This document shows positions 1-40,173 of a stretch of 40,173 nt of DNA, piece by piece. The position numbers and the translations under genes are program-made. The notes beneath the pieces are model-generated. The model was given only the letters and a program-made list of their open reading frames with translations, had not been told where the DNA came from and searched no databases. How positions within the stretch are numbered: position 1 is the first letter of the stretch; the number at the start of each line of letters is the position of its first letter. The stretch is from Deltaproteobacteria bacterium. Lineage in GTDB: Bacteria; Desulfobacterota; JAJRXV01. Where the stretch lies: positions 1 through 40,173 of the forward strand of contig JAJRZU010000022.1 in NCBI GenBank assembly GCA_024275075.1, written 5' to 3'.

Positions 1-2027
1 ACGAAATCCTCTTTCGGGTTGAAGTCGGTAATATTACCGAGCATGAACCGGCAGGTGTTCCTTATGCGCCTGTACGACTCGCACAGCCGGCTGAGTATCT
101 CACCGGATATCCTTATCTCATCGGTATAGTCTTCCGCCGCCCCCCATAGCCGCAGGATCTCGGCGCCGTGTTTCTTTATCACTTCATCCGGCCTTATCAC
201 GTTACCCATCGATTTTGACATCTTGCGGCCATTACCATCGACGACGAACCCGTGTGTCAGGACGGTGCTGTACGGCGCTCTGCCTCTTGTTCCGACGGAC
301 GCGAGCAGCGAGCTGTGGAACCAGCCTCTGTGCTGGTCAGACCCCTCAAGATACAGATCCGGCTGCTCCTTCAAATAGTCGCGCGTCTCACACACCGCGG
401 CATAGCTGACACCAGAATCGAACCAGACGTCTAATATGTCCGTCTCCTTTGTGAACTCGTTGGCGCCGCATTTCGCACACTTCTTACCCGCAGGCAGAAG
501 CTGCTTAGCTTCCTTCGTGAACCATGTATCGACACCGCCCTCACCAAACAGCTTTATCAGGTGCTCCATCGTCTCCGCGTCCGCGAGTATCTCGCCGCAT
601 TTTGCGCAGTAGAATACCGTTATAGGTACGCCCCACGCGCGCTGCCGCGAGATGCACCAGTCTGGCCGGTTCTCGATCATATTATGTATGCGTTCCTGGC
701 CCCATGCCGGGATCCAGTTCACCTTGTTTATGCATTCGAGCGCCTTTTTCCTGAGACCGGTCTTGTCCATCGAGATGAACCACTGCTCTGTAGAGCGGAA
801 GATTATCGGTTTCTTGCACCGCCAGCAGTGCGGGTACGAGTGCTCGACCTTCTCTTCCTTGAAGAGCGCGCCCAGCTCATCGAGCTTCTGCACGATCTCC
901 TTGTTCGCGTCAAAGACGAACTTGCCGGCAAACAGCCCGACATCGTTAGTGAACCTGCCCTCGTCATCTACCGGTGCGTATATATCCAGCCCGTTTGCGA
1001 GGCCGATCTCGTAGTCGTCCTGCCCGTGACCGGGCGCCGTGTGTACGCAGCCGGTACCGGCTTCGAGCGTCACATGATTCCCGAGTAGCACGATGGAATC
1101 GCGGTCGTATAGCGGGTGTTTAAACTTCGCTTTGTCAAGTTTGTCTGCACAAAACTCGCAGATTATCTTATAATCGGTGACGCCGCCCTTTTGCATCACG
1201 CTCTCGACAAGCTCCCTGGCCATGACGACCGCCTCACCGGCAATATCCACGGCGCAGTAAACGAAGTCCGGGTGCAAAGATACCGCGAGGTTCGCCGGTA
1301 TCGTCCACGGCGTCGTCGTCCATATCATTATGCTGACTTTCCTGCCGGTAAGCTCGGGCAGGCGCGCCGCGATATCATCAGCCGCCGGGAACTTGACGTA
1401 AACCGACGGGGATGTCTTGTCGGCGTATTCCACTTCCGCTTCGGCGAGCGCCGTGTTGCATGACGCGCACCAGTATATCGGTTTCTTACCCTTATACAGG
1501 CTGCCGTTCAATATAAACTTGCCCAGCTCCTCGATTATCTTCGCTTCATACGAAAAATTCATCGTAAGGTACGGGTTGTCCCACTCACCAAAGACACCTA
1601 AGCGCTTTAACTCCTCTTTTTGGATGTCGATAAAGTTCGCGGCGTAATCCTTGCACAGTTTCCGGATCTGATCCTTCGTCATGCTGTACTTCTTGCGCCC
1701 GATCTTCTTCTCGACCTCTATCTCGATAGGGAGCCCGTGGCAGTCCCAGCCGGGTACATACGGGGAGTCGAACCCGCTTTTCTGTTTCGATTTGACGATA
1801 ATGTCCTTCAATATCTTGTTTAACGCGTGCCCTAAGTGTATCCTGCCGTTCGCGTATGGCGGGCCGTCATGAAGGATGTACTTCTTCCTCCCCGCCGATG
1901 CCGCCCGTATCTTACCGTAAAGATCGTTCTCCTCCCACTCGTTGAGCATTTCGAGCTCTTTAACGGAAAGGTTCGCCTTCATCGGAAAGCTTGTCCTTGG
2001 TAAATTCAACGTATCCTTATAGTTCAT
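1..2027 (-). CDS. ileS: Isoleucyl-tRNA synthetase, 5' part (gene runs off the left edge)
   Basis: Charges tRNA-Ile with isoleucine in the cytoplasm. About 675 codons are open from ATG at 2027 to the window edge without a stop. Visible landmarks are the class I HIGH-type motif (HLGH, residues 64-67, within GPPYANGRIHLGH), the Ile/Val-type sequence GWDCHGLPIE, the editing-domain motif TTTPWTIPANLA, paired CxxC zinc-type motifs, and the KMSKS loop at about residue 602, the position usual for bacterial IleS. The C-terminal anticodon-binding region lies outside the window. The ATG follows a GGAGG-like site. It is transcribed from the promoter at 2220-2247 through a leader of about 185 nt. Identification is from conserved motifs and is secure. 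Confidence 0.97.
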   Translation of the reverse strand, partial: MNYKDTLNLPRTSFPMKANLSVKELEMLNEWEENDLYGKIRAASAGRKKYILHDGPPYANGRIHLGHALNKILKDIIVKSKQKSGFDSPYVPGWDCHGLPIEIEVEKKIGRKKYSMTKDQIRKLCKDYAANFIDIQKEELKRLGVFGEWDNPYLTMNFSYEAKIIEELGKFILNGSLYKGKKPIYWCASCNTALAEAEVEYADKTSPSVYVKFPAADDIAARLPELTGRKVSIMIWTTTPWTIPANLAVSLHPDFVYCAVDIAGEAVVMARELVESVMQKGGVTDYKIICEFCADKLDKAKFKHPLYDRDSIVLLGNHVTLEAGTGCVHTAPGHGQDDYEIGLANGLDIYAPVDDEGRFTNDVGLFAGKFVFDANKEIVQKLDELGALFKEEKVEHSYPHCWRCKKPIIFRSTEQWFISMDKTGLRKKALECINKVNWIPAWGQERIHNMIENRPDWCISRQRAWGVPITVFYCAKCGEILADAETMEHLIKLFGEGGVDTWFTKEAKQLLPAGKKCAKCGANEFTKETDILDVWFDSGVSYAAVCETRDYLKEQPDLYLEGSDQHRGWFHSSLLASVGTRGRAPYSTVLTHGFVVDGNGRKMSKSMGNVIRPDEVIKKHGAEILRLWGAAEDYTDEIRISGEILSRLCESYRRIRNTCRFMLGNITDFNPKEDF

Positions 2028-2219
2028 TGCCGCCTCCGGTTTCGTTTAAGAAGGGCATGTTGCCCAATAGAATATAAGGAATTTGTATTGTAAAGAAATT
2101 CCCCATTCGCCTCTGAGCATCTATATGCTGTCGGCGCCCCTTTTTTTCAATAACTTACAAGCGTTACCTGTTCTGAAACAAGGAGGTTTTTCTCTTTGCA
2201 ACAGTCCTAAGAAGTAGCG
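2028..2219 (-). other. Long untranslated leader of ileS with a palindromic repeat
   Basis: No convincing gene lies between ileS and 2366. On the minus strand this stretch is the inferred ileS leader. It holds the motif TTGTAAGTTATTGA (2160-2147), also present with one change as TTGTAAGTTGTTGA upstream of rtcB (10402-10415), and one copy of the GGGCATGTTGCCC palindrome. Confidence 0.4.
2053..2065. repeat. GGGCAT palindrome copy 1
   Basis: GGGCATGTTGCCC. It starts a longer unit of about 55 nt (to about 2105) that recurs at 24246-24300 with only a few differences, including the shared string TGTAAAGAAATT. Confidence 0.8.
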
Positions 2220-2247
2220 ATTTTAACATAATGGATATTATTGTCAA
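2220..2247 (-). promoter_or_regulatory. Sigma-70-like promoter for ileS
   Basis: Read on the minus strand: TTGACA (2247-2242), 16-nt spacer, TAAAAT (2225-2220). The -35 is a perfect consensus. The predicted start leaves a leader of about 185 nt before the ileS ATG. I find no T-box GGTGG-type sequence in it. Confidence 0.6.
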
Positions 2248-2310
2248 TAGATTAACGCCATCGCGATGGTTTTTCAGGGGTGGCTCGAAGTAACACCTTT
2301 GCGAGACCAT

Positions 2311-2339
2311 AAAAAAGGCGTGCAGAACCCCTGCACGCC
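2311..2339 (-). terminator. Rho-independent terminator after the DUF2892 gene
   Basis: On the minus strand a perfect 9-bp stem (GGCGTGCAG/CTGCACGCC, 5-nt loop, 2317-2339) is followed directly by six T residues (2316-2311). It lies 27 nt beyond the stop codon of the small membrane protein gene and probably ends the envelope operon that starts at 7328. Confidence 0.88.
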
Positions 2340-2365
2340 AAGACAACCCGAGGGCATGATGCTAA

Positions 2366-2590
2366 TTATGAGCCGGACTCTTTATCTTTATAGTACTGTA
2401 CCTTATCCTTTACCCCGAATTTCTTCAGGATATCTTCTAACAGGCACCAGTTTGAGAATACTGACTGGATCAGGTTGAGCCCGACGAAGAGTGTGAAGAA
2501 GAACCAGTATTTGCTGACGTAGAGCCAGAGCGCCAGGCTGATCAGGATGAAACTGCCCGCGAATAATCTTACATATTTTTCGATATACAT
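2366..2590 (-). CDS. DUF2892 (YgaP-type) small membrane protein
   Basis: A 74-residue protein with the layout of the DUF2892/YgaP transmembrane family: an N-terminal motif IEKYVRLFAGSFIL, two hydrophobic segments (about residues 9-26 and 29-46), the family-like GLNLIQSVFSNWC around the second helix, then a short charged tail. The Cys after the second helix fits the family's usual 'T-x-x-CP' position, although the Pro is missing (WCLLED). Some relatives are fused to rhodanese domains; this one is stand-alone. The function of stand-alone members is not established. It is followed by a strong terminator and may be co-transcribed with the upstream envelope genes. Confidence 0.8.
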   Translation of the reverse strand: MYIEKYVRLFAGSFILISLALWLYVSKYWFFFTLFVGLNLIQSVFSNWCLLEDILKKFGVKDKVQYYKDKESGS

Positions 2591-2633
2591 TGTGTTTTAC
2601 CTCCCATTTTATATTTATCAGCAGTGCACCGTT

Positions 2634-2656
2634 GGTGGGGACAGCCCACCCTACAG
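2634..2656. repeat. Hairpin repeat GGTGGGGACAGCCCACC, copy A
   Basis: Stem GGTGGG/CCCACC with a GACAG loop, followed by CTACAG. An identical 23-nt copy lies at 4985-5007, in the gap between the LolA-like and MMPL genes. Confidence 0.8.
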
Positions 2657-2689
2657 CTGATAGTGGCTTCGTTGATAAAATTTATGTTA

Positions 2690-2728
2690 TCCACAAAGTA
2701 TGCGCGCAATTACTGGGCATTATGCCCT
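2690..2728. repeat. Long form of the GGGCAT repeat (palindrome copy 2 at 2715-2727)
   Basis: About 38 nt resembling the copies at 4003-4042, 13225-13264 and, reversed, 31277-31312. The palindrome GGGCATTATGCCC begins right at the stop codon of the DUF1302-like gene. With the copy at 4003-4042 it flanks that gene as a direct repeat. Confidence 0.75.
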
Positions 2729-3965
2729 AAAAGCTGTAACGTAGCTGCGTGTATATGTTATCGTTCTTGTCGAACTGGCCATACATCGTGTACTCCTCTT
2801 CGCCGCCGAAGATGTTCGCACCGATAGCGGCGTAAAGGTTGTCGCTCAGGTTATACTTTATCTCAGGGTTCACATAGTAATCCTTGTCAGTCGGGCTGTA
2901 CTGGGCATAGACGGAGAGCCTGAGCGTCTGGTACAAAAGGAACTGTGTCAGCCGCAGCGACGCGACCCGCCGTATCTTGTCGCGTTTTACCGCGCCTTCT
3001 GGCAGGTTCGCCTCATACTCATCAAAATCCTCCATCACCTCGGCGTAGTACTGCATACCGATGTTGAAGTCCGCGAACAGCTCCTTCTCAAAGCCCGCCA
3101 GGTACCTCTGCTCACTGTTCTTTACCATGGGGTCGGTGCCGTCCCCGTCGTCAACGGATATGTAGCGCCCGCCCTCGAGCTTCGCTACCCCGCCTAAGAG
3201 CGCTCTTAATAGCGACGCGCCGTACGCGTTAAGCTTTGGGTAGTATGTCTCGGCGGTATCCTCGAAGAACCGCATGTGCGGCTCCCTATAGTACGTGCGG
3301 TGCGCGTACAGTGAGATATCGGTATCCGCCGCGTATTTCGACAGTCTGAGCGATACCTCGCTGTTCGATATATCATTTTCGGGCAGCGTCTTCGTCACGC
3401 TGGTCACGCCCTCTGGCATCTCCGGGCTATAATAATAGAGCCTTTCGCCGTCGGCCAGGACGTCCTCCTCGAAGAACGGCGTCAGTATGAGTTCCGCGTC
3501 CACGATATCGCTGAAGATATCCGCTTTGAAGGAGGTCGTCGCGATCTTCATGTACTGGAGCGGCCGCCCGGCGAGCAACTACTCCCAGTTCTTCGGGAAG
3601 AGATCGTTGATGAAGAGAAGATCGCCCGTCCCCCACGTGGTTATCTGCCTCCCGAACTTGAGGTCAATACTCTCAAAACCGAGCGTTATGTACGCTTCCC
3701 GGATATCTATGTTGTAAGCCTCGTCCGCGCTCAGCTCATCCTTTATGAAATCGGCCTTGACAAAGAACGAAGCGTTTAGCGGGTCGTAGCTCTCTTTCGC
3801 GAGCTCGAGCTGGAGCCGCTCCTCGGCTATGATGTAGTCATCGTCACCGGTCACCCTTGATGAATAGTTGAGCCCGAGGAAGCCGTTTAGCGGTATCTCC
3901 TCTCCGGCGAACGCGTTTGTTGTAAGAAAGATAACGACAATGATAATTATAAGTAATCTTTTCAT
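2727..3965 (-). CDS. DUF1302-like outer-membrane barrel protein with an in-frame TAG
   Basis: Encodes an exported beta-barrel protein of about 412 residues. I start at ATG 3965 because GGAGTG precedes it; an ATG 12 nt upstream has no ribosome site. Residues 1-20 form a signal peptide ending AFA. Codon 129 is TAG (3581-3579). It sits inside a conserved DUF1302-type block: NDLFPKNWE precedes it and LLAGRPLQYMK follows in the same frame, matching the usual 'FPKDW..fffGR..eYlK' segment. The protein ends in YSF, a typical barrel C-terminus, at a second TAG. Proteins of this type often sit beside RND exporters and LolA-like proteins, as here, and may act in envelope lipid or hydrophobic-compound transport. 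It is either a readthrough gene or a one-codon pseudogene. Confidence 0.78.
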
Positions 3966-4002
3966 CTTCACTCCCATAATAGTTGTTATAATAATTAGTT
4001 AC

Positions 4003-4042
4003 TTCCTTAGAGTATGCGCACAATTATTGGGCATTATGCCCT
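4003..4042. repeat. Long form of the GGGCAT repeat (palindrome copy 3 at 4029-4041)
   Basis: Contains AGAGTATGCGCACAATTATT followed by GGGCATTATGCCC. It lies just upstream of the DUF1302-like gene, in the same orientation as the copy at that gene's 3' end. Confidence 0.8.
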
Positions 4043-4059
4043 CCTATAAAAACATTTTT

Positions 4060-4150
4060 TTAACCACAGTTTTTGTTGCGTTGCGCTTCGCTTAACAGCA
4101 ACCTACAACGTCCCCCCCTTCCCTTGATAGGAGGGGGCGAGGGGGTGGGC
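4060..4150. repeat. Cluster of hairpin-forming repeats
   Basis: Holds an imperfect stem around GTTGCGTTGCGCTTCGC/AACAGCAAC (about 4074-4105) and a CCCTTCCCTTGATAGGAGGG hairpin followed by a G-rich tail. Both look like dispersed intergenic repeats rather than genes. Confidence 0.5.
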
Positions 4151-4155
4151 GAGAG

Positions 4156-4944
4156 TTAGCGCAGGTATTTTTTTGGCGGTTTTTTCAGGTACCGCTCGGT
4201 GAATATATTATCCTTGATACCGACGTTGTACTCTATGCTGCTAAACTCTACCAGGCTGTAATGGTTCTTCTTCACGTCCATCATCTTCCGCTTCGTAATC
4301 GTCGGGTAGCCCTGCACGGTCTGAATCTCCAGCGCCTCGAACACTTTGTACACCGCACCCTTGTTGTTAAAGTACTCGCGCCTGACTGGCAGGTACGTCG
4401 CCTTATCGATATAATTCATGACGTAGGTGAACGCGGCTTTCTCCTTTGGTGTGCTCTTGATAACGTATACGTCATAGCCTTCCACCTTATCTTCCTTGAT
4501 AAACTCGTGCGTGTCGTCAGAAGTCGCTCGACCGGACACGTCCTCGTATGAGAAATCAGACCCGACGAACGAAGAATGCTTATCCGACGCGGCGATCCGC
4601 TTCACCAGATTGATTACCGGTATGAACAGCCAGCGGGAATCATCTCCCCCCATCTTTTTTAAGACAAGGAACGTTGTGCGTTTCACATCTTTCGGTTTGT
4701 AGAAGTATATGTAATATTTCTGCTCCCCGCCGTCGGTCGTGTCCTTGCGCAGCATGGTGAACACCCGCAGCCGCTCCTTACCGGATTTGTTGACGAGCCT
4801 CATCGTGACCTTGGCCCTGCCGTCATCACCGGAATAGAAATAGACATTGTTAGACTTGTCCATAATCTGCACCGCGTCCTTTGCGGCATAGGCAGCGGTC
4901 GCGAAAGAGAGCGCGATTATCAACGTTATAAATATTTTTTTCAT
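4156..4944 (-). CDS. Outer-membrane lipoprotein-sorting protein (LolA-like superfamily)
   Basis: A 262-residue exported protein. Residues 1-20 form a signal peptide (cleavage near AYAA). The mature part has the beta-rich pattern of the LolA-like 'outer membrane lipoprotein-sorting' family found beside MMPL exporters: a segment on handling of salt or polymer-like ligands (KYYIYFYKPKDVKRTTFLV), a SRWLFIPVINLVKRI block, GSDFSYEDVSGR, and a C-terminal strand-rich part with a VKKNHYSLVEFSSIEYN signature. These proteins are thought to carry lipids or lipoproteins across the periplasm; the cargo here is unknown. It sits between the exporter and the barrel protein on one strand, so the three probably form one envelope transport path. 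A GGAGG site precedes the ATG. Confidence 0.85.
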   Translation of the reverse strand: MKKIFITLIIALSFATAAYAAKDAVQIMDKSNNVYFYSGDDGRAKVTMRLVNKSGKERLRVFTMLRKDTTDGGEQKYYIYFYKPKDVKRTTFLVLKKMGGDDSRWLFIPVINLVKRIAASDKHSSFVGSDFSYEDVSGRATSDDTHEFIKEDKVEGYDVYVIKSTPKEKAAFTYVMNYIDKATYLPVRREYFNNKGAVYKVFEALEIQTVQGYPTITKRKMMDVKKNHYSLVEFSSIEYNVGIKDNIFTERYLKKPPKKYLR

Positions 4945-4984
4945 GTTATCCTCCTTTAAATTCTTTTTTAACCACAGTTCTTTT

Positions 4985-5007
4985 GGTGGGGACAGCCCAC
5001 CCTACAG
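4985..5007. repeat. Hairpin repeat GGTGGGGACAGCCCACC, copy B
   Basis: Identical over 23 nt to 2634-2656. It lies between the MMPL and LolA-like genes, where it could act as an mRNA processing or attenuation hairpin. Confidence 0.8.
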
Positions 5008-5030
5008 CCCGGTGGTTCACAGCATCCTTA

Positions 5031-7328
5031 TTACTTCAACCCCAGGGGTTTTTTGAACATCTTGATAAACGGCAGCAGCAGTAAAAGCGTGCTGGTGCAG
5101 CTAAGCAGCATTATCGTCGCCAGGAACATCCCGACCGTTTTGTATGGTACTAACGACGCAAAAAGGAGCGGCAGGAACCCGACCGCGATTATCACGGCGT
5201 TTCTTACTATCGCCCTTGCCGGCTCCGCGAATATCCCGTCCACCGTATCCTGATAGTTACCGGCGACGGCGTATCTCAGGCGGAACCGTTCGATAAAGTG
5301 TATCGCGAAATCGACGGAGAGCCCGAGCGTCAGAGAAGATAGAATCGCAATCGGCATGTCGTAATCCTTCCCGATGAGTCCGACGACACCGTAAGTAAAT
5401 AGTATCGTAACCGTCAGCGGTATCATCGAGATCAGCCCCCAGATAAATGATCTGAACAGGATCGCCATCAGGATAAAGACGATCACAAAGCTGCCAAGGA
5501 GCGATTTCAGCATCCCGCCGACCATCGCTTTTTGCCAGATGATGTTGATGTAGCTCAGTCCCGCCCAACCACTTTTCAGCCCGCGCGGCGCCGGATTTTT
5601 CTTCATATAGTCCTCGGTGAAGCTGACAATGCGCTCGATCTCCTGGTTATCACCCTTCTTAGATTGTATCCAGATATTGGCGCTGGTGTAATCGTAATCG
5701 ACGAAATTATCCAGATCGTCAGGCTCACCGGACATCAGGTACAAAAACAGGTACTGCGCGATCTCCTCTTGCGTGTCTGGCACAACATCATACGCTGGAT
5801 CCTCGCCATGGAGGATATAGTTGATCCTCTTGACGACGTTCGCCAATGACGTGGTCTTCCCGATATTCGGCACGGCTCTCAGCTCCTTTTGCAGGGTATC
5901 GATATATTTCATCACCTCAGGGTCCTTGATAACGCCCTCTTCGGCGCCGGTAAGCACCAGAAACGGCATATATGTACCGCCAAGATGCTCGTTGAGCACC
6001 CTGTCGGCTACCCGAATCTTATGGTTCTTCTTGAACCAGTTCACCGGATTGTCATTCACGTTGATCTTTGTGATACCGTAGATAGATACGAGCGCGATTA
6101 CAAAAGATGCGAATATTATCTTCCCGCCATTGTTCAACACTACCTTTTCAAGCAGCTTCAGTATACTTATCAACCGCGTAGTTTTTTCTGTATCGCAGCT
6201 GCTGTAACTTTTTTTAAGCGATTCCTCGTTGACGGTCAACACTATATACGCCGGTACAAACGTAACGGTGAGGAGCCATGCGGCGGCTATGCCAAACGCG
6301 ACAAACAGACCAAATACCCGCACAGGCGGTATCGGTGTGAACGCGAGCGACGCGAAACCGGCGGCTGAAGTGAGTGACGTGTAGAGCATCGGTTTGAACA
6401 GCTCGTTCATCACATGGAGCAGCGTATCCTTTTTATTATTGTACCGGCAGTAATTATCGTGGAATTCGCTCAGCACATGTACGCTGTCCACAACCGATAT
6501 CGGCATGAGGAATATCGGTATCATCGAGCTCATTATGTGCACGGTGTTACCGGTGCCGATCAGCAGCCCCATCGTCCAGATTATGCTTATCATCGACATT
6601 ATCATCGGTGATACGACGAGCGAGATTTTTTTGAAAAAGTACAGCATTATCAGGAAAACCAAAAGCCCGGCGAGCGGTGCGGAGATACCCATCTGTACGA
6701 ACATCTCATAACCGAAGGTGTCTTCGGCGACCGGCAGGCCGGTGACATAATGGCGCTCGCCACCTAAGTATTTAAGCGCTATCTCCTCTACCTGACCGGC
6801 AATCCTGAAACTGAGATCCTTACTCTCAATCGGTATGAACAATGCCAGCGCCTGCCCGTCTTCAGAGATCATCAGCCCCTCGAAGAGAGGGTTGCCCGCA
6901 AGCTCGTTACGCAGCTTTTGTACCTCTTGGTCGGTTTTGGGCGCGCTTGGCATGATCTTGCGCACAACCAGCGTATCATCCTCGAGCACAACGTTATTTG
7001 TCGTCGTTGGGCTGAGGACATCCTCGGCGATGACGCCATCTATCTCAAGGATATCATTGGTGATCTTCTCGACTCTCGCCAGCGTGTCCACATTAAAGAC
7101 ACTGTCAGAAGCGGTGATGCCCAGTACGATGAAATCGCTCAGACCAAAACGCTCCTTCACCTCATCATGAAACACCCTCGCATAGTTGTCCGCGCTTAAC
7201 ATGTTCTCCGGATCCGTGTCGATCTTGATACCGGTCGCCATCGCCCCGAATAAGATGGTCAAAAGCACCGTAATAATAATGACGGTCTTCGGCTTCTCAA
7301 TCGAAAATTCCGTAAGTTTCTTAAGCAT
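5031..7328 (-). CDS. RND-superfamily exporter (MMPL family)
   Basis: A 765-residue inner-membrane protein with the duplicated RND layout. Each half has one membrane helix (residues about 15-33 and 400-420), a large periplasmic domain, then five helices (about 220-375 and 615-755). The first cluster contains VVDSVHVLSEFHD and the second LGLSVDFAIHFIERFR, the paired Asp-containing segments (D-S-V-H and D-F-A-I-H) expected for proton coupling. The size and lack of an RND docking domain place it with MMPL-type exporters of lipids or sterol/hopanoid-like compounds, not with drug-efflux AcrB proteins. It is first in the block with the LolA-like and barrel genes and has a near-consensus promoter. 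The substrate is not deducible. Confidence 0.93.
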   Translation of the reverse strand: MLKKLTEFSIEKPKTVIIITVLLTILFGAMATGIKIDTDPENMLSADNYARVFHDEVKERFGLSDFIVLGITASDSVFNVDTLARVEKITNDILEIDGVIAEDVLSPTTTNNVVLEDDTLVVRKIMPSAPKTDQEVQKLRNELAGNPLFEGLMISEDGQALALFIPIESKDLSFRIAGQVEEIALKYLGGERHYVTGLPVAEDTFGYEMFVQMGISAPLAGLLVFLIMLYFFKKISLVVSPMIMSMISIIWTMGLLIGTGNTVHIMSSMIPIFLMPISVVDSVHVLSEFHDNYCRYNNKKDTLLHVMNELFKPMLYTSLTSAAGFASLAFTPIPPVRVFGLFVAFGIAAAWLLTVTFVPAYIVLTVNEESLKKSYSSCDTEKTTRLISILKLLEKVVLNNGGKIIFASFVIALVSIYGITKINVNDNPVNWFKKNHKIRVADRVLNEHLGGTYMPFLVLTGAEEGVIKDPEVMKYIDTLQKELRAVPNIGKTTSLANVVKRINYILHGEDPAYDVVPDTQEEIAQYLFLYLMSGEPDDLDNFVDYDYTSANIWIQSKKGDNQEIERIVSFTEDYMKKNPAPRGLKSGWAGLSYINIIWQKAMVGGMLKSLLGSFVIVFILMAILFRSFIWGLISMIPLTVTILFTYGVVGLIGKDYDMPIAILSSLTLGLSVDFAIHFIERFRLRYAVAGNYQDTVDGIFAEPARAIVRNAVIIAVGFLPLLFASLVPYKTVGMFLATIMLLSCTSTLLLLLPFIKMFKKPLGLK

Positions 7329-7393
7329 CTATTAACCCCCTTTGTCCTTATAATTTTTACCGGCCACAATATATGAATATCTATATATAACAT

Positions 7394-7422
7394 AATATAT
7401 ATCCCAGCCGGACGTTTGTCAA
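7394..7422 (-). promoter_or_regulatory. Sigma-70-like promoter for the MMPL envelope block
   Basis: Minus strand: TTGACA (7422-7417), 17-nt spacer, TATATT (7399-7394). The predicted start is about 60 nt upstream of the MMPL ATG. Confidence 0.72.
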
Positions 7423-7439
7423 GTACTTTTATTATTATT

Positions 7440-7468
7440 TTGTGTTATTTTATCATATTTGATATAAT
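7440..7468 (+). promoter_or_regulatory. Candidate promoter of the CHASE2 kinase, giving a leaderless mRNA
   Basis: TATAAT at 7463-7468 with a weak -35 (TTGTGT, 7440-7445, 17-nt spacer). Transcription would begin at or next to the ATG at 7475, and there is no Shine-Dalgarno sequence. Confidence 0.5.
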
Positions 7469-7474
7469 GAGCGC

Positions 7475-9871
7475 ATGAAGCTCCAGCCGGTTATAAATTT
7501 ATTCAGAGAGCGCTTGGTCAAATCCATTATCTTTTCTATAGCTTCATCTATTGTTGTCATTTATTTACTGCTCACCTCGAATATATTCGATACGTTTGAA
7601 CTAAAGACATTAGATTATAAGTTTTCGCTTCGCGGGACAAAACCTGTCGCGTCTGATATCGCAGTGGTTTTTATCGGTAACCAGGATATTCAGGATATCG
7701 GGATATGGCCCTGGCGCAGGTATTATCACGCTCTGCTCATCGATACGCTGAAGAAGAACGGTATCGCCCAGATCGGGTTTGACATACTCTTTACCGACCA
7801 CTCGAAGAAGGAGTTCAAGGACGATGACTTCGCGCTGGCATACTCCACGAAAGAGGCCGGCAATGTGAATTATATCTCTTTTTTCGGGTACTTTGAGGAT
7901 GAAGCGTTTTCTGAAGAGGAGCGGGATGTGGTCGTCGATACCGCACCTTTGCCCCCTTCGCTCGCGAGATACTCCTTTGAGCTGCCGAAAGGTAAGGAGA
8001 AGCTTTTCAGGACGGCCACGAAGCACACACTGCCGATACCGGGCATCTTAGGCGCCGCCCAGGGTATCGGTTATGCGGACTGCCTCCCCGACGACGACGG
8101 CGTGACACGGAACCTCCCGATGCTTGTTAATTATAACAACAGGTTATACATGTCATTCACCCTTATCCTCGTGACTAACTACCTTGGGGTGGCAAAAGAG
8201 GATATCACGATAAACCCGGGGGAATCCATCATCTTGCTAAAAGGTGAGCAGGAGTATGTGATACCGATCAACAAAAAGGGTTAGATGATAATCAATTTCA
8301 ATCACCGGCTGGATGATTTTCAGGCGTATTCTTATAACCAGACGCTGCAATCCGAACTTTACCCGGAGCTCGCTGTATACGACCTGTCAGAATTAAAGGG
8401 GAAGATCGCGCTCGTCGGTACGACCTACACCGGTAACACCGACCTCCGCCCGACGCCGTTTGACCCCGCGTTCCCTTTTTTGTGCCTGCAGGCTACCGTT
8501 GTGGACAATATACTCCAGCAGGAGTTTATCTACAGGCCGGGCATAGCGCTCAGGATACTGCTGATAGTCTTTTTCTGCTTCCTTGTCAGCGTCTTGTGCA
8601 GCTACACGAACCCGGGGATAAATTCGGGTATCACTCTTGCGGTGATAGTCTCGTACCTGTACATGTCATACTTTGTCTTCAAATATTACGGCGTATGGCT
8701 CGATGTGATGTTCCCGCTTATCGCGATCCTGCTGCCGTACATCGTCATGACGACTATACATTACATATACGCGCTCTTTGAGAACATACAGTACCTTGAG
8801 CGGATGAAGTACCTTGGTAACCTTGTCGAGTCATCGCACGACGCTATCTTCAGCTTCGACCTCGATGGCGGCATCATCTCATGGAACAGCGGTGCGAGGC
8901 AGATATACGGCTACGACACCTTTGAGGTGCTTGGTAAGTCGTGGGAGATTTTCGCGCCGCCAGATAAGAGGGACGCCCTGCTCAAGATCGTCAGGGCAGC
9001 GAAGTCCGGCCGCTCCACCACAAACTATGAGACGAACTTCATCGTGAAAGACGGGTATACGATACCTGTAAATATATCGGTATCACCGATTATCAGCGCG
9101 AAAAGCGAGACAAGCGGCGTATCGGTCATCTCCCAGGACCTGACGGAGCGCAAGCGGCTGATGGAGCAGATAATGGAATCAGAAAAACTCGCGGAGGTCG
9201 GGAGACTCTCCGCCGGTCTCGCGCATGAGATGAAGAACCCCCTGACACCGATTATCTTTTATGCGGAGAACCTGTCTGAAATCAAGGAGATAGCGATAGA
9301 GGAGCTGCACACGCAGGCAGGCGTAATAAAGTCTGAGGCGGGCAGGATATTAAAGCTCGCGACAGACCTGCTCTCTTTTTCCAGACCGAAAGACGAGACG
9401 ATGAAACAGATAAATATCAACGATGTCGTCAACGATACTGTCCTGCTCATCGTCTATCAGGTGAGAAAGGCGGGCTCAGAGATTGAGAAGAACCTTGCAG
9501 AAAACCTTATGATGATAAAAGGGGAGCCAGACAAGATAAAGCAGGTGCTGATAAACCTTGTCATGAACGCCGCGCACGCTATGAAGGGGAAGAAGGGGAC
9601 TATCACGCTCACCACCCGCAACGTGACCGAAGACGGCAGCAGGCTCGTCGAAGTAGCCGTCGCGGATAACGGCTCGGGTATGTCGCAGGATGTGAAAGAC
9701 AACCTGTTCAAGCCGTTCTTCACCACCAAACCCAAAGGTATCGGTACCGGGCTCGGCCTGTACATCAGTTACAATATCATCAAGCAGCACGACGGGACAG
9801 TACGCGTCAAGAGCGAAGAGGGCGTCGGCACCACGTTCATCCTGCGGTTCCCGACCAGTAAAGGGGCGTGA
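7475..9871 (+). CDS. CHASE2-PAS sensor histidine kinase with an in-frame TAG
   Basis: A membrane sensor kinase of about 798 residues. Order: N-terminal helix (about 19-35), extracytoplasmic CHASE2 domain (to about 340), three helices (356-375, 383-404, 408-430), a PAS domain (445-560), HisKA with the phospho-acceptor His near residue 584 (GLAHEMKNPL), and HATPase with an N box (NLVMNAAHAM), a G1 box (ADNGSGM) and a G2 box (GTGLGLYIS). Codon 270 is TAG (8282-8284), inside CHASE2: IPINKKG precedes and MIINFNHRLDDF follows, as expected for the usual 'ipid..G..liNf.g....f' stretch. Translation restarting at the next ATG would lose most of the sensor but keep the kinase. No response regulator gene is adjacent; the nearest is the J-domain protein at 14613. 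It has no clear ribosome site. Confidence 0.9.
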
Positions 9872-9938
9872 GGGGCTGGTATTGACGAGACCTGTCAACA
9901 GCGGGAGTCATCCCTGACATAACTTATACGAGATAACA

Positions 9939-10352
9939 ATGAGTTACAGGTTGATCGATCATACCGCGGACACCGCCATCGAGGTGACCGGCGTTGATAT
10001 GAAGTCGCTGTTTGCGAACTGCGGGTACGCGCTCTTTGATATATTGTATGACACGAAGAGTGTGCGCTGTGTGAAGAACTATGAGGTCACGGCGACCGGT
10101 GCGGCGCGCGAGGCACTCCTCATCAATTTTTTGCGTGAACTTTTCATCAAATTTGTGGTATATAAAATAGTATTAAGGGAGATCGAGATCACAGCTCTTA
10201 CTGGTGACACGTGCACCGCTACGGTGCGCGGGGAGGTGTTTTCTCCCGCGCGGCACAAGCAGAAGGCGGATATCAAAGCAGTCACGTACCATAATGTGAA
10301 GATCACAGGGAGCGGCGCCGGCCTCAAGGTCTCGATCGTCTTTGATACATAG
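9939..10352 (+). CDS. Archease, RtcB cofactor protein
   Basis: A 137-residue protein with the archease signature at its start (LIDHTADTAIEVTG) and a C-terminal acidic end (SIVFDT). Archease binds metal through conserved Asp residues and helps RtcB form the RNA ligase-guanylate intermediate and turn over. It lies directly upstream of rtcB on the same strand, 143 nt away, which supports the assignment. It ends at TAG, at the length usual for the family, so here TAG looks like a genuine terminator. No ribosome site is strong; the start is the first ATG in the conserved alignment. Confidence 0.9.
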   Translation: MSYRLIDHTADTAIEVTGVDMKSLFANCGYALFDILYDTKSVRCVKNYEVTATGAAREALLINFLRELFIKFVVYKIVLREIEITALTGDTCTATVRGEVFSPARHKQKADIKAVTYHNVKITGSGAGLKVSIVFDT

Positions 10353-10471
10353 AGAGAGTGTTGTCAAATAGAAAAAACAGGTATTCCTCAAAAACGCGGG
10401 GTTGTAAGTTGTTGATATTGCGGGGGTAGCCGACAACGGAGGCGAAGGGGCCAAGCCACTTGAATTGGATT

Positions 10472-10484
10472 GGGCATCATGCCC
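10472..10484. repeat. GGGCAT palindrome copy 4, beside the rtcB ribosome site
   Basis: GGGCATCATGCCC, preceded by AATTGGATT. The same 22-nt string recurs at 26294-26315 before flgA. It ends about 11 nt before the rtcB ATG. Confidence 0.8.
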
Positions 10485-10495
10485 ATAGAGGGAAA

Positions 10496-11938
10496 ATGTC
10501 TGAGCATATAATAGAAAAGGTAAGTGATTTTAAGTACATCATACGGAAAACCGGTGCGATGCGCGTTCCGGCGGTCATTTACTCGAACAGCGCGTACCTT
10601 GACCTGATCAGGAAGGACGCGAGCTACCTGCAGCTTGTCAATGTCGCGACGCTGCCCGGAATAATCGGGGCTTCGCTCGCGATGCCTGACATGCACCAGG
10701 GGTACGGTTTCCCGATTGGCGGGGTCGCCGCGATGGACCTGGACGAAGGCGTCATCTCCCCGGGGGGAGTCGGTTACGACATCAACTGCGGGTGTCGGCT
10801 TGTGCGGACGAACCTCACTTACGATGAGGTGAAGGGCAGGATAACCGACCTGATAAACGCCCTGTACCGGGCGATACCGACGGGTGTCGGCTCGAGGGGC
10901 TCTTTGAAACTGTCGAAGAAGGAGGAGCGCCGCGTCGCCGAAGAGGGCGCAGGGTGGCTCATCAAGAAGGGTTTCGCCGAACGCTATGACACAGAGCACA
11001 CGGAGGACGGCGGCTGCATCAAAGGTGCGGACCCGGATCTTGTAAGCGACAGGGCATACGAGCGCGGCCAAGACCAGCTTGGTACGCTTGGTTCGGGGAA
11101 CCATTTTCTGGAGATTGGTGTTGTCGATGAGATATATGATGAGGTCGCGGCAAGGGTTTTCGGGCTGTTCCTGAATGGCGTGGTCATCTTTATCCACACC
11201 GGTTCGCGCGGGTTTGGTTACCAGGTCTGCGACGATTACCTTGAAAAGATGGGCAGATACACCCGAAAAGCCGGCATCATCCTGCCCTACAGACAGCTTG
11301 CGTGCGCTCACTTCGCATCGAAAGAGGGGCAGGACTATTACCGCGCGATGAAGTGCGCCGCGAATTACGCGTTCGCGAACAGGCAGCTCATAATGTTTCA
11401 CGCCGCACAGGCTGTCTCGCGCACGCTGGGCAAGTCACCGGAAAATCTTGGGTTGCGTTTAGTATACGATGTGTGTCATAATATCGCCAAGGTAGAGGAG
11501 CATCTTGTGGACGGGAAACCGAAAAAGGTGTGCGTACACCGCAAGGGCGCGACGCGTTCTTTCCCCGCCGGGCACAAGAACGTGCCTGCCGCGTACAAGA
11601 GCGTGGGGCAGCCGGCGCTTATCCCCGGCGACATGGGCAGATATTCATACGTCCTGACCGGTACGCAGACGGCGATGGAGGAGTCTTTCGGGAGCACGTG
11701 TCACGGCGCCGGCAGGGTCATGAGCAGGCGTCAGGCGATAAGAGAATCCCGCGGTCGCCAGATCACAAGTGAGCTCGGCAAAAAGGGAATATATGTAATC
11801 GCGAAGAGATACAAGACGTTGAACGAGGAGATGCCAGACGCGTACAAGGACGTGTCGAAAGTCGTCGAGGTCGTCGACAGTATCGGTATATCAAAAAAAG
11901 TCGCGAAGTTAAGACCCCTGGGCGTAATAAAAGGGTAG
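10496..11938 (+). CDS. rtcB: RNA-splicing ligase RtcB
   Basis: GTP-dependent ligase joining 2',3'-cyclic phosphate or 3'-phosphate RNA ends to 5'-OH ends, used in RNA repair. The 480-residue protein has the full active site: GGVGYDINCGC with the metal-binding Asp95 and Cys98, GSGNHFLE, HTGSRGFGYQ, VYDVCHNIAKVE, and STCHGAGR with the guanylate-accepting His. It ends LRPLGVIKG, the standard RtcB C-terminus, so its TAG is a real stop, backed up by a TAA four codons later. I chose ATG 10496, after GAGGGAAA, rather than a TTG at 10460 that lies before the palindromic repeat. It is paired with archease. Confidence 0.97.
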   Translation: MSEHIIEKVSDFKYIIRKTGAMRVPAVIYSNSAYLDLIRKDASYLQLVNVATLPGIIGASLAMPDMHQGYGFPIGGVAAMDLDEGVISPGGVGYDINCGCRLVRTNLTYDEVKGRITDLINALYRAIPTGVGSRGSLKLSKKEERRVAEEGAGWLIKKGFAERYDTEHTEDGGCIKGADPDLVSDRAYERGQDQLGTLGSGNHFLEIGVVDEIYDEVAARVFGLFLNGVVIFIHTGSRGFGYQVCDDYLEKMGRYTRKAGIILPYRQLACAHFASKEGQDYYRAMKCAANYAFANRQLIMFHAAQAVSRTLGKSPENLGLRLVYDVCHNIAKVEEHLVDGKPKKVCVHRKGATRSFPAGHKNVPAAYKSVGQPALIPGDMGRYSYVLTGTQTAMEESFGSTCHGAGRVMSRRQAIRESRGRQITSELGKKGIYVIAKRYKTLNEEMPDAYKDVSKVVEVVDSIGISKKVAKLRPLGVIKG

Positions 11939-11985
11939 AGGGTTTTATAACAATATAACGACTATTACAGGAGGGTTAGGAGCAC

Positions 11986-12486
11986 ATGAAGAAGGTATGG
12001 ATTTTATTGGTGGTTTTGCTGACCGCAACTTCGCTCTTTGGCTGTAAGAAGCAGAGGCAGGAAGTCACAATCGAGACGAATGACGGTAAGATAGTCATCG
12101 CGCTATTCCCGAAGGACGCACCGAAAACGGTGGCGAATTTCCTCAAGCTTGTCGATGATAAATTCTATGACGGGCTGACGTTCCACCGGGTAGTGCCGGA
12201 TTTCGTCGTGCAGGGCGGCGACCCCCGCGGTAACGGTACCGGCGGCCCGGGGTACACGATCAAGTATGAGGCGTCTGCCCGGAAGCATTTGACCGGTTCT
12301 GTCGCGATGGCGCGGAATAAATCGTTGGACAGCGCCGGCAGCCAGTTTTATATCTGCTACAAGGAGCTGCCGCACTTAGACGGGCAGTATACCGTATTTG
12401 GTCAGGTTATCTCAGGGATGGATGTCGTCAACAAGATACAGCGCTGCGATATAATGAAAAGGGTGTATATCTCGTCGTCGGACTAA
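11986..12486 (+). CDS. Cyclophilin-type peptidyl-prolyl isomerase, lipoprotein
   Basis: A 166-residue cyclophilin that speeds cis-trans isomerisation of X-Pro bonds. A lipoprotein signal ends at Cys20 (TSLFGC), so it is probably anchored in the envelope facing the periplasm. The catalytic core is visible: FHRVVPDFVVQGGDPRGNGTGGPG, then SVAMARN, SAGSQFYICYKELPHLDGQYTVFGQV. The Arg of FHRV and the QFYI block match bacterial PpiA/PpiB enzymes. A GGAGG site precedes the ATG. Its last bases overlap the last bases of rpe, which converges on it. It is slightly shorter than many cyclophilins, which fits the bacterial type. Confidence 0.93.
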   Translation: MKKVWILLVVLLTATSLFGCKKQRQEVTIETNDGKIVIALFPKDAPKTVANFLKLVDDKFYDGLTFHRVVPDFVVQGGDPRGNGTGGPGYTIKYEASARKHLTGSVAMARNKSLDSAGSQFYICYKELPHLDGQYTVFGQVISGMDVVNKIQRCDIMKRVYISSSD

Positions 12487-13136
12487 GAAGCGTTCTGTTT
12501 TAAGAGCGATATCACTGCGTTATAGTCCGGCTGCTTGAATATCGCGCTACCGGCGACGAAGATGTCGGCGCCCGCGTCAGAGGCATCTTTGATATTATCT
12601 GGTGTGATGCCGCCGTCTACCTCTATCTCGACAGGGTATCCCATTTTTGCGCAGTAGTCCCTAAGGCGGCGGATCTTGTCGGTGCAGCTTTGGATGTAGC
12701 TCTGCCCGCCGAAACCAGGGTTCACCGTCATTACCAGCACCATGTCTACCTGCGGCAGGATATCATAAAGCAGGGTAAGCGAAGTACCGGGGTTTATCGC
12801 GATGCAGGGCCTTGCGCCAAGCTCCTTTATCCTTTGCACAGTGCGGTCTATGTGGGCGGTCGCCTCGATGTGTACGGAGATTATGTCCGCACCGGCATCG
12901 GCAAACGCCTGGAGATAGTTATCCGGGTTCAATATCATGAGGTGAACATCGAGCGGCGTGTCGGTTATACCCTTCACCGCTTTGACGATCAACGGGCCTA
13001 TCGTGATATTCTGGACAAAGTGGCCGTCCATCACGTCAATATGGATGTAATCGGCGCCGGCGGACGCGACCGCGGAGATCTCCTCTCCTAACTTGCTGTA
13101 ATCAGCCGACAATATCGACGGCGCTATCTTTTTCAT
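12483..13136 (-). CDS. rpe: Ribulose-phosphate 3-epimerase
   Basis: Interconverts ribulose 5-phosphate and xylulose 5-phosphate in the pentose phosphate pathway. The 217-residue TIM barrel shows SILSADYSKLGEE at the start, the metal-binding HIDVMDGHFV, DVHLM, the strand-6 loop MTVNPGFGGQSYI, and the catalytic/phosphate-binding EVDGGI and VAGSAIF. The length is normal. It ends with TAG after NAS, at the expected place. It is last in the minus-strand run radA to rpe, and its 3' end overlaps that of the cyclophilin gene by 4 nt. The 120-nt gap to rsmB contains repeats. Confidence 0.96.
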   Translation of the reverse strand: MKKIAPSILSADYSKLGEEISAVASAGADYIHIDVMDGHFVQNITIGPLIVKAVKGITDTPLDVHLMILNPDNYLQAFADAGADIISVHIEATAHIDRTVQRIKELGARPCIAINPGTSLTLLYDILPQVDMVLVMTVNPGFGGQSYIQSCTDKIRRLRDYCAKMGYPVEIEVDGGITPDNIKDASDAGADIFVAGSAIFKQPDYNAVISLLKQNAS

Positions 13137-13183
13137 ATCTCTCCTTTTTTTATCACAGGGGCACAGAGTACACAGTTATATCG

Positions 13184-13211
13184 TTGGGTTACGGCTGACG
13201 CCTAACCCGGC
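13184..13211. repeat. Hairpin GGGTTACGGCTGACGCCTAACCC
   Basis: GGGTTA/TAACCC arms around CGGCTGACGCC, in the rpe-rsmB gap. It resembles the other short dispersed hairpins in the window. Confidence 0.5.
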
Positions 13212-13224
13212 TTACAGTTCCTGT

Positions 13225-13264
13225 TATCCTTAGAGTATCCGCACAATTATCGGGCATTATGCCC
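13225..13264. repeat. Long form of the GGGCAT repeat (palindrome copy 5 at 13252-13264)
   Basis: TCCTTAGAGTATCCGCACAA followed by TTATC and GGGCATTATGCCC. The palindrome includes the stop codon of rsmB: on the minus strand the gene ends GCA TAA inside GGGCATAATGCCC. Confidence 0.8.
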
Positions 13265-14609
13265 GCCTGACCAGAACCGCGGCGAAGAACCCGCCGGTAT
13301 TGTGTTTATGCGGGATCGTTTTGAAGAAACCGTTTTTATCGACCATCCCAAGCCTCACAAGATCCGGGTCTCTAATTTTTTCTAACACATAATCATCATT
13401 ATTATCAAGGAATTTTTTTATTACATCCCCGTTTTCTTCACGCGTGATGGTGCAGGTGCTGTATACCAGCCGCCCGCCCGTTTTCAGATATTTTGACGCG
13501 TTTTGTAAAATAGTGTACTGCAACTTCTCCATCCTAGTTACATCATCGAATGTGACTTTATACTTTATCTCTGGTGTCTTGCGCACGATCCCGAGGCCGG
13601 TGCAGGGCACATCCAGTAATATCCTGTCCGCGAAGAACCCTTTGGTAAAGGGGAGCGGCGCCTTCGCGTCACAGCAAAGCAGGCTCACGTTGTCAATATC
13701 GTACCGGTCGATGTTATCTTTGACCTTTCGCAGCCTGTGCCGGTGAAGGTCGCACGCGATCACGCCGCCGCTTTTGATACGCTTCGCGATACCGACTGTC
13801 TTTGTACCGGGCGCCGCACACAGGTCAAGCACAGTATCACCCTCCCTTGGCGCGAGGATATCCACAATGATCGAAGAGGCGGCGCTTTGTACGATGAAGC
13901 CGCTCTGAAGGGCAGCGGTCATATCTGAGAGCGATGAGTCCAGGGTGAGAGTGTAGCTCCCTTTGGGGAAATCAAGCTTCTCGTACCGTATGCCCTGCGC
14001 GGTCAACGCCGTTTCCAACTGGCGGGGATCACCGGTTGACTTTACCACGAGTTTCGGCGGTGTGTTGGAATATCTGAATAGTTCGACCGTGTCATTTGTA
14101 CCGATGTCGTCGATCAGGTACTTTGTCAACCAGAGCGGGAAGGAGAAATAGCGCGATATCTCGTTTGGGTCGGTTAAGGGCGGCTCGTCAAGCAGGCCGT
14201 CCTTAACCCTCGCGACACTGCGCAAAACGGCGTTGACAAAGCCCTTTAGAAATGGTTTTTTTGATCTATTGACGATCTCCACCGCCTCGTTTATCACGGC
14301 GAAATCCGGCACTTTTTGCAAGAACATCAGCTGATATACAGATACCCGTAATATATTCAGGACATAACTATCTACCTTCTTCTTTTTCGCGGTGTGTTTA
14401 TAGATAATCGAATCGATGAACATCTTATTTCTAAGCGTACCGTAGACTATCCGGGTAAGGAGTTTCCGGTCATTACTCTTTATATTTGAGGAGCTTATAA
14501 GATTGTTTAGGAGAACGTCTGAGAACGCGCTTTCACGTTCGGTCAGGAGAATAATATTCGCTGCTTTTTCTCTAATATTGATTTTTATGTCAGGGGAGTC
14601 AGGGGGCAT
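13257..14609 (-). CDS. rsmB: 16S rRNA m5C967 methyltransferase
   Basis: Methylates C967-equivalent cytosine of 16S rRNA using S-adenosylmethionine. In the 450-residue protein an N-terminal NusB-like helical domain (about 10-145) precedes a Rossmann methyltransferase domain. Visible motifs are DLCAAPGTKT (SAM site), LLDVPCTGLGIVRKTPEIKY with the first catalytic-pair Cys, and YSTCTITREENGDVI with the second. The last residues are read into a copy of the palindromic repeat, which supplies the stop codon. Its ATG lies 3 nt after the stop of the response-regulator/J-domain gene, so the two are co-transcribed. Confidence 0.95.
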   Translation of the reverse strand: MPPDSPDIKINIREKAANIILLTERESAFSDVLLNNLISSSNIKSNDRKLLTRIVYGTLRNKMFIDSIIYKHTAKKKKVDSYVLNILRVSVYQLMFLQKVPDFAVINEAVEIVNRSKKPFLKGFVNAVLRSVARVKDGLLDEPPLTDPNEISRYFSFPLWLTKYLIDDIGTNDTVELFRYSNTPPKLVVKSTGDPRQLETALTAQGIRYEKLDFPKGSYTLTLDSSLSDMTAALQSGFIVQSAASSIIVDILAPREGDTVLDLCAAPGTKTVGIAKRIKSGGVIACDLHRHRLRKVKDNIDRYDIDNVSLLCCDAKAPLPFTKGFFADRILLDVPCTGLGIVRKTPEIKYKVTFDDVTRMEKLQYTILQNASKYLKTGGRLVYSTCTITREENGDVIKKFLDNNDDYVLEKIRDPDLVRLGMVDKNGFFKTIPHKHNTGGFFAAVLVRRA

Positions 14610-14612
14610 GGC

Positions 14613-16565
14613 TTATTTAAATAGTGATTTAAAGAACCCCTTCTGCTCTTTTTCCTTCCTCATCGACATCAATCTAAGTTCCCGCTCAGCCTCATAGTTC
14701 TTGGGGTTCAATGTATACGCTTTATGGAAGTGCTTCTTCGCAAGGTCAGGTTTTTTCTCTAATTTATGGATACTGGCTAAGTAATAATGCGCCAGATCCA
14801 GGTTCGGGTTCATAGAGATCACCCTTTCTAATATCTCCTTTGCCTCTACCCTGGCCTCAACAGGATCTATCTTAGGATCTTTAAAGATCGTTATCGCGTA
14901 ATATAAATGATATTCCGCTTCATCAGGGTTTAATTTTATCGACCACGTAAATGCATCAAGGGCTTTCACATAGTCCTTGCTATTCAAGTATACTGAGCCC
15001 TTCTGGAACTGCATCTCCGCCGCAACTATCTCATTCGCTTTTTGCAGCTGGGTATTCTTCTCCTTATCAAAGAAACTCTCGTCATATTCCTTCCTTAGGC
15101 CATCATTAGAAATTGTCTGATAAGCCTTTGCCACTTCGGCGAATATTTTGCTCGCTCTTTCTCTCACTTCCTCAAACTTCCCCTCTGAGAATTTGTCAGG
15201 GTGGAATTCCTTCGCCAACTTGAAGTAAGACTTCTTAATGTCACTGCTGTCCGCATCTCTCTTGATGCCCAGAAGCTCATAATAACTAAGCTTTGACAGG
15301 TTGTCATACAGTTTTGTAATTCTTTTGATGATTTTCAGGTCATAAGGGCTTAAGTGTTCACTCTTTTTCACAGTATACCTGCTTGCTTTAGACATCTCTT
15401 TTATTGAGTGCGAATACGGGTCAACAAGATCAAATGAGTTCACAAGCAAAAGCGTGTATAATAGTGAATACGCGTCATCCCCTAATTTTGATTGCTCAAT
15501 AATATCAGATAGCTTTGTATTACCGTTAAATGATCTTATGAACCGTAATTCTCTGCCTGAAAAGACCGTTGCTTCTAACAGCGCGTTTATATTTTTTATT
15601 TCAAAAACGCTGTCAGGCTTTATCTCATCTAATTCCGCCTTGATAAAATCGATACCGACTTTATTCTTTATACCGTTATATACTAAAACAAGGGGGTTGA
15701 TATGTTTTTGGGTAGTATCTTTGATTTTTATCTTAGTTGTAAAAGTGTACGCGCCATTCGTCCATGTAAATGTGTTGACTATCTTTTCATATAGTTGTTT
15801 TTGCAGGTATTTATATAGATCATGCGGTGTTAGGAGATTATTGTCAATCAGCACCGCCCCATGTTTCTTATTACTTCTTGTCATTATCCCCAAGGTCTCT
15901 TTATACTGCTCATGCGTTATCACGTTATCTCTTACAAGCATCCGCCCTAACCACTCGCTTGCTATGTTTGAAGAAGCCTGCAGGGGGACGCCCTCAAGAA
16001 GCGCGATCTTTTTCACAATCGATTTACTGCTTACAAGTAAGACACCCGTCCGCTTCTTCATGAAGAAGCCCGCGATTACTTTACATGCGGGTATGATCTT
16101 GAATTCGTAGCTGTCTGGTACGTTATCAGAGAAAAGATAGCGGCTCACCTTTTTGTTCAGTACCGGCTCTTCTTCCTCCTCTTGTTCCCGCTCTACCGGA
16201 CATAATTGCAGAACCCTTTCCACAAGCCTTTTCAGGTCAAACGGCTTTGTAAAATAGTCAGTTGCGCCAAGCTCTTTGATTGTTTTCTGGATGATGCTGT
16301 AGTTCCTGTAAACAGCGCTCGCAATTATTATCGGGGTGTCTTTAAGCTCACTTTCACTGCGCAGCTCTTTTAAAAGCGTAAAGCCATCCTTTTTTGGCAT
16401 CAGGACATCTAAAATGATCACATCAGGTTTTTCTTCTTTGATTACCTTATACGCGGCTTCTCCGTCTTCCGCGGTAATAATATCGTAACCTTTATTATCA
16501 AAGGCATACTTCAAGACAGATATTACTGAAGCGTCATCGTCTACTATTAATAGGCACTTGTTCAA
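14613..16565 (-). CDS. Response regulator with PATAN-like, J-domain and TPR parts
   Basis: A 650-residue cytoplasmic protein. Residues 1-120 are a receiver domain with DDD near the start, phospho-acceptor Asp53 (ILDVLMPKKDG) and the K of TKPF. Residues about 155-290 resemble the PATAN/DUF4388 fold (FFMKKRTGVLLVSS, LYEKIVNTFTWTNGAYTF). About 425-500 is a J domain (YYELLGIKRDADSSDIKKSYF, FHPDK), which would stimulate DnaK through its HPD motif. About 515-640 are TPR repeats. DUF4388-J-TPR combinations occur in delta-proteobacteria-like genomes, but their function is unclear. The fusion would link a phosphorelay to chaperone recruitment or protein docking. The neighbouring sensor kinase at 7475 is a possible partner (inference). 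Confidence 0.85.
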   Translation of the reverse strand: MNKCLLIVDDDASVISVLKYAFDNKGYDIITAEDGEAAYKVIKEEKPDVIILDVLMPKKDGFTLLKELRSESELKDTPIIIASAVYRNYSIIQKTIKELGATDYFTKPFDLKRLVERVLQLCPVEREQEEEEEPVLNKKVSRYLFSDNVPDSYEFKIIPACKVIAGFFMKKRTGVLLVSSKSIVKKIALLEGVPLQASSNIASEWLGRMLVRDNVITHEQYKETLGIMTRSNKKHGAVLIDNNLLTPHDLYKYLQKQLYEKIVNTFTWTNGAYTFTTKIKIKDTTQKHINPLVLVYNGIKNKVGIDFIKAELDEIKPDSVFEIKNINALLEATVFSGRELRFIRSFNGNTKLSDIIEQSKLGDDAYSLLYTLLLVNSFDLVDPYSHSIKEMSKASRYTVKKSEHLSPYDLKIIKRITKLYDNLSKLSYYELLGIKRDADSSDIKKSYFKLAKEFHPDKFSEGKFEEVRERASKIFAEVAKAYQTISNDGLRKEYDESFFDKEKNTQLQKANEIVAAEMQFQKGSVYLNSKDYVKALDAFTWSIKLNPDEAEYHLYYAITIFKDPKIDPVEARVEAKEILERVISMNPNLDLAHYYLASIHKLEKKPDLAKKHFHKAYTLNPKNYEAERELRLMSMRKEKEQKGFFKSLFK

Positions 16566-16656
16566 TTATCGCTCCTGATTATTTATAAAACACCCAATAT
16601 TATATAATACCAGATTTTTTGATAAATTCAAAAGACTTTTATTCTTATTTATAAAT

Positions 16657-18027
16657 TTACGCAAACAGCAGTTCAAACATCTCATTGATCGACTGTACCG
16701 GTATGACCGTTATCATCTTCTTGAACTTCGCCCTTAATTTTGACTGCTTAGGGATAATGCACTTCTCAAATCCCATTTTCGCCGCTTCACTTATCCGCTC
16801 TTCCACACTGCGGATTCCACGCACTTCACCGGTAAGGCCGACCTCCCCCAAAATAATCATGTTTGGGGCGACAGGCTTGTTAAGGAAACTCGACGCGATG
16901 CAGGCGACGATACCAAGGTCTACGGCAGGCTCATCCACTTTCACGCCGCCGGCGGCATTCAGGAAAACGTCCTGATCCATCAGGTGCATACCAAGCTTCT
17001 TCTCAAGGACAGCCACCAAAAGCGCGACTCTTCCATGGTCTACCCCGATAGTGGTGCGCCTTGGCATACCGTAATTCGATTTTGTCACCAATGCCTGCAA
17101 CTCGATCAGCAGCGGCCTCGTCCCTTCGAGCGAGCTGACGACAACAGAGCCGGGCGTATTTATCGGTCTTTGCGACAAAAATAGCTCCGACGGGTTCTTC
17201 ACGTCAAGTAGCCCGCGCTCGCACATTTCAAAGACACCAATCTCGTTGGTGGAGCCGAACCGGTTCTTGACAGCCCGCAGAATCCTGTACGGGTGCCCCT
17301 TATCCCCCTCGAAATACAGCACTGTGTCAACCATGTGCTCTAATATTTTTGGGCCGGCGATCTCACCGCCTTTTGTGATATGCCCGATAAATATAACCGG
17401 TATACCGGTTGCTTTAGCAATGTATATCAATCTTGAGGCGCATTCTCGTATCTGGGATACCGTACCGGCGGTAGACCCTAAATCAAGCGTGAAGATAGTC
17501 TGGATAGAGTCAATTATGAAGATCATCGGGGTGATCCGCTTGATTTCATTGATGATGTTCTCTAAAGTCGTCTCGGTCAGGACAAAGATATTCTTTCTGT
17601 CAATCCCTAATCTCTCAGAGCGGATTTTTATCTGGAGTGCGGATTCCTCCCCTGAAATGTATAATATCGGTTCTTTTTTATCCGGCAGGCTCGCGGACAT
17701 CTGTAAAAGCAGGGTCGATTTTCCGATGCCCGGGTCACCACCGATAAGCGTGGCGGCGCCAGCGACGATCCCTCCGCCAAGTACCCTGTTCAGCTCACCG
17801 ATACCGGTATTTAAGCGGAACTCTTTTTGGCAGGAGATTTTACTGATCTGTACGGCAGTAGTGTCAGTCGGGAACATCACGGCGGCGCTTTTTGCGTTTG
17901 CAGCGGCAGCGACGACCTCCTCGGCCAATGAGCTGAACTCACCGCAGTCAGGGCATCTGCCGAGCCACTTCAGTGATTTGAAGCCGCAACTCTGACATAC
18001 AAATACAGTTTTTTGTTTTGATGACAT
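16657..18027 (-). CDS. radA: DNA repair protein RadA (Sms)
   Basis: A RecA-related DnaB-like branch-migration ATPase in homologous recombination and repair. The 456-residue protein has an N-terminal zinc finger (C11-x2-C14 and C25-x2-C28, with KWLGRCPDCG), Walker A GGDPGIGKST at about 91-100, Walker B (MIFIIDSIQT), the RadA-specific KNRFGSTNEIG motif, and a C-terminal Lon-protease-like domain (DVFLNAAGGVKVDEPA). The length and order are standard. Its ATG directly follows the stop of the YjbQ-family gene, so translation is probably coupled. A 91-nt gap separates it from the downstream response-regulator gene. Confidence 0.97.
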   Translation of the reverse strand: MSSKQKTVFVCQSCGFKSLKWLGRCPDCGEFSSLAEEVVAAAANAKSAAVMFPTDTTAVQISKISCQKEFRLNTGIGELNRVLGGGIVAGAATLIGGDPGIGKSTLLLQMSASLPDKKEPILYISGEESALQIKIRSERLGIDRKNIFVLTETTLENIINEIKRITPMIFIIDSIQTIFTLDLGSTAGTVSQIRECASRLIYIAKATGIPVIFIGHITKGGEIAGPKILEHMVDTVLYFEGDKGHPYRILRAVKNRFGSTNEIGVFEMCERGLLDVKNPSELFLSQRPINTPGSVVVSSLEGTRPLLIELQALVTKSNYGMPRRTTIGVDHGRVALLVAVLEKKLGMHLMDQDVFLNAAGGVKVDEPAVDLGIVACIASSFLNKPVAPNMIILGEVGLTGEVRGIRSVEERISEAAKMGFEKCIIPKQSKLRAKFKKMITVIPVQSINEMFELLFA

Positions 18028-18417
18028 TTAATGTACGCTAATTAAAACTTTTCTTTCTCTCGCGCCGTCAAATTCGCAAAAGAAGATGCCCTGCCACCGT
18101 CCAAGAATCAGGTTGCCATTTTCGACCAGGAATGTTTTTGACACCCCGATCACCGAGGATTTTATATGAGCGGCAGAGTTGCCCTCAAGATGCTGATAGT
18201 CACTTTTTAATGGCACTAATTCGCTTAGTTTTCTTAGAATATCTACCTGAACATCTTTGTCGGCATTCTCGTTTACAGTGACTGCGGCGGTCGTGTGCGG
18301 AACGTAGACGATGCAGTACCCGGAGCTTGTGCCGCTCTGTTTTACAATTCTCTTAATTTTTTCAGTAATGTCTATAAATTCGATGTTCTTTGTCGTTTTA
18401 ATAGTCAGTTGTTCCAT
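18028..18417 (-). CDS. YjbQ family (UPF0047) protein
   Basis: A 129-residue single-domain protein. Typical family blocks are present: CIVYVPHTTAAVTVNENAD, YQHLEGNSAAHIKSS and LGRWQGIFFCEFDGARERKV, including the conserved His and Glu residues around the putative active site. Some members have weak thiamine-phosphate synthase activity in vitro; the physiological role is uncertain. It lies between a small membrane protein gene (16-nt gap) and radA (no gap). AAAGGAA precedes its ATG. Confidence 0.92.
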   Translation of the reverse strand: MEQLTIKTTKNIEFIDITEKIKRIVKQSGTSSGYCIVYVPHTTAAVTVNENADKDVQVDILRKLSELVPLKSDYQHLEGNSAAHIKSSVIGVSKTFLVENGNLILGRWQGIFFCEFDGARERKVLISVH

Positions 18418-18432
18418 AGGCGTTCCTTTACG

Positions 18433-18639
18433 TTACTTCTTCAAATCTTTTTTTATATTGTCGATCTTCTTTTCTACTTTCTTCTTCTCACTCTTCATCT
18501 TCTTCTCAAACTTCTCCATATCGTCAGCAACTTTATAGGTTTGCCGCGCCGCTTTTTTTAAATACTTAGAGCCGCCAGATAAGATAAACACAGCTAACGC
18601 TATTGCTAAAACAAATATAAGCAGGATTATTTTTTTCAT
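18433..18639 (-). CDS. Small single-span membrane protein with charged coiled coil
   Basis: A 68-residue product of unknown function. Residues 1-21 form one hydrophobic helix beginning MKK, so it may be a signal anchor. The rest is a Lys/Glu-rich helix with heptad-like spacing (EKFEKKMKSEKKKVEKKID). It starts the minus-strand run that continues into the YjbQ gene 16 nt downstream, and the promoter at 18654-18681 leaves almost no leader. The compact location and the matching promoter support a real gene. I recognise no family. Confidence 0.65.
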   Translation of the reverse strand: MKKIILLIFVLAIALAVFILSGGSKYLKKAARQTYKVADDMEKFEKKMKSEKKKVEKKIDNIKKDLKK

Positions 18640-18653
18640 TTTACTAATCCATA

Positions 18654-18681
18654 ATAATACTTATTTTTATTAAAATGTAAA
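18654..18681 (-). promoter_or_regulatory. Promoter of the small membrane protein-radA run
   Basis: Minus strand: TTTACA (18681-18676), 16-nt spacer, TATTAT (18659-18654). Each element matches consensus in five of six positions. The first ATG lies about 15 nt downstream. Confidence 0.5.
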
Positions 18682-18729
18682 GTAAAAAACAAAAAACCAC
18701 ATTAGTTAAAAAATATCTTTACTTTTTTG

Positions 18730-18735
18730 TATAAT
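18730..18735 (+). promoter_or_regulatory. Candidate -10 element for the multihaem cytochrome
   Basis: TATAAT at 18730-18735 with only a weak TTAAAA at 18706-18711 (18-nt spacing). It is placed correctly for the GTG start at 18796. The weak -35 suggests an activator or an alternative sigma factor (inference). Confidence 0.4.
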
Positions 18736-18795
18736 ATGATAAGTTCATTAGGTTAATTGTCGCGGTAGTTATTTTTGTTTTTAAGAGGGGGAGCA

Positions 18796-21318
18796 GTGGA
18801 AACAAAATTACAGAAGCGTGCTATAATCAAGTCATCTCTCATCTTTTTCATTCTATCCTTATTATTTATCACTAATATAACTACTCTAAAAGCAGAAGAA
18901 GAGAAAGACCCGAACGCCGGTAGTCCGATCAAACTTATCTACCCGAAAAACAATATGATAATCTACGAGCAGCGGGATTGGGTGACCGGTGTCACTACCA
19001 AGAAAAACGCAGAGACTGTGCAATTAATCGTTATCGATAAGAGTACCGGCGATGAGATAGAAAATGACGAAGTGGAAGTGGATTATAATACTTCATTTAT
19101 TTATCCAGTTGAGTATATCCCCGGTATTAACATAATAAAAGTCAACGATTACACGATCAGCATCTTTTACCAGGAAGATGAGGATGTTAAGGCCCCGGAG
19201 AAGTTTAAAGATATGCTTGTGCACCAGTCAGTACCGGATCTTTGTCAGGAGTGCCATGACATTTTCCAGGAGGGTTCGTTCCCGTTAGGTGAGGAGAACC
19301 AGTTAGATATTTGCGATAACTGTCATAAGTCAAGGATATTTAACCGGTTAAGAAAGACATATAAGCAGATACATGAGCCGGTAAAGAAAGGGGAATGCAA
19401 TACCTGCCATGAGATACATATCTCTGAAAATGATCATATGCTTGTAAAGCCCCAGAACGAGCTTTGCGCGGAGTGCCATAAGGATTTCATAAAGAAAGTC
19501 AGGAAGGAGAAGTTTGTACACTTAGGCGACCTGTTTGACCGGATCTGCACCAAGTGTCACAATCCTCACTCCTCAAATTTGAAAGCGCTTATGCGGGACG
19601 TAAGGAAGGGCGTTTGTACAAAATGTCACGAGGCGTTCTCTGGAGAGAAGGCGGGGGTAGAGTACAAGTCTATCCATAAACCGGTGGTACAGGGTAAATG
19701 CTTTCTGTGCCATGACATTCACAGTGGTCGCAACAAGATGTACCTGATCAAAGATGACGCCACGGAGACCTGTAAATTTTGTCACGCTAAGAATGTAGGC
19801 GCCGGGCACGGTGCAAAGCTTGCCAAGTGTACAGAGTGCCATAATGCGCACATCTCGGATAAAGAGGGGCTTTTTACTGACAAGGGGAAAGCTAAGTGTT
19901 TGGGATGCCACAAGGATTTAGTGTACAAGAAGGATATTGAGAAGAAGGGGGAGTGCCAGCTATGTCACAATCCTCATACGAGCCGGAATGTTCAGATGGC
20001 TAAAATGTCGTGCAATAACTGTCATGACGCAAGCGTGCTTACTAAAAAGCATAGTGATATGACGCCAAGTTTCGATAAATGTTCAAAGTGTCATGAGATG
20101 CATGGCGAACTTGGCAAAGCGTTGTTAAAACGTAATTCTCATCCATTGAAAGAGAAGAGATGCAAGGGCTGCCACAAGAACAAAGAGCCATCTACGGCGA
20201 GGACTTCCTGTCTGGAGTGTCACAAGGGAGTCTATGGCGCGAAGCATCCTGAAACTATAGCGAACGAAGAAAGCTGCGTCAATTGTCATATCGTTCATGG
20301 CGGCGGAGTCGAGAAGATGCTCGCAAAGAACCAGCACAAGCCGTTTAAAGAGGGCAAGTGTGATGAATGCCATAAGAGCATCGAAGAGTCCTTGGTGTTA
20401 TCTGAGAAAGCGGAATCAGGCGAGCTTTGCCTTAGATGCCACAAGGATATCGGTCTTGACGAGAACAAGGAGCCGTACGCAACGCTGCATAAACCGTTTA
20501 AGGACAGGCAGTGTATAAAGTGCCATGAGACACACGCGTCCACCGCACCAAAGCTGCAACGCAAAAGCGGCTTTGCGTTCTGTTACATGTGTCATAAAAA
20601 CTTTACATTAGACAACAATGGTAAGCAGATGTTCTCAATCCATCAACCGATAAGCGCGGGTATGTGTTTAAAGTGTCATTATCCTCATGGCTCTCAGAAC
20701 GCAAAGTTGCTGCGAAAGACCTCGAAAGACCTTTGTTTTAGCTGTCACAAAAATTTCTTGTTTAGAGAGGCGAAGGCGCAGGCACCGAAACCAAGAGGCA
20801 GAATGACGAAGAAGGCAGTCGGGGAACTTAAGCCCGCGATGATACCTTATAAGACTGTCCACAAACCTATAGAAGAGGAAGGGTGCCCGATATGCCACAG
20901 CCCGCACTCCTCAAAGATAAAGAAACTGTTATTGCCCAAAGACGATACATTCTTCTGCTACAAATGCCATGAAGATTTTACTGTAAGTAGTGCCGGTGAG
21001 AAAATGGCGTCTGTTCATGAACCTGTCCTTAAAGAGGATTGTCTGAAATGCCACGTAGAACACGCGAACGATAACCCGAAGTTGTTGAGAAAGATACCAA
21101 ACGCATTATGCCTTGACTGCCACAAACTTTCAAGAGACCATCACCAGCTTAACAGGACTAATCTTGAAAGAATGGTTAAAATACCCGAGTCCTTCATCCT
21201 TGTCGGTACGGACTTGTTATGCACAAACTGCCATAACCCACATTCTTCCAAGGTGAAGTCATTGTTCGTGAAAGCCAAAAGGGAGCTGTGTACAAACTGT
21301 CATTCGTCGGTACCATAA
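18796..21318 (+). CDS. 28-haem c-type cytochrome (doubled CXXCH repeats)
   Basis: An 840-residue exported cytochrome with 28 CXXCH haem-binding motifs, from about residue 150 to the C-terminus. Most occur as pairs in the doubled-CXXCH pattern: CxxCHxxH then about 18 residues, then CxxCH, with HKP-type His spacers. I start at GTG 18796 because AGAGGGGGAG precedes it; a TTG seven codons upstream has no such site. A signal or anchor helix (about residues 15-32) is followed by a haem-free beta-rich domain of roughly 100 residues, perhaps Ig- or carbohydrate-binding-like, before the haems. The family conducts electrons across the periplasm or envelope. A porin gene converges downstream. No catalytic haem motif such as CXXCK is seen, so an electron conduit is more likely than an enzyme. 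Confidence 0.93.
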   Translation: METKLQKRAIIKSSLIFFILSLLFITNITTLKAEEEKDPNAGSPIKLIYPKNNMIIYEQRDWVTGVTTKKNAETVQLIVIDKSTGDEIENDEVEVDYNTSFIYPVEYIPGINIIKVNDYTISIFYQEDEDVKAPEKFKDMLVHQSVPDLCQECHDIFQEGSFPLGEENQLDICDNCHKSRIFNRLRKTYKQIHEPVKKGECNTCHEIHISENDHMLVKPQNELCAECHKDFIKKVRKEKFVHLGDLFDRICTKCHNPHSSNLKALMRDVRKGVCTKCHEAFSGEKAGVEYKSIHKPVVQGKCFLCHDIHSGRNKMYLIKDDATETCKFCHAKNVGAGHGAKLAKCTECHNAHISDKEGLFTDKGKAKCLGCHKDLVYKKDIEKKGECQLCHNPHTSRNVQMAKMSCNNCHDASVLTKKHSDMTPSFDKCSKCHEMHGELGKALLKRNSHPLKEKRCKGCHKNKEPSTARTSCLECHKGVYGAKHPETIANEESCVNCHIVHGGGVEKMLAKNQHKPFKEGKCDECHKSIEESLVLSEKAESGELCLRCHKDIGLDENKEPYATLHKPFKDRQCIKCHETHASTAPKLQRKSGFAFCYMCHKNFTLDNNGKQMFSIHQPISAGMCLKCHYPHGSQNAKLLRKTSKDLCFSCHKNFLFREAKAQAPKPRGRMTKKAVGELKPAMIPYKTVHKPIEEEGCPICHSPHSSKIKKLLLPKDDTFFCYKCHEDFTVSSAGEKMASVHEPVLKEDCLKCHVEHANDNPKLLRKIPNALCLDCHKLSRDHHQLNRTNLERMVKIPESFILVGTDLLCTNCHNPHSSKVKSLFVKAKRELCTNCHSSVP

Positions 21319-22027
21319 AGGATAAATGTTGGTTAAGGGAATTCAGCGGAGCTGGGTTGGCTGGGTTGGAGCGCGAAAGGTCATGAGAGTCTATTTATGT
21401 AAAATAAATACCTTTTCTAATACCCCTTCAACAAAAACCAGAAAGCCGACGACGGCTCTCTTTGGAAGACCAATACTCGTCAACTTGAACCTGATTATTA
21501 AAAGCCTGTTTCTGATAAAGTGATCAAGGAAACTTCTTACATCGCAATTTAATTTATCCTTACTTCTTAACTTCTTTTCCATCTTCTTACTCCGACCTTT
21601 ACTTCCTTATCGGAAAGTCTTACAAAATCTTTAACAGGCTCGCCTGTTTTTGCGGATTAATTCCCCGTAGCCTGCCGCGAGAGTTAATCCTTATATCCCG
21701 TCAGCTTGTTGCGGGGTAGTTCCTCAGGGTTCTCCTTCTTTTTCCCTTAGTCTAACCTTCTCCCATGAAATATTCATCTCAAGGGAGAAGGCGACTTAGG
21801 TTCCCTCATTATTAATGAGGAGAAGGCGATTACATTATATACAAGCATAAATTATGCCAATAATTTAAAAACCGTGAAAAATTATAGATGGGATTGATTT
21901 TATTATATAAATAAACAAATTTTTTTTACAGGGGTTGTCATTGAGGTTAATGATTAATGAAAATAGTGGGAAATAATTCTATGAAATGGCGTTAAATGAC
22001 AAAAAATGTCAATGATGTTTAATAACA
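21319..22027. other. Gene-free stretch with hairpins, between cytochrome and porin
   Basis: About 700 nt with no convincing gene; short reading frames on both strands have no family likeness, no ribosome site and no domain. It contains AACAGGC-TC-GCCTGTT (21633), GGATTAA/TTAATCC arms around CCCCG (21654-21693), CCTTCTCCC/GGGAGAAGG (21756-21791) and CCTCATT/AATGAGG (21804-21820). The last 190 nt are AT-rich. Confidence 0.6.
21633..21651 (+). terminator. Possible terminator hairpin AACAGGC/GCCTGTT plus T run
   Basis: A 7-bp inverted repeat followed by TTTT on the plus strand, about 315 nt after the cytochrome gene. Nearly the same sequence occurs at 24180-24199, so it may be a dispersed repeat rather than a dedicated terminator. 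Confidence 0.4.
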
Positions 22028-22057
22028 AAAAGAGGGGAGAAATCTCCCCCCCTCTTT
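22028..22057 (-). terminator. Terminator of the porin gene
   Basis: AAAGAGGGGAGA pairs with TCTCC...CCTCTTT around a short loop. Read on the minus strand the stem ends in CTCTTTTTGTT, giving a T run 31-60 nt after the porin stop codon. Confidence 0.75.
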
Positions 22058-22087
22058 CATATAAGTTTACTTATTGTAAAATTACGC

Positions 22088-23323
22088 CTACCAGTTCACT
22101 ACAAGCCCGACAATAATGTCATCGTCATCAGCGTCTTCCACCACTGTCCCGTCTTCGTACTCATCTTTATATTCGCTGTGTCTGTACTCGGCTTTTAGTT
22201 TCGTGTTCTTGTACAGCTCATAACCGACACCGACGCTGTACTCTGATTTCTCGTTATCTAATCTCTTCTTGCCGTAGTTGTCGTCACTCGTGTCAGTGTT
22301 GTAAAGGTAGCCGTCATCATATACGCCGTACCTGAAAGCAAGCTCTAAATTTTCAACCAATGGGCTGAAGCTAAGCTGCGCATAGTACCCTGAAACATCC
22401 CTGTCCTCTGGCGCTGGTGCGGTTGCGCCATCACCGATCTCCGTGGCGCTCCCGGCAATAGCGTTTTCGTCTTTGCCGCCGACTACCTCGGCAATGATAA
22501 CACTGCTAAGCGGGCAGTTATACAGGTCTTTACCATCGATCCTCAGGTGAGCTCCCCACCGGTTGGAAACGTTTTCCATTGCTTCGTCATACTTACCGGT
22601 GACGTAAGAGCCGCCGGCCCTCAGGCCGTCAAGAGGTGTGACAGAGAGTCTTGCGCCGACAGACCTGTTCCTGTTGCTGTCCTTGGCGAGCCCGCCGCTT
22701 GCAGCGTCACCGTTTATTACATATAGATCCAAATCGGCAATACCGGCGATATCCTGAGCGATACCGATACCGACATCTGTCCAGGTACCTTTGATGATAT
22801 TACCCTTCTTCATTACCTTTGGCCTTGTTATCAACTTGTTCTTGTCCCCTGGATAGCTTTCATACTCGATACCGAACGGTACATAAAAGATACCGGCGAA
22901 TATCCTTGTCTCTTTTACTGGTGTTATTGAGATGGCCGCGCTGTCCACCTTAAACTCACCAGAGCCTTCATGTTTCACTTCAGTAACGACGTCCACAGCG
23001 TCGTCACCGGCGCCTACTGTCGCTGTTTCCACCTCTAATTCCGGTTCTAACACAGGGAAATGCTCATATTCAAACTCCGCGGATACAGAAACTTTACCTG
23101 GTACAATATCTGTCCCCATCCAGATAACTATCTTGTGAGCATCAAATGTCTCATACTCACCCTCTGTGTCCCAGTACTCAAACTCGTAGTAACCGTGCAG
23201 ATCCATACCAGAAGAAGAGCCGAGCTCCACCCCCCCCAAGTCAAACTCCTCTGCCGCCAGACTAACTGACGCAAGTAATACTAATGTTAATAATGTTGTT
23301 AATAGCAATAATGCTTTTCTCAT
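22088..23323 (-). CDS. Outer-membrane porin, exported beta-barrel
   Basis: A 411-residue protein with a clear signal peptide (MRKALLLL...SLAAEE, cleavage near residue 23) and alternating aromatic/polar strands typical of a barrel. It ends in VVNW, a C-terminal aromatic residue as expected for insertion by the Bam machinery. A DLHGYYEFEYWDTEGEYETF strand opens the mature part and acidic turns are common. It resembles phosphate-selective/DcaP-like porins in general form, but I cannot name a family. It is transcribed alone, with AAAGGAGG before the ATG, and converges on the 28-haem cytochrome gene, so a porin-cytochrome link is possible but unproved. It ends at TAG at the natural C-terminus. Confidence 0.82.
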   Translation of the reverse strand: MRKALLLLTTLLTLVLLASVSLAAEEFDLGGVELGSSSGMDLHGYYEFEYWDTEGEYETFDAHKIVIWMGTDIVPGKVSVSAEFEYEHFPVLEPELEVETATVGAGDDAVDVVTEVKHEGSGEFKVDSAAISITPVKETRIFAGIFYVPFGIEYESYPGDKNKLITRPKVMKKGNIIKGTWTDVGIGIAQDIAGIADLDLYVINGDAASGGLAKDSNRNRSVGARLSVTPLDGLRAGGSYVTGKYDEAMENVSNRWGAHLRIDGKDLYNCPLSSVIIAEVVGGKDENAIAGSATEIGDGATAPAPEDRDVSGYYAQLSFSPLVENLELAFRYGVYDDGYLYNTDTSDDNYGKKRLDNEKSEYSVGVGYELYKNTKLKAEYRHSEYKDEYEDGTVVEDADDDDIIVGLVVNW

Positions 23324-23425
23324 GTGCCCCTCCTTTGATAATTTTTTACAGCTTTTATTAGTTGACCTGATTAACGTTTAATTCACCCCAAGCAAGTATC
23401 GCCTGATTATGTGAAACATTATATC

Positions 23426-24031
23426 TCATCTTTTAAAGACAAAATAACCAAATGCTTTGTTAAGGTTATTTTTAATCACATCAGTGTTCTTCTTGAACTC
23501 CTCAAGGTTCGTCGGATCGGCGTACAGCTTATCTAACCGCTCAAACGCCTTGCTAATCTCACTGTTTAAAGAGGTGCCTTTCTTCTTGTCATAGCTCTTG
23601 ACGTTACCGCGCAGGACACCAGTATAATAAATCTTACATATCTCAAGCTTGCTCTTGGAATATTCTGCATCCTTAAGCTCCTTCTGGATCATTATCTCAA
23701 ATTTTTCTATAGTCGATAAGTATATAAGGTTTGCAAGGAGCTTCACTACCCGCTTGAAGTTTTTGTCTGAAATGGCGCTCTTAAGCTCCGGCAGGAGATT
23801 AAACCCGAAGAACTTGTCCATATTAGCGATCGGGGTCGAAACGTTCTCGATAACTTTTGTCACCTTCTCCCAATCATTCGCTTTTACCGCGGAGATAGAA
23901 TTCCTGAAAGCGTTCAAAACAGGGTCATTCTCAGCAGAACCGCTATAACCATAAGGGAAAGCGACCGCAGGCAACATAAGAATTAAAATGATCACTGCCG
24001 CTATGCTATTTTTTAAACCCTCTCTCCTCAT
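23426..24031 (-). CDS. Exported helical protein of unknown function
   Basis: About 201 residues from ATG 24031, where GGAG precedes and a typical signal peptide follows (KNSIAAVIILILMLPAVAFP, ending before YGYSG). An upstream in-frame ATG at 24103 would add 24 charged residues before the signal and is less likely. The mature part is mostly helical and rich in Lys, Asn and Ile, with no Cys pair or catalytic motif that I can see. It lies upstream of the porin gene on the same strand, 102 nt away, so both may serve the same envelope process. No family is recognised. Confidence 0.65.
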   Translation of the reverse strand: MRREGLKNSIAAVIILILMLPAVAFPYGYSGSAENDPVLNAFRNSISAVKANDWEKVTKVIENVSTPIANMDKFFGFNLLPELKSAISDKNFKRVVKLLANLIYLSTIEKFEIMIQKELKDAEYSKSKLEICKIYYTGVLRGNVKSYDKKKGTSLNSEISKAFERLDKLYADPTNLEEFKKNTDVIKNNLNKAFGYFVFKR

Positions 24032-24179
24032 CTTCTCCGCCCATTTTTTTGTTAAAAAGAGATAATGCATCAAGTCCCTTGTATAATCCCCCCTCCTTCT
24101 CAAATAATCAATTATCTTATACGGTTATTAGAACCTTTTTTTAAACTACCGTACTTTTTTTACTATGTCAAGTTTTTTC

Positions 24180-24199
24180 AACAGGCTAGCCTGTTTTTT
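24180..24199. repeat. AACAGGC-TA-GCCTGTT hairpin, second copy
   Basis: AACAGGC/GCCTGTT followed by TTTT, like 21633-21651; a looser relative (AACAGG/CCTGTT) lies at 31878-31893. No plus-strand gene ends just before it, so I list it as a repeat rather than a terminator. Confidence 0.6.
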
Positions 24200-24245
24200 G
24201 TGGCGCTGATTCTTTGTATTTTGCTGCGAGGAAATTCAATACCAA

Positions 24246-24300
24246 GGGCATGTTGCCCAATGCAATAAGGGGAATTTGTACTGTAAAGAAATTGCCCTGG
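24246..24300. repeat. GGGCATGTTGCCC repeat, 55-nt form (palindrome copy 6 at 24246-24258)
   Basis: Closely matches 2053-2105 in the ileS leader, with shared segments GGGCATGTTGCCCAAT, GGAATTTGTA and TGTAAAGAAATT. Confidence 0.8.
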
Positions 24301-24410
24301 TAACTTTTTCTTACCCGGGTAGGTACTTTTTCCCTCTATCTGGCCATGCTGCACAGTAGCAGAACATGTAATGCCAATAGATACACCCAGTTACGCGCCA
24401 TGCCCCTTGG

Positions 24411-24426
24411 TGGCACATATATTGCT
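24411..24426 (+). promoter_or_regulatory. Sigma-54 (-24/-12) promoter for flgF
   Basis: TGGCAC-N5-TTGCT is an exact match to the RpoN consensus, with GG and GC at the correct 10-nt separation. The predicted start is near 24437, 27 nt before the flgF ATG. Sigma-54 control of rod and hook genes is common, and an NtrC-type activator would be required. Confidence 0.85.
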
Positions 24427-24463
24427 TCATTGCTATCAAAGCAATCAATAATAGGGGAAAACG

Positions 24464-25243
24464 ATGTTTACTGGTCTTTACACTTCCGCAGCGGGTATGT
24501 TGGCGCAGATGAAAAATCTGGAGGTTATCTCAAACAACCTCGCGAATATCAACTCGACCGGCTACAAAAAAGACCAGAGCATCTTCCGTACATTTTATGA
24601 TGACGCCATAAACGCAACTGCCTCATCAAACGGCACTCTGACAAACAAAGATTTCAACAGCATGGTCGTTATTGAAAGAACCGTATCTGATTTCAGCGAA
24701 GGGTTGATAAAGAAGACCGGCAACCCGCTTGACCTTACAATAACCGGTGACGGGTTCTTTGAGCTGCAAGGGGCAAACGGCGAGACCTACTTTACAAGAG
24801 CGGGCAACTTCCAGATGAACGAAACCGGTGAGATAGTCAACGCAACGGGGCTGAACCTTATGGGCGATATTGCCGCGATAACTATAGAGGCAGGCGCCAG
24901 CTCCCTGGAATCCAAAGGGATAACATTCAGCGAAGAGGGGGTATTAAGCGTCGGTGACGCCGAACTCGACAGGCTAAGCATATTCAGGTTTGTTGATAAC
25001 AGCCGCCTGAAAAAGATCGGGAACAACCTGTACGTCAATGAGAGTGCGGGCAATGTCTCCGATGAACCTTTTGAGGGCAAGATTGTCCAGCACCACCTTG
25101 AGATGTCAAACGTCAACCCGGTGCAGGAGCTGACCCGGATGATCGTCGCGCAAAGGGCTTTTGAGGCATACCAGAGAGTTATGAGAACGATCATGGATGA
25201 TACGACGGAGAAATCGATAAGTCTTGTCGGCAGGAAGGGCTAA
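24464..25243 (+). CDS. flgF: Flagellar proximal rod protein FlgF
   Basis: A rod subunit of the flagellar basal body, exported by the flagellar type III system without a cleaved signal. The 259-residue protein has the flagellar basal-body rod N-terminal motif (MFTGLYTSAAGMLAQM, SNNLANINSTGYKK), a central D1 part containing NPLDLTITGDGFFELQ, and the C-terminal rod motif (LEMSNVNPVQELTRMIVAQRAFEAYQR). It differs from the next gene by being shorter at the first motif and by lacking the FlgG-typical WTSATGM. It is the first gene of the cluster, downstream of the sigma-54 promoter. FlgF versus a FlgG paralogue rests on order and the first motif. Confidence 0.88.
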   Translation: MFTGLYTSAAGMLAQMKNLEVISNNLANINSTGYKKDQSIFRTFYDDAINATASSNGTLTNKDFNSMVVIERTVSDFSEGLIKKTGNPLDLTITGDGFFELQGANGETYFTRAGNFQMNETGEIVNATGLNLMGDIAAITIEAGASSLESKGITFSEEGVLSVGDAELDRLSIFRFVDNSRLKKIGNNLYVNESAGNVSDEPFEGKIVQHHLEMSNVNPVQELTRMIVAQRAFEAYQRVMRTIMDDTTEKSISLVGRKG

Positions 25244-25287
25244 AAATAACTAAATCACGCAGTTAGTGTTTCACAATGAAAAACAGG

Positions 25288-25300
25288 GGGCATGATGCCT
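25288..25300. repeat. Degenerate GGGCAT palindrome copy 7
   Basis: GGGCATGATGCCT, one base off the palindrome, in the flgF-flgG gap. A second inverted repeat (AACTTA/TAAGTT) follows at about 25348-25361. Confidence 0.55.
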
Positions 25301-25398
25301 CAGTCATTAAAAGGTTTAAGATAGATACTGATAATGTATAAAAAAACTTAATAAGTTATTACTTGACTTATTTCATTAAAAGAGGAGGAATTTATCTT

Positions 25399-26190
25399 AT
25401 GATGCGAGCGCTTTGGACATCCGCCACTGGGATGAGTGCACAGCAGCTGAACGTTGATGTAATCTCCAACAATATGGCTAACGTAAATACAACCGGCTTC
25501 AAAAAATCGAAGGCGGAGTTCCAGGATCTTTTGTACCAGACGCTCAAGACTCCGGGGACATCGACCGCGGCCGGCTCCATCGCACCGGCGGGGATACAGG
25601 TAGGTCTTGGTACGACAGTCATCGCCACAACGAAGCTGTTCACCCAGGGTAATTTTCAGGAGACCGGTAACCCGCTTGACCTCGCTATCGAAGGTGACGG
25701 CTTCTTCCAGGTACAGATGCCAAACGGCGAGCTCGCGTATACAAGGGCGGGCTCATTTAAGATAGATAACGAAGGACAGGTAATAAACGCAGAGGGTATG
25801 CAGATGTCGCCGAATATCGTAATACCCTCCACTACTATTGAAATAAGCATCGGTTCTGACGGGACTGTCTCCGTCTTGAACGGTGAGACAAACCTTGTCG
25901 AGGTGTTAGGTTCGAATATTCAGATCGCGAGGTTCTCAAACCCGGCCGGCCTGAAGAGCCTCGGGCATAATCTATTGATACCGACTATCTCTTCTGGTGA
26001 CCCGAGCGAGGGCGACCCTGGCTCATCGGGGATGGGAACCCTTGTCCAGGGCTACTTAGAGCTCTCAAACGTCAGCGTGGTGGAAGAGATGGTGAACCTG
26101 ATCGCCGGGCAAAGAGCGTATGAGATATGTTCAAGGAGCATACAGGCGAGTGATGAGATGCTCCAGACCGCAAACGCTATTAAGAGGTAA
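25399..26190 (+). CDS. flgG: Flagellar distal rod protein FlgG
   Basis: Forms the distal rod that passes through the P and L rings. The protein is 263 residues from ATG 25399, chosen because AGGAGG lies 10 nt upstream (25383-25388); a longer frame from 25363 adds 12 residues without a site. Motifs are MRALWTSATGMSAQQLNVDV and SNNMANVNTTGFKKS at the N-terminus, NPLDLAIEGDGFFQV in the middle, and LELSNVSVVEEMVNLIAGQR at the C-terminus. These match FlgG closely. It ends TAA TAA just before flgA. Confidence 0.96.
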   Translation: MMRALWTSATGMSAQQLNVDVISNNMANVNTTGFKKSKAEFQDLLYQTLKTPGTSTAAGSIAPAGIQVGLGTTVIATTKLFTQGNFQETGNPLDLAIEGDGFFQVQMPNGELAYTRAGSFKIDNEGQVINAEGMQMSPNIVIPSTTIEISIGSDGTVSVLNGETNLVEVLGSNIQIARFSNPAGLKSLGHNLLIPTISSGDPSEGDPGSSGMGTLVQGYLELSNVSVVEEMVNLIAGQRAYEICSRSIQASDEMLQTANAIKR

Positions 26191-26193
26191 TAA

Positions 26194-27333
26194 ATGACCT
26201 GGTTAGTCTTGATATTAGTTTTAGCACACTGCCGCCAAATGGAATATTTTACATTTTTTCAAAAAGGCGGTCGGTGTAAGTACAAATTCCTTAAATTGGA
26301 TTGGGCATCATGCCCTTTAGTTTCTGCCGGACGCATTTTATCCGGCAGAATAAATTGTCAATGGGTAGGCGTAAGGGTTGCTGCGCTTTGCTTACTCCCA
26401 CTGACCCTTTTGCTGACGGAGGACGCCTATGCGTTTTCCCCGCGGATGGTGTTCTCCGACAGCGTACAAATAGCCTCGGCAAATGTCTATCTGAATGACA
26501 TAACTGCCGCTATTCAGGGCAGTAACGTTTTAAAAAAGAAAGCTGACAGCATAGTCGTAACGACAGCGCCCGCGGCGGGGAAAGTCAAAGTTGTCAGGAA
26601 GAGCCAGGTGCTGCGCGCACTAAGCAGGCACAATATCAATGCAACTAACACGGAGCTTGTAATCCCCGACGAGATACGGGTCAGCAGGAAATCCGTGATA
26701 TACGGCCACAAAGAGATTGAAAAGATAATAAGAGATGTGCTGTTGAAGAAAAACTTTATTGACAGGGGGAATACCGTATTCACCCTGAGCGGGATCCAAA
26801 AGGACGTTACCCTCCCCACCGGCGACATCACAACAATAGTAAAGGTGCCGGGCAGGATAAAAGCATTGAACACGTTCTGGGTCTCGTTCTATGTTGACGG
26901 CAGGCTGAAACGCAGAGTCTGGGCAAAAGGAGAGATAAAAAGGAACATGGAAGTGCTGGCGGCGGGCAGGCACATCAGCGCGAACGAGGTCATAACAAAG
27001 GCTGATCTGGTATACATGAAGCGGAACATACTTGCCCTGAAAGGTGACTACATTACCAACGAGAGGGCTGTTATCGGTAAGAGGGCTGCGAGGAACATCC
27101 CCGCGGGCTCTATCATAAAGAAAAACAGTATCGGTATCGTTGCCGCCGTCAAAGCCGGTGATATCGTCACGATTCTGGCGCGCATGAAGAACCTTACGCT
27201 AAACGTATCAGGCAGGGTGATTTCACCCGAAGGTTCGGTCGGCGATACCGTCACTGTGATGAACATCGATTCCAGGGAGAAGCTGCGGGCGGTTGTATTG
27301 AATAACAAAGCCGTAAACGTAGAGGTATACTAA
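26194..27333 (+). CDS. flgA: P-ring assembly chaperone FlgA, start uncertain
   Basis: A periplasmic chaperone for P-ring (FlgI) assembly. The conserved part (from about residue 80) has the FlgA layout: an N-terminal domain, then a C-terminal SAF domain (AGRHISANEVITKADLVYM, AVIGKRAARNIPAGSII) and a GDTVTVMN ending. The hydrophobic stretch VAALCLLPLTLLL ending AYA looks like its signal peptide, but no ATG/GTG lies just before it in frame. The open frame begins at ATG 26194, adding about 60 residues read through a palindromic repeat and a perfect 10-bp hairpin. An ATG at 26361, in another frame, would give a short normal n-region if one extra base had been gained. The true start is unclear. Confidence 0.85.
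   Translation: MTWLVLILVLAHCRQMEYFTFFQKGGRCKYKFLKLDWASCPLVSAGRILSGRINCQWVGVRVAALCLLPLTLLLTEDAYAFSPRMVFSDSVQIASANVYLNDITAAIQGSNVLKKKADSIVVTTAPAAGKVKVVRKSQVLRALSRHNINATNTELVIPDEIRVSRKSVIYGHKEIEKIIRDVLLKKNFIDRGNTVFTLSGIQKDVTLPTGDITTIVKVPGRIKALNTFWVSFYVDGRLKRRVWAKGEIKRNMEVLAAGRHISANEVITKADLVYMKRNILALKGDYITNERAVIGKRAARNIPAGSIIKKNSIGIVAAVKAGDIVTILARMKNLTLNVSGRVISPEGSVGDTVTVMNIDSREKLRAVVLNNKAVNVEVY
26303..26315. repeat. GGGCAT palindrome copy 8
   Basis: GGGCATCATGCCC preceded by AATTGGATT, identical over 22 nt to the copy before rtcB. It lies in the unclear 5' part of flgA. Confidence 0.8.
26322..26350. repeat. Perfect 10-bp hairpin upstream of flgA
   Basis: TTCTGCCGGA pairs with TCCGGCAGAA across a 9-nt loop. 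No T run follows, so it is not a standard terminator. It lies right after palindrome copy 8. Confidence 0.8.
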
Positions 27334-27334
27334 T

Positions 27335-28135
27335 ATGACACACCTTAAACTGAAATATATTCTGTTTATATTAGCGCTATTTGTGCCGCTTACAGCCTCG
27401 TGCTCCAAAAATGTCAACGCCAAAAAGGATACGCTTGACATGAGCGCAACAGATGCGCCGGATAAGCGGGAAGGCGGCACGATTGCGATAAAGAGAGGGC
27501 TTGGCATCGATGAGTATCTCGCGCAGGAAGCAAAACTGTCTGCCGACGCCCCTGATTCGGTTGAAACAGAATCCTTGTGGGACGAGACCTACTCCACCGG
27601 CCTTCTGTTTGTCGATCACAAAGCGCGACACGTCGGTGATATCATCACCGTTCACATAATCGAAAGCTCTTCCGCGAGCAAGAACGCGTCCACGAAGACA
27701 TCCAGGGACTCCTCCATCGACGCCGGGCTGGACAACCTTTTAGGCCTCCCGACAAATTTCGGGATGAAGAATTTCCTGAACTCCGGGCAGCCATTCTCAC
27801 CGAATGCCAAGTCGAACTACAAGAACAGTTTCAACGGATCCGGCTCCACATCCCGGTCAGGTAAGATCACCGCGACGATTACTGCGGAAGTCGTAGAAGT
27901 GCTCCCGAACGGAAACCTGAGAATAAGCGGCTCAAGGGAGATAAAAGTCAACGAAGAGAACCAGATCATCACCGTTTCTGGTGTGGTCAGGCCGCAGGAT
28001 ATAGACGAGACTAACTCTGTAAAATCCACGACGATCGCAAGCGCGCAGATCAAATATTACGGTGAAGGTATCATCGCGGATAAGCAAAGTCAGGGCTGGC
28101 TCGCAAGTATATTCGATGTTATATGGCCTTTTTAG
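27335..28135 (+). CDS. flgH: Flagellar L-ring lipoprotein FlgH
   Basis: Forms the outer-membrane L ring around the rod. The 266-residue protein has a lipoprotein signal with Cys23 (PLTASC), then a Ser/Lys-rich linker and the FlgH core: LLFVDHKARHVGDIITVHI, NGSGSTSRSGKITATITAEV, EVLPNGNLRISGSREIKVN, ITVSGVVRPQDIDETNSV, and the ending FDVIWPF, the family-typical C-terminus. It ends at TAG, a genuine terminator by this criterion, followed two codons later by TGA. It starts 1 nt after flgA. Confidence 0.96.
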   Translation: MTHLKLKYILFILALFVPLTASCSKNVNAKKDTLDMSATDAPDKREGGTIAIKRGLGIDEYLAQEAKLSADAPDSVETESLWDETYSTGLLFVDHKARHVGDIITVHIIESSSASKNASTKTSRDSSIDAGLDNLLGLPTNFGMKNFLNSGQPFSPNAKSNYKNSFNGSGSTSRSGKITATITAEVVEVLPNGNLRISGSREIKVNEENQIITVSGVVRPQDIDETNSVKSTTIASAQIKYYGEGIIADKQSQGWLASIFDVIWPF

Positions 28136-28177
28136 GGATGAGGGGTGAAAAACGTGATTACTTATAGAGAAAGATTT

Positions 28178-28732
28178 ATGAACAATATGAAAAAGCCTCC
28201 TCTCCCCTGGTGGGAGAGGGCTGGGGTGAGGGGAGATTCTACCGATATTATTACAACTTTCACCCTCCCATTTATCCCCTCCCAGCAAGGGAGGGGAACT
28301 GTTTCCCTGCGGTGCAAAGTTCTTGGCAACGCAATTAGCATCATCAAAGCAGCGACATTCGGCATTATACTTATCGCACTTATTGTGCTTAATATGAGCT
28401 GCTCAAACGATCCGGTAGGCTCAACAGGCACCAGCGCTTCTGGTTACACTATGGCGATCCGGGCGAACCCTGACCAGCTCCGGGCAAACGGCACGGATAC
28501 CGCTCTGATAGTCATAGAAGTATGGGACAAGAACGGGAACTATGTCAACAACGCCAACGTGACTTTTTCCGTCTCCCTGGGCACATTGTCATCATCCACG
28601 GCCACGACGTCAAACGGTGTCGCTGTCGTCACATACACCAGCTCGACATACGAGGGCACCGGTATCGTTGCCGCCGCTGTAGAGAATATTATCTCAAAGG
28701 CGGAGATCGTACAGTTTTATACAACGAGATAA
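28178..28732 (+). CDS. Ig-like (BIG1/invasin-type) lipoprotein in the L/P-ring operon
   Basis: A protein of about 184 residues. The C-terminal ~100 residues form one bacterial Ig-like domain of the BIG1/invasin type (ANPDQLRANGTDTALIVIEV, NNANVTFSVSLGTLSSS, GVAVVTYTSS). Before it is a hydrophobic segment ending NMSC, a plausible although imperfect lipobox. I start at ATG 28178; GTG 28145 is an alternative. The first ~50 codons are read through a palindromic repeat (28193-28310) that gives the peptide PPLPWWERAGVRG, so the original start of the gene was probably different. It lies between flgH and flgI, an unusual place, and may form a surface or periplasmic part of the flagellar ring (inference). 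Confidence 0.7.
   Translation: MNNMKKPPLPWWERAGVRGDSTDIITTFTLPFIPSQQGRGTVSLRCKVLGNAISIIKAATFGIILIALIVLNMSCSNDPVGSTGTSASGYTMAIRANPDQLRANGTDTALIVIEVWDKNGNYVNNANVTFSVSLGTLSSSTATTSNGVAVVTYTSSTYEGTGIVAAAVENIISKAEIVQFYTTR
28193..28310. repeat. Palindromic repeat inserted in the Ig-lipoprotein leader
   Basis: Arms CCTCTCCCCTGGTGGGAGAGG (28198) and CCCCTCCCAGCAAGGGAGGGG bracket a less structured middle. The left arm is followed by CTGGGGTGAGG. This is a widely dispersed type of bacterial intergenic repeat; here it is translated in frame, with no stop. Confidence 0.7.
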
Positions 28733-28741
28733 AGGACGAAG

Positions 28742-30028
28742 ATGCTCATGAAAAGAAGATATATAATTGCACTGTTATTGCTATTAGTACCCGCGCTGTT
28801 CTCCTGCGGCGACATGACAGAGGAGCGCCCGATGGGGCCGACTTATCAGCTTATAACGGTAGCCCCCACGGAGACCACCCTGAAGCGGAGTGAGACGGTC
28901 ACGTTCTCCGCCGTCGGCGGGACTGGTACATATTTCTGGGAAGTATCCCAGGAGGATATCGGTACTATAGACGCTGACGGTGTATTTACCGCGACAAATG
29001 ATGGAGAGGCGACAATAATATGCAGAGACACCGAGAACCTTTTAGGTTACGCGAAGGTAGTTGTCGCTGCGAACATTGTGACAATAACACCCGACGCGCC
29101 GTCGATCGGGCACAACTCGACAATAACCTTCATGGTAACCGGCGGCACAACTTAAACGTACTTCTGGTGGTGCGACCCACCGACGCTGTACGGCTCCATT
29201 TCACAGCAGGGCATATTTACATCGCGCGATCAGAACGGATTGTGCACTATTTACGCGGTGGACGGATCGAACAACGTCGCAAGCGCGCAGCTCACCATAA
29301 GAGGCGTATCGGTAAACGTATCGCCATCCACCGTCGTGCTTCACGTGGGCGATACCCAGGAATTCGAGGCGACCGGCGGAACAAAAGAGTATATCTGGAC
29401 TTCCTCGGACAATTCAGTCGGTACTGTCGAACCGACCGGCGGGCTTGTCACGTTCACGGCGATAAGCGAGGGCACGACCACCCTGACAGTAACAGATAAC
29501 GATAACTATACCGGCAGCGCGACAGTCACTGTAGTCGCCGCCGCCGGCAGCGCTGTCATCGTTCTGCCAAACTCTGTATCAGTTGAAAAAGCGCAGACTT
29601 ACCAGTTCTCCGCATCCGGCGGAACAGATACATACAGCTGGGGGATAAGCGATCCGAACGTCGGCAGCATCGACCCAGGCGGCCTCTTCACCGCCGCGAA
29701 GAAGGTCGGCAGCGCGACTGTCACAGCTACAGACACCGACGGTAATGTCGGTACGGCGACCGTTGCCGTGGTCGACTCACCGATCACGATATCACCTGAC
29801 AGCATCACTGTCACCGTCGGCACACAGATGACCTTTGTCGGTACCGGCGGAACAGGCGCCTACTGGTGGTAACTCACCGACGAGAGCAAGGCGGCAATAA
29901 CGTCGCAATCGGGCGCATCGGCATCGACAACCCTGACCGGTGTGGCGGAGGGGGCAGTCACCCTGTACGCCGTTGATGATAACGGTAATGTCGGCTCGGT
30001 CACCGTTATTATAGAATTAGAGGTATAA
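28742..30028 (+). CDS. Five-repeat Ig-like (BIG2-type) lipoprotein with two in-frame TAA
   Basis: A frame of 428 codons interrupted only by TAA at codon 138 (29153-29155) and codon 377 (29870-29872). Residues 1-22 form a lipoprotein signal ending at Cys22 (PALFSC). Five Ig-like repeats of about 75-85 residues follow, each with 'vtfsatGGTg.Y.W.vsd..vGsid..G.ft' and a final 'tatvtvtD..gn.gsatvtV'. The first TAA falls in repeat 2 (VTGGTT, stop, TYFWW), the second in repeat 5 (GAYWW, stop, LTDES), where other repeats have E, T or G. Both fit Gln. It lies between the previous Ig lipoprotein (9-nt gap) and flgI (1-nt gap), so it is co-transcribed with the ring genes. Its role is unknown; a flagellar collar or surface adhesin is a guess. 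Confidence 0.7.
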
Positions 30029-30029
30029 C

Positions 30030-31130
30030 ATGAAAAAGACAGCGATCATGATATTGATACTCCTTTTTGCCGCGTTTGTTGCGGCGCCGGATACTTATGC
30101 GGTGAGGATAAAGGATATCGTCTCGTTAGAGGGCGCGAGGACGAACCAGCTTGTCGGATACGGGCTGATCGTCGGGCTCAGCGGTACCGGTGACAAGACC
30201 GGTACGGAGTTTACGCTCCAGAGTCTCATCAACATGCTCAAAAGGATGGGCGTCAATGTCGATAAGAACAAGGTCAACGTAAAGAACATCGCCGCAGTCA
30301 TAGTCACCGCGGAGATATCACCGTTTAACAGGATTGGCAGCCAGCTGGATATAACGATATCGTCGATCGGTGACGCGAAGAGCCTTGAGGGCGGTACGCT
30401 TTTGATGACCCCGCTTCGGGGCGGGAACGGTAAGATATACGCTGTCGCGCAGGGCCCGATATCTATCGGCGGCTTCAACGTATCCGCCAGCGGCGGCGTG
30501 CAGAAGAACCACCCGACAGTCGGCAGGATACCCGGCGGCGCGATAGTCGAGCGTACGATAGGTACGAACACCTTCGATAAGGATTTTTATGTGCTTAACC
30601 TTAAGAACCCTGACATAACCACCGTTTCACGGATCTCCAAAGCTATAAACATCAAGTTCGGCAGGGTGATCGCCAAACCGAAGAACATGACATCGCTGAA
30701 GGTGAATATACCGAATGATTACAAGAACAAGAAGATAAGGATGCTGGCGCTGATAGAGGAGATAGAGATCGTACCGGATATGGTGGCGAGGATTATAATC
30801 GACGAGCGAACCGGTACCGTTGTGATCGGTGAGAACGTTAAAATATCCACTGTCGCGATCTCCCACGGGAACCTGAGTATACAGATATCCACCGAGACGC
30901 AGGTCTCGCAGCCGCCGCCATTCTCGCAGGGCGAAACTGTCGTTACCCAGGAGCAAAAGGTGCTTGTCTCAGAGGAGTCTGGTAAGCTGATAACCGTACC
31001 CGAGGGCATCACGATTCGCGACCTTGTAAAAAGCATGAACGCGATCGGGGTCTCCCCGCGCGATATGATAGCGGTGTTCCAGGCGATGAAGACTGCGGGC
31101 GCGTTGCAGGCGGAACTGATAATAATGTAG
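30030..31130 (+). CDS. flgI: Flagellar P-ring protein FlgI
   Basis: Forms the P ring in the peptidoglycan layer. The 366-residue protein has a signal peptide (residues 1-24, AAPDTYA) and the FlgI core: VRIKDIVSLEGARTNQLVGYG, GLSGTGDKTGTEFTLQSLINML, NIAAVIVTAEISPFNRIG, SLEGGTLLMTPLRGGNGKIYAVAQG, RIIIDERTGTVVIGENV, and the C-terminal NAIGVSPRDMIAVFQAMKTAGALQAELIIM. This is full length and ends with TAG, followed by TGA two codons later. It starts 1 nt after the Ig-repeat lipoprotein gene. Confidence 0.97.
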   Translation: MKKTAIMILILLFAAFVAAPDTYAVRIKDIVSLEGARTNQLVGYGLIVGLSGTGDKTGTEFTLQSLINMLKRMGVNVDKNKVNVKNIAAVIVTAEISPFNRIGSQLDITISSIGDAKSLEGGTLLMTPLRGGNGKIYAVAQGPISIGGFNVSASGGVQKNHPTVGRIPGGAIVERTIGTNTFDKDFYVLNLKNPDITTVSRISKAINIKFGRVIAKPKNMTSLKVNIPNDYKNKKIRMLALIEEIEIVPDMVARIIIDERTGTVVIGENVKISTVAISHGNLSIQISTETQVSQPPPFSQGETVVTQEQKVLVSEESGKLITVPEGITIRDLVKSMNAIGVSPRDMIAVFQAMKTAGALQAELIIM

Positions 31131-31147
31131 CGATGACTATAACATTA

Positions 31148-31256
31148 TAAACCACTAAGAACATGGAGTACAACACAGACTTACAGAGCAAAAATATTAA
31201 AACTAAGATTTCTGTGTACTCTGCGATAGAAAGCCCTTTGTGTTCTCTGTGGTGAA
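31148..31256. repeat. Imperfect inverted repeat between flgI and flgJ
   Basis: AACCACTAAGAACATGGAG on the left resembles the reverse complement of the right arm, TTGTGTTCTCTGTGGTG. The arms bracket about 70 nt. It looks like a small dispersed element of the 'CACAGAGAACAC' kind. Confidence 0.5.
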
Positions 31257-31276
31257 ATAGAATTTTTTACAGGAGA

Positions 31277-31312
31277 GGGCATAATGCCCAATAATTATGC
31301 GCATACTCGAAG
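31277..31312. repeat. Long form of the GGGCAT repeat, reversed (palindrome copy 9 at 31277-31289)
   Basis: GGGCATAATGCCC followed by AATAATTATGCGCATACTC, the reverse complement of the form at 4003-4042. It lies 66 nt upstream of flgJ. Confidence 0.8.
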
Positions 31313-31377
31313 GAAATCACGAATATCGTCATTCAAAAGAGTAACGAGTTATTAAAACAACTATTACAGGAGACGTA

Positions 31378-31725
31378 ATGTTTGTACTTAACCAGAATAT
31401 TAATATCTTTAAAGCGATCGACACCTCGTCTGATGAGAAGAAACTTTTTGCTATGAGCAGGGGTGTAGGGGCAAAAAGAGCGCCAGGCGATGAGAAGAAG
31501 GAATTAATGGAGTCATGCCAGAAATTTGAGGCGGTCTTCATCAATCTCCTCCTTAAAGAGATGAAGAAATCTGTTAAGAAAACCGGCCTTTTCGGGGAGG
31601 ATAAGTTTGCCGGCGACGTATTTAGCTCGATGCTGGACACGAAGATAGCCCAGTAGATGTCAAAGACAAACAGTTTCGGTATCAAGGAGAGCCTGTACAA
31701 CCAGTTGATTATACGCAAGCTTTGA
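31378..31725 (+). CDS. flgJ: FlgJ-type rod-binding protein with an in-frame TAG
   Basis: A rod-binding domain protein (115 residues) that helps rod assembly; it is the short form without a muramidase domain. ESCQKFEAVFINLLLKEMKKS matches the family's 'cr.fEa.fln.LLkeMrks' start. Codon 93 is TAG (31654-31656), after MLDTKIAQ. The frame then continues MSKTNSFGIKESLYNQLIIR to TGA at 31723-31725, which is the family's usual end ('la..ms...giGia..l..ql'). Stopping at the TAG would remove this conserved tail of 22 residues. AGGAGA precedes the ATG. It follows flgI after a repeat-filled gap. Confidence 0.82.
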
Positions 31726-31890
31726 GAATATAAGGAACCTGTATTGCCTTGGAGTAGAATTTTATTATATTTATGAGAGGAAGCATGATGAGACCATACG
31801 ATTAATCAAATTTTTTTTAAGTTATTATCCCTTTTTTCCGTAAAGGAACATGTAGTGAATCATGGCTACAGGTAAAAACAGGAACGCCTG

Positions 31891-31919
31891 TTGATATTTG
31901 CCGGAGAATAATGTATAAT
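31891..31919 (+). promoter_or_regulatory. Sigma-70 promoter for flgM
   Basis: TTGATA (31891-31896), 17-nt spacer, TATAAT (31914-31919). Five of six and six of six matches at ideal spacing. It gives flgM-flgN-flgK an entry independent of the sigma-54 start; the TATAAT is 41 nt before the flgM ATG. I see no sigma-28 motif there. Confidence 0.7.
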
Positions 31920-31960
31920 TTCACTAATGGGAAGCTTTTTACGAAAAAGGGGGAAGTAAG

Positions 31961-32278
31961 ATGAAGATAAATGGAGGAGGCAAGGGGCCGGCAGCGGAAG
32001 TTGACCTTTATATCAGGAACAAGGCCAGCGAACAGCGCAAAGAAGACGCTGTAGGTACCGCACCGAAAAAGGAGCAGGGCGGCGGCGACAAAGTACAGAT
32101 ATCACGTACCGGCGCACAGATCCAAAAAGCTCAGGAAGTGATAAAGAGTCAGCCTGATGTCAGGATACAGAAGGTGCAGCAGGCGAAGAGCTCGATTGAA
32201 AACGGTACATATCAAGTTGACGGAAAAAAAGTAGCCTCTAAAATGATAAGCGAAAATATCTTAAACGAGATATTGTAA
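31961..32278 (+). CDS. flgM: Anti-sigma-28 factor FlgM
   Basis: Binds sigma-28 (FliA) until the hook-basal body is finished, then is exported, which releases late flagellar genes. The 105-residue protein is short and charged with a disordered N-terminal half. The C-terminal sigma-binding part is visible: KVQISRTGAQIQKAQEVIK, VRIQKVQQAKSSIENGTYQVD, KVASKMISENILNEI. These match the FlgM family. It follows its own good promoter and GGGGGAAG, and precedes the FlgN-like gene, the usual order. Confidence 0.93.
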   Translation: MKINGGGKGPAAEVDLYIRNKASEQRKEDAVGTAPKKEQGGGDKVQISRTGAQIQKAQEVIKSQPDVRIQKVQQAKSSIENGTYQVDGKKVASKMISENILNEIL

Positions 32279-32351
32279 GAATCGCTTAACGGACGATCAA
32301 GATTAAGGCTTGGCCCCCTGAACCTTAGCCCTTGATTAAGAGGAAAGAAAA

Positions 32352-32852
32352 GTGAACCCATTAATTGACGAACTATGCAGTATCATAGGCGAAGAAATAT
32401 CTATCATTAAAGAGCTTTACGAAGTATCCTTGGTAATAAAAGAGATCGTGACCCGGCGGGATCTTCGGTCTTTAGAGGAGAGCAATCATCTCAAAAAGAC
32501 AAAGCTTTTGACGATGGTATCCATCCAGAAGAAGAAAGACTCATTAATAAGTGAATTAGCGATCTCGTTAGGCTTGGATAAAGATTCTAATGTAAAAAAG
32601 ATATTAGACTCAAAGACTCTTGAGCCTGACCTTAACAAGCGGCTACTCGAAAAGTACAACACACTCGAATGTGAGCTGAGAAAATTAGCTGACATAAACT
32701 CATTGGTATCCATTACGTTGGTATCCTCGTACCGACTGTTGAACAACTCTATTAATATCATTAACTTAAACGGTACTGCCGACACGGTATACTCGCGCGA
32801 AGTAGACATTAAGTCAAACAGGAAACGCTTGAACCTCAACCGGAAAGTATGA
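32352..32852 (+). CDS. flgN: FlgN-like flagellar chaperone
   Basis: Probable export chaperone for FlgK and FlgL, which are encoded directly downstream. The 166-residue protein starts at GTG 32352 after AGAGGAAAG. It is almost wholly helical and rich in Leu, Lys and Ser, with the long amphipathic helices of FlgN (KELYEVSLVIKEIVTRRDLRS, then a C-terminal SLVSITLVSSYRLLNNSINI). Sequence similarity in this family is weak, so the call rests on size, helix pattern and position between flgM and flgK. Confidence 0.75.
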   Translation: MNPLIDELCSIIGEEISIIKELYEVSLVIKEIVTRRDLRSLEESNHLKKTKLLTMVSIQKKKDSLISELAISLGLDKDSNVKKILDSKTLEPDLNKRLLEKYNTLECELRKLADINSLVSITLVSSYRLLNNSINIINLNGTADTVYSREVDIKSNRKRLNLNRKV

Positions 32853-32922
32853 GAATATCACTTAGGAAGCGTGATGCATAGCACAATCTAATGTGTAGCA
32901 TCTTATGTATAGGGGTAACGCA

Positions 32923-34923
32923 ATGCCAAATATATTAGCAAGCTTAGAGACCGGTAAGAACTCCCTCATCTCAAACCAGATCGGGATGGAGACCACCGGC
33001 CATAACCTGGCGAACGTCCACACCAAGGGCTTCTCGCGGCAGAGGACGGAGTTCGGTACGATGTACCCGGATGACGTGCAACCCGGCCAGATCGGCAAAG
33101 GCGTGCGCGTGGAGAAAGTGCGCAGGATATACGATGAATATTTAGAGAACACTCTGCGCAGGGAGCGCACCGGTTTAGCGGAGTGGTCGTCTATATACGA
33201 CTCCCAGACGCTTGTCGAGGTCGCACTAAACGAGCCGTCGAAGTTCGGTATGAACAACCTCACAACAGAGTTCTTCAACTCCTGGCAGGATTTGTCAGAG
33301 TACCCCGAAGACTATGGCCTGAGGAGCCTGGTCAAAGATGCCGGTCAGAATTACACCGAGTCTTACAACCAGCTGAAACTTGACCTGAACCATATCCGGC
33401 AGAGTATCGACGATAAGGTCGTCAGCAGAGTCGGCAGGATAAACGAGATACTTCAGGATGTCACCGAACTGAACACAAGGATATTAAGCATTGAGGTGGC
33501 GGGCAAGCAGGCGAACGACCTGAAGGACAGGCGCGATAACCTGACTACCGAGCTTGCCGAGTACATCGACATCAAAATCACTGAGGACACCAACGGCATG
33601 AGAGTGAGTTTCGGGAACTACCTGCTCCTCGAAGGGAGCTTCAGCAACCTGTTCGACACCCAGGTGAACGCGGCTAACAACGATCTTCATGACGTCACCT
33701 TTGGCGGCGGCGCCATAAACTTCTAGAACCTTGCAGTGAACAGCAGGGGCGAGCTCGGCGGTATGATACAGTTTAGAGACAATATTGTCCCGGGCTATAT
33801 CGACAAACTCACGGATTATGTCACCAGCATAGCGCACAATGTAAACGATGAGCATTTCAGCGGCTACTCCTATGACGGCAGTGTGACGAACATCAACTTC
33901 TTCTCACTTACCGACACTAACAATTCTGATACTCAGCTGCACACGGCAAGAACCGGTATCATCAGGATCGACGCGATGAACAATATGCAGGCGGGATCGC
34001 ACCACCTCGTCATGTCCGCCCTGGGCACCATGAGCGCGAACGCGAACGGTAACATCTCGACCGGCGGCACCATCGCGCTGAACCAGGCGGGGCTCTTTAC
34101 CGGTACGACGGGCTCTGACTACTACGTCAGCGTCGTCGCACCAAACACCGGCGCCGGTGACCTCGGCGGGATGCAGGTGCAGCTCATGCGGGACACCACC
34201 GCGATTAGCGCTGTTTTCACGCTGCCCGCGGGAGCCGGCCCGACAAACGTGGCGTTCGGTACTTACGACGGTATCACATTTGACGCGGACATCACCGCTA
34301 CCGGCGGGTTCTTCACCGCGACAGAACGCTCGAACGGGTACTACCCTGATCTTCAGGCGTCCTTAGACGGCGGCGCGGCTGTGAATATCACGCCCAACGG
34401 ACTGTATACGCTTACCGGTGGGACAAACAACGGGTTCACGGCGGGCGGGACGATGAACGTCGTATACGGCGGCGCAGTCGTGCTCGGTAACGATACCATC
34501 ACCACTTACACACAAGATTCCGTCATCGGCGTCGAGAGCGCTATCGTGACGAACGCGAACAATATCGCCGCGGCGTCGAACATGAATGCCGCGGGCGACA
34601 ACACTAACGCCCTTGACATTATCAACCTTCAGTTTCAGGATTTTATGCAGGGCGATACGCAGACTTTCGCTCAATATTACAATGAACTGATCACTTCGAT
34701 CGGCTCTGATACAAAACTGGCACTCAGGTGGAAGGATAACCAGACAGTGCTCGTCGACCAGTTGAGACAGCAGCGGGAATCGATATCCGGCGTAAACATA
34801 GACGAGGAGCTGACGTATATGCTCAAGTTCCAGCGCGGCTTTGAGAGCGCTTCGCGCTACGTCACAACCATAGATGGCATGATCGACGTTATTATCAACA
34901 GGATGGGTTATGTCGGCAGGTAA
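32923..34923 (+). CDS. flgK: Hook-associated protein FlgK with an in-frame TAG
   Basis: First hook-filament junction protein, 666 residues from ATG 32923 (AGGGG upstream; a nearer upstream ATG at 32905 has none). N-terminal SLETGKNSLISNQIGMETTGHNLANVHTKGFSRQR and C-terminal MLKFQRGFESASRYVTTIDGMIDVIINRMG are standard. Codon 268 is TAG (33724-33726): GGGAINF, stop, NLAVNSRGELGGMIQFRDN. The following stretch is the conserved 'G.l.Gll..Rd' segment in the same frame, so the gene is broken by one codon only. Residues about 385-470 form an inserted domain similar to one in FlgL. Without suppression no hook-associated protein 1 would form. Confidence 0.9.
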
Positions 34924-34961
34924 CGGCTAAGCGGCTGGCTACTCTGCCCACGCATTCTATA

Positions 34962-34974
34962 GGGCATAATGCCC
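34962..34974. repeat. GGGCAT palindrome copy 10, before flgL
   Basis: GGGCATAATGCCC, followed by ACAGGGGAC and the flgL ATG 13 nt later, so it borders the ribosome site. Confidence 0.8.
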
Positions 34975-34987
34975 ACAGGGGACTAAG

Positions 34988-36559
34988 ATGAGGATAGCAA
35001 ACAAAATATTGACAGACAGGTTCGCGGAACATGTCAACAGCACATTAGATAAGATCAACCGGTACAATAACCAGATCGCGACCGGTAAGAAGGTGAACAA
35101 ATCGTCCGACGCACCTGATGATATCAGCTTGATACTGCAATTCAAGCGGGCTGTCGCGAACCTTGACCAGTACTCCAAGAATATCGACGCCGGTCTCTCG
35201 TTCATGCGCGTGACCGACAACGCGCTCCTGGCCTCTACCGAGCAGGTGCGGCTTGCGCGAAAACTGGCGATCGAGGCGGCAAACGACCCGACACTCTTCT
35301 CTGACAGCTCTATCCAGGGCATTGTCACAGATCTCGCGGGGATCAAAGAGGAGATAAGAGGGCAGGCGAACACTCAACTTGCCGGCAAATATGTGTTCTC
35401 GGGTTACTCAACGAAAACCAAGACTTACAGCGACACATCGAACGGTTACAGAGGCGACACTTTCGATATCCTGACGAAGATCGCAAACGATAAGACGGTA
35501 CCGACAAATATTACCGGTGATGTCGCGTTCAGAGAGTCAAGCCTTACCGGTGAGATAGCCGACCTTAGCAAACCTGTCGGCGGGCTGATAAACCTGTACG
35601 ACAGCACTGTCCCTGAAGCGGCGGGCAAGCTTATCACCGCGTTCACGCCCCCTGGGCTGTACACCGGCGTATCCTCGGGCAACTACCGCGTCGAGGTGCA
35701 GACGGCGAACACGACAGTCGGTGAGGTAGGCGGACTGGTGCTCGAGCTGATATTCAACGACGGCACAGTCGATACCGTCATCGATACCGTGGCGGCGGCT
35801 GGTGGAACCGCGGCCACAGAGACGATAAACTTCGTCGCAGACAACGGCCTCACTTTCTTTACTGCCGTCGATATGACGGACGCCACGCAAACCATGGCCG
35901 TGGGGAATCTCGCGAACTCATTTGACGCTGCGGGGGACGTAAGGTTCACGATCTCTGACGGTACAAACACGTCCGCCGAGGTGATCTTCTCCGCAGGGGT
36001 GACGTATACGCAAACGCAGGTGGAGACGGTGATCAACGCGGCGATAGCGGCAGGCACACCGGCGGCGGCGACAATAAACTTCAGCTTCGATTCAAACGGG
36101 AAACCGGTCTTCGAGATCGACCCGCGGGACGCAAGCGGTACGATGGAATTCACCGACACCTCGATCGGTACGAACCCAACGACGAAGGGACGGCTGTTTG
36201 ACATGTTCAGTGTGACTACCGGTTACAAGAACATTTTCGGTGTTATGGACGACCTGATCGCGGCGGTGAACAGTAAAGATCAGGGTGCGGTTGAGCTGCA
36301 AATATCACGGCTTGACAACGCCGAAGCCGCGATACTCAAGAGCGAAAGCATCGTCGGCGCGCGGGAACGGTCGCTGGAGAACAACCAGAGCCACCTGCAA
36401 ACGATAAGGGACGAAAGAGTCAAGCTCCTCTCGAATCTCGAGGACGCCGACCCGACAGAGGCAATCACGAAACTGACGAACCAGCAGAACGCGTACGAGT
36501 CGATCCTGTTCTACGGCGCACTACTTCAAAGGACATCGCTGCTCGACTTCCTGCGATAG
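34988..36559 (+). CDS. flgL: Hook-associated protein FlgL
   Basis: Second hook-filament junction protein, flagellin-like. At 523 residues it is clearly longer than the common 300-400. N-terminal RIANKILTDRFAEHVNSTLD and NRYNNQIATGKKVNKSSDAP are typical; the C-terminal NQQNAYESILFYGALLQRTSLLDFLR is the standard ending, so its TAG is a genuine stop. A central insert (about residues 220-400) contains GLYTGVSSGNYRVEVQTANT and a second domain of threonine/aspartate-rich strands, and resembles the insert in FlgK. AGGGGAC precedes the ATG. Confidence 0.93.
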   Translation: MRIANKILTDRFAEHVNSTLDKINRYNNQIATGKKVNKSSDAPDDISLILQFKRAVANLDQYSKNIDAGLSFMRVTDNALLASTEQVRLARKLAIEAANDPTLFSDSSIQGIVTDLAGIKEEIRGQANTQLAGKYVFSGYSTKTKTYSDTSNGYRGDTFDILTKIANDKTVPTNITGDVAFRESSLTGEIADLSKPVGGLINLYDSTVPEAAGKLITAFTPPGLYTGVSSGNYRVEVQTANTTVGEVGGLVLELIFNDGTVDTVIDTVAAAGGTAATETINFVADNGLTFFTAVDMTDATQTMAVGNLANSFDAAGDVRFTISDGTNTSAEVIFSAGVTYTQTQVETVINAAIAAGTPAAATINFSFDSNGKPVFEIDPRDASGTMEFTDTSIGTNPTTKGRLFDMFSVTTGYKNIFGVMDDLIAAVNSKDQGAVELQISRLDNAEAAILKSESIVGARERSLENNQSHLQTIRDERVKLLSNLEDADPTEAITKLTNQQNAYESILFYGALLQRTSLLDFLR

Positions 36560-36562
36560 CAA

Positions 36563-36579
36563 GCGAGCTTAAAGCTCGA
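36563..36579. repeat. CGAGCTT/AAGCTCG hairpin after flgL
   Basis: CGAGCT-TAA-AGCTCG lies just past the flgL stop. There is no T run, so it may stabilise the 3' end rather than terminate. Confidence 0.5.
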
Positions 36580-36625
36580 CCTGATATAGCCCGCCGTTGG
36601 CGGTCTGTTGCGTATGCGCCTCTTT

Positions 36626-36660
36626 CCCGTCATCCCTGCGAAAGCAGGAATCCAGAAAGC
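36626..36660. repeat. dRS3-like repeat (CATCCCTGCGAAAGCAGGAATCC)
   Basis: A 20-nt palindrome, ATCCCTGCGAAAGCAGGAAT, lies between flgL and hisD. It strongly resembles the dispersed 'ATTCCCGCGAAAGCGGGAAT' type (Neisseria dRS3 and many other bacteria). Confidence 0.7.
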
Positions 36661-36838
36661 TACCTAAAAAGTGCCGACGAGAAAGTATGTGTGTGGGGGG
36701 GAGTATTTTCAGGCCGTGCAGATTATAAGAAATCACACTTGCAAAAGCGGATAAATAATGATATCTTCTTCGCAGTGGACAGATATAATCTTTGCAATTA
36801 TCAAATCTTTGCAAGGACAATATTTACAGGGATAATGT

Positions 36839-38143
36839 ATGAAATTATTAAGGATACGTACTTCAAACAAAAGAGCGGGAGAGCAGCTTGACAGGATATA
36901 TCTTCGGTCGAGTTCGACTGAGGGCGGGATAATATCGTTAGTCAGCAAGATCATCGATAATGTCAGGCAGCATGGTGACAGAGCGCTTTTTGACTATACA
37001 AAGAAGTTTGACAAGGTCGCCTATACGGCCAAAACGGTGAGTGTCAGCAAAAAAGAGACATCCGCGGCGCTGAAAAAAGTGTCGAAATCCGAGTATAAGC
37101 TTTTGCAGAGCACGGCTGACCGTATCCGCAGGTTCCATGCGAGGCAGCTTGAGAAATCGTGGTTCACCAATGAAGAGGATGGTATAATATTAGGGCAGCT
37201 GCTCAACCCGATCGCGCGGGTAGGTCTGTATGTGCCCGGCGGGAAGGCGGCGTACCCGTCATCGGTGATGATGAACGCGATCCCCGCGAAGATAGCCGGT
37301 GTAGGCGAGGTCGTCATGGTCACACCGACACCGGGTGGCAGGCTGAACCCCACGATAGTCGCCGCGGCGGTTATATGCGGGGTGGACAGGATATTCAAAG
37401 TAGGTGGCGCGCAGGCGGTAGCGGCGCTCGCGCTTGGTACGAAGTCGCTACCGAAAGTCGACAAGATAGTCGGCCCGGGAAATATATACGTAGCCGAGGC
37501 GAAGCGGATGTTGTACGGTACGGTCGATATCGATATGGTGGCGGGTCCTTCTGAGATACTCATTGTCGCGGACGGCACGACAGACCCGTCTTTCGCGGCG
37601 GCGGACATGCTTTCGCAGGCTGAGCATGACGAGATGGCGTGCTCGTTTTTGGTCACCCACAGCGCGAAGTTCGCGGCGGCTGTAATCGCTGAGCTTGAGG
37701 AGCAGTCAGCCCGTCTTGTCAGGAAAGATATCGCGCAAAAATCGCTGAATGATAACGGTGCGGTGATAATCACGAAGGATCTGGCCGAATCGATAGATAT
37801 TGCGAACAAGGTAGCGCCAGAGCACCTCGAGCTTTTGGTGGAGGATCCGTTTGCGATCCTTGGGAAGATAAGGAACGCCGGTGCGATATTCATGGGTGAA
37901 AATACCCCGGAGGCAGTCGGGGATTACACTGCCGGCCCGAACCATGTATTACCGACGGGCGGTACGGCGCGTTTCTATTCTCCGCTTGGCGTACAGGATT
38001 TTATCAAGAAGTCCAGCATAATCTCATTCAGCGCCGATGCGCTGGATAAGATGGGTGAGGACACGATCCAGATGGCAGAATTAGAGGGGCTGACCGCGCA
38101 CGCGAATGCTGTGCGGATAAGACTAAAGAGCAAGAAGAGGTGA
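36839..38143 (+). CDS. hisD: Histidinol dehydrogenase
   Basis: Catalyses the last two steps of histidine synthesis, histidinol to histidine with NAD. The 434-residue protein has the family blocks VGLYVPGGKAAYPSSVMMN, TPTPGGRLNP, VGPGNIYVAEAKRMLYG, SQAEHDEMACS with zinc and active-site residues, APEHLELLVEDP and GPNHVLPTGGTARFYSPLGV. The length is normal and there is no in-frame stop. It starts 279 nt after flgL and is followed 3 nt later by hisB. The other his genes are not in this window. Confidence 0.97.
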   Translation: MKLLRIRTSNKRAGEQLDRIYLRSSSTEGGIISLVSKIIDNVRQHGDRALFDYTKKFDKVAYTAKTVSVSKKETSAALKKVSKSEYKLLQSTADRIRRFHARQLEKSWFTNEEDGIILGQLLNPIARVGLYVPGGKAAYPSSVMMNAIPAKIAGVGEVVMVTPTPGGRLNPTIVAAAVICGVDRIFKVGGAQAVAALALGTKSLPKVDKIVGPGNIYVAEAKRMLYGTVDIDMVAGPSEILIVADGTTDPSFAAADMLSQAEHDEMACSFLVTHSAKFAAAVIAELEEQSARLVRKDIAQKSLNDNGAVIITKDLAESIDIANKVAPEHLELLVEDPFAILGKIRNAGAIFMGENTPEAVGDYTAGPNHVLPTGGTARFYSPLGVQDFIKKSSIISFSADALDKMGEDTIQMAELEGLTAHANAVRIRLKSKKR

Positions 38144-38146
38144 GAA

Positions 38147-38737
38147 ATGAGCAGAACCGCGAAGATAAACAGGAAAACGAAAGAGACTGACATCAGAGTC
38201 AGCATAAATATTGACGGCAAGGGGGAGTACAAGTCAGAAATCCCCGTTGCGTTCTTAGGACACATGATAAGCCATATCGCGAAGCACGGTTGTTTCGATA
38301 TCGCGATAATCGCGAAGGGCGATGTGGAGGTCGATTATCACCACACCGTCGAGGATATCGGTATCGTTTTGGGTGACGCATTCATAAGCGCGCTCGGTGA
38401 CAAGGTGGGCATCCACCGCTACGGCCACGCCCTGATACCGATGGACGAATCCCTGGCCGAAGTCTCCGTAGACCTTAGCGGCAGATCGATGCTTATATAT
38501 AAGGTGCCGCTGCCAAAGAACAAGGTCGGTGACTTTGACGCCGAGCTGATCGAGGAGTTCTTCAAAGCCTTCGCGAACCACTCAAAGAGTACAATACACG
38601 TGAACCTGCGCTATGGTGAAAACGCGCATCATATCCTTGAAGCCGTGTTCAAGGCGTTTGCGAAAGCGCTGAGCCACGCCGTGTCAATAAACCCCAGAGC
38701 GTCGGGTGAAGTGCCCTCGACAAAAGGCGCGCTCTAA
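38147..38737 (+). CDS. hisB: Imidazoleglycerol-phosphate dehydratase
   Basis: Sixth step of histidine synthesis; monofunctional type of 196 residues. Metal-binding motifs are visible: FLGHMISHIAKHGCFD, DYHHTVEDIGIVLG, RYGHALIPMDESLAEVSVDLSGR, HSKSTIHVNLRYGENAHHILEAVFKAFA, and the end NPRASGEVPSTKGAL. One oddity is FLGHM, where the family almost always has FLDHM; the metal ligand His next to it is kept. It is coupled to hisD by a 3-nt gap. Confidence 0.95.
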   Translation: MSRTAKINRKTKETDIRVSINIDGKGEYKSEIPVAFLGHMISHIAKHGCFDIAIIAKGDVEVDYHHTVEDIGIVLGDAFISALGDKVGIHRYGHALIPMDESLAEVSVDLSGRSMLIYKVPLPKNKVGDFDAELIEEFFKAFANHSKSTIHVNLRYGENAHHILEAVFKAFAKALSHAVSINPRASGEVPSTKGAL

Positions 38738-38739
38738 GG

Positions 38740-38916
38740 GGGCATGTTGCCCAATCCGGTTTAGGGGTTTGAGCCCCTACACTTCCGTTGGTCGCTACCC
38801 CGTAATATCAGCTACTTACAAAAGCGCTTTTTTGAGAAATTCGTAAAATATGCTATTTGGCAACACTCCCCTAAGGAGGGGAAGTCCCCCCCTTTATTGC
38901 ATTGGGCAACATGCCC
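38740..38916. repeat. Facing palindrome pair (copies 11 and 12) between hisB and csd
   Basis: GGGCATGTTGCCCAAT at 38740-38755 and its exact reverse complement ATTGGGCAACATGCCC at 38901-38916. The space between hisB and the convergent desulfurase gene is filled by this pair plus small stems such as GGGG/CCCC around GTTTGA (38764). It could form one long hairpin at the 3' ends of both genes. Confidence 0.8.
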
Positions 38917-38917
38917 C

Positions 38918-40066
38918 TTATGGTCTCAATGTTTCCAGGGCGCTGATAAACCTGTCGATATCTCCCATGGTTGTAGCATACCCGATGCTCGCGCGCAGTG
39001 TGCCGGTATCTGCCGTACCGATCGATTCGTGAGCGAGTGGCGCGCAATGCAAACCGGCGCGCACCATTATATTGTGCTCCATATCAAGCTTATGCGCCGC
39101 TTGTGCCGGCGCCATCCCCGCGACGTTGAAGGCGAACACACCGGTGATCCCGTCGGCCTCCTTACACCCGTAAAGCGTGATGTGCCGAAGCGATCTGAGC
39201 CCGTCGATCATCCGTTTTATTATCGCGAGCTCCTTCTCCCTGATCTTATCGACACCGGTCGAGTTGATATATTTTAACGCCTCTTTAAGGCCGCAGATAC
39301 CAGGGTAGTTCAAGGTGCCCGCCTCAAAGCGCTCTGGCAGGTTCTGTGGCATCAAGAGCGATAGTGAATCAGAACCGGTGCCGCCCTCCATCAAGGGGTC
39401 GAGCGTTATCCCGTCTCTTATGTACAGTCCGCCCGTACCAGCGGGGCCAGGCAGCCCCTTGTGACCGGCGAATGCGAGGAGATCGACCCCGAGGCGGGTA
39501 GCGTCCACTTCGATCGAGCCGGCTGACTGCGCGGCGTCCAGGAGCATTGTTATACCGCGCTCCTTCGCGATATCCGCGATGCCGCGCACCGGTAGTATCG
39601 TACCGGTGACGTTTGACGCGTGGTTGATCGCGAACATGGTCGTTTTGTCCGTGATGTCCCGCGCGAAATCGTTTATGTCAAACCGCCCCTTTTCGTCGCA
39701 TTTTACAACGGTATACGAAACGCCCCTCGTACCGGACAGGCTGTGCAGGGGACGTATGACGGCGTTATGCTCCAGCGACGTGGTGACGACATGATCGCCC
39801 GCCTTCAAAAAACCCTTCAGCGCAAGGTTGATCGACTATGTCGCGCCGGAAGTCAGGACTATCCGCGCGGGATCACCGACACCAAACAGCGCCGCGGCCT
39901 CCTTGCGGCACTCATGCACGATGCTGTCGGCGGCGAATGCCCGCTTGTACGCGCCCCTGCCCGAGGAGACACCGATACTTTCGAAGTAGCGCATGACCCC
40001 CTCTGCCACCTGCTTCGGCTTCTTATACGACGTCGCCGCCCAGTCTAAATACAGCTCATCTTCCAT
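38918..40066 (-). CDS. Cysteine desulfurase family protein with an in-frame TAG
   Basis: A PLP enzyme of the class V aminotransferase fold, 382 residues, that would take sulfur from cysteine. Landmarks are MEDELYLDWAATSYKKP at the start, TTSLEHNAVIRPL, the PLP-ring Asp at about 177 (LDAAQSAGS), the PLP Lys at about 203 (FAGHKGLPGP), and the catalytic Cys at about 341 (GLHCAPLAH). Codon 77 is TAG (39838-39836) in a conserved site: VLTSGAT, stop, SINLALKGF, where relatives have E, D, T or Q. The frame continues cleanly and a start at the next ATG (39808) would lose the N-terminal PLP-binding part. The type resembles the TIGR01977 group. It has its own promoter and no iscU partner nearby. Confidence 0.9.
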
Positions 40067-40126
40067 TCAGTACCCCGCGGCCTCTTTCTCTCCACCCAGC
40101 CTTGAGTTCTTCTTGTTATGGTTATG

Positions 40127-40155
40127 ATTATATAGTCATTGTCATGAAATGTAAA
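40127..40155 (-). promoter_or_regulatory. Sigma-70-like promoter for the cysteine desulfurase
   Basis: Minus strand: TTTACA (40155-40150), 17-nt spacer, TATAAT (40132-40127). Five and six matches of six. The leader is about 55 nt. Confidence 0.7.
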
Positions 40156-40173
40156 TGGTTTTTAAGCCATCTC

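Follow-up and report, generated by a model that had tools for sequence, protein, structure and literature searches.

Genes at the locus

The window, the whole 40,173-nucleotide stretch of DNA that was analysed, encodes a 28-haem c-type cytochrome of 840 aa (18796..21318, + strand), assigned from Pfam and a count of motifs. The GTG start at 18796 is preceded by the purine-rich GAGGGGGA. A promoter-like site with 10/12 matches lies upstream (18706..18735, + strand), a weak assignment as the region has 16 such sites against 10.8 expected. Read by eye, the product begins with a signal peptide (residues 1-33; 18796..18894, + strand) that has a signal-peptidase-I-like site between LKA and E and is without a lipobox. 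An Ig-like domain, defined by a family alignment (A1), runs from residue 44 to the first haem (18925..19242, + strand), the haem-free stretch extending to residue 149. Motif count and alignment place the haem region between residue 150, the first C of haem 1, and residue 836, the H of haem 28 (19243..21303, + strand). Within it, haems 22 and 23 are separated by a variable Lys/Pro-rich linker (20749..20883, + strand), where the spacing is 50 residues compared with 63 in the ortholog.

A residue count of the product gave 28 CXXCH motifs, 28 other histidines and no cysteine beyond the motifs, which are arranged in a doubled pattern with spacings of chiefly 23 and 27-28 residues. Shuffling residues 44-840 (n = 2000) yielded a mean of 0.27 CXXCH and a maximum of 3. 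The score against Pfam Paired_CXXCH_1 was 363.8 bits (cut-off 20.6), which places the protein among doubled-CXXCH multihaem cytochromes. The ortholog from a sister-genus relative (G001; ~61% identity) keeps 84/84 motif positions and 28/28 other histidines. Exactly 28 other histidines accompany the 28 motifs and the ortholog retains them all, so that bis-His ligation is open to each of the haems. The first-pass annotation had reported 28 CXXCH in doubled-repeat spacing behind a haem-free N-terminus, and motif count, Paired_CXXCH_1, shuffling and ortholog all bear this out.

Convergent with the cytochrome is the gene for an outer-membrane porin of 411 aa (22088..23323, - strand; Pfam Porin_O_P, 2.8e-7). 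A terminator-like hairpin is found 3′ of the porin gene (22028..22058, - strand), in a region with 9 such sites against 5.5 expected. On the same strand as the porin is a small exported protein (23426..24031, or to 24103, - strand), which has no Pfam match and is a conserved neighbour of the porin, being found in the same order in G001. A barrel protein and a small exported protein had both been described on the strand opposite the cytochrome, correctly, but the end given for the latter (24031) is an internal ATG and the first TTG lies at 24103. The BLASTP match of the small protein's ortholog starts downstream of the ATG at 24031.

The N-terminal domain and its family

An N-terminal beta-domain of approximately 100 residues had also been proposed. 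The domain is real and recurs, with profile matches in 35/395 genomes of the phylum and five invariant positions (P7, G22, F58, G67 and N69) in the nine rows of alignment A1. The window protein matches the profile with an E-value of 1.2e-39, its own row being among those used to build it. Glucodextran_B matches the domain in 2/9 members at E up to 0.1, one of them at 22.8 bits, which is below the curated cut-off of 27. Searching the profile against the PDB gave no significant match (best E 0.65), and seven strands appear in low-confidence AlphaFold2 models.

Most fetched members of the N-domain family (39/45) contain 14-35 haems. Haems 1 and 4-11 align in 29/29 long members and haems 2, 3, 12 and 13 in 27/29. 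We define the family here, as Ig-like-headed long cytochromes, by the N-domain and this haem register, and the window protein has both. In 8/13 members of one clade a spacing plan is shared, consisting of a 17-haem head, n two-haem units and a two-haem cap, with n = 2, 3, 5, 6 or 8. Natural length variants with 23, 25, 29, 31 and 35 haems occur in the family. A plasmid collection returned two weak matches only, and the 28-haem protein alone, run against named genomes in a mode that detects close relatives only, gave one relative. Among non-haem neighbours, an exported protein of ~690-720 aa precedes several 24-haem family genes; a PEGA/ABC-transporter operon adjoins a 31-haem family gene, and two further family genes have neighbours of similar sizes. 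Both are absent at the window.

It is possible, though on balance doubtful, that the family represents haem wires of tunable length that span the periplasm. An unvarying Ig-like docking head with ~17 haems and a two-haem cap, likewise constant, would then enclose variable two-haem units, gained or lost to fit each lineage's membrane distance. With 51-residue units in place of 45, the window protein would represent the 28-haem form. The 23-, 25-, 29-, 31- and 35-haem variants make the bridging idea testable, as chain length can be set against periplasm width.

A candidate periplasmic wire

The first-pass annotation held that its reading would fail in a genome devoid of other electron-transfer genes, and suggested a search for an inner-membrane CymA/NrfH-like protein. 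The window's own genome (G000) contains a NapC/NrfH-type protein, a cytochrome b561-type/multihaem cluster and many multihaem cytochromes. The NapC/NrfH-type gene carries an in-frame TAA; the comparable gene in G001 is uninterrupted. PylS, sought as a source of in-frame TAG codons, gave no match. As individual examples, family members with the same N-domain adjoin similar genes at two loci, L042 of G001 (NapC/NrfH-type multihaem cluster) and L108 of G338 (b561-type multihaem cluster). The 28-haem gene has no conserved neighbour that would connect it with a quinol oxidase or with a protein of the outer membrane, and the two 28-haem-type members have differing neighbours.

The passage of electrons across the periplasm is usually ascribed to small diffusing cytochromes. 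We somewhat favour a different role for this protein, that of a soluble, exported, stand-alone and peptide-minimal wire of the MtrA/NrfB-like doubled-CXXCH kind. It would most likely be periplasmic, linking inner-membrane to outer-membrane or surface cytochromes, with the N-domain holding one end on a partner. The signal peptide without a lipobox, together with the NapC/NrfH-type protein and b561-type/multihaem cluster of G000, supports a periplasmic wire. AlphaFold2 models built from two alignment rows each had pLDDT values of 31.5 (residues 44-840) and 37.8 (N-domain), a confidence too low to use, so that the linearity of the haem chain rests on analogy. Of solved structures, 6r2q chain A (residues 129-238, 1.1e-11) is the only one related in sequence at E ≤ 0.001; we take it to be MtrA of the MtrCAB complex. 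As described in the available part of PMC7198977, MtrA of MtrCAB is an 80 Å, 10-haem wire. The 28-haem protein has 28.8 residues and 3.27 kDa per haem, below the 5 kDa per haem that bounds the 'peptide minimised' class. For such proteins the accessible sections of PMC7096707 report a linear relation between haem number and chain length. By that rule 28 haems would measure ~205 Å. The same sections estimate that ~27 haems in one chain would cross a periplasm of ~200 Å, and propose 21-24-haem proteins of iron oxidizers as bridging candidates. On these figures the first-pass suggestion of a long wire, of roughly 10 nm or more, is a likely one.

That annotation had further joined the cytochrome and the adjacent porin in a porin-cytochrome conduit. 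The two genes are only 770 bases apart and both products are exported, but the genes converge and a hairpin lies behind the porin. As convergent genes cannot share a promoter, porin and cytochrome are separately regulated as far as sequence can show, a finding which the annotation itself had set against a conduit. In G001 the porin (44% identity) and the small protein (64-67%) are paired on contig C181, of whose 26 kb the 20 kb that were read encode no haem protein, whereas the cytochrome is on contig C270 among unrelated neighbours, nine of which were scanned by Pfam without a barrel being found (only ~850 bases are known to its left). Of 59 genomes searched for the porin, only G001 and the window's own have a strong match, against 35/395 for the N-domain. 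The barrel is also short beside that of MtrB, with 26 strands (PMC7198977, available part), or those of PCC3, for which as many as 42 transmembrane regions are given (PMC5566968, available part). A conduit of these two proteins is therefore very improbable, and the porin is probably unrelated to the cytochrome and not its partner.

The haems might instead form a periplasmic electron store, acting as capacitor or shuttle with no end-to-end bridging of the membranes, which we consider rather unlikely. Such a store would fit a 28-haem gene without a fixed partner gene in a genome with many multihaem genes (counting both strands, a CXXCH-like DNA pattern matches 635 times and its reversal 190 times), and the available part of PMC10734462 raises a capacitor role for comparable 21-27-haem proteins. 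However, strict haem spacing, with head and cap kept despite a differing number of two-haem units, would in our argument be unexpected for storage alone. More doubtful still is that the protein is secreted and serves as an extracellular filament subunit or as a cytochrome of the cell surface. There is a signal peptide with no retention signal seen, and the genome has further large multihaem proteins in which the number of residues per haem is high, for example one on contig C12 with 26 motifs in 2086 aa. Against this, the OmcS nanowire has 7.5 kDa per haem (PMC7096707, accessible sections) and the protein here 3.27, a lipobox is lacking, and the solved relative is an outer-membrane-spanning wire with periplasm-side access.

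Under the preferred reading of a stand-alone periplasmic wire, the 28 bis-histidine haems would, by analogy, form a single continuous linear chain of ~20 nm, about as long as the gap between the two membranes is wide. This chain would take electrons between quinol-linked inner-membrane cytochromes and outer-membrane or surface cytochromes, and the N-terminal Ig-like domain may fix one end on a partner protein. We infer the periplasmic location, the docking and the direction of electron flow.

Comparison with known systems

HmcA, the 16-haem cytochrome of sulfate reducers, resembles the protein in having class III cytochrome repeats as building blocks, but the score of 59.9 bits is below the cut-off of 400. 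The MtrA/DmsE decahaem model TIGR03508 gives 231 bits (cut-off 192), a value summed over nine stretches. MtrA/DmsE proteins have 10 haems, whereas the window protein has 28 and an extra N-terminal domain. They also pair with MtrB, and no match to the MtrB/PioB-type barrel (PF11854) was found in the window's own genome (95.81% complete), in a search whose control was positive in 1/14 named genomes. In the Desulfobacterota that live as partners of ANME, a porin conduit has OetI as its barrel (PMC10553843, available part); no link of OetI/OetAB to the 28-haem protein was found.

The periplasmic cytochromes of the proposed PCC3 complex of Sideroxydans and other FeOB have, in the available parts of PMC5566968 and PMC10734462, very low residues per haem, and are modelled as long and mostly linear and suggested to span the periplasm. 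Their genes cluster with those for a large porin, an extracellular multihaem cytochrome and an inner-membrane protein, a cluster absent among the window genes and in the G001 neighbourhood. The window protein, at 28.8 residues per haem, has one haem more than the top of the 21-27 range printed for Gallionellaceae PCC3. The family offers candidates of periplasm-bridging length in another phylum than the iron oxidizers, with the window gene standing without a porin operon.

The 28-haem cytochrome and its closest relative

The cytochrome gene (18796-21318, forward strand) has a GTG start preceded by GAGGGGGA and encodes 840 residues. Residues 1-33 form an apparent signal peptide which, read by eye, lacks a lipobox. 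The protein is haem-free up to residue 149 and 28 CXXCH motifs span residues 150 to 836; the 28 motifs and haem-free N-terminal domain described in the first-pass annotation are thus both present. Exactly 28 histidines and no cysteines lie outside the motifs, and the mass is 3.27 kDa per haem. Shuffling of residues 44-840 gave a mean of 0.27 CXXCH motifs (maximum 3, 2000 shuffles). Pfam returned Paired_CXXCH_1 and class III/c7 cytochromes, and NCBIfam TIGR03508 (DmsE family decahaem) matched with 231 bits (cut-off 192) over nine stretches. The solved relative closest by sequence was 6r2q chain A, labelled cystathionine beta-synthase, which we take to be MtrA.

Fifty nine genomes were searched for the cytochrome: the window's own (G000; 2.46 Mb, 179 contigs), G001 from another genus of the same family, and 57 others of the phylum. 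The sole other full-length match was from G001, with 28 haems and approximately 61% identity over residues 44-840. Judged from this one close ortholog, the 28-haem type is conserved at 84/84 motif positions, 28/28 of the other histidines of the window protein and 56/56 cysteines, in contrast to only 61/101 lysines.

The porin pair and electron transfer genes elsewhere

The genes for the porin (22088-23323, reverse strand, 411 aa) and the small exported protein (23426-24031, reverse strand) are transcribed towards the cytochrome gene. A terminator-like hairpin lies behind the porin gene (nine such sites occur in the region vs 5.5 expected). By sequence, a palindromic stretch (CCTTCTCCC...GGGAGAAGG, 21752-21793) and an HPSPLPPGERR-like frame (~27932-28288) look like REP-type repeats. 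Strong porin matches were restricted to 2/59 genomes, the window's own and G001, with two further genomes giving E values near 1e-6. The two genes are adjacent in G001 too, on contig C181, with the small protein (64-67% identical) immediately preceding the porin (44% identical by BLASTP, 52% in the genome search); the part of this contig that was read, 20 of its 26 kb, contained no haem protein. The G001 cytochrome is on contig C270 (loci L029 and L041 are this one contig, counted once), with approximately 850 bases known to its left, so that a linked gene could still lie further out on that side. Downstream are a glycosyltransferase-like gene, FlhB, UvrC, a carbon-nitrogen hydrolase and a TPR gene, followed further along by LytB/UbiA, ankyrin, ferritin-like and second TPR genes; a Pfam scan of these neighbours, excluding the partial contig-end frame and short frames, found no barrel. 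Because the contigs are separate and the cytochrome has unrelated neighbours in G001, gene order points to the porin and small protein as the conserved pair, with the cytochrome alone. The porin-cytochrome conduit previously proposed is therefore not borne out, the porin being convergent and paired in G001 on a contig other than that of the cytochrome.

That proposal had also been staked on the presence of other electron transfer genes. Genome G000 does hold them, since cytochromes are found on contigs C12 and C167 and the CXXCH-like DNA pattern is in excess (635 matches on both strands vs 190 for its reversal). The 40 kb of C12 read encode giant cytochromes with 12, 26, 18, 12 and 22 motifs and a 3-motif protein. 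The giants (802-2086 aa, loci L034 and L035), accompanied by propeller-type and other exported proteins, have many residues per haem and are perhaps extracellular. The suggested search for an NrfH-like inner-membrane gene recovered a NapC/NrfH-type protein on C167 (PF03264, 6.7e-19), with one in-frame TAA, alongside a cytochrome b561-type protein, 6- and 3-haem proteins, an NHL protein and a 31-haem protein (1344 aa). No MtrB/PioB barrel was found in a search of G000.

An in-frame TAA also occurs in a G001 family cytochrome (L042). Within the window, single in-frame TAGs split flgK (32905-34923, forward; TAG at 33724-33726) and a CHASE2 protein gene (7475-9871, forward; 8282-8284), and another splits a third gene into a pair (2727-3977, reverse; 3579-3581). 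These stops may reflect sequencing error, decay or readthrough; PylS had no match in G000. A 492-aa protein (10460-11938, forward) gave its best NCBIfam score to the C-terminal part of an intein-containing RtcB-family model (711 of 1150 bits, under the cut-off).

A family of long cytochromes sharing the N-terminal domain

The N-terminal domain (from residue 44) also precedes other cytochromes in G000, G001 and a third genome, G022. Nine segments aligned up to the first haem motif share invariant P7, G22, F58, G67, N69, H100 and the motif itself. Glucodextranase domain B is an Ig-like sandwich. It matched 2/9 members (best 2.2e-5; one match with 22.8 of 27 bits, under the curated cut-off) and did not match the window's own domain; both low-confidence structure models place seven strands in the domain, together weak evidence that it is Ig-like.

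A profile built from nine of the members, whose scores are not independent, matched 35/395 phylum genomes including the window's own (30/328 among the cleanest). Forty five of 57 listed places were fetched, the remaining 12 being mostly the weakest matches, and all 45 contained an open frame with the domain. Haem counts were 24 (11 members), 14 (9), 17, 18 and 35 (3 each), 8, 25, 28 and 31 (2 each), and 3, 4, 10, 12, 15, 22, 23 and 29 (one each), with at least 14 haems in 39/45; the frames of L085, L103 and L107 run to the end of their stretch. The 14-haem subfamily (L105, L108-L113, L115, L117) has near-constant spacing and at several loci adjoins an exported protein (~330-365 aa) and a 10-haem protein. 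An exported protein of ~690-720 aa lies before each of the 24-haem members L094, L098, L099 and L104; DUF6055 matched 1/3 of those scanned.

The haem register was compared in an alignment of 29 members that carry 15 or more haems, the cut L085 being omitted. Columns for window haems 1 and 4-11 were filled in 29/29, haems 2, 3, 12 and 13 in 27/29, haems 17-27 in 21-29 of 29 and haem 28 in 11/29, whilst haems 14-16 were not common to 30% of the 29 rows; these counts lean upwards because the aligner draws CXXCH motifs together. In a midpoint-rooted tree of 30 members (N-domain plus 13 haems; 10/27 inner branches open), all eleven 24-haem proteins formed one group (92/98) and 13 rows a variable-length group (95/98). 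The window and G001 proteins occupy their own long branch (82/90), weakly joined to a distant 25-haem protein.

Eight of the 13 variable-length rows fit 17 + 2n + 2 haems, in units of ~45 residues: n=2 in L090 (23 haems), n=3 in L092 (25), n=5 in L097 (29), n=6 in L100 and L102 (31) and n=8 in L047, L086 and L093 (35). The misfits are L048 and L089 (17 haems), L096 (22), L091 (18, early end) and L085 (15, cut). Haem number varies among genera within one family (35/23 in f22, 35/25 in f88, 29/31 in f45). Some short forms could be repeat collapse in draft assemblies; G022, with a 35-haem member, is a single contig. Position-matched units of L047 and L086, from the same genus, are 0.82-0.95 identical, and adjacent units within the eight fitting proteins have mean identities of 0.37-0.54 (0.31 in L096). 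In the 35-haem proteins, neighbouring units resemble each other no more than units further apart do (0.38-0.42 vs 0.43-0.46), so these eight show no trace of recent tandem duplication. The window protein has a cap spacing of 37, 23 (36, 23 in the variable group) preceded by (28, 23) spacings, and can be read as 18 + 4 x 2 + 2 haems, though it falls outside that group.

A candidate periplasmic wire and known systems

According to PMC7096707, cytochromes with less than 5 kDa per haem form a peptide-minimised group whose chains lengthen in proportion to the number of haems, and ~27 haems would be required for a ~200 Å periplasm. Its example of 86 haems over 630 Å gives a computed rise of 7.3 Å per haem, by which the window cytochrome would measure ~205 Å and chains of 23 to 35 haems ~168 to 256 Å; the ten-haem chain of MtrA is put at 80 Å in an excerpt of PMC7198977. 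Because a bis-His chain that long is apparently exported without a lipid anchor, it probably acts as a wire crossing the periplasm, in which the putative Ig-like head would hold one end of the haem chain and electrons would be delivered from quinol. One family member in G001 (L042) sits next to a multihaem cluster of NapC/NrfH type and one in another genome, G338 (L108), next to a multihaem cluster of b561 type, an arrangement consistent with such a source; neither type lies beside the cytochrome within the window.

No earlier account of this family of long cytochromes with a putative Ig-like head was recognised among titles and abstract starts of the open-access literature, supplements excluded. 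Periplasm-spanning cytochromes of 21-27 haems have already been proposed in PCC3, the porin-cytochrome complex of iron oxidizers, where, in the sections consulted, porin, extracellular cytochrome and inner-membrane protein are clustered together (PMC5566968, PMC10734462). Compared with PCC3 as described there, a gene cluster of that type is absent at the window, whereas the window cytochrome, at 28 haems, is close to that size range and one haem above it.
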